DNA of 64,000 bases from the NCBI GenBank assembly GCA_016795505.1, contig JAEUHH010000071.1, positions 1-64,000 of the forward strand, written 5' to 3'. The notes beneath the pieces were generated by a model. It worked only from the letters and a program-made list of their open reading frames with translations, was not told the DNA's origin and did not search any database. This document shows positions 1 through 64,000 of the stretch, piece after piece (position 1 is the first letter of the stretch; each line of letters begins with the position of its first letter). Source of the stretch: Verrucomicrobiales bacterium. GTDB taxonomy: Bacteria > Verrucomicrobiota > Verrucomicrobiia > Verrucomicrobiales > DEV007. A program made the translations under genes and the position numbers.

Positions 1-198
1 GAATGGCAAGCAGCTGGCATCCCTCCGGGATGCTCGAGATGCGGGTGGATGGACCGGTGGTATCGCTGCGCTCAACCACCGGCTAATGGCTGTGATGCCT
101 CCGGCATCCAATCGGCAGGGCAATCGACCCGACGCCCTTAATCCCGTGCCATTCCGATCAGACCCTGTATCATCGGAAACCGCGGCCGCCGGAGCAAG
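1..198. repeat. Gene-free left edge with short palindromic repeat debris
   Basis: No credible gene is visible. The stretch holds small imperfect palindromes built on motifs such as CATCCCTCCGGGATG and ATGCCTCCGGCATC, separated by ACCACCGGCTAATGG. The same style of debris returns at 17820-18560. One unit of the window-wide 22-bp element lies at 153-177. The repeat reading is direct; any function is unknown. Confidence 0.55.
153..177. repeat. 22-bp dispersed element, locus 1 (single unit)
   Basis: One unit, TCCGAT-CAGACCCTGT-ATCATCGGA, with the outer CCGAT/ATCGG arms and the core written as ACCCTGT. It lies 22 bases beyond the stop codon of the minus-strand MetE-like gene. It is the only locus with a single recognisable unit; most others are dimers. 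Confidence 0.7.
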
Positions 199-1230
199 TC
201 AAGCCAGCTCCCGACGCACGATCTCGACGCCGGCGACGAGGTTTTCCAGCTTGCGCTTGGCGGCCCAGCGGGCGGTCTGGCTGAGACCGCAGTCGGGAGC
301 GAAGACGAGGCGGTCGGCGGGAGCGTGCTGGAGACAGGCGCGGACTTTTTCAGCGATCAATTCGGGCGTCTCGATGAAATAGCTCTTCACATCGATGATC
401 CCGACGGCGACATCCATCCGCTCGGCGACCTGGGCGATGATCTCCAACTCGGCGTACTCGCGGTTGGCCATTTCGAGGTGCAATTCATCGACCCGCAGGT
501 CGAGAAAGGCGGGAAACAGCGGCGCATAGCGCCGATAGCCGACCGGGTGGCCTTTGAAATTGCCGAAGCACAGGTGGGTGCAGAGCCGGGTGCGGCCGAC
601 GACGGGCTCGACGGTGCGATTGAAGATCTCGACGAAGCGGCCGGGATCTTCGCGGTGACCGTAGCAGCTCATGCTGGGTTCATCGACGCAGATTTCCTCA
701 CAACCTGCCTCGACGAGGGCGATCAATTCTGCGCGGATGATGGGGAGCAGCGCCTCGGTGAGGGCGTAGCGATCGGGGTAGCGATCATTGGGCTGAAGGC
801 GGCCGCTCATGGTGTAGGGGCCGGGCACGCTCATTTTCAAAGCCTTTCCGGCGGGAGCCAGACGGCGCAGGCGCTCGAATTCGGCCACGGTGCCAAGGCC
901 GTGGGGGGCGGCCAATTCTCCGGAGACGGTATGCCGGCCGCGCTGGTCGTGAGCCGGTGGACCGAAGCGGCGGGGGCTAGCCGGCTCCAGATCAATGCCG
1001 TCGAGGTGGCCGTAGAAGCTGAGGTTGAAATCGAAGCGGGTCTGCTCGCCGTCGGTAATGACATCAAGGCCGGCCCGGAGCTGATCCTGGATGGCGATGG
1101 TGGCGGCGTCGTCCTGCATCTCGGCGAGGTCGTCGCGGCCGAATCGGTCGAGGTGGCCGGTGGCAAACTCCAGCCAGCCGGGGAAGGGGTAACTGCCGAC
1201 GACAGAGGTGCGGAGGGGACGGGATTTCAT
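199..1230 (-). CDS. MetE-like cobalamin-independent methionine synthase catalytic-domain protein
   Basis: This 343-aa protein matches the C-terminal catalytic barrel of cobalamin-independent methionine synthase and lacks the long N-terminal half of full MetE. Zinc-ligand candidates are visible in family order: His and Cys in CTHLCFGNF, Glu in ELHLEMANREY and a late Cys in FAPDCGLSQTARWAAKRKL. The N-terminus TSVVGSYPFP is typical of this group. By family it would transfer a methyl group to a thiol such as homocysteine; the methyl donor cannot be read from sequence. I chose the ATG at 1230 because the longer reading frame adds about 68 non-homologous residues that run into pyrD. It lies 34 bases downstream of pyrD on the same strand and may be cotranscribed. 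Confidence 0.85.
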   Translation of the reverse strand: MKSRPLRTSVVGSYPFPGWLEFATGHLDRFGRDDLAEMQDDAATIAIQDQLRAGLDVITDGEQTRFDFNLSFYGHLDGIDLEPASPRRFGPPAHDQRGRHTVSGELAAPHGLGTVAEFERLRRLAPAGKALKMSVPGPYTMSGRLQPNDRYPDRYALTEALLPIIRAELIALVEAGCEEICVDEPSMSCYGHREDPGRFVEIFNRTVEPVVGRTRLCTHLCFGNFKGHPVGYRRYAPLFPAFLDLRVDELHLEMANREYAELEIIAQVAERMDVAVGIIDVKSYFIETPELIAEKVRACLQHAPADRLVFAPDCGLSQTARWAAKRKLENLVAGVEIVRRELA

Positions 1231-1264
1231 GGAGCGTGGGAGGTGGCGTGATCGCTGGCTTTTC

Positions 1265-2341
1265 CTAACATGCTCCGGGCGACGACGCCAACCCAATCCG
1301 CCCGTCGAGCCCCGCCAGTTCGCGAACCAAAGCCGGTCCGCGATAGACCAGACCGGTGTAAACCTGCACCAGGGCCGCGCCAGCCTCGATTTTCTCCTGT
1401 GCGTCGGCCGCGCTGGCGATGCCGCCGACGCCAATGATGGGAATCGTCGGGTCGAGCGCCTCGCGCAACACGCGGATCACCTCGGTGGAGCGCGTCCGCA
1501 CCGGGGCTCCGCTCAGGCCACCGGTCTCCTGTGCAAAACGATGCCCGGTCACGACGGCGCGGTCGATGGTCGTGTTGGTGGCGATCACGCCATCGACTTT
1601 CATCTCGGAAAATGCCGCAGCCAGATCGCGCACGGCTTCGTCGGTCAGGTCAGGGGCGATCTTGATGACGATGGGCACGCGCTTGCCGCCATGGGCGGGC
1701 GCGAGTTCGTCGCGGGCGGCCTGGAGGGTGGCGATGAGCTCGCGGCAGGTGGCGACATTCTGCAAATCACGGAGGCCCTTGGTGTTGGGCGAGCTGAGAT
1801 TCGCCGTCACGTAGTCGGCGGCGCCATAGACGGCCCGGTAACAGGCGAGGTAATCGTCGAGGGCGCGTTCGTTGGGGGTGTCGAAGTTCTTCCCAATATT
1901 GATGCCCAGCACGCCGGTAAAACCGCGGCGGCTGCGGGCGACATTCTCCAACAGGGCGGCGGTGCCGGGATTGTTGAAGCCCATGCGGTTGATGATGGCC
2001 TCGTGCTCGACGAGGCGGAACAGGCGCGGTTTGGGATTGCCTGGCTGGGGGCGCGGCGTCACGGTGCCGATCTCGACGTGGCCAAATCCGAGCGCGCCGA
2101 AGGCGGCGACCGCCGTGCCAGCCTTGTCCAGCCCGGCGGCGAGGCCGACACGGTTGGGGAATCGCAGGCCCATGACCTCGATTTCCGATGAAACAGGGTT
2201 GGATCGGCAACAAGACCCTGTTGCCACGGAAAGCAGCCCGAGCCGGTGCGCCCAGACCATGCCGTCGAGGGTCAGGTGGTGGGCCGTCTCGGGATCGAAA
2301 CGGAACAAAACTTTGCGGGCGAATTTGTAAAAATCAGGCAT
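1265..2341 (-). CDS. pyrD: Dihydroorotate dehydrogenase (quinone), class 2
   Basis: PyrD oxidises dihydroorotate to orotate in UMP synthesis, passing electrons through FMN to membrane quinone. The 358-aa protein shows the class 2 pattern: an N-terminal helical part (RFDPETAHH), then GLAAGLDKAG, NRMGFNN, the catalytic-serine region NLSSPNTKGLRDLQ, the FMN-binding Lys of IVIKIAPDLTD, and NTTIDR and GVGGIASAADA. The start MPDFYKFARKV was preferred over an ATG five codons earlier. An in-frame copy of the 22-bp element lies between the N-terminal part and the barrel and encodes CCRSNPVSSE just before EVMGLRFPNRVG. This is a variable linker in the family, so activity is probably kept. Confidence 0.96.
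   Translation of the reverse strand: MPDFYKFARKVLFRFDPETAHHLTLDGMVWAHRLGLLSVATGSCCRSNPVSSEIEVMGLRFPNRVGLAAGLDKAGTAVAAFGALGFGHVEIGTVTPRPQPGNPKPRLFRLVEHEAIINRMGFNNPGTAALLENVARSRRGFTGVLGINIGKNFDTPNERALDDYLACYRAVYGAADYVTANLSSPNTKGLRDLQNVATCRELIATLQAARDELAPAHGGKRVPIVIKIAPDLTDEAVRDLAAAFSEMKVDGVIATNTTIDRAVVTGHRFAQETGGLSGAPVRTRSTEVIRVLREALDPTIPIIGVGGIASAADAQEKIEAGAALVQVYTGLVYRGPALVRELAGLDGRIGLASSPGAC
2184..2230. repeat. 22-bp dispersed element, locus 2 (dimer inside pyrD)
   Basis: On the plus strand the units read TCCGATGAAACAGGGTTGG then ATCGGCAACAAGACCCTGTT, so the cores ACAGGGT and ACCCTGT oppose each other and can pair. The element is wholly within the pyrD reading frame and is translated from the minus strand as part of a linker. 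Confidence 0.85.
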
Positions 2342-2442
2342 CGGCGGGCGCAACAAAGCCGAAGTTTTGAAACGATCAAAATTTGTTTCCGATTCCGTGA
2401 AAATCGCGTGACAATGGGCCAGAGAGGGCTTTTTTCGCCGCC
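2342..2442. promoter_or_regulatory. Divergent intergenic region between pyrD and the purine operon
   Basis: About 100 bases separate the starts of pyrD (minus) and purC (plus). The middle (2365-2400) is clearly more AT-rich than its surroundings, as expected for back-to-back promoters, and includes TTGAAA at 2367-2372. No convincing -10 partner or operator was identified. A purine-rich AGAGAGGG at 2421-2428 could be the ribosome binding site of purC. The call rests on gene arrangement and base composition only. Confidence 0.4.
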
Positions 2443-3741
2443 ATCAGCCTGCCACTGACCATCCCTCCGGACGCGCTCACAGAACCATTCTACGAAGGAT
2501 CGGTTCAGCGTCTTTATGCGGTCCCGGGGGACGACTCGATCATGGTGACGCGGACGACGGCGCGGGGTTCGGTGTTCGATGTCGGGGCGCTGTTCGAGAT
2601 TCCGGGGAATGATGTGAACCGGGCGCTGTTTCGGCACATTCTCTACACGCGGCTGGGCAAGCCGGAGGTGTGGCAGCAGGTGCGCGAGGCGATCCGCTCG
2701 GATGCGGGGCTGGACGAGGCTTATCGGGCGGAATTGCTCTCCGGTCCGCTGGAGGACTGGTGCGCGCGCGGGGCGCGGACGCATCACGAGGGGATGCTCG
2801 ACGCGGTGACGGGCGAGGTGGTCCGCGACGGGGCGCCGGTGAATCCCAGTGCGTGCAACGTGGTGCGCAAGTTCCAGATCTTGAAGCCGGTGCGGGAGAA
2901 TTTCCTCGGATCGCATCTGTTCGACTATGCGCAGTTTCCGCATCAGGATGGCTTCGTGGTGCCGCTGGAATACATCGTGCGCTTCGGGATCACGAGCGCG
3001 AGTTCGGTTTTCAAGAAATACGCGGCGATGGATGCCCACGCGCGGCGGGCTTTCGAGGCGGAACTCGGGGTGACGAAGCCGCTGGAGGCCTGGCAGTATC
3101 TGGAGCGGCCGATCAGCGATTTCACGACCAAGTTCGAGCCGGAGGACCGCATGATCAGCAAGCAGGAGGCGCTGGTGACGAGCGGCCTGAGCGGGGCACA
3201 GTTTGTCCGCAGCGGCAAGCTGGCGGTGCTGGGCGCCTGGGTGGTGCGACAACTGGTGGAGGAGATCGGGCTGCGCCTGTGGGATCTGAAGTGGGAGTTT
3301 GCCAAGGACGGCGATGAACTGGTCTTCGTGGACACGATCGACACGGATTCCTTCCGGGCGACGCTGTTTTTGGAGAGCGAGGGGCGGCGTTTTGTCACCC
3401 ACTACAACAAGCAGGCGATCCGCGACTATTTCCTGATCCTTCACGGCGACTGGATCGAGGCGATCAAGCTGGCCAAGGCGCGCGGTGCGGCCGAGGGCGT
3501 GGCGTTCACGGAACTGCTGAAAGCCGGGCAGGAAAGCGGCGTCTATCCGATGACGCCGTCGGTCGAGCCAACCTTTGTGGCGATCCAGCAGACGAAGATG
3601 GACGCCATCCGCGATTATCTGTTGGGTCGGAATTCCGCAGAAACGACGCGGGAGACCTTGCAGAGGGCCGGACTCGATGAGATCGGATTTTTTCGCGACG
3701 CGGGGAAACTGGAAGCCTTTGCGAAATTGAATGGAATCTGA
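2443..3741 (+). CDS. purC: Phosphoribosylaminoimidazole-succinocarboxamide synthase, divergent
   Basis: PurC joins CAIR and aspartate with ATP to make SAICAR. FYEGSVQRLYAVPGDDSIMV corresponds to the family N-terminus (GKVRDxY type), and WDLKWEFAKDGDELVFVDTI to the late acidic motif. Sequence identity is low, but the position at the head of a purine operon supports the call. The start is a problem. The conserved GSVQRLY motif lies upstream of the first ATG (2542), yet no ATG, GTG or TTG exists in this frame after the stop at 2398-2400. I placed the start at ATC 2443; CTG 2449 is equally possible. Alternatively GTG 2408 or ATG 2414 could be used with a one-base shift in the T6 run at 2430-2435. 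Confidence 0.82.
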   Translation: MSLPLTIPPDALTEPFYEGSVQRLYAVPGDDSIMVTRTTARGSVFDVGALFEIPGNDVNRALFRHILYTRLGKPEVWQQVREAIRSDAGLDEAYRAELLSGPLEDWCARGARTHHEGMLDAVTGEVVRDGAPVNPSACNVVRKFQILKPVRENFLGSHLFDYAQFPHQDGFVVPLEYIVRFGITSASSVFKKYAAMDAHARRAFEAELGVTKPLEAWQYLERPISDFTTKFEPEDRMISKQEALVTSGLSGAQFVRSGKLAVLGAWVVRQLVEEIGLRLWDLKWEFAKDGDELVFVDTIDTDSFRATLFLESEGRRFVTHYNKQAIRDYFLILHGDWIEAIKLAKARGAAEGVAFTELLKAGQESGVYPMTPSVEPTFVAIQQTKMDAIRDYLLGRNSAETTRETLQRAGLDEIGFFRDAGKLEAFAKLNGI

Positions 3742-4204
3742 AGCCGGAATGAACCTTGCCTACGAAATCTCCGATCGTTTCATCGCGGCGCATGACGCCA
3801 GCGGGCTGCTCTACTCGCCGCTCGCCGAGCCGCTGACCTATCGCCAGACGCGGCGATACGAATTCGACGTGGACGGCGACGCGGCGGCGGTGGAGGGCTT
3901 CGTACGTCACACCCTGCTCGACAAGGTCAGCCAGGACCTGCACACGGGCGACGACCCGGCGCTGGAGGGCTTTCGCTTCATCCTCGACTACGGGATGAAG
4001 CCCGGCGCGCTCGATCTTGAGAAAGAGATGGTCGTGAAATACCACCGGGGGCTGACCGATCCCGGCTTTGTCCTGAAAAAGCTCACCATCCGCCAGCGCA
4101 TCTATGTGTTCGGCGACGGCACGGCGGATCCGAAGCGCTTCATCCGCGACATCTGCAATCCCGCCATTCAAAACTGGAAAGTCATCGAACCCGCCCATGC
4201 CTGA
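3731..4204 (+). CDS. PurS-like protein of the purine operon
   Basis: This 157-aa protein overlaps the end of purC by 11 bases and the start of purL by 8, so translation is probably coupled. Its second half resembles PurS, the small FGAM synthase subunit that bridges PurL and PurQ: VVKYHRGLTDPGF recalls the PurS first strand and loop, and the end RDICNPAIQNWKV recalls the PurS ending (LLANPVIEDYxV). PurS is normally about 80 aa, so the first 70 residues are extra. Separate PurL and PurQ genes follow, which normally require a PurS, and no other candidate is present. Function is inferred from context and weak similarity. MNLAYE at 3749 is an alternative start. Confidence 0.65.
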   Translation: MESEAGMNLAYEISDRFIAAHDASGLLYSPLAEPLTYRQTRRYEFDVDGDAAAVEGFVRHTLLDKVSQDLHTGDDPALEGFRFILDYGMKPGALDLEKEMVVKYHRGLTDPGFVLKKLTIRQRIYVFGDGTADPKRFIRDICNPAIQNWKVIEPAHA

Positions 4205-6644
4205 CCTGCTCGAACAGATCGCGGAAGCCCCGGCCGACCACTACCGCCGGCTCAGAATCTCGTCCCTCGACGGCGACCAACTCGTCGAGCTGAGCCAGCG
4301 CATGAAGCTGTCGCTCAGCCTGGAGGACATGCGGGCGGTGCAAAGCATTTATGCCGACTGGGGGCGCGAACCCACCGATGTGGAACTGGAGGTGATCGCC
4401 CAGACCTGGAGCGAGCACTGCAAACACCGCATTTTTGGCGCAACCATTGAGCACACCATCGACGGCAGGACGGAGACGGTTCACTCGCTTTTCAAAACCT
4501 ACATTTACACCGTCTCGAAGGCGATCATGGCGCGGAAGCCGGACTTCGTGCTGTCGGCCTTTCACGATAATGCCGGCTTCATCAAGCTCGACGACCAACT
4601 CGCCGTCTGCCTGAAGGCCGAGACGCACAATCACCCCAGCGCCATCGAGCCCTACGCGGGCGCGAACACCGGGCTCGGCGGCGTGATCCGCGACATCCTC
4701 GGCGCGGGCAAGGGGGCCAAGCCGATCGCTTCGCTGGACGTGTTCTGTTTCGGAGCGCCCGACACGGCGCCGGAGAACATCAAGGCCGACGACGTCATCC
4801 ATCCGCTCGGCATCCTGCGCGGCGTGGTGCGCGGCGTGCGCGACTACGGCAACCGCATGGGCATCCCCACGGTGTGCGGCGCGATCCAGTTCGACGACGC
4901 CTACATTTACAATCCACTGGTCTATTGCGGCACGGCGGGTGTGATTCCGATCCAGGACATCGACAAGCAGATGACCGCGGGCTTGAAAGTGATCTCCGTC
5001 GGCGCCCGCACCGGCCGCGATGGTCTGCACGGCGCGACTTTTTCGTCGGCGGCGCTCGACACGGAGTCGCACGAGGCGGACCAGCAGGCGGTCCAGATCG
5101 GCAATCCGATCGAGGAGAAGAAAGCGGCCGATTTCGTGCTGGAAGCGAGGGCTCTGGGGCTGATCGAGTTCATCACCGACTGCGGCGCGGGCGGGTACTC
5201 GAGCGCCTGCGGCGAGATGCTCGAGGAGGTCGGCGGCGAGATCATTCTCGACAACGTGAAGCTGAAGGAGGAAGGCCTCGTCAGTTGGGAAATTTTCATC
5301 AGCGAAAGCCAGGAACGCATGGTGCTGGCGGTCAAAGAGGAGTCGCTGCCCGCCTTGCGCGCCTTGGCGGACAAATACGAGACGGAGCTGACCGAGCTCG
5401 GTCACGCCGACGGTTCCGGCATTCTCAAGGTGAAACATCACGGCGAAATGGTGTGCGAGTTGGACTGCACGAAGTTGCACAATGCGCCAGTGCGGCGGAT
5501 GAAAAGCATCTGGGAAACCTGGGAGCGCCGGCATCCTGCCGGCGTTTCGGATGACTCTGACGCCGGCAGGATGCCGGCGCTCCCAGGCTTGCTCCGCAAA
5601 GTCATCTCCGACTTCGCGGTCGTCTCGCGCGAACCGATCATCCGCGAGTACGATCACGAGGTGCAGGGCAACACGGTGCTCAAGCCGCTCGCCGGGGCCT
5701 CGGGCGACGCACCGCAGGATGGCTCGGTGATCCGCATCGATGGCAGCGATCAGCTGATGGCGATGGCGCTGTCCCTGTTGCCCGAGTGGGGCAAGACGGC
5801 GCCCTACGAGATGGGCCTCGCCTGCGTGGACGAGTGCTTCCGCCAGCTCGTCGCGATGGGCGCGAATCCCGACCGCATCGCCATTCTCGACAATTTCTGC
5901 ATGGGCAATCCCAACGACCCGCGGGAACTCGGCGCCCTCGTCGAGACGGTGAAAGGCATCGCGGCGGCGGCGGACGCGTATTCCGCGCCGTTCGTCTCGG
6001 GCAAGGACTCCTTTTACAACTATTTCGAGACGAAGGACGGCCCGGTGTCGATTCCGGTGACGATTCTCGTCAGCGGCATGGGCATCGTGGAGGATGCGGC
6101 GCACGTGGTGACAGGGTCTCTTCGCCGATCCAACAGTGTTGTATCGATCCTGGGCACCACCGGCGGCGATTTTGGCGGCAGCGTGGTGGCGCGGCAGCTC
6201 GGCGGTTTGGCCGCGAGTGTTCCCGGCACCGATCTGGCGGCCAATCTCGCGCTTTACCGTAAATACTACGAAGCGGTGAAAGCCGGCTGGATCCTCGCCA
6301 CCCACGACGTATCGGAGGGTGGTCTGGCCGTGGCTCTGGCGGAGTTTGCCTTCTCCGGAAAGGGCGGTCTCGATTTGTCGCTCGACACGCTGCCGGTCGA
6401 TGGTCAGCCGACGAAGCTGGCCCAGCTTTTTGCCGAGACTCCCGGCCGCCTCGTCATCGAGATCGCGCCCGAGCATCGCGAACAGGTGGCTGCCCATTTC
6501 GCTGGTCTGGCCTACGCCGAACTTGGCACCGCGACCGATGCCCACGCCAATCTGCGGATCGAATACGGCAAGGAGATCCTGCTCAATGAACCGCTTTCCG
6601 AACTGAAATCGCTATGGAAAAACGGCCTCGCGCCCTACTACTGA
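4197..6644 (+). CDS. purL: Phosphoribosylformylglycinamidine synthase, large subunit
   Basis: PurL performs the ATP-dependent amidation of FGAR to FGAM using ammonia supplied by PurQ. Landmarks are QTWSEHCKHR, LKAETHNHPSAIEPY, GANTGLGG and TDCGAGGYSS in the first half, then REYDHEVQGNTVLKP, PFVSGKDSFYN and ATHDVSEGG in the second. At 815 aa it exceeds the usual small PurL of about 740 aa. Part of the excess is a 70-bp perfect inverted repeat (5518-5587) translated in frame between the two halves as a stretch containing HPAGVSDDSDAGRMPALPG. A second repeat copy (6104-6146) encodes TGSLRRSNSVVS where homologues have TMDLKRAGNVLY-type sequence. The ATG at 4197 overlaps the upstream gene. Confidence 0.96.
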   Translation: MPDLLEQIAEAPADHYRRLRISSLDGDQLVELSQRMKLSLSLEDMRAVQSIYADWGREPTDVELEVIAQTWSEHCKHRIFGATIEHTIDGRTETVHSLFKTYIYTVSKAIMARKPDFVLSAFHDNAGFIKLDDQLAVCLKAETHNHPSAIEPYAGANTGLGGVIRDILGAGKGAKPIASLDVFCFGAPDTAPENIKADDVIHPLGILRGVVRGVRDYGNRMGIPTVCGAIQFDDAYIYNPLVYCGTAGVIPIQDIDKQMTAGLKVISVGARTGRDGLHGATFSSAALDTESHEADQQAVQIGNPIEEKKAADFVLEARALGLIEFITDCGAGGYSSACGEMLEEVGGEIILDNVKLKEEGLVSWEIFISESQERMVLAVKEESLPALRALADKYETELTELGHADGSGILKVKHHGEMVCELDCTKLHNAPVRRMKSIWETWERRHPAGVSDDSDAGRMPALPGLLRKVISDFAVVSREPIIREYDHEVQGNTVLKPLAGASGDAPQDGSVIRIDGSDQLMAMALSLLPEWGKTAPYEMGLACVDECFRQLVAMGANPDRIAILDNFCMGNPNDPRELGALVETVKGIAAAADAYSAPFVSGKDSFYNYFETKDGPVSIPVTILVSGMGIVEDAAHVVTGSLRRSNSVVSILGTTGGDFGGSVVARQLGGLAASVPGTDLAANLALYRKYYEAVKAGWILATHDVSEGGLAVALAEFAFSGKGGLDLSLDTLPVDGQPTKLAQLFAETPGRLVIEIAPEHREQVAAHFAGLAYAELGTATDAHANLRIEYGKEILLNEPLSELKSLWKNGLAPYY
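5518..5587. repeat. Perfect 27-bp inverted repeat inserted in frame in purL
   Basis: The left arm (5518-5544) begins CCTGGGAGCGCCGGCATCC and the right arm (5561-5587) is its exact reverse complement. The loop is 16 bases (TTTCGGATGACTCTGA). The whole element is translated in the linker between the two halves of PurL. It resembles REP/REPIN-type elements; that class assignment is inference. Confidence 0.93.
6104..6146. repeat. 22-bp dispersed element, locus 3 (dimer inside purL)
   Basis: On the minus strand this reads CGATACAACACTGTTGGATC then GGCGAAGAGACCCTGTCACC, a diverged dimer with opposed cores. It is translated in purL as TGSLRRSNSVVS. Because homologues align here without extra length, the element may have replaced native sequence rather than added to it, or native sequence may resemble it by chance. 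Confidence 0.65.
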
Positions 6645-7357
6645 AATTCCCCGGCACCAATTGCGATGCCGAAACGGCCCGCGCCTTGCGCTCGGTGGGA
6701 TTCGACGCGGAGATCGCACCGATCTCCACGGTGAACCGCGCCACGCTCGATGGTGTGCGGCTGGTGGTGCTGTCCGGCGGCTTCAGCTACGGCGACTACG
6801 TGATGTCCGGCCGCATCGCCAGCCTGGTCACCCAACTGCGCATCGATGGCGCGCTGGCTGAGTTCCGCGACGCCGGCGGCTATCTGCTGGGGATCTGCAA
6901 TGGCTTCCAGATCCTGACCCAACTCGGCCTGCTCCCGGCGGGCAGTCTGGTGCACAACACCAGCGGCCGCTTCCAGTGCCGCTGGGTGACACTGGAGAAT
7001 CGCGCGCCCGACAGCCCGTTCTTGCGGAACATGCCGGCTCGCTTCGAATTTCCCATCGCCCATGCCGAGGGCCGCTTCGTCACCACCGATCCGGCGACGG
7101 CTGAGACCTACGTGGCCGAGGGCCTGGCGGCGCTGACCTATGCCGATGACGTGAACGGCAGCTTCGCCCGCATCGCCGGGATGCAGGATGAAACCGGCCG
7201 GGTTTTCGGCCTGATGCCGCATCCCGAGCGCTTCATGCGGGCGCGGGATCACTACGATCCCGACTGGTCCGGCGCCGAGCAGGGGAGTGGGCATTACTTC
7301 TTTCAATCGCTGTTTGAGGCGATCGCCGATGATCAATCGAAAGGAGCCAGTGTGTGA
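6614..7357 (+). CDS. purQ: Phosphoribosylformylglycinamidine synthase, glutamine amidotransferase subunit
   Basis: PurQ is the class I glutaminase that feeds ammonia to PurL. The 247-aa sequence has LLKFPGTNCDAETARAL at the start, the oxyanion strand VLSGGFSYGDYV, the nucleophile elbow GICNGFQIL with Cys95, and the catalytic His/Glu in GLMPHPERFM. The end HYFFQSLFEAI is typical of the family. It overlaps the end of purL by 31 bases, consistent with coupled synthesis of the complex. Confidence 0.97.
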   Translation: MEKRPRALLLKFPGTNCDAETARALRSVGFDAEIAPISTVNRATLDGVRLVVLSGGFSYGDYVMSGRIASLVTQLRIDGALAEFRDAGGYLLGICNGFQILTQLGLLPAGSLVHNTSGRFQCRWVTLENRAPDSPFLRNMPARFEFPIAHAEGRFVTTDPATAETYVAEGLAALTYADDVNGSFARIAGMQDETGRVFGLMPHPERFMRARDHYDPDWSGAEQGSGHYFFQSLFEAIADDQSKGASV

Positions 7358-7381
7358 AACGGGAATGCGATAGAGCCAAGG

Positions 7382-7503
7382 CAGTCTGTAGCCGCCGTCG
7401 CCAGACGGTGGGCGGAGCCTCACACCGGGACCGCAGGCGTCCCGCCTGCGTCGCATGGCTCGGCCATTGCTCCGGGGCGGGCGAGACGCCCGCGGTCCCG
7501 GTG
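7382..7503. repeat. Long imperfect inverted repeat between purQ and purM
   Basis: Arms at 7423-7448 (starting CACCGGGACCGCAGGCGTC) and 7478-7503 (ending GACGCCCGCGGTCCCGGTG) are reverse complements apart from a few positions. A further short motif, GCCGTCGCCAGACGGTGGGC, precedes them. The element is similar in design to the purL palindrome but different in sequence. It fills most of the gap between purQ and purM and would fold into a strong hairpin in the operon transcript. Confidence 0.8.
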
Positions 7504-7589
7504 AGTTTCGAGGTATCCATCCGATTGCTTTCCCTTCGCGTTCCCTCATCCGCACGCGCATCGTCCATTTTCTCCCCTCCCGCCCACGC

Positions 7590-8597
7590 ATGAGCACCCC
7601 ATCCACCTCCCCAGACGAATTCACCTACAAAGCCGCCGGCGTCGATATCGCCGAGGCGGCGTCGCTGGTCGGCGACATCGGCGTCCTGCGCGGACGCACC
7701 GAGGGCAAGCGCCGACTGATGCAGTCCTTTGGCCTGTTTGCCGCGACCTACGATCTGAGCGGTTACAAGGAGCCCGTCATCATGACCGGCTGCGATGGCG
7801 TGGGCACCAAACTGGAACTGCTGCTGGAGCACGATCTGCTCGAAACGGCCGGCAAGGATCTGGTGGCGATGAATGTGAACGACATTCTGACCACCGGCGG
7901 CGATCCCCTGATGTTCCTCGACTACGTGGGCATCGGCCGCATCGACAAGACGCAGATCAAGCGCCTCATCGCCGGCATGGCGGAGCATCTGGAGAGCTGC
8001 GACTGCATCCTGGCCGGCGGTGAGACCGCGGAAATGCCCGGCATCGTGCCCGATGGCGTGGTGGAACTGAGCGGTTTCTGCGTCGGCGCGGCGGAGAAGA
8101 AGGATCTGATCGATCCCAACACGATTGAGGTGGGCGATGTGCTCGTCGGCTATCCCTCGGACGGCTTTCACGCCAACGGCTGGAGCCTGATCCGCAAGAT
8201 CCTCAAGGCCTTTCCCGGCGAGGTCAGCCGCGACGAGCTGGTCGCCCTCCTGGCACCGACCCGGCTTTACCACGATGTCGTTGCCGGTCTGCGCGCAGCG
8301 TCGGTCAGCATTCGCGCCATGGCCCACATCACCGGTGGTGGTTTGCCGGAGAATCTGGAACGCCTTCTTGGCGACAAAGGCGCCGACCTTCGCATTCCGC
8401 GCTGGGAACTCGGCGCGGTGCCCAAGGTGCTGAGTCACGTCGAGGATCAGGAGGCGGTGAAAACCTTCAACATGGGCTGGGGCTGGGTCGCCGTGGTGCC
8501 CGCCGCGAAGGCCGATACGGCGACCGGATTCCATACCGGAGCCAAGGTGCTCGGCGAGATCGTCGGCCGACACGGTGTCCGGGTGCAGGTGGGTTGA
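7590..8597 (+). CDS. purM: Phosphoribosylformylglycinamidine cyclo-ligase (AIR synthase)
   Basis: PurM closes FGAM to 5-aminoimidazole ribonucleotide (AIR) using ATP. The 335-aa sequence shows MTGCDGVGTKLEL, AMNVNDILTTGGDPLMFLDY, the glycine-rich GGETAEMPG, SGFCVGAAEK, GYPSDGFHANGWSLIRKIL and AHITGGGLPENLERLL. The start MSTPSTSPDEFTYKAAGVD at 7590 is chosen because the frame further upstream only translates the REP-like element. AIR is also the substrate of ThiC, encoded at 15212-17206. Confidence 0.96.
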   Translation: MSTPSTSPDEFTYKAAGVDIAEAASLVGDIGVLRGRTEGKRRLMQSFGLFAATYDLSGYKEPVIMTGCDGVGTKLELLLEHDLLETAGKDLVAMNVNDILTTGGDPLMFLDYVGIGRIDKTQIKRLIAGMAEHLESCDCILAGGETAEMPGIVPDGVVELSGFCVGAAEKKDLIDPNTIEVGDVLVGYPSDGFHANGWSLIRKILKAFPGEVSRDELVALLAPTRLYHDVVAGLRAASVSIRAMAHITGGGLPENLERLLGDKGADLRIPRWELGAVPKVLSHVEDQEAVKTFNMGWGWVAVVPAAKADTATGFHTGAKVLGEIVGRHGVRVQVG

Positions 8598-8631
8598 TTG
8601 AACAGACAAGCCGAGGCCCGAATCCCATTGC

Positions 8632-10620
8632 ATGAGCGACTCCATCCATCACGAATGCGGATTGGCCTTTGTCCGGCTGAAGAAGCCGCTGTCCTACTAT
8701 CACGACAAGTACGGCACCTGCCTGTGGGGCTTTCAGCGGCTTTACCTGCTGATGGAGAAGCAGCACAACCGCGGTCAGGATGGCGTGGGGATCGGCTGTT
8801 GCAAGGTGAACATGCCGCTCGGTCAGGCCTATATCTTTCGGGAGCGCTGTGCGAAGCGCGATTCGCTGATCACGGTGATGGAGGAGCAGCTCAGTCGCTT
8901 CGCCAAACTGGAGCGCAAAGGGCTGATCAACCGCAAGTCGACCGATTTCCCCGACCGGGTGAAGGAGCACTTCGATTTCGGCGGCGAGGTGCTGCTGGGA
9001 CATCTCCGCTACGGCACCTCGGGCAAGTTTGGCTCCGGAGGCTGCCATCCCTACCTCCGTCGCAGCAACTGGCCGACGAAAACCCTGATGGTGCTGGGCA
9101 ATTTCAACATGACGAATGCCCGTGACCTCAATCATCACCTGATCGAGCGCGGCCAGCATCCGGTGTTCGATACCGACACCCAGACGGTGCTGGAGGAAAT
9201 CGGCTACCACCTGGACGAGGCACACGATGCCATTTTCCATCGGGAAAAGGCGCGGAATCTTCTGCTCTCCGAGGAGCAGCGCACGCCGGCTCGAGAGTTT
9301 CCCTCCATCATTTCCCACGAACTCGACCTGCGGCACATCATCGAAAAGTGCGCCCGCATCTGGGACGGCGGCTATGCCATCGCGGGGGTGGTGGGAAATG
9401 GCGACGCGTTTGTGTTGCGCGATCCGAACGGCATCCGTCCCTGCTTTTACTACGAGGACGAGGAGGTCATCGCCTTCGCCAGCGAGCGCGTGCCTTTGAT
9501 GACCGTCTTCAGTTGCGCCGCCGAGGAAGTCCGGGAACTCGAGCCGGGTTCCGTGGCTGTGATGAAGAAGGAGAGCGAGGATCCGATCCACGGCACCGGA
9601 TGCCGGATGAAGATCGAGCCCTTTGCCCAGTATGGTGAGCTGCGCCCGTGCTCCTTCGAGCGGATTTATTTTTCCCGCGGCAACGATCCCGACATTTACC
9701 AGGAGCGAAAGGCTCTCGGCGAGGCCCTCGTGCCGCAGATCATCCGATCCATCGGAAACGATCTTGAGAATGCCGTGTTCAGCTTCATCCCGAACACCGC
9801 CGAGATCGCCTACCACGGCATGATGGATGGTCTGCGCCGCCAGCGTCGCGACGAAGTGAAGGCCGAGATTCTCCGCGCCGCCGCGGAAGGATGCCTCGAC
9901 GAGGGACTCATCGACAGCCTGATCCTGCGGAACTGGCCGCGCGGCGAGAAGATTGCCCACAAGGACATCAAACTGCGCACCTTCATCAGCCAGGAGAAGG
10001 GGCGCGACCAGATGGTTTCCCACGTCTATGACATCACCTACGGCGTGGTTTCTCCCGGCGATCATCTCGTCGTGATCGATGACTCCATCGTGCGCGGCAC
10101 CACGCTGCGGAAGTCCATTCTCAAGATCCTCGCCCGGACGAATCCCAAGAAGATCGTCATCGCTTCGACCGCTCCGCAGATTCGCTATCCCGACTGCTAT
10201 GGCATCGACATGTCGGAACTGGGCAAGTTCATCGCCTTTCAGGCCGCCGTGCGGCTGTTGGAGAAGCGCGGTATGAGCCGGCTCATCGTCGATACCTACC
10301 ACGCCTGTCTCGAGGAGTTGGAAAAGGACCGGCCCGCCGACATGATCAACGCGGTGAAGGCCATCTACGAGCCATTCACCGCCGACGAGATCTCCGCCGA
10401 GATCAGCGAGATGGTGCGGCCCGAGGACATCGCGTGGCACGGCGAGGTGGAGGTGCTTTTCCAGTCCATTGAAAATCTCCGCGCCTCCATTCCGGTCCAC
10501 CATGGTGACTGGTATTTCACCGGCAACTACCCCACGCCTGGCGGCACGAAGATCGCCAACCGCGCCTTCGTGCAGTTTTACGAAGGCGACGACCGTCGGC
10601 CCTACGACATGCTGTTCTGA
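8632..10620 (+). CDS. purF: Amidophosphoribosyltransferase, long form
   Basis: PurF commits PRPP to purine synthesis by swapping pyrophosphate for glutamine-derived ammonia. The catalytic N-terminal nucleophile is Cys9 in HHECGLAFV, so a short leader is presumably removed. GHLRYGTSG and GNFNMTN belong to the glutaminase domain, and VVIDDSIVRGTTLRKSI is the PRPP-binding loop. At 662 aa it is much longer than E. coli PurF (about 505 aa); insertions lie around 60-120 and 290-430, and there is a C-terminal tail (VHHGDWYFTGNYPTPGG). It ends the operon; no clear terminator was seen before the convergent gene 24 bases away. Confidence 0.95.
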   Translation: MSDSIHHECGLAFVRLKKPLSYYHDKYGTCLWGFQRLYLLMEKQHNRGQDGVGIGCCKVNMPLGQAYIFRERCAKRDSLITVMEEQLSRFAKLERKGLINRKSTDFPDRVKEHFDFGGEVLLGHLRYGTSGKFGSGGCHPYLRRSNWPTKTLMVLGNFNMTNARDLNHHLIERGQHPVFDTDTQTVLEEIGYHLDEAHDAIFHREKARNLLLSEEQRTPAREFPSIISHELDLRHIIEKCARIWDGGYAIAGVVGNGDAFVLRDPNGIRPCFYYEDEEVIAFASERVPLMTVFSCAAEEVRELEPGSVAVMKKESEDPIHGTGCRMKIEPFAQYGELRPCSFERIYFSRGNDPDIYQERKALGEALVPQIIRSIGNDLENAVFSFIPNTAEIAYHGMMDGLRRQRRDEVKAEILRAAAEGCLDEGLIDSLILRNWPRGEKIAHKDIKLRTFISQEKGRDQMVSHVYDITYGVVSPGDHLVVIDDSIVRGTTLRKSILKILARTNPKKIVIASTAPQIRYPDCYGIDMSELGKFIAFQAAVRLLEKRGMSRLIVDTYHACLEELEKDRPADMINAVKAIYEPFTADEISAEISEMVRPEDIAWHGEVEVLFQSIENLRASIPVHHGDWYFTGNYPTPGGTKIANRAFVQFYEGDDRRPYDMLF

Positions 10621-10643
10621 GCCTGTCGCGACCCCGATCCACC

Positions 10644-13574
10644 TCAGCGACCGCCGGCGCCGCCCGGCACGCGGGGATCATGGACCGGTCGGTAGAGGCC
10701 TCGCGACGGATCATAGGTGATGGCCTGGGTCACTCCGATGGCTTCGCTTTCCGCGACATCATGGCCCATCGCTTTCAGCGCGGCGATGACGGCCGGGTCG
10801 AAGGCCTTTTCCATGCGCAGCGTGTCCGGCGACCATTGATGATGGATGCGCGGCGCCGCCAGGCTGTCGTCCACATCGAGACGCAGGTCGAGCCGGTTGA
10901 TGATTGCCTGAACGGTTTGGGAAATGATGGTGGGACCGCCGGCCGCGCCGACCGCCATCAGCACCCGGCCCTCGCGCAGGACCAGCGTCGGGCTCATGCT
11001 GGACAGCGGACGCTTGCCCGGTCCGACTGCATTCGCCTCGGAGCCGACCAGACCGAAGGCATTCGGCACGCCCGGTTGGGCGGAGAAATCGTCCATCTCG
11101 TTGTTCAGCAGGATGCCGGTGCCGGGAATGACGACCTTGCTGCCAAAGCCGGTGTTGATCGTTGAGGTCATTGCGACCCAGTTGCCTTCGGCATCGGCGG
11201 TGCAAAGGTGCTGTGTGTGCTTGCGGTCGAAATCGCCGAAAACCGCCTCCGTCGCCCGCGGCGGCGTGCCGTGGCCCGGCACCGGCGTGGCGCGGGTGGG
11301 ATCGATCTGGCCGGCGAGTCCCGCCAGGTAGTCGCGATCGAGCAACCCGCGCGGCACTGGCGCGTGATCGGGATCGCCCAGCCAATGGGCGCGATCGGCG
11401 AAGGCCCGTTTCATCGTTTCCGCAATGAGGTGGGCGCGCGGCGCCGGCTCCAGCTTGGAGAGATCGTGTCCCTCTAGCATCCCCAGGATCTGGGCCACGT
11501 GAACCCCGCCGGAACTGGGCGGCGGAAAGCCCACGATCTGATGCCCGCGGTAGTCGGTCAGCAGCGGCTCGCGTTCCTTCGCCACGTAGGCGGCAAAGTC
11601 GGCCTCCGTCAGGAGCCCGCCGTTTTCCGCCATCCACGCCGCCGTCTTCGCGGCGAATGGCCCGCGGTAAAACCACCCGCTGCCGTGCTCCGCGATGGCG
11701 CGGTAGCTCGCTCCCAGGTCGGCCTGCTTGACGACCTCACCCTCGGCGTGGGGCGAGCCGTCCGCTTTCAGGAAGATCGCGGACGAGGCGGGAAAGGTCG
11801 CGAGATCCTTTGCGGCTGAAGCCAGCTTGCGGGCAAATACCCCGTCGATGGGCGAGCCCTTCTCCGCCAACTCGGCCGCCGGCAGGAGCAGATCAGCCAG
11901 CGCCAGCCGTCCGTGCTTCGTTAGAGCCCGTTCCCAGGCCGCCAGCGCACCCGGGACGGCCGGCGCCAGGGCGCCTGTCTGGCTGAGCCGGGTGTCTGCC
12001 TTGCCCTCGCGCACGAACAGGTCGCGCGTCGCTGCCGCCGGAGCCATCTCCCGGCCATCGATGGCCGTGATCGTGCCGTCCGCCGCCCGGATCAGGATGA
12101 AACAGCCACCACCGATGCCGGAGTTATGCCCATCCACCACTCCCAGCGTGATCGCCGCCGCGATGGCCGCGTCGATCGCATTGCCACCCCGATCATAAGC
12201 CGCGATCGCCGCCTCCGTAGCCAGCGGATGCACCGTGGCGGCGGCAAACTGCGTCAGATCACCCGGCCGACGGCTCGTGGGACGCACCTGCGTGCGCCCC
12301 TCGACCGCGCGAGCCAGTGTCTCCAGCCAGTCGTCGCGGTGTTGATCGGGCACCTCCAGCGCCACCGGAGCCGCCGCGACCGTTTCCGGGTATCCCCCGA
12401 CTTCCGACTGGCTGTCGATGATGCCCAGCGAGCCCGACAGCGCCTCGCCCACGATGCGGCGGTCGATCGCGTCGCGATCCGCCGGTCTGGCTCCGGCAAA
12501 GCGCGCCACCTGCCACGCCGCCTGCTGTGCCGCCTGCGCCCGGAGACCGGCCGGCCACACGGGCGGCTGATCGAGTGTGGGAAACTCGTAGCGCTGCTCC
12601 GGCAGCGGCCGACCCTGCGCATCGTAGCCCGCATTGTCCGCAAAATAGCCCTCCGCCCGGCCTTCGAAGATCGCCGCGGTCGTTTTCGATTCCGCTCCCA
12701 GCAGCACCGTGTTGCCCACCACCGCCAGCCGTGCCAGCGGCCCCGTGTAGTCCGGCTCCGGCGCCGACGCGTGGATCGCCCGGTCGCCGATGCAGGCCAT
12801 CACGTTGTTCACGATCACTCCCGACGTATTCAGCTTGAACAGCGGATTCCGCTCCACGTTCCCCGCGTAGAGATTGCCCACGATTGCCACCTCGTGCGTG
12901 CCGTCCATGATCAGCGAGCCCTTCGAGTGCGGGCCCTTGGCGTGCGTCGCGTTGTGCAGAGCCTGGGCGACCAGATTGTTGCGGAAAACAATGCGCCGGG
13001 CCGATTCACCCGGCTCCGCGCCGTAGGACGAGGCGCTCAGGTTCTCGTCGATGCTCCACGTCACCGAGCAATGCTCCACCAGGATGTCGTGGTTTGCCCC
13101 GCCTGTCGCGATGCCATCCGGCTCCCACTTCTTCCGATCCGGCGCCCCGCGGTCGCCCGGCCGCACCCGCAGGTGCTGCAGGATCACATGGCTCGCCTCG
13201 ATCGCCAGTCCGCCGCGGATCAGCGTGATCCCCGGAGCCGGCGCCGTCTGGCCCGCGATCCACAGATGGTCGTGCCTCAGGGCGATGCCCCGGCCTTCCA
13301 GGTCGATCGTCCCGCCCACCTCGAACACGATCAGCCGTGGGCCTTCCGCCTCCGACTCGATCGCCTCGCGCAGCGTGCCGGGACCACTCGCCGCCAGACT
13401 CGTGACCCGCACCACCGACGCCGCATCCAGATCCGCCCCGTAGTAGCCCAGCGATTGCTCATGCCAGACCCAGGGCGTCTCTGCCTCCTCGGCAGCCAGG
13501 GGAGCCGCCGACCAGCCGAGCCAGCCAGTCAGTAGCAGGAATGCGACAGGGGAGCGGAGCGATTTCAGAGCCAT
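10644..13574 (-). CDS. Secreted pectate-lyase-like / gamma-glutamyltransferase fusion
   Basis: One uninterrupted 976-aa frame carries a signal peptide (about 1-28), then a right-handed beta-helix resembling PL1 pectate lyases (about 30-430: LWIAGQTAPAPGITLIRGG, HVILQHLRVRPGD, DILVEHCSVTWSIDENLS). Next is a complete gamma-glutamyltransferase domain (about 440-976: RGGNAIDAAIAAA, HNSGIGGGCF, KRPLSSMSPTLV). Thr787 in RKHTQHLCTAD sits where the autoprocessing nucleophile of GGT lies. GGT would cleave gamma-glutamyl compounds such as glutathione in the periplasm; whether the helix cleaves pectate is unknown. The pairing is unusual. The GGT part has no signal peptide of its own, so the helix may simply carry it out of the cell. 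Confidence 0.85.
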   Translation of the reverse strand: MALKSLRSPVAFLLLTGWLGWSAAPLAAEEAETPWVWHEQSLGYYGADLDAASVVRVTSLAASGPGTLREAIESEAEGPRLIVFEVGGTIDLEGRGIALRHDHLWIAGQTAPAPGITLIRGGLAIEASHVILQHLRVRPGDRGAPDRKKWEPDGIATGGANHDILVEHCSVTWSIDENLSASSYGAEPGESARRIVFRNNLVAQALHNATHAKGPHSKGSLIMDGTHEVAIVGNLYAGNVERNPLFKLNTSGVIVNNVMACIGDRAIHASAPEPDYTGPLARLAVVGNTVLLGAESKTTAAIFEGRAEGYFADNAGYDAQGRPLPEQRYEFPTLDQPPVWPAGLRAQAAQQAAWQVARFAGARPADRDAIDRRIVGEALSGSLGIIDSQSEVGGYPETVAAAPVALEVPDQHRDDWLETLARAVEGRTQVRPTSRRPGDLTQFAAATVHPLATEAAIAAYDRGGNAIDAAIAAAITLGVVDGHNSGIGGGCFILIRAADGTITAIDGREMAPAAATRDLFVREGKADTRLSQTGALAPAVPGALAAWERALTKHGRLALADLLLPAAELAEKGSPIDGVFARKLASAAKDLATFPASSAIFLKADGSPHAEGEVVKQADLGASYRAIAEHGSGWFYRGPFAAKTAAWMAENGGLLTEADFAAYVAKEREPLLTDYRGHQIVGFPPPSSGGVHVAQILGMLEGHDLSKLEPAPRAHLIAETMKRAFADRAHWLGDPDHAPVPRGLLDRDYLAGLAGQIDPTRATPVPGHGTPPRATEAVFGDFDRKHTQHLCTADAEGNWVAMTSTINTGFGSKVVIPGTGILLNNEMDDFSAQPGVPNAFGLVGSEANAVGPGKRPLSSMSPTLVLREGRVLMAVGAAGGPTIISQTVQAIINRLDLRLDVDDSLAAPRIHHQWSPDTLRMEKAFDPAVIAALKAMGHDVAESEAIGVTQAITYDPSRGLYRPVHDPRVPGGAGGR

Positions 13575-13972
13575 GCCGCCATCCTAACGGTTGCCTCGCC
13601 ATCCGTCAGCGAAAAATCGATCCTGAGCCGGGGTCGCGGAGGGCGCGTCAGCCAGACGGATGAACTCCCAAGGCCAAAGGCCCGGCCTCACCGTAGCCTG
13701 GGGCGGCGCTTCACTCTGCCCTAGGCTACGGGGATTTCAGGCCGTTGGCCTGGTATCGTTGCCTGGTTGCTGCCCACCAATCCCGGCGGTCCGATCCCCA
13801 TCGACTCCCATCTCCCCAGTCAAAGACGGCAAGACAAGCCTCGACCCATCCTGTCAAAATCTGCTGGCCTCCCTGAATCTGCTGGAGCCCCCTCCATGGC
13901 CACTTCATCATCAACTCGCCTCCCGGCATTCCTATCTTGGTCCGCATCCAGACGCAGCCAAAAGCCCTGCGA
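13575..13972. repeat. Gene-free repeat stretch
   Basis: No gene was recognised. Around 13672-13760 there are inverted short motifs (AAGGCCAAAGGCCCGGCC, GTAGCCTGGGG against CCTAGGCTACGG, CAGGCCGTTGGCCTGG). At 13857-13887 lies one copy of the CAGCAGATT-type palindrome, AATCTGCTGGCCTCCC followed by TGAATCTGCTGGAG, whose other copies are at 44381-44750. Confidence 0.6.
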
Positions 13973-14434
13973 TCAGCCCTCATTCCCGGGCGGCCATTCG
14001 ACGCCGTCGAGTTCCGGCGGCAGTTGCGTCGGGTCCTGCGGATAGATCAGCGACAGATCGATGGGCGATTGTGAGCCGAGGAGAAATTCCTTTTCCTCCG
14101 GCCCACCGACGATGAGCCAGAGCACCTCTTCGTCCGTGTCGTTGAATACCTGCCTCAGCACTTCGGGCCGGACCCACACCCCGCCATGCTTCGGCACCGT
14201 GAGCGTGGTCTCGCCGACGCGAAGCCGGCCCGTGCCCTCCAGCACAAAGTAGAATTCCTCCGATCGGATGTGCCGGTGCAGCGTGTTGGCGCTCCGGGGC
14301 GGCATCCGCCACAGCCGCGCGCCGAGGTGCTCGCTGCCGGTGCGCTCCAGGTAGTCGGCGTTGGGTATCCGCATCAGGTTCGACGGCCGCCACGCCAGCG
14401 CGTCGGGGAGGATGAGGTGGTAGTCGGTGTCCAT
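13973..14434 (-). CDS. Cupin-domain protein
   Basis: The 153-aa protein has one cupin barrel. Metal-ligand candidates are LHRHIRSEEFYFVLEGTGRL in the first motif, with two His and a Glu, followed by the glycine turn GETTLTVPKHGGVWVRPEV. The second motif is weaker (LWLIVGGPEEK). There is no signal peptide, so it is probably cytoplasmic. Such proteins range from sugar-modifying enzymes to stress proteins, and nothing here fixes the substrate. It stands alone between a repeat stretch and a toxin-antitoxin pair. Confidence 0.8.
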   Translation of the reverse strand: MDTDYHLILPDALAWRPSNLMRIPNADYLERTGSEHLGARLWRMPPRSANTLHRHIRSEEFYFVLEGTGRLRVGETTLTVPKHGGVWVRPEVLRQVFNDTDEEVLWLIVGGPEEKEFLLGSQSPIDLSLIYPQDPTQLPPELDGVEWPPGNEG

Positions 14435-14566
14435 GGGGACGGGTGGATTTCAGGGGGCGGCATTTTCGGGCGATCGCATCGTGGCGGGGCAGGGGCGCCC
14501 GGCCTCGTCTAACGAAGTTCCCGCAGATCGTGCTCCAGCAAACACCCAGCCCGGCGCGAACCGAGA

Positions 14567-14770
14567 TCAATTTGGAGCCGATGCCGCTTCTTCGTAGAGG
14601 GAGTCGACCGTGGTGCCGGAGAGTAGGGCCTCCCGTTCCTTTACGTAATCACCCGAGCCAACCCTCCAAAGGGCCAGGAGACGGGCGACTTTGTGGGGCG
14701 GAAGATGCCGACGAAGAATGTCGAAGGCTTCTTCAGTCAATTCTTTGTCGGTTTCGATGGCGGCGCTCAT
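14567..14770 (-). CDS. Small partner (putative antitoxin) of a PIN-domain toxin
   Basis: The 67-aa acidic protein is mostly helical (EAFDILRRHLPPHKVARLLAL) with a SGDYVKEREALL segment. I know similar small genes from beside PIN-domain genes. It starts inside the stop of the PIN gene (ATGA overlap), so the two are translationally coupled with the toxin first. No DNA-binding fold is obvious. The antitoxin role is inferred from the pairing. Confidence 0.6.
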   Translation of the reverse strand: MSAAIETDKELTEEAFDILRRHLPPHKVARLLALWRVGSGDYVKEREALLSGTTVDSLYEEAASAPN

Positions 14771-15207
14771 GGGGGCGATTGGTTGAAAAACTCTACGACA
14801 AAGTCTGCGGGATTCAAAACTCTCATCGGTCCCGAGTAGCGTCTGCGGAACCGGTCATCACAGGTCACCAGCGCATCGCTCGACTGGCTTTCTGCCGCTG
14901 CCGCATGGAGTGAGTCCATGGGAAACAGGCCTGACGTTTGTAGTTCGTTGGCTCTAGCGCGGATGGCTTCAGACAGCGGTGCGATGATGGTCGCCAGGCT
15001 AAGGCATTGATTTACCCAATGCTGGCGGAACGGATGCGGACTCTTGGAGTTCTCTAACTGATGAATTGGAGACCGGATCATCTCGAGTCTTCCCGATTCG
15101 ACGAGATCCAAAATTACGCACAAGGCATGAGTTTCGAGCCAAATTCGCGGCTGAGCCTGATCGTCGAAGGGCCGGCAAAGCGTGCAGATGTCCGCATAGA
15201 TGCGCAT
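14767..15207 (-). CDS. PIN-domain ribonuclease (VapC-like toxin)
   Basis: The 146-aa protein begins MRIYADICTLCRPFDD, with the first acidic active-site residue of PIN nucleases, and has MDSLHAAAAES and TCDDRFRRRY for the later ones. PIN toxins cut specific RNAs until held by a partner. The start at 15207 is chosen over the longer frame, which would translate the end of thiC. It starts five bases past the thiC stop on the same strand, so readthrough from the TPP-controlled thiC transcript could reach it. Confidence 0.75.
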   Translation of the reverse strand: MRIYADICTLCRPFDDQAQPRIWLETHALCVILDLVESGRLEMIRSPIHQLENSKSPHPFRQHWVNQCLSLATIIAPLSEAIRARANELQTSGLFPMDSLHAAAAESQSSDALVTCDDRFRRRYSGPMRVLNPADFVVEFFNQSPP

Positions 15208-15211
15208 GGGT

Positions 15212-17463
<2,252 letters not shown>

Positions 17464-18120
17464 TCTCTACGCTGGAGAGACTAGCGGAAAGCGGGGGAGC
17501 GTCAAGGGCGGCTGCCTGCCGACGGGGCGAGCGGGACAAAAATGTCGCTGTGTGCGATTCCGACGCGGTCTCTGCATCGGGAGGCATCTGAGTCGCAAGA
17601 AAACAGTAGCTCGGGCTTTAACCCGAATGGCGTCGGTCCCGCAAGTCCCCATCCCGTCTCATGTTGAAACGCGGAGCGGTTCTCTATGAAGGGCCAGGGG
17701 GCGGCACGCGCCCGGTTATCCGACGAGCCCGCGGCCACTCCGGATGCGGTTGTCCCATGCGGCAAAGGCGATGCGGGACGGCATCCCCATTGGACAACCC
17801 CATCCGGGGTTGCTGCGATGAGATGCGGATGACCCGGAGTTTCACTCCGGGCTATTCATGGAGCATCCCTCCGGGATGCCGGATGAGGCGTTTTCGCTTT
17901 CGCGGCATTTGTTTCCATTCGCGTCATTCGCGTCATTCGTTTCCATTCGCGTTAGACTATTCCAGAGAGCCCAAGATCTCCTAGCGCCCCTGCCGGGGCG
18001 CAGAAGTATTGGGGGGTAGGCTTCCGGGGGTTCCCCTCGTTTCACTCGGTCCACACCCGGCTAATATCCGTCGTCCCTCCGGGACGCAGGACAGACAAAC
18101 GCCTCTGGCCTGTTCGCTCG

Positions 18121-18256
18121 CATCCCGTCACCCCGGTCTCCCATTCGCTGCATTCGTTTCATCCCTTTCCATTCGCGTCATTTGTTTCATTCGTTTCATT
18201 CTTTTCCATTCGCGTTAAACCATTCCAGAGAGCCTCCGCCTCCCATTCGCGCCCAA
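18121..18256. repeat. Direct repeat copy A, CATTCGTTT-rich
   Basis: Begins CATCCCGTCACCCCGGTCTC and runs through CATTCGTTTCATCCCTTTCC and CATTCGCGTTAAACCATTCC to CCTCCGCCTCCCATTCGC. Copy B at 18531-18655 follows the same order with scattered differences. A shorter relative covers about 17906-17970. Confidence 0.8.
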
Positions 18257-18530
18257 TTGCTGACCGCCGTCCCGCGACCATCAACTGCCGGAAAAGAGCG
18301 CCAACGGCGCGTCCGCATGCCAGCCCAGAGCAACGCTCTGGGTGTCCGCCCACCTCTCTATGACACGCCCTGAAGGGGCGTCGCATCCTTCCGCCTGACC
18401 GGCGTCGCAACGGCCGGTGAATGCGACGCCCTTTCAGGGCGCTTCTCATGCTCTGCCCCCTGTTCCCAGAGCGTTGCTCTGGGCTGGTATGCGACGGGCT
18501 TTCAGCCCGTTGTCCTGCGGAACAGGCTCC

Positions 18531-18655
18531 CATCCCGTCACCCCGGTCTCCGATTTGAGGCATTCGTTTCATCCCTTTCCATTCGCGTCATTCGTTTCAT
18601 TCCTTTCCATTCGCGTTAGATCATTTCGAAAGGCCTCCGCTTCCCATTCGCCTCC
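18531..18655. repeat. Direct repeat copy B, CATTCGTTT-rich
   Basis: Begins CATCCCGTCACCCCGGTCTC like copy A and ends GGCCTCCGCTTCCCATTCGC, about 410 bases further on. The interior mixes CATTCGTTT and CCATTCGCGTTA motifs with small indels relative to copy A. Confidence 0.8.
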
Positions 18656-18752
18656 ATGCGCATCCAACCAAACCGGAGAGCCGTCTTCATCCGTCTAACA
18701 GGAGCCGACTCGCCGACTCGCCGACTCGACTGCCTCTTTTGTCCCGCGTGCC

Positions 18753-19985
18753 TTACAAGCGCAGGGAAAAGGTGTAGTAGGCGGTGCCGGCCATCTCCTC
18801 CGGCCGCATGCGGCGATGGCGCAGGCTCTCGCTCCAGCTCTCGGTAAAGAGGACTTCCTGTCGCTCGGTGTTGTAGCCGGTGATGACGCTGGCGTGGTTG
18901 TAGGCCTGACGGCCAGGCCAGTCGGCGCGGTCGGCGGCATCGGCCTCGGGGAGGCGGGCTTCGGGATCGCGGGCGAGCTTCTTGAGGAAGGCGGTGTGGA
19001 GGAAGTCGCGCTCCTGGGTCCAGCGGCGCCAGACGACGACGGGCAGCCCGGCATCGAGGGAGGCGATGGTTTTCTCGTGGTCGTAGGCGGTGGCCCGCGC
19101 GAGGCGGAAGCCGGCTTCGGCGGCGGCGGCCTCGTAGGTCTCGCGGATGTGGGAGCCCTGGGTGCTGCCGTAGCGGATGCCGGCGGCGGCGGCGTAGTCC
19201 TCGGTATCGATCCAGAGGCCGAGTGACTGCATGGCCATGGCGAGGGCCGAGACGCCGCAGTAGGCGCGATCGCCCTGGGGCAGGATGGGAATGTCGTCGA
19301 GCAGGACGTCGCCATTCGGGTGGCGGGTGGCGGCGCGGGCGTAGGTAGCTTGGCGATCGCTGTCGCGGCGCTCGCGCTCGGCGGAGTCGAACCACTGCCG
19401 GGCGGCGGGCTCGTCGCGGAAAAGGACGAGCTTCACCAACTGCTCGTCGATGCGGTGGAGCCGGGCGGTGAGGTTGCCGGTGCGGTAGAGGGTGACGGAC
19501 TGGCTGAGCATGGGCTCCTGACCCAGAGTGGCGGCGGTGCCGGGGGCGCCGGCGAGCCGCTCGATGCCGGCTTTCACGGTGTCGGCGACGCGGGTGTGGA
19601 GGGCGCGGAAGGCCTCGCTGTTTTCCGCCTCGGTGCGCCGGGCTTCGGACTGCGGGACGTAGCCGAAGTGGGTGCCGGCATCGAGGAACAGGAGGGTGAG
19701 GCACTCGATGGTCTCGTCGCGGCAGCGGGCGATGACGGCGTGTGGCTCGAGGCCAAACAGGCGGACGGTGGCGGGCCAGAACTTGTGGACGACGCGGGTG
19801 GGTGACAGGGCGGGGCGGAAGGTCTCGCGAAAGTCCGCGGCATCCCACATGGCGCTGTCGAGCAGGGCGGCCTCAGGGAAGGGGCCGGCATTCTGCGCGC
19901 CGGACCAGGGCGTGTGGAGGGCGGCGAACGAGGCGGCGGCTCCGCGCATCCACCGGCGCCGGGAGACGGTCGCGGGCCAGGTCAC
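18753..19985 (-). CDS. Exported papain-fold (C39-like) cysteine peptidase-type protein
   Basis: The 410-aa protein has a Tat-like leader (SRRRWMRGAAASFAALH). Its C-terminal half resembles C39-type cysteine peptidases: ILPQGDRAYCGVSALAMAMQ supplies the oxyanion Gln and nucleophile Cys, and YNHASVITGYN supplies the His. Asn or Asp in the TESWSESLR area could complete the site. The first 220 residues match nothing I recognise. Its start overlaps the stop of the upstream gene (ATGA), pointing to a two-gene unit. Substrate unknown. Confidence 0.65.
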   Translation of the reverse strand: MTWPATVSRRRWMRGAAASFAALHTPWSGAQNAGPFPEAALLDSAMWDAADFRETFRPALSPTRVVHKFWPATVRLFGLEPHAVIARCRDETIECLTLLFLDAGTHFGYVPQSEARRTEAENSEAFRALHTRVADTVKAGIERLAGAPGTAATLGQEPMLSQSVTLYRTGNLTARLHRIDEQLVKLVLFRDEPAARQWFDSAERERRDSDRQATYARAATRHPNGDVLLDDIPILPQGDRAYCGVSALAMAMQSLGLWIDTEDYAAAAGIRYGSTQGSHIRETYEAAAAEAGFRLARATAYDHEKTIASLDAGLPVVVWRRWTQERDFLHTAFLKKLARDPEARLPEADAADRADWPGRQAYNHASVITGYNTERQEVLFTESWSESLRHRRMRPEEMAGTAYYTFSLRL

Positions 19986-20518
19986 CGGGCAGGCGGCGCG
20001 GGGGTGAAGGTCACGACGAGATCGCCGCTGGCGGGTCGCGGGGTGACGACGAGCCGGGCGGCTCCGGCGCGGTAGTGATCGGTGGCGGTGTCGTCTGACC
20101 AGGTGGCGAGATTTCGCCGCAGGGTGCGCTCGAGATCGGCCAGAGTGGCGCCGCGGGCGGGCTGGAAGACGGCGTCGAAGCGTACCGGCAGGTCGTCAAT
20201 GCGCTGGACGGTCACCTCCGCGGCGGGCAGTCCGAAGATGGTGGCGGGAACGGTGAGCCGGCTGAGTTCGACGCGGGTATCGGTGATCTCGGGGGCTTTC
20301 CAAGGCTCCCAGGTGGCCTTGAGCCGCGCGCCGGGCTGCCAGGTGGCCGGGAGGGCGGCGAAATCCTCGAAGTGCATCCCGGCGAGATTGATGAAGCCGA
20401 CGCCGATCTGGTTGGGGATGGCCTGGAGGCGGCCTGGAGAGCCAGCGAGAAGACCCAAGGCTGCGGGGATGGCGATGGCAGCGGCGCGGCGCGTGGGAAA
20501 GCGGGATGAAGCGTTCAT
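19982..20518 (-). CDS. Exported protein of unknown function, coupled to the peptidase-like gene
   Basis: The 178-aa protein has a signal-peptide-like N-terminus (RRAAAIAIPAALGLLAGSPG) and no family I recognise. The mature part contains FINLAGMHFEDFAALPATW and looks like mixed beta structure. Its stop overlaps the start of the downstream peptidase-like gene by four bases, so a shared role in the same compartment is likely. Confidence 0.6.
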   Translation of the reverse strand: MNASSRFPTRRAAAIAIPAALGLLAGSPGRLQAIPNQIGVGFINLAGMHFEDFAALPATWQPGARLKATWEPWKAPEITDTRVELSRLTVPATIFGLPAAEVTVQRIDDLPVRFDAVFQPARGATLADLERTLRRNLATWSDDTATDHYRAGAARLVVTPRPASGDLVVTFTPAPPAR

Positions 20519-20563
20519 GGGAAGGACTTTGGCACGGACACGCAGTCGGAGGCGAGCCAGAAA

Positions 20564-20818
20564 TCAAGGCTCGAGATCCTCCAGCTTTGTTACCTGTCCC
20601 TTTTGTTTTTGATCCCGTGCCTTCGCAATTCTGGCTTCGAATCGCGGATCGTTTTCCAATTGGTACTCGAAATAGTCGTCCTCATCGGCAAAACCGATCA
20701 GGATTCCCGCAGGTCGACCATGCCGGGTGATCAAAACGCGATCAGTGGCGGCTTGCTTCAGCAGGGCTGAAAGCTGATTTTTCGCTTCGTGCAGGGCAAC
20801 TTTAGTCATTTTTTTCAT
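20564..20818 (-). CDS. Phd/YefM-family antitoxin
   Basis: The 84-aa protein has the family pattern: KVALHEAKNQLSALLKQA, then RVLITRHGRPAGILIGF, then an acidic tail (EDDYFEYQLENDPRFEARI). The N-terminal part normally binds operator DNA and the tail wraps the toxin. It overlaps the toxin gene by 17 bases and lies downstream of it, the reverse of the commonest gene order. Confidence 0.85.
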   Translation of the reverse strand: MKKMTKVALHEAKNQLSALLKQAATDRVLITRHGRPAGILIGFADEDDYFEYQLENDPRFEARIAKARDQKQKGQVTKLEDLEP

Positions 20819-21107
20819 CGGGTTCGGAGTTTGATCTCAGCCATGATTCGGAGGAATCCTTGGCAACTATCCCCAAGATGGTGACCGTTGAATCCTCCAC
20901 ATCGTAGTAGATTCGGTGTGATTCGACTCGCAGTCGATATTGGGGGCGTCGGAGTTCCCTAAGTCGTTTGATGCGGCTCTTGCTTACCTTGGTGGGTTGA
21001 TTGCGGAGATGCGTCTCCATGGCTTTCCGGATGATGGCCCTAAGGTGGGCATCCAAGGCTCGATAGTCCTCCCGCGCATCGTCGGTCAGTTCAATTTCGA
21101 ATGCCAT
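20802..21107 (-). CDS. RelE/ParE-family toxin
   Basis: The 101-aa basic protein has the RelE/ParE layout: EIELTDDAREDYRALDAHLR, then RIKRLRELRRPQYRLRVESH, then RIYYDVEDSTVTILGIV. Such toxins either cut mRNA on the ribosome or inhibit gyrase; sequence alone does not decide. The C-terminal tail (SSESWLRSNSEPDEKND) overlaps the antitoxin gene. The pair sits between two secreted-protein units and could move independently. Confidence 0.85.
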   Translation of the reverse strand: MAFEIELTDDAREDYRALDAHLRAIIRKAMETHLRNQPTKVSKSRIKRLRELRRPQYRLRVESHRIYYDVEDSTVTILGIVAKDSSESWLRSNSEPDEKND

Positions 21108-21292
21108 TCTGGCCAGAATATGGCCTAAACATACCCGTGCAAGGTCTAGTTCCGCAAGGCGTCAAGTGTGGCGGGAGGTGGCGGATCGGAATCCGTTCAG
21201 ATTCGCCCACCGATTTCCTCACATCTTGCCCCTCGCGTCCCGCGGAACCGCACTGGACAGCCCGACGAACTCCGGGGCAGAATGGCGGCACG

Positions 21293-24226
21293 ATGATGAG
21301 GACGTTTTCACAGGGGACCGCGATGCTGGCGGCCGTCTTACTGGTCCTGAGCCCGCCCCAAGAGGCGCCGGCTCAGGACACGCGGCTGGTGCGGGAGACC
21401 GAGGCGCTGACGCCCGACGAGCAGCAGGCGCGGCTGCGGGTGCCGGAGGGCTTCGCGGTGGAGCTGTTCGCCAGCGAACCGATGATCAACAAGCCGATCA
21501 ATCTCGCCTTCGATACGCGGGGCCGGCTGTGGGTCTCGTCCACGGTGGAGTATCCCTACGCGGCGGCGCGGGATCGCTGGGAGGACGACGCGGGCTCCCG
21601 GGTGCGGGACAGCCGGGACGCGATCAAGATCCTGGAAGACACCGACGGCGACGGGCGGGCCGACCGGGTGACGGACTTCGCCGATGGACTGAACATCCCG
21701 ACCGGTGTGTTGCCCTGGACGCGTCCGGGCGATGCGGCCGGCTGTATCGCGTGGAGCATTCCCAACATCTGGTATTTCGGTGACCGGGATGGCGACGGGC
21801 GTTGCGACACCCGCGAGGTGCTCTTCGGGCCACTCGGCTACGAGAAGGACACCCATGGGATGTGCAGCAGCTTCCGCCTCGGGCGCGATGGTTGGGTCTA
21901 TGCCACGCACGGGTTCAACAACACGAGCCACTTCCGGGTGCGGCCGGAGCATCTGCGCGGCGCAAAGCCGGGCGATCCCGGCACGGCGCTGGATCTGCAC
22001 TCGGGGAATGTGTTCCGTTTTCTCCCCGACGGCTCGCGGGTGGAGATCTGGTCGTGGGGGCAGGTGAATCCCTTCGGCCTGGCCTGGGACCGGCGGGGAA
22101 ATCTCTACAGCGCCGACTGTCACAGCGCGCCGGTTTACCAACTGCTGCGCGGGGCGCACTACCCGAGCTTTGGCAAGCCGCACGACGGATTGGGATTTGC
22201 GCCGACCATGATCAGCCACACTCATGGCTCGACCGGCATCTGCGGCATCGCCTGGCTGGACGATGGGCGCTGGGGCGCGGATTGGAACGACCGGGTCTTC
22301 ATCGGCAATGTGGTCACATCGCGGGTGAATCTCGACCGCATCGAGTGGCGCGGTTCGACGCCGGTGGCGGTTGAGGAGCCGGACTTTCTCGTGAGCGAGG
22401 ACCCGTGGTTCCGGCCCGTGGATCTGCAACTGGGACCCGATGGGGCGCTGTATGTGGCCGACTTTTACAATCGCATCATCGGCCACTATGAGGTGCCGCT
22501 GGATCATCCCGGCCGCGACCGCGAGCGGGGCCGGATCTGGCGGGTGCGCCCGCTGGCGAAGCTGGCGCCGGCCCCACCAGGCGACCCACCCGTGCGGGTG
22601 ACGCCGGAAGGGGCGCTGGCTTCGTTGAAAAGCGCCTCGCCCCACGAGCGGCGGCTGGCGGCGGCGCATTTGCAGGCGTCACCCCGCGTCGAGGCGGCAG
22701 TCCCGCTGGTCGGGGCGCTCGACGGGACGCCGGAGGAGGACACCCATCTCGCCCACGCGTTGAAACTGGCCCTGCGGGAGACGCTCGCGCTGCCGGGTGG
22801 CTTTTCTGCGCTGAGTCAGGCGGGGCAGGCAGGGCATGAGGCCCTGATTGCCGTCGCGCTGGCGGTGCCGGGGGCGGAGGCGTCGGCTTTTCTGCTCGAC
22901 CGATGGCGGGAACGGCCTGACTTCGAGGAAATCGCGGTCCGCGACCTGCTGCTCCACCTCGGACGCCATGCCAGTGAAGAAACGACGGCTGGGGCGATGC
23001 GCCAAGCCCGCCAAGCCGGGCAACCGTCCCTGGAAACGCAAGCCGACCGCCTGATGGCCCTGCACGAAGGCCGGCTGGAGCGCGAAGGCATCGCCCTGAC
23101 GCCGGAGCTGTCCGCGTGGGCGGTGGAACTGTCCCGTGGACTCATCGGAGCCAGCGCTGTCAATGCCGAGCCCGACTGGCGGGCGCTGGACCATCCGCAG
23201 CACCCCGGCGGCGACTCGCCGTGGATGCTGCAGGAGCGTCCAGCCGCGGACGGGAGCACGGTGACAGTGATTTCCAGCCTGCGCCGGGGCGAGCCACGGG
23301 CCGAGCAGCGCACCGGCATCCTGCGCAGCCGGGCGTTTCCGGCCCCGGCGCTGCTGAGCCTCTGGCTGTGCGGCCATCGCGGGGCGCCAGGGGCGGCGGC
23401 GCATCCGAAGAATCAGGTGAGGCTGGTCAAGGATGGTGGCAATGAGGTGGTGGCGAGTGCCTTCCCGCCGCGACACGACTCGGCGGAGCGGGTGACTTGG
23501 GACCTGTCCGCGGTGATGGGGCAGGCGGTGCGGCTGGAGATCGTCGATGGCGATGCCGGCAGCGCCTACGCCTGGCTCGGCGTGGGGCGGATCGAACCGG
23601 CGGTGGTGCGGGTGGAGAGTTTTGCCAATGCCGAGGGCCGCGACCGGGCGCTGCGCGGTCTGGCCGGACTGCTGAGATACACCGCACCCGCCGACCTGCG
23701 AACGGCTTTGGCGGCGTGGCTGCCCGCCAGTCCGCCGCCGCCTCCGGCACCAGTGGCACCCGAGCAGCGCGCGGCGCTCGACCGGCTCATTGCATCCCGG
23801 GTGGCGGCCTTTTCCGCCGGCACCCCGGACCGGGAGCGCGGCGCGGTGCTATTCCGGACGCACTGCGCCGTCTGCCATCGGATCGGGGCGGAGGGCGGAC
23901 TCATCGGCCCCCAACTCGATGGCGTCGGCAAGCGGGGCGTCGAGCGACTGGCGGAGGATCTGCTCGATCCCAACCGGAACGTCGATGCGCATTTTCATCT
24001 CCACACCGTTACCCTGGCCGATGGCCGGGTGATGGGTGGTTTCGCGCGTAGCGAGACCCCGCGGGTCCTGCGGCTGGTCGATGCGGCCGGTCAGGAGCAC
24101 GTCGTGCCGAAAGCCGGCATTGCGGCCAGCCAAGTGACGCCGATCTCGTTGATGCCGCCGAATTTCGGCGACCTGCTCGACGAAGCGGCCTGCCGCGATC
24201 TGCTGGGCTGGCTGCTCGAGCGGTGA
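21293..24226 (+). CDS. PVC-type secreted dehydrogenase with HEAT region and C-terminal cytochrome c
   Basis: The 977-aa protein has a signal peptide (TAMLAAVLLVLSPPQEAPAQ). A beta-propeller of the PVC membrane-bound dehydrogenase type follows (about 30-430: VELFASEPMINKPINLAFD, ILEDTDGDGRADRVT, GPDGALYVADFYNRIIGHYE). After it come a helical-repeat region (about 440-650), a beta-rich segment and a heme domain with THCAVCHRIGAEGG near residue 858. The end DGRVMGGFARSETPRVLRL is typical of this heme-domain family. It is presumed to oxidise sugars or alcohols in the periplasm; substrate unknown. The start MMRTF follows a poorly conserved stretch and gives a good signal peptide. Confidence 0.88.
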   Translation: MMRTFSQGTAMLAAVLLVLSPPQEAPAQDTRLVRETEALTPDEQQARLRVPEGFAVELFASEPMINKPINLAFDTRGRLWVSSTVEYPYAAARDRWEDDAGSRVRDSRDAIKILEDTDGDGRADRVTDFADGLNIPTGVLPWTRPGDAAGCIAWSIPNIWYFGDRDGDGRCDTREVLFGPLGYEKDTHGMCSSFRLGRDGWVYATHGFNNTSHFRVRPEHLRGAKPGDPGTALDLHSGNVFRFLPDGSRVEIWSWGQVNPFGLAWDRRGNLYSADCHSAPVYQLLRGAHYPSFGKPHDGLGFAPTMISHTHGSTGICGIAWLDDGRWGADWNDRVFIGNVVTSRVNLDRIEWRGSTPVAVEEPDFLVSEDPWFRPVDLQLGPDGALYVADFYNRIIGHYEVPLDHPGRDRERGRIWRVRPLAKLAPAPPGDPPVRVTPEGALASLKSASPHERRLAAAHLQASPRVEAAVPLVGALDGTPEEDTHLAHALKLALRETLALPGGFSALSQAGQAGHEALIAVALAVPGAEASAFLLDRWRERPDFEEIAVRDLLLHLGRHASEETTAGAMRQARQAGQPSLETQADRLMALHEGRLEREGIALTPELSAWAVELSRGLIGASAVNAEPDWRALDHPQHPGGDSPWMLQERPAADGSTVTVISSLRRGEPRAEQRTGILRSRAFPAPALLSLWLCGHRGAPGAAAHPKNQVRLVKDGGNEVVASAFPPRHDSAERVTWDLSAVMGQAVRLEIVDGDAGSAYAWLGVGRIEPAVVRVESFANAEGRDRALRGLAGLLRYTAPADLRTALAAWLPASPPPPPAPVAPEQRAALDRLIASRVAAFSAGTPDRERGAVLFRTHCAVCHRIGAEGGLIGPQLDGVGKRGVERLAEDLLDPNRNVDAHFHLHTVTLADGRVMGGFARSETPRVLRLVDAAGQEHVVPKAGIAASQVTPISLMPPNFGDLLDEAACRDLLGWLLER

Positions 24227-24259
24227 GGCGGCGACGGATCGACCGCCGCCGCGTCCCGA

Positions 24260-25459
24260 TCAGAGCGTGCGATAGGCGTGCTCCAGCGCGAGCAAGGCGT
24301 AGGCGGTGACGAGGACCGGATTGTCTTCCATCCAGCGGCTCGAGTCTTTGTTGATCCACGAGCCATCGGGCTGCTGGTGATTGAACAGCGCCACTGCGAG
24401 CTCCTGCTTCCAGTCGGCCTGACGGCCATCGGCGAGGGCGATCTTGCCGGTGCGGCTGGTGGCGAGGGCTTTCGACATGGTGTGGTAGTAGTAGAAAAGC
24501 CCCTGGGCATCCATGCCGGGATTCTCGGCGAGGGTGTAGTTCTTCGACAGCCATTCGCGCACGGCGACGACCCGCGGATCGTCATCGCTCATCTCGGCGT
24601 AGATGAAGCTCAGCAGGCCCGCATAGCTCATGCTGCCGTAGGAACGCAGCGCGACGCGGCCATTGCCGAGGTCGATCTCGTCGCTCTTGGTGTCGCCGGG
24701 GAAGTAAACAAAGCCACCCTGGTCCTCCTTGCGCAGCCCGACCGTGTCGCCGAGCAGCTTCGTGGTGGCCTCGGAATTCTGGCAGCGCGAGACGAACTCG
24801 ATGGCGGCGTCCCAGTCGAGGTCAAACTCCTTCGTCTCGTCGAATTCGGTGTCGGCGAGCGCCTTTTTCGAATAGTAGAGCGCCTCCAGCGCGAGGTGCG
24901 TGTTCGACAGGTCAGAGTGGGCGTAGGTGCCGCCGTAGCCGATGCCCCCGTCGAGCAGATTGTCGGTCTGGCCACGCTTGTCGAAGTCCTGCTGCTGATT
25001 GATGAGCAAGCGGCGGGCCTTGGCGATGACGGGCAGGTGATCCTTCTCACCGGAGAGGCTCAGCGCCGTCAGTGACAGGGCGGTGTTGTAGGTGGCCAGT
25101 CCCTTGGTGTAGAGGCCGCCATCGACCTGGCGGGTGGAAAGGATGTAGTCATAGCCCTTTTTCACTTCGGCCGGAAGCGGCTGGGCCGGGTCACGGTTCG
25201 GGTCGCCGAGAATGGCCATGATCGGCAGCGCCGTCAGGGCCGGATGAGTCGCATCGCTCCACGCGCCGGTCTCGGCATTCTGCTGCTTCTTCAGCCAATC
25301 GACCCCGCGCTCGATGGCGCGCTCGATCTCCAGTTTCAGGGAGACATTGCTATCGCCCGGAGCCGGGCGCTTTTTCTCCTGCGCGTGGGCCGGAGACGAC
25401 AGGACGATCGCGGCGAGCGATGACAACACGAGGCTGGTGGCGGGAACGAGGCGTTTCAT
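24260..25459 (-). CDS. Exported prenyltransferase/squalene-cyclase-repeat protein
   Basis: The 399-aa protein has a signal peptide ending AHAQ and repeated alpha-alpha barrel units: ALTALPIMAIL, VDGGLYTKGLATYNTALSLT, SDLSNTHLALEAL and SYGSMSYAGLLSFIYAEM. The unit resembles terpene cyclases and protein prenyltransferases. I see no clear DxDD catalytic motif, and export argues against hopanoid synthesis. Exported homologues are common in PVC bacteria with unproven roles. It converges with the upstream PVC dehydrogenase. Confidence 0.75.
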   Translation of the reverse strand: MKRLVPATSLVLSSLAAIVLSSPAHAQEKKRPAPGDSNVSLKLEIERAIERGVDWLKKQQNAETGAWSDATHPALTALPIMAILGDPNRDPAQPLPAEVKKGYDYILSTRQVDGGLYTKGLATYNTALSLTALSLSGEKDHLPVIAKARRLLINQQQDFDKRGQTDNLLDGGIGYGGTYAHSDLSNTHLALEALYYSKKALADTEFDETKEFDLDWDAAIEFVSRCQNSEATTKLLGDTVGLRKEDQGGFVYFPGDTKSDEIDLGNGRVALRSYGSMSYAGLLSFIYAEMSDDDPRVVAVREWLSKNYTLAENPGMDAQGLFYYYHTMSKALATSRTGKIALADGRQADWKQELAVALFNHQQPDGSWINKDSSRWMEDNPVLVTAYALLALEHAYRTL

Positions 25460-25545
25460 GGCTGGATGGTTGGGGGGGAAGGGGGATGGGTCGATCCGTT
25501 GATCGCCGAATTTAGACGGGACTCGGCCCGATTGTGATAGGAAAA

Positions 25546-26310
25546 TTATTTAGTGGGTTGGAGCAGCACCGTCACTTTTTGTCCCACTTCGGGAGTCTTC
25601 GCGGCGTTGGCTCCCCAGCGCTCGTCGTTTTCCGCGCCCTTTCGCTCCATGTTCAGCAGAGCGATCTGGTCGAGGTAGATGGCGATGATCGAGCCTTCGA
25701 TGTCGGCGAGGAAGGTGCCGTTGGAGAGATGAGAGCCGGTCAGGATCCACGGTTCGTCGGCCATCGGCTTGCCCGACTCGGCATCGAGCACCCAGTCGGC
25801 GGCGGGATGCTCATGAGTCTGGCCGTCCTTTTCCCAGCGCACCCGGATCGCGACGGCGTCGCCGCGCTCGGATTTGTTGCCGCCCTCGATCTTCCGGCGC
25901 TGCTCCTCGGCGGGCAGGAACGTGTCGAACAGGGTGCCTTCGCCGCTGCGGTAGCGGAGCAGTTTCATCACGATCTGGAGGTCGAGCGGCTTCACCTTGG
26001 TGGTCAGGATGCCCTCATGGACCTTGCCCGACTCGTGGACCAGCAGATACTCCGTCGGCCCGCCCTCGCGCAGGTTCATGACCGCCGGCAGGCGGATCTC
26101 GCGGGATTTGGCGTCGAAAACGATCTCTCCGAGCCGGTATTCCGTCTCGCCGATCTTGGTGACGGCCGGCTTTTTGGGCGCTGCTGCCGTGGCCGGTTCG
26201 GGATCGGGAGCAGGAGTGGCGGGGGCGTTGTTTTGCCCGAATGCCGAGGAGCCGGCGAAGAGCAAGCAACTGGCCAGAGTGAGAGCGCGGAAAGCGGAGG
26301 GAAAGGTCAT
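25546..26310 (-). CDS. Exported YdjY-domain protein
   Basis: The 254-aa protein has a signal peptide (ALTLASCLLFAGSSAFG), a Pro/Ala linker, then the YdjY domain (about 55-250). Visible landmarks are IRLPAVMNLREGGPTEYLLV, GKVHEGILTTKVKPLDLQIV and GSHLSNGTFLADIEGSIIAI. The domain is recurrent in Verrucomicrobia and Planctomycetes and has no settled function. It lies upstream of the prenyltransferase-repeat gene on the same strand, 86 bases away. Confidence 0.8.
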   Translation of the reverse strand: MTFPSAFRALTLASCLLFAGSSAFGQNNAPATPAPDPEPATAAAPKKPAVTKIGETEYRLGEIVFDAKSREIRLPAVMNLREGGPTEYLLVHESGKVHEGILTTKVKPLDLQIVMKLLRYRSGEGTLFDTFLPAEEQRRKIEGGNKSERGDAVAIRVRWEKDGQTHEHPAADWVLDAESGKPMADEPWILTGSHLSNGTFLADIEGSIIAIYLDQIALLNMERKGAENDERWGANAAKTPEVGQKVTVLLQPTK

Positions 26311-26337
26311 CGCCGCCCATTATACCCGAGCCGTCGA

Positions 26338-26988
26338 TCATACCAAGCCCGCGCTTTCGACCATCGGAATCACGATGAACCCCTCGCGCTGATCGCCAAA
26401 GGCCACCGTTCGGCCCATCTGGAAACGCTCTGCGGCGACGGCGCACAGGGCGGCGTCGATCCAGTCGATGTGGCTCAATCCATCGACGGCATAGCCGGCC
26501 GCGCGGAGTTGCTCCCGCCGCGTCGCCGCCTTGTTCCGGGCCGGCACCGTTCCACCGGCAAGCGCGCAGGCGATGGCGTGGGGAAAGGTCTCGAACAGAC
26601 GGCCTCGGCCGGAGCCCTTCCCATTATAGAGGGAAAAGCCAGCCCGTTGCAGGCTCAGGTAGAGCTTTTCTCCCTGAAAGACCCAGTCGTAGAAAGGATT
26701 TCCCCGCGCCCTTTCGCGGGCCGGTGTCTTGAAACAGGCTACGGGTCGTCCCGCCACTGCCAGCGCCCGCTCGGCGAGCCGGGAACGCCCTTCGACCGCC
26801 CACGCGCAGGGCGCATCGATGCCGATCGCCGCCGGGCCGAGACTGCGGCACCACGCTGCCAGGGCATCCAGGCAGCGGCTGTGAAAGCGCTCAAAACGAT
26901 GACCCATCCGGAGCGCCGCAGCGTGAAAGCCCTTCTTCGGTCCGCCTACATCAATGCCTATCAGCGGGGATGGATCAGGAGTGGGCAT
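26338..26988 (-). CDS. DUF429-family protein (RNase H-like fold)
   Basis: The 216-aa protein starts with an RNase H-like first strand (LIGIDVGGPKKGFHAAAL), then AIGIDAPCAW, RPVACFKTPARERARGNPFY, YNGKGSGRGRLFETFPHAI and SHIDWIDAALCAVAA. The acidic residues at strand 1, strand 4 and the last helix suit a metal-dependent nuclease, which is the proposed but unproven role of this family. The start MPTPDPSPLIGIDVG is chosen because the upstream extension is not homologous. Confidence 0.8.
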   Translation of the reverse strand: MPTPDPSPLIGIDVGGPKKGFHAAALRMGHRFERFHSRCLDALAAWCRSLGPAAIGIDAPCAWAVEGRSRLAERALAVAGRPVACFKTPARERARGNPFYDWVFQGEKLYLSLQRAGFSLYNGKGSGRGRLFETFPHAIACALAGGTVPARNKAATRREQLRAAGYAVDGLSHIDWIDAALCAVAAERFQMGRTVAFGDQREGFIVIPMVESAGLV

Positions 26989-27276
26989 TGGGAAATGGGG
27001 GGGGGATGTGGGAAGGCTGAGACCCAGCACAGATCTCGGAAAACCTACAGGGAACGGAGATTCGACTCGCGCATTTTCGACATTGCCAGATCCCGTCCGT
27101 AAATCGGTAAACTTGCCAAAATGGCTTGACCCAGACACCAAATTCGGCGCAAGTTGAGCGCTCTTGATTGAGTATTCACCCAGCATTGCGCGTAATTGGC
27201 GGCCTTTGTGAATTGGCGGTGGATTGAAGATTTCGGATTAGTGAGGGTTTCGTGTAATTCTCAGATCGTCAACCAA

Positions 27277-28599
27277 ATGAAATCACCTTTTTCATCAACG
27301 ACAATCAGTTTGCAAGCGTGGTTTTTGCAGATTGCCATGATGGGCGTCAGCTTCGCCGAGGCCGTGGTCACCTTTGAAAAACTTCAATCCAGCTACCAGG
27401 CCGCTCTTTCAGATGTAGTGGAGAAGGGCGAGGTCGAAATCAAGAGATTGAGTGATGGTTACGTTTCGGCGGTAGCGAGGCTTGAAAATGAGTTTCAAGC
27501 CGCCGGGAAGTTGGATCTTCTCCTGAAAGCTCGCCAAGAGCGCGAACAGTTTCTTAAATCAGGCAAGCCGGGGGCGGATGACACCCCTGAAATTGCCAGG
27601 CTTACTGCCATCCTTGATCAGAATCAGAAGCAAGTGCGCGACAAGGTGTCAGCCTCCGTTTCCGAGTTGTCAGGGAAATACATTGAGCAGTTGGAACTGC
27701 TGCAGGCTGAGCTCACGAAGTCGGGAAAAATCGACGATGCCATTTTGGTAAAAGCGGAAGTCGAAAAGATCCGATTGCCCGTCGATCAGGCGGGCAAAAT
27801 GGCAGCAGGTGTCCCGGTGAATCCGTCGGCGCCGGCTGGTGGCGATCAATTTGTTCCGGTTCCCACCATCGCTCCGAATCCTGTGGCCGGAAATCCCTTT
27901 CGCGACGGGAACTGGCCGGTAACAATGGCGTTGCCGCAGGGAAATTATAGGATTGAAGGGTCTCACCAGATTAAGGGTGAAAAAGGGCGGCAACTTTTGC
28001 TGGCGGCGGGAAGTTCTTTCGCAGGAACGGACAAGGCTCAATGGATGGTAGGTAACAGTCTGGTTGTGGCGAGAGAGGTTTCGTTCCGGGATTTCACCCT
28101 TCGAGGGGACCTGGGCAGCGTTTTGCACTTTGAAAATTGCACGTTCGACGACATGGTGATCGGGAAAGGTGGGCCATGGTTCGGAGGGAGTTACATGTCG
28201 CGATGGCAGATGAGGAATTGTATCGTCAAAGGTTCCTTCATCGAACAATGGAATATCAATCATTCAGGCGTCCAGATCATAGGCGGTCAATTCGAACGCG
28301 TTGAGTTTCCGTCAATTGAATACGATGCCGGCCAGGAGCCTTCGGAGGTTGCCCGGCATGAATGGGCGACGTTTTCCGGCGTGCGGTTTCGGAAATGCAC
28401 ATTGCCCGCGAGTGTGCTGAGTTTGACCGAGAATTGCGAATTTGATGACTGCCGTTTTGTGGACGACACAAAGACTCTGGAGTTCAAGGCCCCGGTCGCT
28501 CGGGTCTTGTATGTAACGAATTGCACGGACGCGCAGCGCAACGTCCCCAAAAATCTGACCTTGGAGATGAAGCCGCTGGTTGAGCGCCCAGCGCCCTGA
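27277..28599 (+). CDS. Exported coiled-coil plus beta-helix-like protein, unrecognised
   Basis: The 440-aa protein has a signal-peptide-like start (AWFLQIAMMGVSFAEA). A helical, probably coiled-coil part follows (about 35-170: KGEVEIKRLSDGYVSAVARL, ELSGKYIEQLELLQAELTKS), then a Pro/Ala linker. The C-terminal half has repeated short beta segments with Cys and Asn (VLHFENCTFDDMVIG, WQMRNCIVKGSFIEQ, CEFDDCRFVDD) and resembles a pentapeptide or beta-helix fold. I recognise no family. Base composition is visibly less GC-rich than the neighbours, which suggests acquisition from elsewhere. An upstream ATG at 27196 would spoil the signal peptide. Confidence 0.6.
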   Translation: MKSPFSSTTISLQAWFLQIAMMGVSFAEAVVTFEKLQSSYQAALSDVVEKGEVEIKRLSDGYVSAVARLENEFQAAGKLDLLLKARQEREQFLKSGKPGADDTPEIARLTAILDQNQKQVRDKVSASVSELSGKYIEQLELLQAELTKSGKIDDAILVKAEVEKIRLPVDQAGKMAAGVPVNPSAPAGGDQFVPVPTIAPNPVAGNPFRDGNWPVTMALPQGNYRIEGSHQIKGEKGRQLLLAAGSSFAGTDKAQWMVGNSLVVAREVSFRDFTLRGDLGSVLHFENCTFDDMVIGKGGPWFGGSYMSRWQMRNCIVKGSFIEQWNINHSGVQIIGGQFERVEFPSIEYDAGQEPSEVARHEWATFSGVRFRKCTLPASVLSLTENCEFDDCRFVDDTKTLEFKAPVARVLYVTNCTDAQRNVPKNLTLEMKPLVERPAP

Positions 28600-28657
28600 G
28601 TTCAAAAGGGATAGTTTCTTCCCGTTTGGCGAAAGAGGGCACGTGGCGCCAAGCTGT

Positions 28658-28726
28658 TCCGAACCAACCGGGTCTGATCTCCGATGAAACAGGGTTGCAT
28701 TGGCGATGAGACCCTGTTTGATCGGA
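28658..28726. repeat. 22-bp dispersed element, locus 5 (three units before a methyltransferase gene)
   Basis: Units read CCGAACCAACCGGGTCTGAT, then CTCCGATGAAACAGGGTTGC, then ATTGGCGATGAGACCCTGTT, ending TGATCGGA. The second and third cores oppose each other. The last base is five bases before the ATG of the RlmM-like gene, so the element occupies its ribosome-binding region. Confidence 0.85.
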
Positions 28727-28731
28727 ACGCC

Positions 28732-29733
28732 ATGTCCGACCCTACTGCTTCTTTTCTTTTCGCGCTCACGAATGCTGGTTCGGAGCGGGCGCTGAAGGCG
28801 GAAGTCGCGGCGGCGGGGCGAGGGTGGCGGCCGAGTTTTCAGCGGCGCGGCTTTGTCACGTTCAAGTGTCCGGTGGACGACGAGCCATTCACGGAAGAGG
28901 CGCTGGGCGCGGCAGAACTGGCTTTCTCCCGGCGGGTGTGTCTGTCGCTGGGAAAGGCGGAGAGCGAAGAGGCGGCTCTGGCTTTGGCTCCGGCGGGAGC
29001 GAGGGTTCACCGGCTGATTTGGGACGGCAAACGACTGGTGCGGGCCGAGGGCGAGGCGTCGGAGCCAGCGATGGGCGAGGGGATCGTGACTCTGGTGGCC
29101 TTTTCTCCGGAGGAAATCTGGGTGGGCTTTCATCGGCATCGACCGGGATTGAGCCCGGACCCGGGCGGCATGGCCGGTCTGGAAATGCCGCCCGAGTCGC
29201 CCTCGCGCGCTTGGCTGAAACTGGAGGAGGCAGCGCGCTTTTTCGGTCTGCACTTTTCACGGGAGGATATCGCGGTGGAGTTGGGGTGCGCGCCCGGCGG
29301 GGTGATTCTCGCGCTGTTGCGGCGCGGGGTCTCGGTGATCGGCGTGGATCCGGCGCGTCTGGCTCCCGTGGTAATGGCGTCGGCAGTGACCGAGCGTCCG
29401 GAGGGACCGGGCGATCCGCCGTGGGTGTATCACTGCCGCAAACCGGCGGCGCTGGTGGGCAAGCGGGATCTGGGCACGCGGGTGACGTGGTTCCTTTCCG
29501 ACATGAACCAGAGTCCGGCGGTGGCGCTGAAGGAGTGCGGTCGCTGTATCCGGATGTGTCCGTCGATCCGCTCGGCGCTGATCACGCTGAAGCTGACCGA
29601 TCTCGCGGAGGCGGCCGACCGGGATCTGTGGTTCGGCGAGTTGCGGGCGATGGGATTTCGCACGATGCGACTTCAGCAACTGGCAGTGCACCACCACGAG
29701 ATGGCGCTGCTGGCGACGGACCGGCGGGCCTGA
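28732..29733 (+). CDS. RlmM-like rRNA ribose methyltransferase
   Basis: The 333-aa protein has a THUMP-like N-terminal part (LTNAGSERALKAEVAAAGRG) and an FtsJ/RlmM-like SAM-binding domain (AVELGCAPGGVILALLRRG, VIGVDPARL, VTWFLSDMNQSPAVAL). RlmM methylates the ribose of C2498 in 23S rRNA; that exact target is inferred from family resemblance. CGRCIRMCPSIRSAL adds three cysteines of unknown use. The start MSDPTASFLFAL is preferred because a longer frame from 28684 only translates the 22-bp element. Confidence 0.75.
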   Translation: MSDPTASFLFALTNAGSERALKAEVAAAGRGWRPSFQRRGFVTFKCPVDDEPFTEEALGAAELAFSRRVCLSLGKAESEEAALALAPAGARVHRLIWDGKRLVRAEGEASEPAMGEGIVTLVAFSPEEIWVGFHRHRPGLSPDPGGMAGLEMPPESPSRAWLKLEEAARFFGLHFSREDIAVELGCAPGGVILALLRRGVSVIGVDPARLAPVVMASAVTERPEGPGDPPWVYHCRKPAALVGKRDLGTRVTWFLSDMNQSPAVALKECGRCIRMCPSIRSALITLKLTDLAEAADRDLWFGELRAMGFRTMRLQQLAVHHHEMALLATDRRA

Positions 29734-29832
29734 TCGCGCCGCGGGGGAAGGTTACCCTTGAATCGGCGGGGCATCGGGCCTTAATTCCGGCCGCGTTTTA
29801 CCCTGAATCAACATCCCCGAAAAGAACACCCC

Positions 29833-31290
29833 ATGGAATCTGTATCCCGTCGCAAAATGATCAAGGGCGTCGCTGCCGCGGCCGCCACCGCCACCTGGAA
29901 TTTCCAGGTCGTCCCGAGCCGAGTGTTCGGAGCCAATGAACGCATCCGCCTCGGTGCCATCGGCACGGGTGGCAAGGGCGCGAGCGACATCTCGGGCTCG
30001 GCGGAGGCCGGCTTTGAGATCGGCGCCCTGTGCGACGTGGTCGATGTGGCGCAGTATCCGAACGTCGAGGGCCGTCTGAAGAGCCTCGGCGGAGTGCGCC
30101 GTCAGTATCCGAACGCGCCTTTCTATCAGGACTGGCGGGAGATGCTGGAAAAGGAAGCCGGCAACCTCGATGCGGTGACGGTGTCCACTCCCGACCACAC
30201 CCACGCGCACGCGACGATCGCGGCCCTGCGCAAGGGGCTGGCCTGCTACACGCAGAAGCCGCTGACTCACGGCATTTGGGAAGCCCGCGCCTGCGCGAAG
30301 GTCGCTGCAGAAAAAGGCGCCGTGACCCAGATGGGCAATCAGGCCCACGCTGGCGAGGTGCTGCGCCGCAGCGTGGAGCTCATCCGTGCGGGCATCGTCG
30401 GCAAGGTGAAGGAGGTCCACGTATGGACGAATCGTCCGATCTGGCCGCAGGGCATCCCGACCTACCCGAAGGGCGAGGAAGTGCCGAAGCACATCAACTG
30501 GGACCTGTGGACCGGTCCGGCGCCGCTGCATGAGTACAGCCCGCAGATCCTGCCGTTCAACTGGCGCGGCTACTGGGACTACGGCACCGGTGCGCTGGGC
30601 GACATGGCCTGCCACGTGATGGACATGAGCTACTGGGCGCTGGAACTGGGTGCGCCGGTGAGCGTCGAGGCGGTGAGTGCCGATGGCATGGGCCGTTCCA
30701 CGGACGTGTCGCCGCCGACCTGGGCGACGATCACCTACACGTTCAAGAAGGGCGACGACGAGATCAAGTATGTCTGGTACGACGGCTACAAGGACGCGGT
30801 TTTCAATGCCGACAAGTGGGCGCTGGAGTCGAAGGACGCGCCGGGCAACAAGCCGCAGAAGCCCAACTATCCGGGCGACGACATCCTGGAAGGCCAGCCG
30901 GGCGACGAGGGCAAGGGCTACGGCACGGTGGTCATCGGCAGCGAGGGCAAGATGTGGTTCCAGCGTGACAAGGTGAACTGGTTCGTGAAGCCGAGCGCGC
31001 GCCTCGATGGCTTCGATTTCCCCGAGCCGACCCTGCTGCGGGCCCGCGGCGGCAATCCGCACAACGAGTTTTTCGATGCGGTGAAGGCGAAGGACCCGAA
31101 GATGGCCCTCTCCGGCTTCCACCAGAGCGGTCCGTTCACCGAGATGGTGCTGCTGGGCAATCTGGCGGTCCGTCTGGGCAAGAAGGTCGAGTGGGATGCC
31201 GCCAACCTGAAGTCGCCGAACTGCCCCGAGGCCGACAAGCTGATCAAGCGCGACTACCGCGCCGGCTGGGAACTCGACGTGCAGGTCTGA
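29833..31290 (+). CDS. Tat-exported Gfo/Idh/MocA-family oxidoreductase
   Basis: The 485-aa protein has a Tat leader (SRRKMIKGVAAAAATATW), then a Rossmann start (IRLGAIGTGGKGASDI), TVSTPDHTHAHATIAALRKG and the catalytic-lysine region TQKPLTHGIWEAR. Later landmarks are TQMGNQAHAGEVLRRSVELI, HVWTNRPIWPQG and GDMACHVMDMSYWAL. By family it uses NAD(P) to oxidise or reduce a sugar or cyclitol. Homologues with Tat leaders are abundant in PVC bacteria. It stands alone and ends at a good terminator. Confidence 0.9.
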   Translation: MESVSRRKMIKGVAAAAATATWNFQVVPSRVFGANERIRLGAIGTGGKGASDISGSAEAGFEIGALCDVVDVAQYPNVEGRLKSLGGVRRQYPNAPFYQDWREMLEKEAGNLDAVTVSTPDHTHAHATIAALRKGLACYTQKPLTHGIWEARACAKVAAEKGAVTQMGNQAHAGEVLRRSVELIRAGIVGKVKEVHVWTNRPIWPQGIPTYPKGEEVPKHINWDLWTGPAPLHEYSPQILPFNWRGYWDYGTGALGDMACHVMDMSYWALELGAPVSVEAVSADGMGRSTDVSPPTWATITYTFKKGDDEIKYVWYDGYKDAVFNADKWALESKDAPGNKPQKPNYPGDDILEGQPGDEGKGYGTVVIGSEGKMWFQRDKVNWFVKPSARLDGFDFPEPTLLRARGGNPHNEFFDAVKAKDPKMALSGFHQSGPFTEMVLLGNLAVRLGKKVEWDAANLKSPNCPEADKLIKRDYRAGWELDVQV

Positions 31291-31318
31291 CCGGCGGCGA
31301 GCGAACGCCATTTTTCCG

Positions 31319-31358
31319 AAAAGCCGCGTCTCCGGAAATGGGGACGCGGCTTTTTTTG
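31319..31358 (+). terminator. Intrinsic terminator after the Gfo/Idh/MocA gene
   Basis: AAAGCCGCGTC pairs with GACGCGGCTTT around a TCCGGAAATGGG loop and is followed by a T7 run. It is 29 bases past the stop codon. Confidence 0.88.
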
Positions 31359-31460
31359 GGGTTTCGCCGATGGATTGCCCGCAAAGAAAGAGCCGCGCCG
31401 GACGAGCGGTCCGACGCAGCTGGATTGCGAAACGGGGTTAAAGAGGTGGGAAGTCCGGGG

Positions 31461-31874
31461 TCAGTTGCCGGTCGCGGCTTTGACGGCCCCGGTGGCGGTG
31501 GAACCGGCGGCTTTGGCGGCGCCAGTGGTCTCCGACGCAGCCGAGCCGGCGGTATTGGCCGCGCCCGACGCGGTCTGGCTGGCGGTGGTGCCGAGGCCGG
31601 ACGCGGCGCCCTTGGTGGTGGAGACGGCGCCCTGGCCCGCAGTGGAGGCGGCTCCGACGGTGGCCTTTTTCAGGTCACCTTCGGCGACGCCCTGTCCGGC
31701 GGTCTTGAGGGTTCTGCCGGTGGTCGACACGGCCGAGCCGGCGGTGTTGGCAGCGGTGTCGACGACGCCGGTGGCGGCGCCCGCGGCGGTCTCGGCGGCT
31801 TTCTTGGCCGTGCCGCAGGCGGCGAGGCCCAGGGAGGCGATGAGGGTGGGTAGTAGGAGGACGTTCGTTTTCAT
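31461..31874 (-). CDS. Small Ala/Gly/Thr-rich lipoprotein
   Basis: The 137-aa protein begins with a lipoprotein signal (LLLPTLIASLGLAACGTAKK, lipobox LAAC). The rest is low complexity, built from degenerate repeats such as AANTAGSAVSTTGRT and SGAANTAGSAASETTG, spaced so that small residues recur as in amphipathic helices. It is probably anchored in the outer membrane. The pattern recalls LEA-like or structural lipoproteins; no function can be assigned. Confidence 0.7.
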   Translation of the reverse strand: MKTNVLLLPTLIASLGLAACGTAKKAAETAAGAATGVVDTAANTAGSAVSTTGRTLKTAGQGVAEGDLKKATVGAASTAGQGAVSTTKGAASGLGTTASQTASGAANTAGSAASETTGAAKAAGSTATGAVKAATGN

Positions 31875-32067
31875 AACGGATGGATTAGGAGGCTTATCAG
31901 GCTGACCGTCAAGCTGAAAGGCATGGTTTTTTACGTAACGGCTTCAGGTCATCGCGAGGACGGGCCTGCGGAGGATTCGTGATTTGACGGATGGGCCGTT
32001 TTCCGTGACAATCAACCTTCGCAAAGCAACCCCCAGCAATCCCAATCAACCTGCCCAAAAACGATCC

Positions 32068-32643
32068 ATGAAACGTAAAACCTTCGCTCTGTCCCTCGTC
32101 GCCGCCGTGGCCGGAATCGCCGCCCCGGAGGCTTTTTCCGCCGAAGCCAAGCTGCCCCGGGTGTTTTTCGACATCACCGCGGATGGCAAGGACCTCGGCC
32201 GTATCGTGATGGAACTGCGCAGCGATGTGGTGCCGAAGACGGCCGAGAATTTCCGCGCCCTGTGCACCGGGGAAAAGGGATTCGGCTACAAGGGAAGCAC
32301 CTTTCACCGCGTCATCCCGGGCTTCATGTGCCAGGGAGGCGACTTCACCAACCACAATGGCACCGGCGGCAAGTCGATCTATGGGGAGAAGTTCGCCGAT
32401 GAGAATTTCCAGCTCAAGCACACCGGCACGGGCATCCTCAGTATGGCCAATGCCGGCCCGGACACGAACGGCTCGCAGTTTTTCCTCTGCACCTCGGTGA
32501 CGGAGTGGCTGGATGGCCGCCATGTCGTGTTCGGCAAGGTGGTAGAGGGTCTCGATGTGCTGAAGACGGTGGAGACCTACGGCTCCGAGTCCGGCCGCAC
32601 CTCGGCGAAGATCGTCATCAAGGACTGTGGCGAACTGAAGTGA
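32068..32643 (+). CDS. Periplasmic cyclophilin-type peptidyl-prolyl isomerase
   Basis: The 191-aa protein has a signal peptide ([19 protein letters not shown]) and a full cyclophilin domain. Catalytic and proline-pocket residues are in [36 protein letters not shown] and [12 protein letters not shown]. The [17 protein letters not shown] stretch is closer to eukaryotic-type cyclophilin A than to E. coli PpiA. It should speed folding of exported proteins. The start MKRKTF was chosen because the extra 28 residues upstream are not homologous and lack a signal peptide. Confidence 0.95.
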
Positions 32644-32668
32644 GTCAACCATCGGTCGGAGGGCGGCT

Positions 32669-33586
32669 ATGAGGAAGGCATTGGTGGCGATCCTGCAAAC
32701 AAGTCCGGTCCTCGGGCTGGCCATGGGACTCACCTGTGCCCTGTCTCTCGGGCTGGCGATGGCGGAGGAAGCCAAGCCGTCGCCCCCGCCGCCCAAACCA
32801 CCGAAGCCACGATTCGTTCCCAATCCGGAGTTGCCGCGTCTCTCGGACGGGCAACTCCGGGTGATCCCGCCGCCGCCGATTCCGGCAGCGGGCGATGCGC
32901 CGATGGCTCCGGAGCCGCCGGGAAAAGCCGCCGAGTCGCCCAAGCCATCGGAGTCCGCGGCTTCCGTTCCGACATCTACTCCGGCACCGGCTCCGGAGAT
33001 GGCGAAAGCGGTGACGTCGTCCTCGTCCTCCGAGGGAACCAAACCGGCTCCGACGCCGAAGCCGGCGACACCCACCAAAGCCAAGCCGAAGGCCAAGCCC
33101 GCTCCGGCGGCAACGCGGAAAGCGCCACTGGAACCGACGTCGGCTGAGACGCCCAAAAAGAAGGGGTTTTTAGCGGATTGGTTCGCGCCCAAGCCGGCTT
33201 CTGTTGACGACAAAGCGGCTCCGGCGAAGACGACTCCGCCCCGGAAGGCGGACTCGAAGTTGCCCGCCCCGGCGACGGCCGCGAAAACTCAGACGTCGGC
33301 CTCGTCCCGTGCGAAGACCGAAGCGGCGGCTCCGGCGAAGAAGCCATCAGCGGTGGCAAAGTATGTGGCAGTGATCACAGCGGCGGAAGGGGCCTTTTTG
33401 TATCGATTCCCGGAATCGGGAATGATCTCGCAGCGTTTGTCGCCCGGTGAGATGGTCGAAGTGCTGGAGACCGGCGAGGCGAGACATCGCGTCCGGACAT
33501 CCCGCGGCGCGGAAGGCTATCTCAAAGTCGAAGCACTCCGCAAGGCCAGCCGGACGGAAGCGCGTCGCTTTGGATCGGGACGCTGA
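32669..33586 (+). CDS. Exported Pro/Ala/Lys-rich protein with C-terminal SH3-like domain
   Basis: The 305-aa protein has a signal peptide (LGLAMGLTCALSLGLAMAEE). A long disordered region (about 35-235) is rich in Pro, Ala, Lys and Ser. The C-terminal domain of about 60 residues (VITAAEGAFLYRFPESGMIS, LSPGEMVEVLETGEARHRV) looks like a bacterial SH3 domain. That layout suggests a tether crossing the peptidoglycan with a binding head. It lies 25 bases after the cyclophilin gene and is probably cotranscribed. The long frame on the opposite strand is a compositional shadow. Confidence 0.65.
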   Translation: MRKALVAILQTSPVLGLAMGLTCALSLGLAMAEEAKPSPPPPKPPKPRFVPNPELPRLSDGQLRVIPPPPIPAAGDAPMAPEPPGKAAESPKPSESAASVPTSTPAPAPEMAKAVTSSSSSEGTKPAPTPKPATPTKAKPKAKPAPAATRKAPLEPTSAETPKKKGFLADWFAPKPASVDDKAAPAKTTPPRKADSKLPAPATAAKTQTSASSRAKTEAAAPAKKPSAVAKYVAVITAAEGAFLYRFPESGMISQRLSPGEMVEVLETGEARHRVRTSRGAEGYLKVEALRKASRTEARRFGSGR

Positions 33587-33694
33587 GGAGAGATCAGGCG
33601 GTTATTTTTCTGGGTGAGTAAAAATGATCGCTCCGCATTGAAAAACAGGGACTCGGCGATGATTCGTCGTGTGGTTTTTCCCCGAAAGAGGGGA

Positions 33695-33732
33695 CAAAAA
33701 ACGCCGCCCCCGGTGAGCGGAGGCGGCGTTCA
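33695..33732 (-). terminator. Intrinsic terminator after the lsrF-like gene
   Basis: On the minus strand AACGCCGCCTCCG pairs with CGGGGGCGGCGTT and is followed by a T6 run. It lies about 70 bases past the stop codon of the aldolase-like gene. Confidence 0.85.
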
Positions 33733-33801
33733 AAGGATCGGAGCGGCGATCGAAGCGGGTGATGGCTGTCTTACCCGTTCCGGTCGTTCCGGAGGTGCGA
33801 A

Positions 33802-34755
33802 TCAGGCATTCTTGAGGTCCTGATACATCTGGTAGGCTTCCTCGGGCTTGAGGCCTTCGTGGACGACACCGCGGACGGCTTTCATCATCGGCACGGGGGC
33901 ATCGGACTGGAAGATATTCCGTCCCATGTCCACGCCGCTGGCGCCTTGCTGGCACGCGTCGTAGGCCATTTTGAGGGCGTCGAGTTCCGGACGCTTCTTG
34001 CCGCCGGCGATGACGATCGGAACGGGGCAGCAGCTCGTGATGGTGTCGAAGTCCTCGTCGGTGTGGTAGCACTTGACCAGATGGCAGCCCAGTTCCGCCA
34101 TGATGCGGGTGGCGAGGCGGAAGTACTGAGCGGTGCGGGCCATGGCGCGGCCCACGGCCACCACGCCCATCACGGCGATGCCGTAGCGGTTGGCGGCGTC
34201 GATGAGCTTGGTCATGTTTTGCAGCGAGCGGCGCTCGTGCTGGCTGCCGATGAAGACCTGCACGGCGAGCACGCAGGCGTTCAGGCGCAGGGCGTCCTCG
34301 ATGTCGACGGCGGTGTCTTCATAGGAAAGCGGCTCGTAGCCGGGACGGGAAAGCTTCAGGGGCTTGCCGTCGAGTTCGCCTTCCCAGACATCGTCGGGGC
34401 TGACCATCGAGGTGCCGCCACTGGCGCGCAGGGCGACGGCTTTCTGGGTGCTGGCGGGAATGATGCTGCGCTGGATGCCGCGGGTCAGCATGAGGCAGTC
34501 GCAGTAGGGCTCCAGCGGCAGGATGGTCTGATCCACGCGCTCCAGGCCGGTCGTCGGCCCCATGAAGTAACCGTGGTCGAAGGCCAGCATGATGGTGCGG
34601 CCGGTCTTGGGATTGAACACCCGCGAGAGGCGGTTCTTGAGGCCCCAATCGTATTGGTGCGAGCCTTTGAGGAAAAAGCCCGGCGTTTCCTGCGGGGTTT
34701 GGGTGTGGAATTCCTTTTCCTTCTTTTCTGTCTGGGTGCCGTCGAGATCTGCCAT
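33802..34755 (-). CDS. lsrF: LsrF-like thiolase / class I aldolase family
   Basis: The 317-aa protein is collinear with E. coli LsrF, which removes an acetyl unit from the phosphorylated AI-2 product and hands it to CoA. Shared stretches are [59 protein letters not shown] and [19 protein letters not shown]. The Schiff-base lysine appears as [10 protein letters not shown]. No lsrK, lsrR, lsrG or lsr transporter is nearby, so the role may be a general aldolase reaction on a sugar phosphate. An insertion ([20 protein letters not shown]) is absent from the E. coli protein. Confidence 0.85.
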
Positions 34756-34932
34756 ATCGGGTAGGGGGAGGTTCGGGTTAGCGGTGATGAAGTGAGCTGA
34801 ACGGAGCTTGGAAAGTCCGAATCGCTTGCCCCCGCGCGCGTCCGCGGCGGAGAGCCGCCACGATGCGGGCGAATGGCGCCCCGGTCAAGCGACAGGTGCC
34901 TCCGGATCGAGAGTGATCGCCGCCGGCGAGGG

Positions 34933-37188
34933 TCAGGGAGCGGTCCCGGCCACCGGGGCACTGTCGACCGGCACGAAATACTCGATGTAGCCGATCATCA
35001 TCTCGTCTTCCGACTGCGGTCCCCAGCGCACGGTGCGGGTGGGGTCGGGGTTGGCGGGATTGGTCACGCTGTTGTCATACCAGGCGGTGGCCCTGACCCG
35101 GGTGCCGCGCGGCAGGAAAAGCGGCTCTTTGAGACGATAGTAGAGCTGCCAGTTGAAGTCGTAGCGCGGCACGTCGAGCAGTTGCCGGGGAACGCCATCG
35201 GGGCCGATCACTTCGTAGCGGAAGGCTTTCCCCCGGAGATGCAAGTGGGGCAGAAAACCCATCACCGTCATGTCGAAAGGGGCCGGACGGGTGGCGGTTT
35301 CCTCGTGATTTTCCGCTCCGGCGGGAATGGAAATGCGGGTGTTCGGCACGCTGGTGACCTTCACCTCATACTGCGGCGCGCGGTCGGTGTAGTGAAAGCC
35401 GATCCGGGTGAGATCCTCGGTCGCGGACCCGTTCGGCGTGTAATGCATCTGGAAGCGCAGGGTCGCTCCGGCGGGCAGTCGCTTGGCGAAGCCGGCGGGA
35501 AACATCTGGGCGCTGGTGCCGGGCACATAGAGGGCAAAGTAGCCGCCGATTTCGCTGAAGCGCTCGCCGGGGTTGGCAGGATCGACGGCAAAGACGATGA
35601 TGTGATGCACCACCTCGCGGGCGCCGGGCAGGATCTCGAAGCCGCGGATCCATTTGTCCTCGGTCAGCCCGGTCGGCATCGTGACATTCACATAGGGCAT
35701 TTTTCCCTCGGCTTTGATCGGGATCGGCTTGTCGAAGGCGAACACCGCATCGGGCTCCCCATGCAGCCAGCCGTCGGCGGCGAAGTGGCGGGGCACCGGC
35801 GCATCGGTCGGGTCGCCGACGGGGCGCTCTTTGGCGCTGAGCCAGGCGAGCAGGTCGGCTTTGTCGCGATCGGATAGGGAACGATCGTTGGCCCAGGGGC
35901 TTTCCTTGCCGTCGGCTGGCGGCGCGGCGGACCAGGGCGGCATGGTGCCCTCCTCGATGACTCGTCGGATGACCCGGGCGCGATCCTCCACCTCGGCCAG
36001 ATCGTCGAGGGCGAAGGGGGCGATGCCGTCCTCGTGATGACAGTCGACGCAATTCTGTTGGAGGATGCGGGAAATGTCGCGGTGCCAGGTCAGGTCGGTT
36101 GGTTTGGTATCACCGGAGCCGGTGGACAGGTCGATCTCGCAGCCCGGCGGATGGGTCGCGGCGATCTCCGGCCGGTTTCCCGCCCGCCACGCGGCGATGG
36201 CGTCGCGGAGATAGGTGTTCTTCGGCGCGTCGAGGCTGTAGTCGATGCCATACTGGTCGTCGATGGCGCCGCGGTAGATCAGAGTGCGGGCCGGATCGAG
36301 GAGGAAAACTTCGGTCGTGGTTCGCGCACCGAGGACGCTGGTCAGGCTCTTGTCGGCATCGCGCAGGTAGGTCGCGGGGGCGAGTCCTTTTTCCTGGAGA
36401 AAGGCACCCACGGTCTCCTCGGTCTCGCTGGCGAAGGCATTCACCCAGAGAAATCCGATGCCGTCGGCTGCCAACTCGCCCTGGAGGCGGGTCAGCGAGG
36501 GCACGTAGCGCAGGCTGACGGGGCAGGTGGTGCTGGTCAGGGCGATGACGAGTCCGTTCTTCCCGCTGAGTTCTCCCAGCGAGCGGGAGACGCCGTCGAA
36601 AGTCCGCACCGTGACCTCCGGCACCTGCCGACCGATGCCGACATCGCCCGGCTTTTCGATGGTCGGGCTGCTGGTCCGGACCGGCTGGGGCGGCTCCGTC
36701 GGGGTGGGAATGTCATCGCCCTTCTGATTCCGGGCCAGCGTCAGCGCCTCGCGGGCTTCTTCGAGTGTCACCGTCGCGTTGCCATCGCGGTCGAGGAGGC
36801 GAAAAAGGCCGGGGCGGGGGACCTCGGCGGCGTCGAGTTGGCCGTCGCCATTCTTGTCGGCGCGCTGAAACAACGTTTCGACCGATCCCTTGAGCCCGCG
36901 CAATTCGCTCAGCGCTCCGCTCGCTCCGGCCGTTTTGCCAAAGGCGGCCCGGGTTTCCTCCAGCGTGATGTGCCCGTCGGCATTCTGATCGAATCGCTGA
37001 AACAGCTCGGTCTGGGGCAATTCCGTCCGCGTGACCTTGCCGTCGCCATCGCGATCGGCCCGGCGAAAGGCGGCGTCGGCCGCGCCGGAGCCACCACCGG
37101 GTGAATCCTCCGCCATCAGGCTGGCGAAAGGAAACGCACCGGCAAAGGCGGTGAGAGCGGGCAGGAGCAGGGCAAGGCGAAAATTCAT
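34933..37188 (-). CDS. Exported EF-hand / redoxin / cytochrome c / copper-monooxygenase-like fusion
   Basis: The 751-aa protein strings several modules after a signal peptide. Four EF-hand-like loops come first (about 40-150: RADRDGDGKVTRTELP, DQNADGHITLEE, DKNGDGQLDAAE, DRDGNATVTLEE). A peroxiredoxin-like domain follows (about 170-320; LTSTTCPVSLRYV, one Cys). Next is a heme domain with NCVDCHHEDGIAPFALDDL near residue 378. The C-terminal region resembles copper type II monooxygenases (REVVHHIIVFAVD, LRFQMHYTPNG, MGFLPHLHLRGKAFRYEVI). It could couple periplasmic electron transfer to oxidation of an organic substrate; the reaction is unknown. The start MNFRLALLL gives the signal peptide. Confidence 0.82.
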   Translation of the reverse strand: MNFRLALLLPALTAFAGAFPFASLMAEDSPGGGSGAADAAFRRADRDGDGKVTRTELPQTELFQRFDQNADGHITLEETRAAFGKTAGASGALSELRGLKGSVETLFQRADKNGDGQLDAAEVPRPGLFRLLDRDGNATVTLEEAREALTLARNQKGDDIPTPTEPPQPVRTSSPTIEKPGDVGIGRQVPEVTVRTFDGVSRSLGELSGKNGLVIALTSTTCPVSLRYVPSLTRLQGELAADGIGFLWVNAFASETEETVGAFLQEKGLAPATYLRDADKSLTSVLGARTTTEVFLLDPARTLIYRGAIDDQYGIDYSLDAPKNTYLRDAIAAWRAGNRPEIAATHPPGCEIDLSTGSGDTKPTDLTWHRDISRILQQNCVDCHHEDGIAPFALDDLAEVEDRARVIRRVIEEGTMPPWSAAPPADGKESPWANDRSLSDRDKADLLAWLSAKERPVGDPTDAPVPRHFAADGWLHGEPDAVFAFDKPIPIKAEGKMPYVNVTMPTGLTEDKWIRGFEILPGAREVVHHIIVFAVDPANPGERFSEIGGYFALYVPGTSAQMFPAGFAKRLPAGATLRFQMHYTPNGSATEDLTRIGFHYTDRAPQYEVKVTSVPNTRISIPAGAENHEETATRPAPFDMTVMGFLPHLHLRGKAFRYEVIGPDGVPRQLLDVPRYDFNWQLYYRLKEPLFLPRGTRVRATAWYDNSVTNPANPDPTRTVRWGPQSEDEMMIGYIEYFVPVDSAPVAGTAP

Positions 37189-37324
37189 GGCTGCGGGGGA
37201 GGCAATCACCCCGTAGTAGAACGCGCCAATGCCCGTCTGGTTACGAAAAAGTTGGTGAACTGATGCAGAACGATTCCCGCCTGCCCCGAGGGATTGGGGA
37301 AATAGCGAGAGCCGTCTCTGCTGG

Positions 37325-39040
37325 CTACTTTGTCTGGACGACCTTGGATTTCCCTTTGGTTTTGGAGGCGATCGCCGCCAGCCGGTCGTTGGATTCCTGA
37401 TTGAGATCGACGCCGATGGTATTTACCTGAATGCCCTGAGCCGCCAACGTGTCGATCTCGTCGGTGTAGTCGCCGCCGCTGGTGGGTTGTCCGTCGGTCA
37501 GGAAGTAGACGATCGCGGGCTTTCTGCCATACAGGAAGGGGATGCGGAGGGCCGCCTCGTAGTTGGTCCCGGAGCTGTCTGCCTTGAAGGTCGAAACCCG
37601 ATCGTTCATCGCCTGCTTGCTGGCGTCCGAGGCCGTCATCAGTTCGAGGGTGGGATCTGTCCATTCGATATCGCCCCCGAAGGTGGCCACGCTGAAGCGG
37701 GTGCTGGAATTCAGGCGGTTGATCGCACTGGAAAGGGCCTCAATGACGAGATCGATGCGGGTCGAGGAGCCCACCTTCGTGGCCATCGATCCGGAGACGT
37801 CGATGATGTAGAGGACATCGGTGATGCCGGGGTCTTCGAAAATGAAATTGGCACCGGCAGTCGCCGTGCTGTCCGCGCTGTCCTGATAATCGACCGCATC
37901 CAGAGCACGGGCATAGGCCTGGACACTGAAGCCCGATGGGTAGGAGTTGCTGTCGACCGAAAAGCTGCCGCCGCCATAGGCCGCCCAGCCCGATCGCGGC
38001 GGAACAGTCGCGCCCGGAGCGACCACCGCGTAGTGGATCTGGGAGAGACCGGTGGCATTCGGATTGGCCAGGGAAACGGAGATCGTCGGCGTGTCCTCGT
38101 TGAATTCCGGGGCGCTCAGGCGGATCGAGGGTGGCAACAGGCGCACGGGATCGCTTTTCCAGAAAGCCGCGCTGGCCAGCTTGCTGCTGATCCACCGGGA
38201 GGGATTGCCGGCGGCAAAGGCCACCACGGTCGTGTTGCCCGTCAGAGAGAGCGGGGCGGAGTATTTCACGAACGGGCCGCCGCCGACCGATACCATCAGC
38301 CAGGTCGAGTCGTCGTTGGGATTCGACAGGGTGACGGTCTCGGGGAACTCACTGGGCTTGAAGGTCCCGTCGCCGGGCAGGATGACCGGCTCGCGCAATT
38401 CCCTGGGGGCATCCAGGGCGGTTGGGAAGGGGGACTCCGGCACCTCCGCCACCACCGGCCCCGGAGAACCGACCACGGGGGCCTGGGGTAGGGGACGATC
38501 CCGATAGGCCCACACCCATCCCGGATCCCCGTTGTAGCCCAGAGGCGAGGTTGATCGGATTTCCTCCCCGTAGTCGACTTCGGCCAGGGCATCATCGAGA
38601 TAGAATTCGGTGACGCCCGCTCCGCGTTTCGAGACGATAAAGCGACTGCCGGCTTGATCCCAAACGGCACGGGGCTGGCCGTCATTGCCGCCCGCGGTGA
38701 TTCGGGCGGCCAGCCGTCGATCGATCGTGCTGCCTGTCAGACCGACGAACTGGCTCGCCGTATCCCGCTGGCGCTCCGTTTTGAGCCGATCCAGGATATC
38801 CTGCGGCTTGCTGAGCCCGGCGAGATTGCCCCCGCTGGCTCGATACATATCGATGGCCTGATTGATGCGATCGATATCGTTCTGCAGTTTGGCAGATTGT
38901 GCGGCTGAGCGAAGTCCAGTGAAATTGGGAATGGACACGGACGCGATGATGGAGATCACCACGACTGTAATCAGCATTTCCATCACGGATAGACCCTGGC
39001 AGGTGCTCCTCCTGCGGCGGGCCGTTCGGGACGGTTCCAT
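37325..39040 (-). CDS. Type IV pilin-like protein with C-terminal von Willebrand A domain
   Basis: The 571-aa protein begins with a prepilin signal (CQGLSVMEMLITVVVISIIA), with the Gly before the cleavage site and the +5 Glu. A pilin-like helix follows, then beta-rich domains (about 250-420), one resembling a chitobiase-type C-terminal module (WLMVSVGGGPFVKYSAPLSL). The VWA domain is at the end (about 425-571): the MIDAS motif YIIDVSGSMATKV, the Thr site in SSGTNYEAAL and FLTDGQPTSGGDYTDE. This suggests a tip or minor pilin that binds a partner through a metal ion. No other pilus gene is in the window. Confidence 0.78.
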   Translation of the reverse strand: MEPSRTARRRRSTCQGLSVMEMLITVVVISIIASVSIPNFTGLRSAAQSAKLQNDIDRINQAIDMYRASGGNLAGLSKPQDILDRLKTERQRDTASQFVGLTGSTIDRRLAARITAGGNDGQPRAVWDQAGSRFIVSKRGAGVTEFYLDDALAEVDYGEEIRSTSPLGYNGDPGWVWAYRDRPLPQAPVVGSPGPVVAEVPESPFPTALDAPRELREPVILPGDGTFKPSEFPETVTLSNPNDDSTWLMVSVGGGPFVKYSAPLSLTGNTTVVAFAAGNPSRWISSKLASAAFWKSDPVRLLPPSIRLSAPEFNEDTPTISVSLANPNATGLSQIHYAVVAPGATVPPRSGWAAYGGGSFSVDSNSYPSGFSVQAYARALDAVDYQDSADSTATAGANFIFEDPGITDVLYIIDVSGSMATKVGSSTRIDLVIEALSSAINRLNSSTRFSVATFGGDIEWTDPTLELMTASDASKQAMNDRVSTFKADSSGTNYEAALRIPFLYGRKPAIVYFLTDGQPTSGGDYTDEIDTLAAQGIQVNTIGVDLNQESNDRLAAIASKTKGKSKVVQTK

Positions 39041-39173
39041 GATATAATTTTCATAAAAACAATCGTTTTTGGCAAGTTTTTTTTCGCGACGATTTCTGAG
39101 AGCCCCCCAAAAATGTCCCGTTCTACCGGCTTCCCGGCTTGGCAATTCCCGAAACTGGGGCCAATCTGGACCG

Positions 39174-41237
39174 ATGAAACGCCATCATCCTCTGGCACTC
39201 ATCTCAATCGGGTCGGGCCTTCTCTCTCTGTTGTGCCCGGCCGCAACCGGTGAGGATGCGCCCCGATCCTTGTTGGCCGAAAAGGCCCTGCTCGGCGTCG
39301 CGGGTCAGCCGGAATGGGACGACTTCGCCACCCGACCGCCCGATTCGGCCGGCTTGGAGATCGACTTCGCCATCGCCGGGCCGGCCAATGCCCCACACAG
39401 CCTCTTGATCCGTCACCGCGGCGTCAAACTCCGCTGGCGTGTTCAGCTCAATGACAAAGACCTCGGCAGCCTGCCCACGCTGGAGCAGGAGCAGATCACC
39501 GCCTTTGCCGTGCCGCCGGGCGCTCTTGTCACGGGAATGAACCGACTCGCGCTCCTGCCGCCGCCCACACCGGACGACATCGAGATCGCCGCCATCGATC
39601 TCCTCGGCGAGCCTGTCGAAAAGGCCACATCGGGCAGCACGCTGGATGTCGTGGTCACCCATGGGGCGGATGGCTCAGCGCTTCCCTGTCGCATCACGGT
39701 CACCACGCCCGACGGCGCGATCGTCCCGCTCCGGGCCGAGCCGGCCGGACGGCTGGCGATCCGGGAAGGCGTCGTCTATACCGGTGACGGACGCGCCCGG
39801 ATCGATCTGCGCCCCGGACGGTACACGGTCTGGGCGAGCCGTGGCTTTGAATGGAGCCATGCCCGGATGGATGTCGAAGCCACCGCCGGAAAAACGATCC
39901 CGGTGGCCCTTTCCCTGACCCATGAGGTGCCGCTGCCCGGCTGGATTTCCGTCGACAGCCACATCCACACCCTGACCGACAGCGGTCATGGCGATGCCAC
40001 CATCGACGAGCGGCAGTTGACCATCGCGGGAGAGGGGATCGAACTCGCCATCGCCACCGATCACAATCACCATGCCGATTACGCGCCCGCCGTCGAGCGC
40101 ACCGGCACTGCGGGCCTGTTCCAGCACGTCATCGGCAACGAAGTGACGACGAAGCTGGGCCATTTCAATGCCTTTCCCATCCTGCCCGGCACCCAGCCGG
40201 TCGATCACACCGTCGATGACTGGGAGCGCCTCCTGCCCGCCATCCGGGCCATGCCGGGCGTGCGGGTCGTGATTCTGAATCACCCGCGCAATCTCCACAG
40301 CGGCTTCGTGCCCATGGGGCCGACCCAATTCGACACCGTCACGGGACGCCACCGCCGCGAGGCCGCCCTGCGCGGTCTCGACGGCTTCGAGGTCGTCACC
40401 TCGGCGGCCATGCAGAGCGACATCCGGCTCCTGTTCCGCGACTGGTTTGCCCTGCTCAACCGCGGGCACCGCATCGCCGCCGTGGGCTCGAGCGACACCC
40501 ACGATGTGAACCGCTTCCTCCTCGGACAGGCCCGCACCTACGTCGCGGCGGAGGAAAACCGCGTCGCGGCCGGCGATCTCGCATCGGTCTGGCAGGGCTA
40601 CGAGGACGGGAAAATGCTCGTCAGCATGGGCCTCGTCGCCGAGATTTCCGTCGCCGGGACCGGGCGCGTCGGCGATCTCATTCCGGCCACTCGCGGCACC
40701 ACTTTGCCCGTCGTCGTCACCGTCACCGGCCCCTCCTGGACCCGCGCCGATCGGATCGAACTCTATGCCAACGGCCACCTCATTCGGCAGACCGGGATTT
40801 CCCACCCCGACGGAGCCATAGAGAAAGCCCGCCAGGTCTGGGAGATTCCCGTGCCCGCCCACGACACCCACTTCGTCGCCATCGCCACCGGCCCCGGCGT
40901 CGATCTGCCCTTCGCCGAGACGCCTCGGCCCTACCAGCCGACCTCACGCACCTTCGAGCCCTGCGTCATCGGAGCCACCAATCCCGTCTGGCTCGATGCC
41001 GACGGCGACGGCGCCTTCACCGCCGCCCGCGGCACCGCCGAGCGACTCATCAAAGCCCACGGCACCGACCCGGCCCGGCTCCTGCCCGCCCTCGCCGGAG
41101 CCGATGAAGCCATCGCCATCCAGGCCGCCGCCCTCTGGAGCGAAGCCGGTGCTCCCGCTCCCAGCCCCGACCAGCTTGCCGCCGCCGACGGGGCCGTCCG
41201 CCGGGCCTTCGAGAGCGTCTTCCGCACCGCCCCGTGA
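39174..41237 (+). CDS. CehA/McbA-family exported metallohydrolase (PHP domain)
   Basis: The 687-aa protein has a signal peptide (SIGSGLLSLLCPAATGE), beta-rich domains (about 30-250) and a PHP-type metal site: VDSHIHTLTDSGHGDATIDE, AIATDHNHHADY, NHPRNLH and VGSSDTHDVNRFLLGQ. CehA/McbA members hydrolyse esters or carbamates, but most homologues are uncharacterised. The C-terminal part carries WLDADGDGAFTAARGTAERL. It is followed 64 bases later by two membrane-protein genes on the same strand, which may form an operon with it. The start MKRHHPLALI gives the signal peptide. Confidence 0.82.
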   Translation: MKRHHPLALISIGSGLLSLLCPAATGEDAPRSLLAEKALLGVAGQPEWDDFATRPPDSAGLEIDFAIAGPANAPHSLLIRHRGVKLRWRVQLNDKDLGSLPTLEQEQITAFAVPPGALVTGMNRLALLPPPTPDDIEIAAIDLLGEPVEKATSGSTLDVVVTHGADGSALPCRITVTTPDGAIVPLRAEPAGRLAIREGVVYTGDGRARIDLRPGRYTVWASRGFEWSHARMDVEATAGKTIPVALSLTHEVPLPGWISVDSHIHTLTDSGHGDATIDERQLTIAGEGIELAIATDHNHHADYAPAVERTGTAGLFQHVIGNEVTTKLGHFNAFPILPGTQPVDHTVDDWERLLPAIRAMPGVRVVILNHPRNLHSGFVPMGPTQFDTVTGRHRREAALRGLDGFEVVTSAAMQSDIRLLFRDWFALLNRGHRIAAVGSSDTHDVNRFLLGQARTYVAAEENRVAAGDLASVWQGYEDGKMLVSMGLVAEISVAGTGRVGDLIPATRGTTLPVVVTVTGPSWTRADRIELYANGHLIRQTGISHPDGAIEKARQVWEIPVPAHDTHFVAIATGPGVDLPFAETPRPYQPTSRTFEPCVIGATNPVWLDADGDGAFTAARGTAERLIKAHGTDPARLLPALAGADEAIAIQAAALWSEAGAPAPSPDQLAAADGAVRRAFESVFRTAP

Positions 41238-41301
41238 GCCGGGCAGGAAATGCTTTACAAGCCCGCTCCGCCTCCTACCCTGAGCGTCCCCTCCGAGACC
41301 C

Positions 41302-42774
41302 ATGGCGACCCTTCAGGACCCTCCACTCCCCGCCGCCGCCAGCCCTGCCAGCTCCGCCGTTTCCCGACGCCGGTCGTGGCTTGCCTGGCTGCCCTTCGTC
41401 CTGTTCCTGCCCCTTTTCTGCGCCATCGCCTGGGAAAAAGCCGAACGCAAAAACTCCGGCATCCAGAACAACGACGAGCACGCCGTCTTCGACTACGACC
41501 AGCACGCCTACCTCAACATGGGCCGGCTGATGCGCGATCAGGACTACCGGAAAATCGTGCCCCGCCACCGCATGCCCGGTTTTTCCTTTCTTCTCAGCGC
41601 CTTCAGTTGGCAAAGCGACGCCTATCCCATCGATCCCACCGGTCAGGACCCGCGCACCGTCGGCGAGGGCTACTTCTTCCGCGCCAAAGTCTTCACCCTC
41701 TTCCTCGCCTGCCTCTCCCTCGTCGGTCTCTATGCGCTCTGCCGCCGTTTCCTGCCCGTCGTCGAGTCCCACATCGTCACCTGGTCCTTCGGCTGGCTCG
41801 TCGCTGTCATTCGCGCCCCGTACGTTCAGCCTGAGCTGATCTTCTACGTCCTGTTCCTCCTTTCTCTCGTCCTCCTGTGGAGACTCCTCGTCCAGCCTCG
41901 CTGGTGGCTCGCGCTCATCGCGGGACTCGTGCTCGCCACCGCCTTCATCATCAAATCCTCCGTCGTCCCCCTCATCGCCCTGTTTGTCGCCTGCGCCGGG
42001 CTGCGCCTGCTGCGCGAACTGTGGCTCGACCGACGCCGACCGGATGACGCCCGCGGCACCGTCCTCGGGCGGGTGGGGGAGTTCGGCGTCGCGCTCATCG
42101 TTCCCGCCGTCTTCGCCGGCGTCCTGTCGCCCTACCTCATCAATACCGCCCGCATGCACGGCTCACCCCTCTGGGATGTCCATTCCAAACACTACATGTG
42201 GATGGAAACCGACGAGGAAAAGCGCTTCTGGCGCGCTGCCGGCATCTCCGACCCCGGCTTCGTCCCGCCGCCCGACCGCGAACTGCCCACCGCCCGCACC
42301 TACCTGAGCGAGCGCAGCCTCTCCCACGTCATCGAGCGCCTGAAGGACGGATGGAATGCCACCCTCATCATGATCAAAAAGCGCTACGAGGGCTGGTGGA
42401 TCTTCATCCGCAAATGGCTGCTGCCCGTCCTCGCCGTCGCCGCCGTGCTCAGCTACCGCCGCACCCTCGCCGGCATCCGGGCGCACTGGATCGACGGCCT
42501 GCTCGTCACCGGATTCCTCATCGGCTACTCCATCCTCTACAGTTGGTACCAGATCATTGGCGTCGGGCCCCGGCTCCTGCTTTCCATCTTTTTGCCCATC
42601 GCCTTTTTCGCCTCCGTCATCGTCCACCGGCTTATCGACGGGCGCAGTTTCACCATCCGCGGACGCACCGTCCCCTGGCGCGCCTTGGTCAATGCCGGGT
42701 CCATCGTCTTCATCACCGTCCACACCATCCGCCTCCTCACCGGCGACTATTGGACCCTTGAGGGCGGCCGCTGA
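41302..42774 (+). CDS. Multi-pass membrane protein, GT-C glycosyltransferase-like (copy 1)
   Basis: The 490-aa protein has one N-terminal membrane helix (LAWLPFVLFLPLFCAIAW), a first external loop with acidic residues (HAVFDYDQHAYLNMGRLMRD), then about eight further helices. The layout, an acidic motif after helix 1 and many helices, matches GT-C enzymes that use polyprenyl-phosphate sugars; sequence support is weak. Copy 2, next door, shares many blocks: PRHRMPGF against PRHRMPGY, YPIDPTGQD, LLSPYL-type, WDVHSKHYMWME. The pair is a tandem duplication. Confidence 0.65.
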   Translation: MATLQDPPLPAAASPASSAVSRRRSWLAWLPFVLFLPLFCAIAWEKAERKNSGIQNNDEHAVFDYDQHAYLNMGRLMRDQDYRKIVPRHRMPGFSFLLSAFSWQSDAYPIDPTGQDPRTVGEGYFFRAKVFTLFLACLSLVGLYALCRRFLPVVESHIVTWSFGWLVAVIRAPYVQPELIFYVLFLLSLVLLWRLLVQPRWWLALIAGLVLATAFIIKSSVVPLIALFVACAGLRLLRELWLDRRRPDDARGTVLGRVGEFGVALIVPAVFAGVLSPYLINTARMHGSPLWDVHSKHYMWMETDEEKRFWRAAGISDPGFVPPPDRELPTARTYLSERSLSHVIERLKDGWNATLIMIKKRYEGWWIFIRKWLLPVLAVAAVLSYRRTLAGIRAHWIDGLLVTGFLIGYSILYSWYQIIGVGPRLLLSIFLPIAFFASVIVHRLIDGRSFTIRGRTVPWRALVNAGSIVFITVHTIRLLTGDYWTLEGGR

Positions 42775-42804
42775 CAGCCGTCCTCCCACGCGAATCCCGT
42801 CTCC

Positions 42805-44265
42805 ATGCCTGCCGAACCCGCCGTCCCAACCTCAGCCCCGACCCCGTGGAGAGCCCGGCTCGCCATCGCCGTGCTGTTCGCCGGACTGCTCGCCGTGTTT
42901 GCCGGCTTCGCCCATGAAAAGGCCCAGCGGCACAATACCGGCATCGGCGCCAACGGCACCGACACCATCCACGACCACGACCAGCACCCCTACCTCAGCG
43001 TCGCCCGCAAACTCTACGATACCGGCTTCGACTGGGTCGTGCCCCGCCACCGCATGCCCGGCTACTCCGTGCTCATGGTGCCCCTCTACGATCCCGACAC
43101 CGCCTATCCCATCGATCCCACCGGCCAGGACGAGCGCCGCGTCGACGACGGCTTCTTCCGCCGAGCCAAGCTCTTCAACATCGCCCTCTGCGGCCTCGCC
43201 CTCGTCGTCCTCTATGGCTTCAGCCGCCGCTACATGCCCGTGCCCGAGGCCCTCATCCTCACCTGGTCTTTCGGCTTCCTGCTGGAAATCTTCAAAGCCC
43301 CCTACGTCCAGCCCGAAGGCCTCTTCTACGTCACCTTCACCCTTTCCTTTGTCCTCCTGCTCCGGCAGCTCATCCAGCCCACCTGGCTCACCGGTCTGGG
43401 CGCCGCCGTCGCCCTTGCCATCACCTTCATCCTCAAATCCACCGTCCTGCCCCTCATCGCCCTGTTTGGCGCCTGCTACGGACTGAAATGGCTCGCCGAC
43501 GGCATCCGCGCCTGGCGCGGCGGACAGGCCGTCGGTCACCTGCGCGCCACCCCGCGCCTGTTCGGACAGGCCGTCATCGTGCCCGCCGTCTTCATCGCCC
43601 TCCTGTCCCCGTATCTCCTCAATACCTGGCGCCTGTTCGGCTCACCCTTCTGGGATGTCCACTCCCGCCACTACATGTGGATGGATACCCCCGAGGAAAA
43701 GGTGAAATGGCGCGACCGCGAGATCTCCGAGCCCCATTTCCACCAGCAGCCCCGGCCCGCCGGCGAGGAGGAAGTGCCCAACGCCGCCAAATACTTCCGC
43801 GAGCACACCCTGAGCCAGATCATCGACCGCCCCATCGAAGGCTACGGCAAGCTTATGCCCCGCATCGCCCTCGACTATGGCCCATTGCTCACCTTTCTCT
43901 GGACCGTGTGCCGCTGGTGCGTCCTCGTCGTCGCCGTGCTCCACTGGCGCGCGGTTTGGCAGGCCTTCCTGCGCCACTGGCCCGTCGTCCTCATGGCCGC
44001 CGGGTTCTTCCTCGGCTACGCCCTCCTGTATTCCTGGTACACCGCCATCCGCGTCGGTCCCCGGCTCATCCTCGGACTCGCCCTGCCGCTGTTGTTCCTG
44101 AGCCTGTGGTTCATCGGCCACTTCGGCGGCGAGACCCGGCTGCCCCGGCTCGGGCTCAAAATCAACGACCGCCGTCTCGCCCTCGTCGTCCTCGCCCTCG
44201 CCACCGCCATCCTGTCCCTCCGCGTCCTGCGCGAGGATCTCTGGCACATCGAAGGCGGCCAGTGA
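42805..44265 (+). CDS. Multi-pass membrane protein, GT-C glycosyltransferase-like (copy 2)
   Basis: The 486-aa paralogue of the preceding gene starts 30 bases after it. It keeps the acidic first loop (DTIHDHDQHPYLSVARKLYD), VPRHRMPGYSVLMVPL, AYPIDPTGQDERRVDDG, a KAPYVQPEGLFY helix region and SPYLLNTWRLFGSPFWDVHS. The copies differ through most of the sequence, so the duplication is old and the substrates may differ. Their position after the CehA/McbA gene hints at cell-surface glycan work, which is inference. Confidence 0.65.
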   Translation: MPAEPAVPTSAPTPWRARLAIAVLFAGLLAVFAGFAHEKAQRHNTGIGANGTDTIHDHDQHPYLSVARKLYDTGFDWVVPRHRMPGYSVLMVPLYDPDTAYPIDPTGQDERRVDDGFFRRAKLFNIALCGLALVVLYGFSRRYMPVPEALILTWSFGFLLEIFKAPYVQPEGLFYVTFTLSFVLLLRQLIQPTWLTGLGAAVALAITFILKSTVLPLIALFGACYGLKWLADGIRAWRGGQAVGHLRATPRLFGQAVIVPAVFIALLSPYLLNTWRLFGSPFWDVHSRHYMWMDTPEEKVKWRDREISEPHFHQQPRPAGEEEVPNAAKYFREHTLSQIIDRPIEGYGKLMPRIALDYGPLLTFLWTVCRWCVLVVAVLHWRAVWQAFLRHWPVVLMAAGFFLGYALLYSWYTAIRVGPRLILGLALPLLFLSLWFIGHFGGETRLPRLGLKINDRRLALVVLALATAILSLRVLREDLWHIEGGQ

Positions 44266-44380
44266 CCAAGCCAGAGGGGCCACCAGCAGATTCGGGTCAG
44301 GTTTACCCCGCATAGGATGAAAAAGGCCCACGGAAGGCACGGAATTTCACGGAAATTGCGGCGGGGGCTGGGCAGGGATT

Positions 44381-44410
44381 TCCAGCAGATTCAGGGAGGC
44401 CAGCAGATTT
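44381..44410. repeat. CAGCAGATT palindrome, inverted copy
   Basis: Reads TCCAGCAGATTCAGGGAGGC then CAGCAGATT. It is the reverse complement of the motif at 13857-13887, 44590-44622 and 44718-44750. Confidence 0.85.
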
Positions 44411-44530
44411 TTTTGGGATGGGTAAGCCTGAAAGCTGAAAGGGAAGGCCCACGGAAAGGCACGGAAAAAGAGCCGATGAAACTTTCCCGAAAAGGCGAGC
44501 CTCAAAAAGCCCTTCAAAACCTCCCCCATC

Positions 44531-44750
44531 CGTGAAATTCCGCGCCTTCCGTGGGCCCATCTCCACCTTTCCAGCCATAAGCCAGACCCGAATCTGCTGG
44601 CCTCCCTGAATCTGCTGGAGATCCCCAAACAGCCCCGTCCAGTGCCGGCCATAGCTTCCGTGAAATTCCGTGCCTTCCGTGGGCCCATCTCCACCTTGCC
44701 AGCGGCAAACCAGACCCGAATCTGCTGGCCTCCCTGAATCTGCTGGAGAT
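44531..44750. repeat. 128-bp tandem duplication ending in CAGCAGATT palindromes
   Basis: Copy 1 (44531-44622) and copy 2 (44659-44750) both run CGTGAAATTCCG, CCTTCCGTGGGCCCATCTCC, CAGACCCGAATCTGCTGGCC and TCCCTGAATCTGCTGGAGAT. The period is 128 bases. Each copy ends in the same palindromic motif. Confidence 0.88.
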
Positions 44751-44862
44751 CCTCCCAGTTCGTTCCGTCGTCCCAGCGTAAGATGCGCATCAAGAGTGAG
44801 TTAAGCGCCCGCCTGCCAGTCTGGAACACCCCGATGCACGTCGTGCAGAGGGCCGACCAGAC

Positions 44863-45077
44863 CTCACTAACCCCTCGGTACGGCGTGCAGAGGGGCGTTT
44901 GGATTCTGATCGGCCCTCTGCACGCCGTGCGGAGGGGCGTTTGGATTCCGATCGCCCCTCTGCACGCCATACAGAGGGGCGTTTGGGTTTTGATCGGCCC
45001 TCTGCACGCCATGCAGAGGGGTGTTTGGATTCTGATCGGCCCTCTGCACGCCGTACCGAGGGGTTAGTGAGGCCTGG
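44863..45077. repeat. Four-unit 42-bp hairpin array inside a large inverted repeat
   Basis: Four tandem 42-bp units (44885-45052) each read GTGCAGAGGGGCGTTTGG, then ATTCTGATCGG, then CCCTCTGCACGCC with small changes, so each folds on its own. The array is enclosed by CTCACTAACCCCTCGGTACG on the left and CGTACCGAGGGGTTAGTGAG on the right, which pair. Changes in the units often keep pairing. Confidence 0.92.
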
Positions 45078-45418
45078 TCGCCCCAATGTACGGCGTGCAG
45101 AGGGGCAGGTGAGGCGCCCGGGACCCATGGGCCGATCGTCGGCGGGGCGGGGGAGCGTTGTCTCCCTCGAAATCGTCCCGGCGAGGGGGAACGTCTCTTG
45201 CAGTCCATCTTAAGGTGCCTAGCCAATGCCGGCGGTGAGCGGCTGCAGACCCAAGCGCCCGGTAGGTCGTCCGGTCCGTGATATCAACCAAGTCACGGAC
45301 CCGCCAGAATCCGGTAGGTCATCGACCGGATAGACGCACCCGGGCCGAAAATTCCTTGGCAGCACAAGGCTCCGCCGCTACTCTCGGCCAGGATAGCTCG
45401 ACAGCCGAAGACACCTCA

Positions 45419-45895
45419 ATGAACGAATGGCGACCGCTGATCAACGAATACTACAAGCTCGCCCACACCGATGATCCGAATTCTCTAGAGTTAGGGAAGC
45501 CTGCGACCACCGAAGAACTTGATTCACTCGACAAGGAACTGGGATTCAAGATGCCTCCCGAGTTTCGGAGCTTCTATGGCGAGTTCAACGGTTTCGGAAC
45601 CAAGCGAGACGATGAGACCGATTGGTTCTTCGTCCCCATTTCGGCGATTCCGAACCTTACTGCGGTTATCCGGGATTGGTTCAAGGAGACGCATCCTGAG
45701 ATCGCGAGACGATACGTCGCAGTCGTCGATTGGGGCAACGGAGATTCGAGCGGTTACCTTTTCTCGGAGGCTGGTGATCCGCTCGAAGGATTCTTCATTT
45801 TTGAGCACGAGAGCTACGAGTTCGAGGCTGATCAGGATTGGCGGGAATTCATCATTCCTGTAAACTCGTCTATCCGCAACTTCCTCACCGAATAA
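45419..45895 (+). CDS. SMI1/KNR4-family protein
   Basis: The 158-aa protein shows the SMI1/KNR4 fold pattern: ATTEELDSLDKELGFKMPPE, FRSFYGEFNGFGTKRDDETD, then WFFVPISAIPNL, VDWGNGDSSGYLFSEAG and FEHESYEFEADQDWREFI. Bacterial members are often immunity proteins against polymorphic toxins, but no toxin gene is beside it. Base composition is less GC-rich than the window average. The start MNEWRPLINEYY was chosen by the fold pattern; the frame upstream is repeat sequence. Confidence 0.82.
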   Translation: MNEWRPLINEYYKLAHTDDPNSLELGKPATTEELDSLDKELGFKMPPEFRSFYGEFNGFGTKRDDETDWFFVPISAIPNLTAVIRDWFKETHPEIARRYVAVVDWGNGDSSGYLFSEAGDPLEGFFIFEHESYEFEADQDWREFIIPVNSSIRNFLTE

Positions 45896-46014
45896 CAACC
45901 ATGGGAGAGCAAGTCGCGGATGATCCATCTAATGAGCCACGATCAACCACAAAGCGCGAACACGGATCGGCTGCAACAGCTTCACCGGCACCAGCGCCCC
46001 GACGTCGCTGAGAA

Positions 46015-46491
46015 ATGAAGTTTATCCCAGACGGATGGTGCTCACAGAATTACCGCGTCAGGACTGCTGATGGGGATGGGAAGGTTTGTTTCTCCAAGAC
46101 TCCACCGTTCGGAATGATCAACGACGGTTTCAGAGATTTTTCGATTGAGGTGGTCGGCAAGATAAAGAGAAGGTGGGAGTTGAGGGATGGTGAAACGGTT
46201 CTTTTTTCTGCGAGCAAGAAGTTCGGCCTGAAGCGAATCGTGAAGATAGAGGCTGATGGACAAGTTTATACGCTGTTCAGACAGCCTGGGAGTGATGCCA
46301 TGATTCTGGAAGGGCCGTCAACCTCCGCATGCTATCAGCGGGTCCATTTCATGACGCGGCGTCAGAAGATCACTGGTCAGTGGGCTGATGATCGGTTGGT
46401 GATCTTTGGATTCTGGTTTGTGGCTTATTACGACCAAATTGATTCCGTAATTGGTGAAGTCATTTCTGTTATGGTCGAAATGGCGCCATAG
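46015..46491 (+). CDS. Small protein of unknown function
   Basis: The 158-aa protein has no signal peptide and alternating beta-type strands: FSIEVVGKIKRRWELRDGE, TVLFSASKKFGLKRIVKIEA, GQVYTLFRQPGSD. This recalls the scramblase/LURP-one beta barrel, but the resemblance is only pattern-level. The gene is noticeably AT-richer than its surroundings and lies 119 bases after the SMI1/KNR4 gene, so the two may have arrived together. Confidence 0.55.
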   Translation: MKFIPDGWCSQNYRVRTADGDGKVCFSKTPPFGMINDGFRDFSIEVVGKIKRRWELRDGETVLFSASKKFGLKRIVKIEADGQVYTLFRQPGSDAMILEGPSTSACYQRVHFMTRRQKITGQWADDRLVIFGFWFVAYYDQIDSVIGEVISVMVEMAP

Positions 46492-46852
46492 GTGGCCGAA
46501 GCGCAGAATGGCGCGCGGGTTGGTGATGGATCGGCCTCCAGTCGCGGCCAGCAAGCCCAGCGGCATCGTAAACGGAGCCAATCTCCGGCCCAATAAACCA
46601 GCGGGCCACGCTCGCAATACGCAGAATCTGCTGCCCCGCGTCATCACCGTGAGCTTGGAGACGCTCAGAATCGGGCGCGGCCTGCCGGCACTGGAGAATA
46701 CTCGGAAAGTCTGCGCCACGGCGGATCGGGTTCGATTTCCGGCCCATCCGTGCCCCCCAAAAAAGAAAACGGGCGCTCCGGTCACCCGGAACGCCCGTTC
46801 AAATCGAGTTCGCTGTTCCCGGTCAAAAACCGGGTCAGGCGAAGAGAGGGGA
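46492..46852. other. Gene-free stretch before the rhodanese terminator
   Basis: No coding sequence was supported. A minus-strand frame (46469-46747) gives a 92-aa product without recognisable features. The right part (46758-46800) is the terminator of the rhodanese gene. Nothing else was seen. Confidence 0.5.
46758..46800 (-). terminator. Intrinsic terminator after the rhodanese gene
   Basis: On the minus strand ACGGGCGTTCCGG pairs with CCGGAGCGCCCGT around GTGA and is followed by TTTTCTTTTTT. It lies about 50 bases past the stop codon. Confidence 0.88.
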
Positions 46853-47260
46853 TCAGCCCTGGGAGCCGGAAGCCTTCGGCTTCTCGGTGGCTTCACCGGC
46901 CTGCAGCCAGCCGGAGATGCCGGCGGACAGGTGCTTCACGTTGGTGTAGCCGAGCTTCTCAGCGGCTTCAGCAGCGGCCTTGTAGGCGGAGCAGCTGGGG
47001 CCGCCGCAGTAGGCGACGATGAGGGCGCCCTTGTCCTTGGGCAGGACGGAGGCCAGATCCTTGGTGGCGCGGAAGTCGACGGCGCCCGGGATGTGGCCCT
47101 TGGCGTAGCCGGCGCTGCCGTTCACGTCGATGACGGTGACTTTGCCGTCCTTGATGGCGGTCTTCAGCTCGTTGATGCTGATGTCCGGGTACTCACCGCC
47201 GATGGCGGAGGTGGCAAGGGCGACGACGGCGCAGGCGAGTGTGGTCAGGATTTTCTTCAT
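46853..47260 (-). CDS. Exported single-domain rhodanese-like protein
   Basis: The 135-aa protein has a signal peptide (ILTTLACAVVALATSAIGG) and one rhodanese domain: VTVIDVNGSAGYAKGHIPGA and VAYCGGPSCSAYKAAAEAAE with the active Cys. The substrate loop CGGPSCS differs from the classic CRxGxR sulphurtransferase loop, so the sulphur acceptor is uncertain. The order of strands and the tail LGYTNVKHLSAGISGWLQAG are normal for the family. It forms a single-gene unit with its own terminator. Confidence 0.9.
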   Translation of the reverse strand: MKKILTTLACAVVALATSAIGGEYPDISINELKTAIKDGKVTVIDVNGSAGYAKGHIPGAVDFRATKDLASVLPKDKGALIVAYCGGPSCSAYKAAAEAAEKLGYTNVKHLSAGISGWLQAGEATEKPKASGSQG

Positions 47261-47432
47261 GGTTGGATGTGTCTTTCTTTTTTGATGTGGAGGTTATGGG
47301 TTTGGGCTTTGGAACGCCCGCTCTCTGAGACGAGAGAAGCGGACAAAGCTTAGCGGGATTTTCGCTGGAATCGAAAAAAGCTCAATTCCAAACCCCGGCG
47401 CGCCTGCGTCATGGGGCGATTGAATTTTTTTG

Positions 47433-50324
47433 TCACGATTTGGCGTCGCGCAGGAATGCGATGAGGTCGGCGAGCGCCTGGGCATCGAGCGCGGCCTCGA
47501 GTCCCTCGGGCATGGCGGAGCGCCCGGTGGCGGTCAGGCCGGCCACTTCCGAGCGCAGGAGATCGCTGCGGGTGCCGTCGAGCTGCTGGACGGTCAGGCT
47601 CTCGCCGGCTTCGGCGACGATCATCCCCGCGAGGCTGCGTCCGCCGCCCAGATCGATCTGATAGAGGCGGTATTTGTCCTCAACGGCGCGGTTCGGGTCG
47701 AGGATGGCGGTCAGCAGGGAGGCGGGGGATTTGTCTTTCAGCGCGGCGAGATCGGCGCCGAGATCGCGCCCGACGCCCTCGAGCCGGTGGCAGGCGGCGC
47801 AGAGGGTGGCGAAATGAGCGCGCCCCCGCGCGAGGTCGCCAGGGAGCTTCAGGGCATCGGCAAAACGCTCCATGACAGCGGCGCGGTCGGGACTGGCGGC
47901 CCCGCCGAGCACGGCGCGGGCCTGGAGGCGCAGGGCGGACTGGGGATGGTTCAGCAGGCGATCGCGGGTGGCGGCATCGATGGCCGTGAGGGGCAGGCGG
48001 CCGTTTTCCAAAGCCGTCAGCAACACGGCGACATCGCTGCGATCGGCCAGCGCCCCGGAAATGAGCCGGCTCTGCACGGCGGGACCGTAGTGGCTCCATC
48101 CCTCGATCGCCCGGCCCAGCGCCCGCATCTCGATGAGGCGGCTGGCCGCGGCGGCCTGAATCCCGGCGGATGTGGCCGGCCCCAGCAGAGGCAGCAAGCG
48201 GTCGATGTCGGCATCGCGGGCGACCTTTTCCCGACCCAGCAGGGCGATGGCGGCGAGGCGGCGGGACTCGGGAATGGCGGGATCGCCGACCCAGGTCCGC
48301 GATTGCTCCGCTGCCGCGCCGACGCGGTCGAGGGCGTCGCCGAGGGGACCGGCGCCGGCTTTCTCGCGGAAGGCATCAAGCGACACGCCCCGGCGGTCCA
48401 GCACGGAAAGCAGGCGGGCAGCGATCTGGATGCCGCTCTCGCCGCTGGGATCGGGCATGGCCAGCAGATGGGCCAGCGCCTCGCGCCGGTCGAGCCCGAT
48501 GGCCGTCTCCAGCAGTGGCGGCAGCAGGGGCAGGCGTTCTTCGATCGGCCGGGAGCGTGACAGCGTGGCGGCGACGGTATCCAGATGCGGCACGAGGGAA
48601 CTGATCGCCGCGGCGGCAAAAATGGGATCGTCCCCGTGACGGTGCAGGAGTGCCGCCAGCGCTTCGCCGGCCTCCGGTGTCGCGATGGCGCCGAGGGCGA
48701 CGGCGGCTGCGAGTGCCGTGGCGGCATCGGGTGGCTGGCGGGCCAGTCGGACGACGGCGTCGCGCAGGGCGGGGGCCTCGACCGGGTCGGGCAAAAGCCG
48801 CAGCGCCAGCCGTTGCCGGGCGGGCTGTTCCGACTCCAGGGCGCGGAGCAGCAGATCGACCGGGGCTTTCCCTTCGCCGAACCATCCCAGCACATGCGGC
48901 CAGGCCGCGTCGCCGCCGGTGGCGAGGGCGATGGTGGGATCGGGCGGGGTGTTTCGCCAGTAGAGCACCTGCTCGGCCACATCGCGCAGCCAGCCATTGT
49001 CGGATCTCAGCCGCTCCGTCAGCGCCTCCGCGCCGAGTCCGTCGATGGCTTCGGGCGCGGCGGATGGGGCGGTGTGGTCCGAAACGATCCGGTAAAGACG
49101 GCCCCGGTCGTGACCGGCCCGGAGGTCCAGCACCGCCTGCCACGGCTCGGGGATCCACTCGGGATGCTCGATGACGTAGCGGTGCATGTCGGCGACCCAG
49201 ATCGCGCCGTCCGGCCCCGTCTTGGCCGCCACGGGGCGGAACCAGTGATCGGTCGAAGCCAGAAACTCCGAGTCGGCCTCATCCGCCGCCCGCACCGCGC
49301 GGTAGCCGGCCCCGTCGCGCTCCAGCACCCGCCGGCTGACCAGATTGTGCACCGGCTCGCAGATGAAGGCGCTGCCGCGATAGGCCTCGCCGAGCCGACC
49401 ATCGCGCAGGATGCCCAGTCCACAGGCCGAGGTGAAGCGATTCTCTGCGTGCGGGTCATTGTAGCGCTGTCCGCCGCGGCTCAGCGGAAACACCCGCCGC
49501 GGGTCCTCGCCCGAGTCGATGTCGCGCGCGCCGGGCGGGTAAACCACGTGGGGATTGCGCCGCAGCCAGGCATCTTCGAGCTGGAATTGAAAGATCGGCC
49601 GCGAATTGCTGCACCCGAACCAGTCCCCCGCATCGTCCCGCACCCGGCCGTATTGTGTCCGTCCGGTGAGCCGCCGCATCGCGCCGCTGTCGGGGTGAAT
49701 GGCCAGATCGAATGAGCCCAGCTCCAGTTTTTCGCCCGTTTTCATCGATTCCACCGTGCCGCCGCTGTCGCCATTGGCCACCTGGAGCCAGCCACCGTGG
49801 GCCCACTCCAGCCCATTGACGCGGTGCTGCTGATTGCCCTCGGCAAAGCCCCGGTAGAGCACCTCGCGTGTGTCCGCCCGGCCATCGCCGTCGGTGTCGC
49901 GGGCCAGCAGGATCTCCGGACAGGCGATGACCAGCACGCCGTCGCGCCAGGGCTTGACTCCGGTGGGAAAGGGTAAGCCGTCGAGAAACAGCGTCGACGT
50001 CTCGTAGCGCCCGTCGCCATCGCGATCCTCCAGGCAGCGCACCCGACCGCCGGGACGGCCCGAGGCATCCACCCCGAGCGGGTAGTCGGCCATTTCGACC
50101 ACCCAGAGCCGGCCGTCGGGCCCCCACTCGAAGTTCACCGGATCGGCCACCAGCGGCTCGGCGGCGACCAGTTCCACCCGCAGGCCGGGCCGCGTCCGCA
50201 GGCTGGCCACCGATTCCTCCAGCGAGAGCGGAGCCGGCATCTTGAAGTCCTCCGGCACGTCCAGCACCGGCTCGTAGGCCGCGGCCGGCAGCGCTGCCGC
50301 CAGAAATGCCGCCGCCAGCATCCA
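47433..50324 (-). CDS. PVC-type secreted dehydrogenase with HEAT region and C-terminal cytochrome c (second copy)
   Basis: The 963-aa protein parallels the one at 21293-24226. It has a beta-propeller (about 20-400: ELVAAEPLVADPVNFEWGPD, GRLWVVEMADYPLGVD, LEDRDGDGRYETSTLF, GPDGAIWVADMHRYVIEHPE) and long HEAT-like repeats (about 410-800). The heme domain has TLCAACHRLEGVGRDLGADL near residue 841, then ILDPNRAVEDKYRLYQIDL. I set the start at MLAAAFLAAALPAAAYEPV, a short signal peptide without a charged head. A frame open to 50561 adds 79 residues made partly of the 22-bp element, so the true start is uncertain. Confidence 0.82.
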   Translation of the reverse strand, partial: WMLAAAFLAAALPAAAYEPVLDVPEDFKMPAPLSLEESVASLRTRPGLRVELVAAEPLVADPVNFEWGPDGRLWVVEMADYPLGVDASGRPGGRVRCLEDRDGDGRYETSTLFLDGLPFPTGVKPWRDGVLVIACPEILLARDTDGDGRADTREVLYRGFAEGNQQHRVNGLEWAHGGWLQVANGDSGGTVESMKTGEKLELGSFDLAIHPDSGAMRRLTGRTQYGRVRDDAGDWFGCSNSRPIFQFQLEDAWLRRNPHVVYPPGARDIDSGEDPRRVFPLSRGGQRYNDPHAENRFTSACGLGILRDGRLGEAYRGSAFICEPVHNLVSRRVLERDGAGYRAVRAADEADSEFLASTDHWFRPVAAKTGPDGAIWVADMHRYVIEHPEWIPEPWQAVLDLRAGHDRGRLYRIVSDHTAPSAAPEAIDGLGAEALTERLRSDNGWLRDVAEQVLYWRNTPPDPTIALATGGDAAWPHVLGWFGEGKAPVDLLLRALESEQPARQRLALRLLPDPVEAPALRDAVVRLARQPPDAATALAAAVALGAIATPEAGEALAALLHRHGDDPIFAAAAISSLVPHLDTVAATLSRSRPIEERLPLLPPLLETAIGLDRREALAHLLAMPDPSGESGIQIAARLLSVLDRRGVSLDAFREKAGAGPLGDALDRVGAAAEQSRTWVGDPAIPESRRLAAIALLGREKVARDADIDRLLPLLGPATSAGIQAAAASRLIEMRALGRAIEGWSHYGPAVQSRLISGALADRSDVAVLLTALENGRLPLTAIDAATRDRLLNHPQSALRLQARAVLGGAASPDRAAVMERFADALKLPGDLARGRAHFATLCAACHRLEGVGRDLGADLAALKDKSPASLLTAILDPNRAVEDKYRLYQIDLGGGRSLAGMIVAEAGESLTVQQLDGTRSDLLRSEVAGLTATGRSAMPEGLEAALDAQALADLIAFLRDAKS

Positions 50325-50465
50325 CCCGACCGGGGGACGGGACTCCCGGCTCGTTCCCCTGGAGAGATCAGCCGCTCGGCAGGCGATCGGCTCGGAACGG
50401 GCCGGGAGACCGGTCGCCCGGAGGCGGGACGGCCGCCCGTGAGGAGGCGCGAGGGACGCCGGGCA

Positions 50466-50510
50466 CGATGCAACAGGGTTGGATCGGCGATGCAACAGGG
50501 TCTGATCGGA
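50466..50510. repeat. 22-bp dispersed element, locus 6 (best-preserved dimer)
   Basis: Two near-identical units: CGATGCAACAGGGTTGGATC-GG and CGATGCAACAGGGTCTGATC-GGA. This is the cleanest view of the unit. It lies upstream of the second PVC dehydrogenase, in frame with its possible N-terminal extension, where the minus strand translates as [15 protein letters not shown]. Confidence 0.92.
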
Positions 50511-50552
50511 CACGGCGCCACGATGCGGGATCGCATCCCGCTTGCCAATCTC

Positions 50553-50594
50553 CAAAAACAAAACGGGGTGGGCGCATTCACGCGTCCACCCCGT
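50553..50594 (-). terminator. Intrinsic terminator after the sugar-isomerase gene
   Basis: On the minus strand ACGGGGTGGACGCG pairs with TGCGCCCACCCCGT, followed by TTTGTTTTTGG. It lies about 30 bases past the stop codon. Confidence 0.85.
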
Positions 50595-50624
50595 CGCGGG
50601 AAAAGGCAGAAAGCCGGGCGGCGC

Positions 50625-51632
50625 TCAGTTCGCCTGGCGTTCCTTGTCGAACTGGGCGTCGAACACGATGTTCGACGGCGGGAAGTCCAGCGCCTTCACG
50701 AACTCGCACGATTCGGCCGCGCCGAACTCGCGATCCATGCCGCCGTCCTCCCATTCGATGGACAGCGGCCCCTGGTAGTTGATGTCATTGAGGGCGCGGA
50801 TGATTTTCTCAAAATCGATGTCGCCGCGGCCCACCGACTTGAAGTCCCAGTAGCGCTTGCGGTTGTGGAAATCAACATGGCCGCCGAAGACGCCGGCTTC
50901 GCAGGGCTTGTCGCTCCACGCCACGTCCTTCATGTGGACGTGGTTGATGCGATCGGCGAAGCGGTAGATGAACTCGACGTAATCGACGCCTTGATAGCCG
51001 AAGTGCGACGGGTCGTAGTTGAAGCCGAAAGCCGGGTGGTGGCCGATGGCCGACAGGGCGCGCTCGGCGCTGGCGATGTCGAAGGCGATCTCGGTGGGGT
51101 GGACTTCGAGGGCGAATTTGATGCCGTTGGCCTGGAACACGTCCATGATCGGACCCCAGCGATTGGCGAAGTCCTCATAGCCGGCGTCGATCTGGCCGGG
51201 CAGGTTCGGCGGGAAGCTGTAAACCAGATGCCAGATGCTGCTGCCGGTGAAGCCGTTGACCACCTTCACGCCGAGTTCCTTCGCCGCGATGGCCGTCTTC
51301 TTGATTTCCTCCGCGGCCCGCTGGCGCACGCCTTCCGGATCGCCGTCGCCGTAGATGTAGTCAGGCAGGATCTGGGCATGGCGGGCGTCGATGTTGTCGC
51401 ACACGGCCTGACCGACGAGGTGGGTCGAGATGGCGTGGCACTGCATGCCGTGTTTGGCGAGCAGGTCACGCTTGGCCTGGCAGTAGGCGGCGTCGGCCTT
51501 GGCGACTTCGAAGTGGTCGCCCCAGCAGGCCAGTTCGACGCCATCGTAGCCAAAGGACTTGGCCTTCTGGATCATCGTTTCGCAGGACAGGTCGGCCCAT
51601 TGGCCGGTGAAGAGGGTGACGGGACGGGGCAT
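50625..51632 (-). CDS. Sugar phosphate isomerase/epimerase-type TIM barrel
   Basis: The 335-aa protein has the xylose-isomerase-like barrel: [86 protein letters not shown] and [13 protein letters not shown]. The metal-binding acids and histidines fall at the strand ends as in the family. Substrate is open; relatives act on inositols and keto-sugars. There is no signal peptide. It has its own terminator and likely forms a single transcription unit. Confidence 0.88.
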
Positions 51633-51935
51633 GGCTTGGCTTGGTCGGGTTTTCAGGTTTCAGTTGTCAGGAATCCGCGCCGCGGGCGCCGGAAAAATGG
51701 ACCGCATCAATAAAGGGATTGGGGCGGGGGATCAAGCGGGGAAATCGGGGCGGTTTGGGTGGGTTTTGAAGTTCAAAGTTCAAAGTTCAAAGTTCAAAGT
51801 TCAAAGTTCCAGGTTCAAAGTTTGAAGTGGTTGGGGCGGTCTGTTGAGGACCGGGAACTTGAGACCGTTTCCCGCGGCGCTGCTGGCTGTGGGCGAGGGG
51901 GCGCGGAAAGGGCCTGCTCGAACCCTCGTTTGAGT
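51633..51935. repeat. Gene-free stretch with a GTTCAAA tandem repeat
   Basis: At 51767-51830 the heptamer AGTTCAA is repeated about six times, then breaks down to GGTTCAAAGTTTGAAG. Similar A-rich heptamers (GTAAAAA) occur at about 17230-17250 and a shorter run at 58242-58256. No gene or promoter was recognised. Confidence 0.75.
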
Positions 51936-54900
51936 TTAAGCCAGACCGCTCCGCCGCCGCAGCACCCACTCGGTCGTCAGGAGGCCGAGGAAGAGCGCCA
52001 GAAGGGGCCATTTGTCCCAGAGGGTGATGTTGCGGCGCTCGGTGAGGGTTTCCTTGGGGGCGCCGAAGGTCTCGACGAGGCTGTCGGCATCGCCGATCTC
52101 GGCGACGCGGCCGCCACTGACCTGCGCGGCGTGGTTCAGAAAATCCCGGTCGGCGGTGAGTTCGGCCAGCTCGACTGGGTTCCGCGAGGCGACGACCACG
52201 ATGCCGGTCTCGATGGCGGTCAATTCGCCACCGCCATCACCGGCCTGGAGGGCGGCGTCGACCGCGGGGCCCTCGAGGCGGACGGTGTATTCGCCGGGTT
52301 GGTTGAGACCGGTCACGGAGGTCTCGTAGAGGCCGGAGGAGCCGCTGCGGTAGCTCATTTTCTGCCGAGTCAGAGCCTCGCCGTCGCGCAGGACGACGGC
52401 GGTGAGGTCGGCGTCGATGATGGGACGGCGGTCGGCATCGAGCACCTTGGCGATGATCTCGACGGAGTCGGACGGGGTGTAGGTGAGCCGGTCGGTGCCG
52501 AGGCGGACCTGCTCGCCGCCGGAGCGGAGGTTCTCCCCGGCGCCCCAGCGCACCAACTGGCCCCAGAAACGGTGGTGATAGGTGTCGCCGACGCCGTAAC
52601 GGAAGCGCCAGGTCTGGTCGAAGGTGAGCATGGCCACCTTGCCCAAGCCGGCGCGCTGGACGACGACGAGGGCGTGCTCCTGCTCGTGGGTTTTCTGGTT
52701 GGCGAGCTGGCGGATGGCGGCTTCGACGGAGTCGGGCGACCCGTCGAGCACGGGCGCCTCGCTTCCGGCCGGGGCGGCACCTCCCTCGACCGGTTCGGCA
52801 TAGGCGAGGACCTCGGCGCCTTCCTTGACTCCGGTGACGGTGGTGCGCCAGGTGGCGGGCGGCATCTGGGACCAGAGCTGTGCGTTGACCGAGCGGCTGG
52901 TGGACTGTGCCATGACGGGATGGCCGCGGCCGGCGGCGGTGAGGGCGATGCGGTAGGCTGGCTCGGGGCTTTCCAGGCGGGGGGCCTCGGAGGCCTCCCA
53001 GGTGATGGGGAGCAACTCCTGGAGGACGGGGCTCTCGTGGGCGTGCGGCATGTAGCGGGGGCCGCCGATGCAGACGAGCAGGGCGCCGCGCTCGGTGACA
53101 GCCTCGCGGATGGCGTCCCACTCCGTGCGGCCCAGGGCGCCGGGCGGGATGTCGCCGAGGATGATCACGTCGAAGAGTTTCCACTCGTCGGGATTGGCCG
53201 GCAGGGAGTCGGCATCAGCGTCTCCGAATTTCCGGGTGGCGGTGGCGGCGACGATCTCGGGGTCGCGCACGCCTTCGATCTGATCGGGGCGCAGCAGGAC
53301 GTATTGGAGATGCACCGACTTGTCGCGGCCGTAGAAAAGGTTGCGCAGGTAGCGGAACTCCCAGCGGGGCACCCCGTCGACGAGCAGCACGTTGGTCCGG
53401 TCGTCGGTGACGGCGACTTTGAAGTCCCAGGTGTTGTTGGTGTCGAACAGTTCGCCGTTCTGGGGCTCGATTTCGAGCTGGTAGTCGAAGATGCCCTTGT
53501 CCTCGGGGAGATGGACGAAACGGATCTCGGTGCGGTGATTGACATCGGGCACGGTGACGGTCTGCTCCTCGACGACTTCGCCCCCGTGGCGCAGCACGGC
53601 TTTGACCTGCTGGCCGCGCAGGCCGTCGAATTTCACCTCGGCCCGCACCCCGACGCGATCGCCGAGGTAGATCGATTCAGGGGCGGCGAGGCTGAGGATG
53701 GAGACATCGACCGGACCGAGGCGACCGCCGAAGGGCACGGCGCTGAGGGGGGAATTCTGCACGCCGAGCTGGCGCAGGGCGTCCTCGGGCAGACGCGGGC
53801 CATTGTGACGGCCATCGGAGAGCAGCAGCACGCCGGCGAGAGACTCGGGCGAGGAATTGTCGAGGATGTGCTCCAGGGCGGTGGTGAGGTCGGTGGCGGT
53901 GCGGAGGCCGGCGCCATCCTCGGTCTCAGCGCCGGCTTGCTCCCACTCGGCAAAGGCAGTGGTGGCATCGGCATACTCGCCGGGATCGCGGGCGAAGCGG
54001 TAAAAGCGCAGGTCGTAGCGCTCGGCGAGCCGATCCAACAGGGTTTGATCGGCGATGGTACCGGGTTGGATCGGATCGGCGGGTGTCTGGGGGGCCGGCT
54101 CCGGGGCTTTGGAGGGCTCGCCGTCCTTTTCGGGGGCTCCGAGGAGGGCGCGGGCGATTTCGGCACGGGGTCGGGCGGCGGCTTCGGCGATGGTCTGACG
54201 GTCGGCATCGCTCAACTGGTCGAGGTAGCGCTGGTCAACGGCCTCGCGCAGGCTGGGCAGGCGGGCGGCGACGGTTTCAATCTGGGCGGCGGCGGCGGTG
54301 AAGGTCTCGGCGAGCCCGGTGGCATCGCCCGCCTCGATCCGGCTGCGGCCTTCGGCGAGGGCCTTGGGCAGAGCGTCGGCCAGGGTGGCACGCAATTCGG
54401 CGGCGGGCTGGCGGATCTCCCCGGGCAGGCCCGGCTGGCTCTCGATGGCGGTGAGGGTGGCGGCGACAGCCGCGAGGCGCCGGGTGGCGTCGTCGAGCAG
54501 GGCGGTGAGCGGCTCTTTCCGCGCGGCGACCGCGGCGGCGGCATCGGGGGCGCCGGCGAAAGCCTCGCGCTCGGCGGTGAGCTGCTCGCGGAGTTGGGAA
54601 AGCTCCCGGACGGCCGGCCCGAGCGGCGGACGCCCGGCGGCGGGGCCAATCTTGAGCACGCCGGCCCGGTCGAGCTGCTCGGTGGCGCTGAGCCGCTGGT
54701 CGGAGAGTTGCATGGACTGGGAATCGTCGATCAGCACGACGACCTCGCGGTTGATTTCCCGATCGACGAGGAAGGAGCGGACCGGCTGGAGGAGAATGGC
54801 GATGAGGATGCCCAGGGCGATGAGACGCAGGGCCAAAAGCCAGCGTCCGCGCGAGACCGGGGCGACGAGGGTGCGCTCCAGTCGGTAAATCCCGATAATG

Positions 54901-55184
54901 GCCTCGGCCGCGGTGCCGCCGATGAGGGCCAGCACCCAGAGCGGCCACGAGGTGGCGAGGGCGAGGTAGCGGCCCATCACTTGGAAGGCGAGCCAGAAGG
55001 CCGCGCCGAGCAGGACGGCTCCGAACAGGCCCGCGGTGAGGCGTCCTCCGCGGCTGGCGAGGCGCCCGCGCAGCCGCAGGGAGAGCGCCCAAAGCCCGGC
55101 GGCGACCAGCAAGCCAGCCAGCAGCCAGGGCAGGCCCACGCTGCGGGCGAGGAGGTCATCGCGGCTGAAATCTTCGGGATTCAT
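51936..55184 (-). CDS. Large membrane protein with VWA-like and amidotransferase-like regions
   Basis: The 1082-aa protein has four membrane helices near the start (about 17-135: LPWLLAGLLVAAGLWALSL, LFGAVLLGAAFWLAFQV). A VWA-like strand (REVVVLIDDSQSMQLSD) and a long helical region follow. Next is a second VWA-type segment (LAGVLLLSDGRHNGPRLPED) and a class I amidotransferase-like region (TNVLLVDGVPRWEFRYLRNL, DVIILGDIPPGALG). There is a last helix near the C-terminus. I see no catalytic Cys/His pair. It closes the MoxR-DUF58-BatA cluster. A dimer of the 22-bp element is translated as PIQPGTIADQTLLDRL in the linker before the second VWA-type segment. Confidence 0.75.
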   Translation of the reverse strand: MNPEDFSRDDLLARSVGLPWLLAGLLVAAGLWALSLRLRGRLASRGGRLTAGLFGAVLLGAAFWLAFQVMGRYLALATSWPLWVLALIGGTAAEAIIGIYRLERTLVAPVSRGRWLLALRLIALGILIAILLQPVRSFLVDREINREVVVLIDDSQSMQLSDQRLSATEQLDRAGVLKIGPAAGRPPLGPAVRELSQLREQLTAEREAFAGAPDAAAAVAARKEPLTALLDDATRRLAAVAATLTAIESQPGLPGEIRQPAAELRATLADALPKALAEGRSRIEAGDATGLAETFTAAAAQIETVAARLPSLREAVDQRYLDQLSDADRQTIAEAAARPRAEIARALLGAPEKDGEPSKAPEPAPQTPADPIQPGTIADQTLLDRLAERYDLRFYRFARDPGEYADATTAFAEWEQAGAETEDGAGLRTATDLTTALEHILDNSSPESLAGVLLLSDGRHNGPRLPEDALRQLGVQNSPLSAVPFGGRLGPVDVSILSLAAPESIYLGDRVGVRAEVKFDGLRGQQVKAVLRHGGEVVEEQTVTVPDVNHRTEIRFVHLPEDKGIFDYQLEIEPQNGELFDTNNTWDFKVAVTDDRTNVLLVDGVPRWEFRYLRNLFYGRDKSVHLQYVLLRPDQIEGVRDPEIVAATATRKFGDADADSLPANPDEWKLFDVIILGDIPPGALGRTEWDAIREAVTERGALLVCIGGPRYMPHAHESPVLQELLPITWEASEAPRLESPEPAYRIALTAAGRGHPVMAQSTSRSVNAQLWSQMPPATWRTTVTGVKEGAEVLAYAEPVEGGAAPAGSEAPVLDGSPDSVEAAIRQLANQKTHEQEHALVVVQRAGLGKVAMLTFDQTWRFRYGVGDTYHHRFWGQLVRWGAGENLRSGGEQVRLGTDRLTYTPSDSVEIIAKVLDADRRPIIDADLTAVVLRDGEALTRQKMSYRSGSSGLYETSVTGLNQPGEYTVRLEGPAVDAALQAGDGGGELTAIETGIVVVASRNPVELAELTADRDFLNHAAQVSGGRVAEIGDADSLVETFGAPKETLTERRNITLWDKWPLLALFLGLLTTEWVLRRRSGLA
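54031..54075. repeat. 22-bp dispersed element, locus 7 (dimer inside the VWA membrane gene)
   Basis: Reads CGATCCAACAGGGTTTGATC-GG then CGATGGTACCGGGTTGGATC-GGA with both cores the same way. It lies within the reading frame and is translated from the minus strand. Confidence 0.87.
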
Positions 55185-55199
55185 GCGGCGTCGGGCGAT

Positions 55200-58100
55200 T
55201 TAGCGGGCTCCGGCCGCGCGGATGCGGGCGAGTTGCTCTTTGAAACTGGTGGTGGGGGCGTCCTTCGACTCGAAGTCGATCTTGATCTCCTCGCCGGTGC
55301 GGCGGCTGATGGCGATCCAGCGGGTCAGGGCGATCTCGACGAGAAGGAAGATGAAGGCGCCGAGGGCGAGGTATTTCCACAGTTCCTGCCCGAATTGGTT
55401 GCCCTGGAGGATGCCGACGACTTCCTCCAGCGTCTCGGGCCGGACGACGGTGACGAAATTGCCGAGGAAGGCGAAGTCGGCGTCGGTGAGCCGGGTCAGG
55501 TGGCTCTCGGCGGGGTCGCGCTTCACGGTGAAGGGAATTTCCTTCTGGCTGTCCCCGAGGAAGGCGCGGAAGTAGGTGCGGTGTTCTTCGGGAATGGTCA
55601 GGCGGTAGGCTCCGGAGGACACGTCGCCGATGATTTTGACGAGGGAGCCGCGGTCGCCGGAGGACAGCTCGCCGCTGCGAGGCTGGTCGTCGGGGCCTTT
55701 GACCGGATAGCGGGCCAGGGCGCCCTCGCGGGTGCCGGCCTGACTGGCGGGGGCGGGACCGGCGAAGACGCGGAAGCGGTCGGAGGGCACGATCTGACGG
55801 GGCAGCTTGCGGTGTTCCCAATACAGGATGGCGCGGGCGTCACCGCCGCGGTCCACGAAGCGGGCGCGGAAGTCGTGCCACTTGCCGCTCTCCAGCTTGA
55901 CGGCGCGGCCGCGGTCGCTCCGGCCAGCGGTGGTCTTGAGGACGGATTTGCCATCGATCCAGACTTCGATCTCGTCGTCGACCTCGGCGGAAAACTGGAA
56001 GTTTTCCGTGTCGGGCGCCTGGATCTTGCCGGTCCACTCGACGCGGAAGCCATCGACGGGCAGGTTGGGGCCGGGAGATCCGGCCTGCCAGTTGAATTGG
56101 ATCCCGGCGTCGATCCGGGTCAGTTGGGCGGGGCTGTTGCCGTCGGCGGCGGCGAAATACTCTCCCTTGAGCCCCTGGCCGATGGCGACGTGTCGGCCGC
56201 TCGACAGTGAGAGGGTGAGGTCCCAGCCGGGATCGAGATTGAGGTCGTAGGCGGCGGGGTCGGCGAGGTGATAGACGAGTTCGTGGATGAGCGGGAGGTA
56301 GGACTGCCGGGTGGGCAGGTTGCTCATGGTGATGTCGAGGGTGGCACCGAGCAGCAGCACTTGTCCGGCGCCGACGCGGCGGGCGGCGAGGAGCGGCTCG
56401 CCGGTATTGAGCCGGGCGCCGACGGCGGTCTCAGCGGCGAGAGCCTCGGGCACGGTCAGGGGCCACCAACCGGTGAATTGAACGGTGGCGAAGTCGGTGC
56501 GGTTTGTCCCGGAGATCTTGCGAAAAGCCGGATGGGACAGGGTTTGGGCCGAGGGAGTGATGCTTTCCTCCCCGGCGACAAACCGCGGCGCGGCGCCCAA
56601 CTGGGCGGGTAGGAAAGGCGAGCCGTCGGCCGTCTTCCAGCCGTTGTAGAAATCGGCCTGGACCTTCAGGCCCGGAGCGAGGAGAAGTCCGCCGCCTTTT
56701 TCGACATACTCGACCAGGGCGGCGGCGGTCTCGGTGGCGAGACGGGGCACGTCGGCCAGCAGGATGGTGTCGTAGGTGTCGAGGTCAGGCAGGGAAGCCA
56801 GCTCCGGGGCGCCGATGATGATCGGCTCGACGAGGAAGCGGACCGGGTCGAGGGCCTCGTCGCGCTCGGGATCGAAATCGTCCCCGGCCTGATCGGCGGC
56901 GCCGGGCGCATTCGGAGCGAGGGAGGGATCGAGCGTCAGGGCCGAGGGAGCCAGGGCGAGGGCCGGGAAGGTGGCCGCGCGGGTGAGGTAGCGCCCGGCG
57001 GGCCGACCGTCGACGATGAGGACCTTCAGGCTGTCGGCGATGTTCAGCGCGGCGTCGGCGGCATTGTCCTGCGGGATCTCGTCCTCAACGGCGAGGATGG
57101 CTTTGACGGTCTGGGCACCGGCGGTTTTGAACTGATGCGTGAAGGTGAGAGTCTGCTTGGCGCCGGGCTGCAGCTGACCGAGCGCGGGATCGCGGTGCCG
57201 GCCACCGTCGCTGGTGCGGAGTTCGATGGCCTCGGGGGTGACGGCCTCGTCGCCGGTGTTCTCGATGGTGACAGCGATCTCAACGGGCCGGTCGGTGCCG
57301 ACGATCTCGCGGGAGAACTCGAGGTGGGTGATGGCCAGATTGCGGATCTGATCCGGCATCGGCATGCGGCGCAGGACGATCTGGGGCTCGGAACGGAGGT
57401 TTTTGAAGGCGTCGCGCAGGAAATTCCACCGCGGTGCCTGGCCGGTCTCCCAGCCGACATTTTGCTGATCGGTGAACAGGATGATCTGCTTGGCGGCCTG
57501 ATCGCCGCGGGCCAGGCTCAGCGAGGCCAGCGTGAGCGCGTGGTAGGTGGCCATGGAGCCGTCGAGGGGGCGGAGTTCGTCGAGGGCGGACTCCAACTCG
57601 GCACGGTCGGTGGTGGGGTCGAGGATCTTCGCGGAGGGTGCCGGTCCTCCGAGGATGAGCGAGAAGGCGTGGCCGCGCGGGGCGCGCTTCACCACGGTGC
57701 GGGCCTCCTCCACGGCGCGCTCGAAATTGGTCAGGCCGTCCACCTCCAGGCTCATCGAGGTGGAACCGTCGATGATGAGGGCGATGTCCTGCCGGCCGCC
57801 CGAGCCGAAGCGGGAGAGATTGAGGTGTTTCTCAAAAAACACCAATGCCGCACAGCCGAGCAGGGCGAGAATGGAAGCGAGGGCAATCCAGAAACGCCAG
57901 CGACGCTCATTGTGCAACACCGTGGCCACGCCGAGCCCGACAACGCCGAGGAGGATCAGCGGCAGGACGAAAAGCCAGGGGATGTTCGACCCCGGCGGGA
58001 CGAAGGGCCTGGCCAGAGCCAGCGCGAGCAAGCCGACCAGCAGGCAGCGGGCCGCCATCAGGAGCGCCTCCTCGAGCTGGATGCGCCGGTTGCGGATGGC

Positions 58101-58232
58101 GATCGACTCGAAGAGGAAATTCATGGCCCCCCACTCGACGATCCGGTTTGACCGCCGGTTCAGCAAATGGATCAGGATCGGGATGAGTATCCCGAGTGCG
58201 CCGATCAGCAGGGCTGTGTTGAGGAAGAGCAC
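55200..58232 (-). CDS. BatA-type membrane protein with VWA and PA14 domains
   Basis: The 1010-aa protein begins with the BatA N-terminal region: two membrane helices around LLNRRSNRIVEWGAMNFLFE and MAARCLLVGLLALALARPFV. A VWA domain follows (about 150-300: DIALIIDGSTSMSLEVDGL). A linker and an amidotransferase-like segment lead to a PA14 module (about 680-830: LKGEYFAAADGNSPAQLTRI, FQFSAEVDDEIEVWIDGKS, DARAILYWEHRKLPRQIVPS). A final helix is near 945-965. PA14 usually binds carbohydrate. The gene starts 219 bases after DUF58 and ends 15 bases before the next gene. Confidence 0.83.
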   Translation of the reverse strand: MLFLNTALLIGALGILIPILIHLLNRRSNRIVEWGAMNFLFESIAIRNRRIQLEEALLMAARCLLVGLLALALARPFVPPGSNIPWLFVLPLILLGVVGLGVATVLHNERRWRFWIALASILALLGCAALVFFEKHLNLSRFGSGGRQDIALIIDGSTSMSLEVDGLTNFERAVEEARTVVKRAPRGHAFSLILGGPAPSAKILDPTTDRAELESALDELRPLDGSMATYHALTLASLSLARGDQAAKQIILFTDQQNVGWETGQAPRWNFLRDAFKNLRSEPQIVLRRMPMPDQIRNLAITHLEFSREIVGTDRPVEIAVTIENTGDEAVTPEAIELRTSDGGRHRDPALGQLQPGAKQTLTFTHQFKTAGAQTVKAILAVEDEIPQDNAADAALNIADSLKVLIVDGRPAGRYLTRAATFPALALAPSALTLDPSLAPNAPGAADQAGDDFDPERDEALDPVRFLVEPIIIGAPELASLPDLDTYDTILLADVPRLATETAAALVEYVEKGGGLLLAPGLKVQADFYNGWKTADGSPFLPAQLGAAPRFVAGEESITPSAQTLSHPAFRKISGTNRTDFATVQFTGWWPLTVPEALAAETAVGARLNTGEPLLAARRVGAGQVLLLGATLDITMSNLPTRQSYLPLIHELVYHLADPAAYDLNLDPGWDLTLSLSSGRHVAIGQGLKGEYFAAADGNSPAQLTRIDAGIQFNWQAGSPGPNLPVDGFRVEWTGKIQAPDTENFQFSAEVDDEIEVWIDGKSVLKTTAGRSDRGRAVKLESGKWHDFRARFVDRGGDARAILYWEHRKLPRQIVPSDRFRVFAGPAPASQAGTREGALARYPVKGPDDQPRSGELSSGDRGSLVKIIGDVSSGAYRLTIPEEHRTYFRAFLGDSQKEIPFTVKRDPAESHLTRLTDADFAFLGNFVTVVRPETLEEVVGILQGNQFGQELWKYLALGAFIFLLVEIALTRWIAISRRTGEEIKIDFESKDAPTTSFKEQLARIRAAGAR

Positions 58233-58451
58233 TTTAGGTAGTTAATAGTAAAAGGTAAAAAGTGAAGAGATGGTCGGGAGACTGTTTTCGATTTTCAGAG
58301 TCGGTGTCGGCGCGATCGGCTAAAAGTGGGGGCGATCATGCCCGGAAATTGTTTCAGGTGATGAGCCGTTGGATTGAGGGCTTGTTGGAATTGGGATTTG
58401 GAAGTTGTTTCGGATTTCGGGCTTAGGATTTCGGATTTCCGCCTCCGGCGG
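58233..58451. other. Gene-free gap between the BatA and DUF58 genes
   Basis: No gene. It contains heptamer-like A-rich repeats (AGTAAAAGGTAAAAAGTG at 58241-58258) and a GGATTTCGG motif in three copies around 58404-58440. No terminator was recognised, so the flanking genes may still share a transcript. Confidence 0.5.
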
Positions 58452-59396
58452 CTACCTTTGCCCCGCCTTCCGCTGCGAGAAATAAGTCAGCAGCGTGTCC
58501 GTCACGGAGTTCTTGGTGTTCACGGGGACGTAGTCGGCTTCCATCTGGCCGCAGGCGAGTTCGAGGGCCTTGAGATGGGCGCGGACGCGCTCGAGATACT
58601 GGATGCGGATGGTCTGGGGATCGATGTTGAGGCGGAGGTTGGGCGCCTCCAGGCACTTGAAGTGGTCGAATTTCTTGAAGGGGAAGGTGAGTTCCTCCTC
58701 GGCCATGATGTGGAACAGCAGCACCTCGTGAAAGCGATACCGGAAATGGTGCAGGGCGTTCTTGATCGCCTCGGCATTGTCAAAGAGGTCGCTCAGGATG
58801 ATGACGAGCCCGCGCGCGGGGATGCGTTCGGCGATCTCGTGAAACGTCTCGGCGCAGCGGGTGTCATTGCCAGGAGCGGTCTGGAGCAGGTCGTCGAGGA
58901 TGAGCCGGACCTGACTGGGCTTGGCGGCGGGCTTGAGATAGCGGCGGATGGTGTCGTCGAAGGTTACCAGACCCACGGCGTCCTGCTGGCGGATAAACAG
59001 GTAGGAAAGGGCCGCCGCGAGGTGGCGGGCGTAGGCGAACTTACTGAGAGCGCGGCCGTTCAGCGAGGCAGCCTCGTCGCCGGTGTAGGCCATGGAGCCG
59101 GACGCGTCCACCAGCAGGGTGACGCGCATGTTGGTCTCTTCGATGTATTGCTTGATGTAGTAGCGGTCGCTTTTCCCGAAGACGCGCCAGTCGAGGTCGC
59201 GCAGATCATCGCCGGCGACATACTGGCGGTGCTCGGCGAACTCGACCGAGAAGCCCTTATGCGGGCTGGCATGACGTCCTGTCACGGTGCCCTCCTTCTT
59301 CTTGCGGGCGAGAAACTCCAACCGACCGATCGTGTTGATCAGATCGCGGGGCAGGAGTTCTGCGAAGGAGGCGTTGGATGGAGGAGGGGTAGCCAT
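58452..59396 (-). CDS. DUF58-domain protein
   Basis: The 314-aa cytoplasmic protein has the DUF58 signature HRQYVAGDDLRDLDWRVFGK followed by SDRYYIKQYIEETNM. A VWA-type fold with an intact MIDAS motif (TLLVDASGSMAYTG) and GLVIILSDLFDNAE comes next. DUF58 proteins accompany MoxR ATPases and are thought to deliver client proteins for metal insertion or assembly. It lies immediately downstream of a VapBC pair that separates it from moxR. The start MATPPPSNASFAEL was preferred to an upstream one inside the vapC end. Confidence 0.9.
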   Translation of the reverse strand: MATPPPSNASFAELLPRDLINTIGRLEFLARKKKEGTVTGRHASPHKGFSVEFAEHRQYVAGDDLRDLDWRVFGKSDRYYIKQYIEETNMRVTLLVDASGSMAYTGDEAASLNGRALSKFAYARHLAAALSYLFIRQQDAVGLVTFDDTIRRYLKPAAKPSQVRLILDDLLQTAPGNDTRCAETFHEIAERIPARGLVIILSDLFDNAEAIKNALHHFRYRFHEVLLFHIMAEEELTFPFKKFDHFKCLEAPNLRLNIDPQTIRIQYLERVRAHLKALELACGQMEADYVPVNTKNSVTDTLLTYFSQRKAGQR

Positions 59397-59406
59397 GGCA
59401 AAGGGG

Positions 59407-59856
59407 TCAATAAGTTGGCTGCGATCCCTCCTCGAGTTCGGGATCAAACGGGTTGATTACTTTTACGGGAGCCAGTTTAAAATTCCGGACATTTCGGGTG
59501 ACCACGGGCATGTCATAGCGAATCGCCGTAGCTGCAATGAGTCCATCAAAGGTGGAAAGAAGGACTCCTTGTTTGTCTAATTCCGCCTGCATTTGACCCC
59601 ATACATGCGCGACTGCCCGATTCACGCTAAGGATGTTTCCCCTCAACGCCTGGCACACTGAACCAAGCCACGATTGAAGCTCATTTCGGCGATTGGAATC
59701 GGCGGGCAGTCGCTCAATGCCCCTCCTGATCTCGGCGATGGTGATCACACTAACGAATATTTCAGATTCGTGACGCGCGATCCACTCCACGACGCGGTCA
59801 GATGGTGAACGCTTGAGCCTTTCGCACAAGATATTGGTGTCGACCAAAAAGCTCAT
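59407..59856 (-). CDS. vapC: VapC-type PIN-domain toxin
   Basis: The 149-aa protein has the PIN pattern: MSFLVDTNILCERLK with the first Asp, ITIAEIRRGIERL with the Glu, TFDGLIAATAIRYDMPVVTR with later acids. VapC toxins cut specific RNAs, often tRNAs. It overlaps the antitoxin gene by four bases. It ends 10 bases before the DUF58 start, so the pair lies inside the MoxR-DUF58 cluster. Confidence 0.92.
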   Translation of the reverse strand: MSFLVDTNILCERLKRSPSDRVVEWIARHESEIFVSVITIAEIRRGIERLPADSNRRNELQSWLGSVCQALRGNILSVNRAVAHVWGQMQAELDKQGVLLSTFDGLIAATAIRYDMPVVTRNVRNFKLAPVKVINPFDPELEEGSQPTY

Positions 59857-60095
59857 TCCTCGAAATCAATGGCGGGAGGTGGTGAATCGGGTTCCCGCTC
59901 GGGGAGTTCCAGCAAGCACGGGGGATTCAAGAGCAGTGAGGCAAGTCCTTGCTCTGGGCACTTCGTGATGGGGCGCAAGACGATCTCTCCATCGTCGACA
60001 AAAACCTCCAAGCCATCTCCGGCGTGGAGGTGCAATTCGTCCCGAACGGCTTGAGGAAGCACCAACTGGCCTTTTTGTTCGAGAACGGTGGTCAT
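59853..60095 (-). CDS. vapB: AbrB-fold VapB antitoxin
   Basis: The 80-aa protein begins with the swapped-hairpin AbrB domain (MTTVLEQKGQLVLPQAVRDE, GDGLEVFVDDGEIVLRPI) and has an acidic tail (ELPEREPDSPPPAIDFEE) that would wrap the toxin. The start at 60095 is preferred over one 11 codons earlier because the AbrB domain begins there. It should neutralise VapC and repress the pair's promoter, probably within 60096-60170. Confidence 0.9.
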   Translation of the reverse strand: MTTVLEQKGQLVLPQAVRDELHLHAGDGLEVFVDDGEIVLRPITKCPEQGLASLLLNPPCLLELPEREPDSPPPAIDFEE

Positions 60096-60170
60096 TTCGG
60101 GAAACGTTAAGGGAGTTCCGCATTCCAATCAAACGCTGTGGTCTGTTTGGAAATCCGGCGCCGCCCCGCC

Positions 60171-61211
<1,041 letters not shown>

Positions 61212-61377
61212 GGAATTCGATCGAACGCGTTGTGGGCGGGCCCGGGCAGACGGTCGGCATTGGCGCAGGGAGACGCCCGGGCCACCCGTGGGCGAAACTA
61301 GCAATGGACCGGCGATTCTGTCGAATCGTTTTCCGTGGCGCGAAAAGGTTTTCGGCCTGTTCGCGATCGCCGGGCAC

Positions 61378-61413
61378 AAAAAAGCCGGGAACGCGACGTT
61401 CCCGGCTTCTTTG
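61378..61413 (-). terminator. Intrinsic terminator after the cytochrome c gene
   Basis: On the minus strand AAGCCGGGAACG pairs with CGTTCCCGGCTT around TCG and is followed by TTTTTG. It separates the cytochrome gene from the MoxR cluster. Confidence 0.88.
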
Positions 61414-61440
61414 AAAAGGATCGCAGGCTCTGAGGCCGGA

Positions 61441-62121
61441 TTATTGCGCCGAACCGATGAGGGCCGGAATGTCGGCGCGCTTGACACCGGCGGGGGCGTT
61501 CACGGCAGCGAACTTGGTCCGTGCCGCAGCCACCTGCTCGGTGGTGATGGCCGGAGCGCTGTTGCCGAAGCTGTTGCGGCAATAGGTCAGCACCGCGGCG
61601 ATCTGTTCATCGTTCAGACCCGCACCGAGACCGGCCATGATGCCCATGAAGTCCATGTTTTCCTTGGCGATGCCCTTGAGGACCACGAGGATGGCGCCGT
61701 TGGGGTCCCCGACCAAAATCGGCGATTTTTCCATGCTCGGAGCCATCTTGGCGGGGCCGGCCTGGAGACCCTTGCCGTCCGGACCGTGACAGGCCGCGCA
61801 GGTGGCGTAGCTCGATTTGCCCAGATCCCAGAAAGCATCGGTCACACCCTCGGGTTTGCCCCCGGCGGCCTTTGGCGCGGCGGCGGCGACGACCGGCGTG
61901 GCTGCGGGAGCCGGGGCGCCTGCACCACCCGATGGGGCGGCGGCCGGTGCCGCAGCAGCCTGTTCGGCGGGAGCGGCTTCATCTTTCTCGCCCATGCCGG
62001 CGACGAAGAAAAAGCCGGTCAGACCCAGCATGGCGAGTAGGAAAACCGGGGCGCCCAGCATCAGGATCGAGTTGAGCAGCTTGGCGAGAGGGGATTCAGG
62101 TTCGGAATGGTCGTGGCTCAT
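61441..62121 (-). CDS. Membrane-anchored c-type cytochrome
   Basis: The 226-aa protein has one membrane helix (ILMLGAPVFLLAMLGLTGFFF, about 18-42), a Pro/Ala-rich linker (about 50-92) and a single-heme domain with SSYATCAACHGPDGKG. Met in NMDFMGIMAGLGAGLN could be the second heme ligand. It would carry electrons at the outer face of the inner membrane, possibly to a terminal oxidase. No oxidase gene is adjacent. A tail follows (TTEQVAAARTKFAAVNAPAG). It ends at a strong terminator. Confidence 0.9.
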   Translation of the reverse strand: MSHDHSEPESPLAKLLNSILMLGAPVFLLAMLGLTGFFFVAGMGEKDEAAPAEQAAAAPAAAPSGGAGAPAPAATPVVAAAAPKAAGGKPEGVTDAFWDLGKSSYATCAACHGPDGKGLQAGPAKMAPSMEKSPILVGDPNGAILVVLKGIAKENMDFMGIMAGLGAGLNDEQIAAVLTYCRNSFGNSAPAITTEQVAAARTKFAAVNAPAGVKRADIPALIGSAQ

Positions 62122-62326
62122 GATGGAATAAGTGCCGGGATTGAATCGCGTTTGGGGTGAAAGTCAACGGTGGGGAAGCAATACCACCCCGGAAAAGCGC
62201 TCCCGTCGCGCCTGTTGAGAAAGAATACGCAATTCTTGGCCGTCAGGAAACGTGGATGAACCGTTTTTGGGGCGAAACGTCGAAAAATTGACACATTCAC
62301 CCGAAACAGTGCTCCATCACGCAAGA

Positions 62327-62401
62327 TGGAGCCGAAGGCCGGATTCGAACCGGCGACCCGCTCATTACGAATGAGCTGCTCTACCCCTGAGCTACTCCGG
62401 C
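62327..62401 (-). tRNA. tRNA-Thr (anticodon CGT)
   Basis: The minus strand folds as a full cloverleaf: acceptor GCCGGAG with CTTCGGC, D arm AGCTCAGGGGTAGAGC, anticodon arm GCTCA-TTCGTAA-TGAGC with anticodon CGT, and T arm GCCGGTTCGAATCCGGC. CCA is encoded. The discriminator base is T, less common for threonine tRNAs; the identity is read from the anticodon. Confidence 0.96.
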
Positions 62402-62504
62402 GTGGGCAGGAGGACTGAAGCCAGCTGGCTGGACCGATCCCCGTCGCGTCAAACGGAGGCGAAGGTTAGCGCGATCCATCGCGCTGTCAACCAGCCATGC
62501 GCCA

Positions 62505-62966
62505 TCAGCGGTAGGCGTAGATCACCGCCCACTCGACCGGGGTCTCGGCGGCTTCGTCGATGGCCACCCGGATGTAGAAGGTGCCGCTGTTCTCGGGCAC
62601 TACGCGGACACCGGCGACGTTGTCCTTGTTCCAGGCTTCCGCATCAGCGAGCCGGCCATCGGAGTCGTAAACGTGGAGATTGACCTTCGACTCGGGGATG
62701 GAACTGCCGAGCCAGAACCAATATTCGTTCCGCTTGAACAACTGGTGCTGGAAAATCTTGGTTTCGCCGGGTTTCAGTTCTCCGTTCCACCACGCTTCGC
62801 GGAGGATGAAGGCATTTTCCTCCAGATCGAGCTGCGGCAGGGCTGCCTCGATGGCGTAGGATTTGCCATCGTGAACGAAGGCGAACACCACGCCGACGGT
62901 GATGAGCGCCACGGCCAGAGCGGCGGCAATGACAAGGTTTCGGGTCCGCTTGCGCTCAGTTTCCAT
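62505..62966 (-). CDS. Membrane-anchored protein of unknown function
   Basis: The 153-aa protein has a basic head and a signal anchor (LVIAAALAVALITVGVVFAF). The external domain is beta-rich (GETKIFQHQLFKRNEYWFWL, SKVNLHVYDSDGRLADAEAW, SGTFYIRVAIDEAAETPVEW). It resembles the prepeptidase C-terminal type of beta sandwich in pattern only. It overlaps the upstream gene by 11 bases, so the two form a unit. Confidence 0.65.
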   Translation of the reverse strand: METERKRTRNLVIAAALAVALITVGVVFAFVHDGKSYAIEAALPQLDLEENAFILREAWWNGELKPGETKIFQHQLFKRNEYWFWLGSSIPESKVNLHVYDSDGRLADAEAWNKDNVAGVRVVPENSGTFYIRVAIDEAAETPVEWAVIYAYR

Positions 62967-63780
62967 AAAATGAACTGGTCAGATCGGTGCTCAGCTTCTG
63001 GATTTCGATCACGGCATCCTGCAGCACCGCGCCGTCGCCATTGACCCGCATCAGGGGTTTCAGGGATTCGAGCGTCTCGCCCACCTTGGTGAACGAGGCG
63101 CCCTGTTTCGATTTCGTCGGCAAGCCGGCAAAGCGGTTGGCGATCTGATCGAGCAGATCCGGCTGGTGGAGCAACTCCGAGGCATCGGCCGAGTAGTTGT
63201 CCGCCACCAGAGCGGCCAGGGCACGCGTGCCGCCGAGCCAGCCGCCGATGCTGACGAGATCCGCGAGATCGTCGTCGCTGAGTTCCTTCATCGTGTTGAT
63301 CACGGTCTGGCGGGTCTTGTCGAGTTCGCGGCGCACCGAGGCCCACTCGCTGCGGTCGGCTCCCTCGATGATGGCCAGGGCGTGGCCCTCCACCGCACCC
63401 TTCACTGCCAGGGCGCCGGACAGGGTGAGCACCTCGCGGCCGATCCGCTTCACCTCGTCGGTATTCTGCGCCTGCACGGCGATGAACCCTTCGGAAATGA
63501 CGAGGCCGAACAGGAAGGCGGTCCGGGAGCGATTGCCGTCGAGCTTCACATTGCGTTTCTCGAGGTGCTTGGCCCAGTTCTGGTCGCCGAGTTTGTCGAG
63601 GGACGCGAAGATCTCCTGCGGAATGGGAATGATGACATCGTCCACCACATCGACTTTGATCGATTTGAGATCGATGGTCGCGGGAGGATTCTGGGCCGTC
63701 GCCGGGCTGATCGCGGCGCCGAGCAGGGCAAGGGCGGAGAGGCAGGTAAGGATGGGGGACTGGCCTGGATGTGGGGTCAT
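62956..63780 (-). CDS. Exported helical protein of unknown function
   Basis: The 274-aa protein has a signal peptide (LTCLSALALLGAAISPATAQ) and a mostly helical mature part: PQEIFASLDKLGDQNWAKHL, SRTAFLFGLVISEGFIAVQA, DLVSIGGWLGGTRALAALVA, VGETLESLKPLMRVNGDGAV. No family was recognised. It is coupled to the membrane-anchored gene downstream by an 11-base overlap. Confidence 0.65.
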   Translation of the reverse strand: MTPHPGQSPILTCLSALALLGAAISPATAQNPPATIDLKSIKVDVVDDVIIPIPQEIFASLDKLGDQNWAKHLEKRNVKLDGNRSRTAFLFGLVISEGFIAVQAQNTDEVKRIGREVLTLSGALAVKGAVEGHALAIIEGADRSEWASVRRELDKTRQTVINTMKELSDDDLADLVSIGGWLGGTRALAALVADNYSADASELLHQPDLLDQIANRFAGLPTKSKQGASFTKVGETLESLKPLMRVNGDGAVLQDAVIEIQKLSTDLTSSFYGN

Positions 63781-64000
63781 GGAGGGAAGTGTAATACGGC
63801 TGGCGAAATTTTCGAGAATCTCTTTCCCGATGGCCCCATCAAGGCGGGCTCCGGGCTCTCAGGGATCAGACGGACCGGGTCGGATTTCCAATCAAAGAGG
63901 GTTTGATCGGAGAGGCAACAGGGTCTGATCGGAGGAAAAATCGGCGGAAATTCGGGGATTTCGGGGCATCTTCGGGTTTTCCGCCCTCCTTGTCTCAACC
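63781..64000. other. Right edge, gene-free
   Basis: No gene is supported. It contains the last copy of the 22-bp element (63864-63933) and probably the promoter of the minus-strand gene at 63780, which was not resolved. Confidence 0.5.
63864..63933. repeat. 22-bp dispersed element, locus 8 (three units)
   Basis: Units read GATCAGACGGACCGGGTCGG, then AATCAAAGAGGGTTTGATCGG broken by the shared outer motif, then AGGCAACAGGGTCTGATC-GGA. All cores point the same way. The first unit is the most degenerate. Confidence 0.78.

Follow-up and report, generated by a model that had tools for sequence, protein, structure and literature searches.

A palindromic 42-bp tandem array beside a broken leader gene and its relation to helically phased repeats in Verrucomicrobiota

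In plasmid iteron arrays, direct repeats of about 20-22 bp follow one another in helical phase beside rep genes, and in type III toxin-antitoxin (ToxIN-like) systems a tandem repeat array is found just upstream of the gene. Bacterial tandem repeats of constant size and variable sequence have been described as an enigmatic class, in which several families per genome share one length, have unrelated sequences and are non-coding (Subirana and Messeguer, PMC8161180). In that report, these repeats are mainly from Bacillus, with units of 52 and 20-21 nt, the 20-21 nt class being ascribed to two helical turns, and a protein scaffold or a small RNA has been proposed as their role (PMC8161180); a related survey has also been published (PMC6749651). 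REP/BIME elements are short clustered palindromes able to form larger hairpins (PMC3733652).

The window, i.e. the whole stretch of 64,000 nucleotides that was analyzed, belongs to a genome of 6.55 Mb (120 contigs) and contains a tandem array of 42-bp self-complementary units, as confirmed by TRF. While the original prediction counted four of these units, there are seven, so that the element extends over about 44829-45105. The units start at positions 44830, 44872, 44914, 44956, 44998, 45040 and 45081, with a spacing of 42, 42, 42, 42, 42 and 41 bp. Each has a self-complementary core of 24 nt, CCCTCTGCACGCC(A/G)TGCAGAGGGG, and the cores are set apart by near-identical separators of 18 nt. The two outermost separators are unlike the inner ones, yet mutually complementary, which accounts for the pairing outer arms noticed in the original prediction. 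The features of the array are as follows:

44829-45105, no strand assigned: entire array, folding as a hairpin and made of seven palindromic units; its bounds agree with the ends of the region homologous to C24 (see below)
44872-45063, no strand assigned: best-conserved core of the tandem array (TRF: period 42, 4.6 copies, 86% match)
44863-44882, + strand: left outer arm, CTCACTAACCCCTCGGTACG, with many differences from the C24 copy and pairing retained
45052-45071, + strand: right outer arm, CGTACCGAGGGGTTAGTGAG, complementary to the left one

Allowing up to three mismatches, 11 occurrences of the palindrome were counted over the window, all of them inside the array, and none in shuffled sequences. 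As predicted, the array folds as a whole. As RNA, its + strand folds into a single hairpin at -227 kcal/mol (z -18.5; equalled by 0/200 shuffles) and the opposite strand folds at -203 kcal/mol; as DNA, the array folds at -120 kcal/mol (z -16.4). CRISPR was rejected, the segments between palindromes being near-identical and not unique spacers. The matches listed by an Rfam scan of the window were only tRNA and a TPP riboswitch (17353-17468, - strand), the array having no family match. Just right of the array lies a gene of the SMI1/KNR4 (SUKH) family (45419-45895, + strand). The window also contains other long inverted repeats, at 5515-5590, 7423-7503 and 18314-18493, the last of which is nested, one hairpin within another; all three resemble interspersed elements of other contigs (L040, L044).

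The original prediction had proposed a search for the unit elsewhere, which led to two additional loci within this genome. Designating the window copy C77, the further copies C54 and C24 are 97% and 81% identical, respectively. To the left, C77 and C54 remain homologous for about 60 bp more, reaching into the start of a gene. The homology of C24 to the other copies stops at the outermost palindromes, and orientation relative to genes is not the same among the three copies. When the array sequence was searched in 57 relatives and 75 family members, only short chance-like matches were obtained, and the exact pattern of the unit was not present in genome_contigs or viral_contigs. With a covariance model built from the three copies, no homologue was established elsewhere, and two other genomes gave weaker matches; the strongest outside match of the model, L190 from another genus of the family, was rejected as an unrelated 43-bp array. 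The latter (L190, 70-501) has ten copies of its unit near a contig end, with a sequence unlike that of the window array.

Like REP/BIME elements, the window array is made of clustered palindromes able to form a larger hairpin, in a genome with Y1 transposase genes. Unlike them, it has three loci only, a strict 42-bp tandem spacing and no Y1 gene nearby (PF01797 has 17 matches in the genome, none on C77, C54 or C24). By eye, the GTAG/CGTC stem-foot tag was not noticed in the unit.

The C54 array is located upstream of an intact 381-aa gene on the minus strand, of which the window retains only the beginning. The features on this side of the array are:

44767-44828, no strand assigned: flank common to the C54 copy and without counterpart in C24, comprising the gene start and 5' region
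44731-44790, - strand: what is left of the beginning of the partner gene, MRILRWDDGTNWED, with a match to the leader gene of C54
44529-44752, no strand assigned: unrelated interspersed repeat in two copies, where the gene body is missing
44283-44752, both orientations: interspersed repeats CCCACGGAAGGCACGGAA / CCAGCAGATTC, occupying the place of the lost gene body

After about 14 leader codons, the frame of the remnant enters other interspersed repeats, and no intact partner gene is present at the window copy. C24 is an array copy without any leader gene. The product of these leader genes has a conserved N-terminal leader of ~50 aa (MKPLHWDAINPFTG-PFTWDDPNLRWGDPSYYLEPGDPGFVPY), a basic linker and a remainder which varies between a DUF4469 type, helical types with an FN3-like C-terminus, and others. 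A leader profile search identified five genes in the window's genome, three matches in one genome of the same genus and, within the order but in another family, four matches in a single genome. In a sixth gene of the window's genome, C50, the leader has diverged, and a 21-bp array lies upstream of the gene. No clear DNA-binding domain was found in the leader-gene proteins, the match of the DUF4469 subtype to HU being marginal (E 0.11).

Unlike plasmid iterons, these arrays are associated with proteins that are not Rep-like, on chromosomal contigs and without plasmid match. A plasmid or phage origin was rejected: array DNA matched neither plasmids nor phages, the leader family was not found in viral contigs, and one representative was not found in plasmids. 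Likewise, type III toxin-antitoxin systems differ by their unit lengths and by the downstream array of the DUF4469 subtype, and this assignment was rejected since PADLOC models did not match five representative leader-gene proteins and Pfam toxin families did not match three from the window's genome, so that no endoribonuclease of the ToxN/CptN/TenpN type was recognised among them.

The association between leader genes and phased arrays extends well beyond the window. In its genome, all five leader genes (C51 among them) adjoin a phased array, and among 32 leader-gene loci from other assemblies, 23 have one at most 400 bp away. By their titles, these 32 loci come from lineages of Verrucomicrobiota, apart from a single one that is just called 'uncultured bacterium'; among those that lack a phased array, contig ends truncate several, and the unit of L202 measures 89 bp. 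In intact modules, the array is some 20-200 bp from the leader gene. Array density reaches 1.26/kb near leader genes versus 0.012/kb in farther flanks, an excess of about 100-fold over a control that comprises only a few kb per locus.

Period varies with position and gene type. Upstream of genes of non-DUF4469 types, the mean autocorrelation peaks only at lags of 42, 84, 21 and 63 (z 8-15), and downstream of DUF4469 types only at 22, 44, 66 and 88 (z 8-15). Three loci without TRF array (L192, L194 and L207) nevertheless have 42 as their best upstream lag; an exception to the rule is L220, a non-DUF4469 type with a downstream array. In the window's genome, as sampled over 1.54 Mb biased to contig starts, repeat families of at least 3.5 copies have periods of 21 (13 families), 22 (4), 41 (4) and 42 bp (3) and hardly any others. 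Most of the phased arrays of this genome are not adjacent to any recognised leader gene, and arrays are far fewer in the sampled relatives of the genus.

Sequence, by contrast with length, is loosely constrained. Between loci, arrays are mostly unrelated and are similar only where the proteins are close (L199/L204, L221/L222, L195/L211); those of L193 and L204 are unrelated despite 90% protein identity, which supports that length is conserved over sequence. Self-complementarity exceeds that of shuffled units (p<0.05) in only 9 of 29 arrays, and strong self-complementarity was thus rejected as a rule of the class. Fixed length, free sequence and non-coding arrays are shared with the constant-size repeats of PMC8161180. 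In contrast to these, for which no gene partner is known to have been reported, the present units are of 21, 22 and 41-43 bp, occur in Verrucomicrobiota, and have a tie to leader genes and a position rule. In the open-access literature searched, we found no mention of DUF4469 and no paper that connects arrays of this kind with a gene family. The gene partner, the position rule and the 42-bp class seem to be unreported so far.

Several other short-period arrays were observed. One family of 22-bp units, whose consensus resembles CCGATCAAACCCGGTTCGATCG, accounts for at least 58 short arrays in the 1.54 Mb sample of the window's genome, all tandem, for example at 50466-50509 in the window and at 4711-4788 in L010. 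Arrays of 22 bp with palindromic ACCCTA..TAGGGT cores, in about 10-13 copies, are present in L040 (953-1242), L041 (7489-7704) and L080 (9358-9704). In L070, a 21-bp array (778-986) is directly upstream of a collagen-like gene at 1067 (MPFDPSLPAPNSP...), which belongs to a different gene family; in L090, a relative is located downstream of the leader gene C50.

Since 21 and 42 are multiples of three and frames are often open through the array, the repeats might encode an N-terminal extension to which each unit adds 7 or 14 residues. The open frames had been pointed out in the original prediction, which considered coding unsupported; they are indeed open, yet this is no evidence of coding, the frame of the gene being open in 13 of 23 gene-linked arrays (the C54 copy included) and the other two in 16 each. 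In addition, differences between units show no excess at third codon positions (mismatch rates of 0.190, 0.166 and 0.135 at positions 1, 2 and 3), and related arrays have units of 22, 41 or 43 bp. These reading-frame and codon-position tests, whose outcome is unaffected by gene starts off by a base or some codons in C48, L219, L221 and L222, led us to reject a coding repeat, which is hardly tenable. Also unlikely, though less so, is a functionless by-product, in which slippage, or some other form of duplication that prefers two turns, would generate the arrays and these would persist neutrally near the leader genes. The first duplication may already favor such a length, 21 bp being by far the commonest period even when two-copy families are included (41 of 126 families); however, this would explain neither the 100-fold excess beside one gene family nor the upstream/downstream rule and the split between 21/42 and 22/44/66 bp.

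Two further explanations rely on the pairing kept between copies. In a fixed hairpin register, 8-9 pairs differ on both sides between C77/C54 and C24 and are still Watson-Crick. C24 folds at -199 kcal/mol, compared with -132 +/- 9 kcal/mol when the same substitutions are placed randomly on C77; as none of 300 random placements reaches the observed fold, pairing has been preserved beyond chance, in agreement with the prediction that unit changes often preserve it. Such preservation would suit a long-hairpin RNA transcribed from the + strand, antisense to the partner gene, and selected for its pairing. Likewise, the + strand folds more strongly than the - strand in all three copies, and 20 one-sided changes between C77 and C24 gain or lose a G.U pair on the + strand against 3 giving an A.C mismatch, although this count is not independent because units repeat and the register is near symmetric. 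This RNA is nonetheless an unlikely explanation: no promoter- or terminator-like site was found at the array, which has no Rfam match, its orientation to genes varies among copies, and no sense/antisense bias is seen across 29 related arrays. Nearly all double compensatory changes fall within one ~20-nt stretch of both arms and could result from a single hairpin-templated correction. They are thus also consistent with a palindromic DNA repeat that disperses in the manner of a BIME or MITE, the hairpin being a mobile or template-switching unit whose arms are kept alike by quasi-palindrome correction, as are the limits of C24 homology, the missing leader gene of C24 and the Y1 transposase genes of the genome. 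Yet pairing is kept outside the arm segment too (-206 versus -169 +/- 9 kcal/mol for random placement, 0/300), only three copies exist, on contigs without a Y1 gene, and target duplication was not seen. As it also leaves the class-wide periods and the gene association unexplained, we consider a dispersing repeat rather improbable as the whole explanation.

A cruciform, a structured RNA or a protein landing site had originally been envisaged. The kept pairing and the G.U excess speak for RNA, but self-complementarity is no class rule and no promoter-like site was found; a protein landing site agrees best with the 21/42-bp phasing seen across the class. On balance, and with moderate confidence, we favor that the window array is a non-coding DNA scaffold whose units each span two or four helical turns and which is probably occupied by protein, left by a broken gene-array module. 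Because 21 and 42 bp correspond to two and four turns of B-DNA, each unit would show the same duplex face to a protein, and a cooperative protein scaffold would be the simplest reading of the phasing. A candidate protein, perhaps the cognate gene product or a nucleoid protein, may bind the array cooperatively and control or organise the locus, the palindromic units of the window being potentially suited to symmetric dimers. However, array sequences evolve faster than the proteins, which is hard to reconcile with the cognate product recognising a specific sequence. The window array could also be extruded as a hairpin, which may aid its spread and keep its arms complementary, and the window copy may represent a decapitated module, whose gene was lost and whose dispersing hairpin array was left behind.

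More tentatively, leader genes and phased arrays may possibly constitute one module, in which the protein or a common partner would assemble every two or four turns by spacing over sequence, i.e. a new self-addressed DNA scaffold in Verrucomicrobiota. The family would define an unnamed group of proteins with one leader and several unrelated-looking remainders. With a gene family as marker, a position rule and a division of lengths into 21/42 and 22/44/66 bp, repeats of fixed length and free sequence become testable, and the module gives a lead on this known, unexplained class of bacterial repeats.
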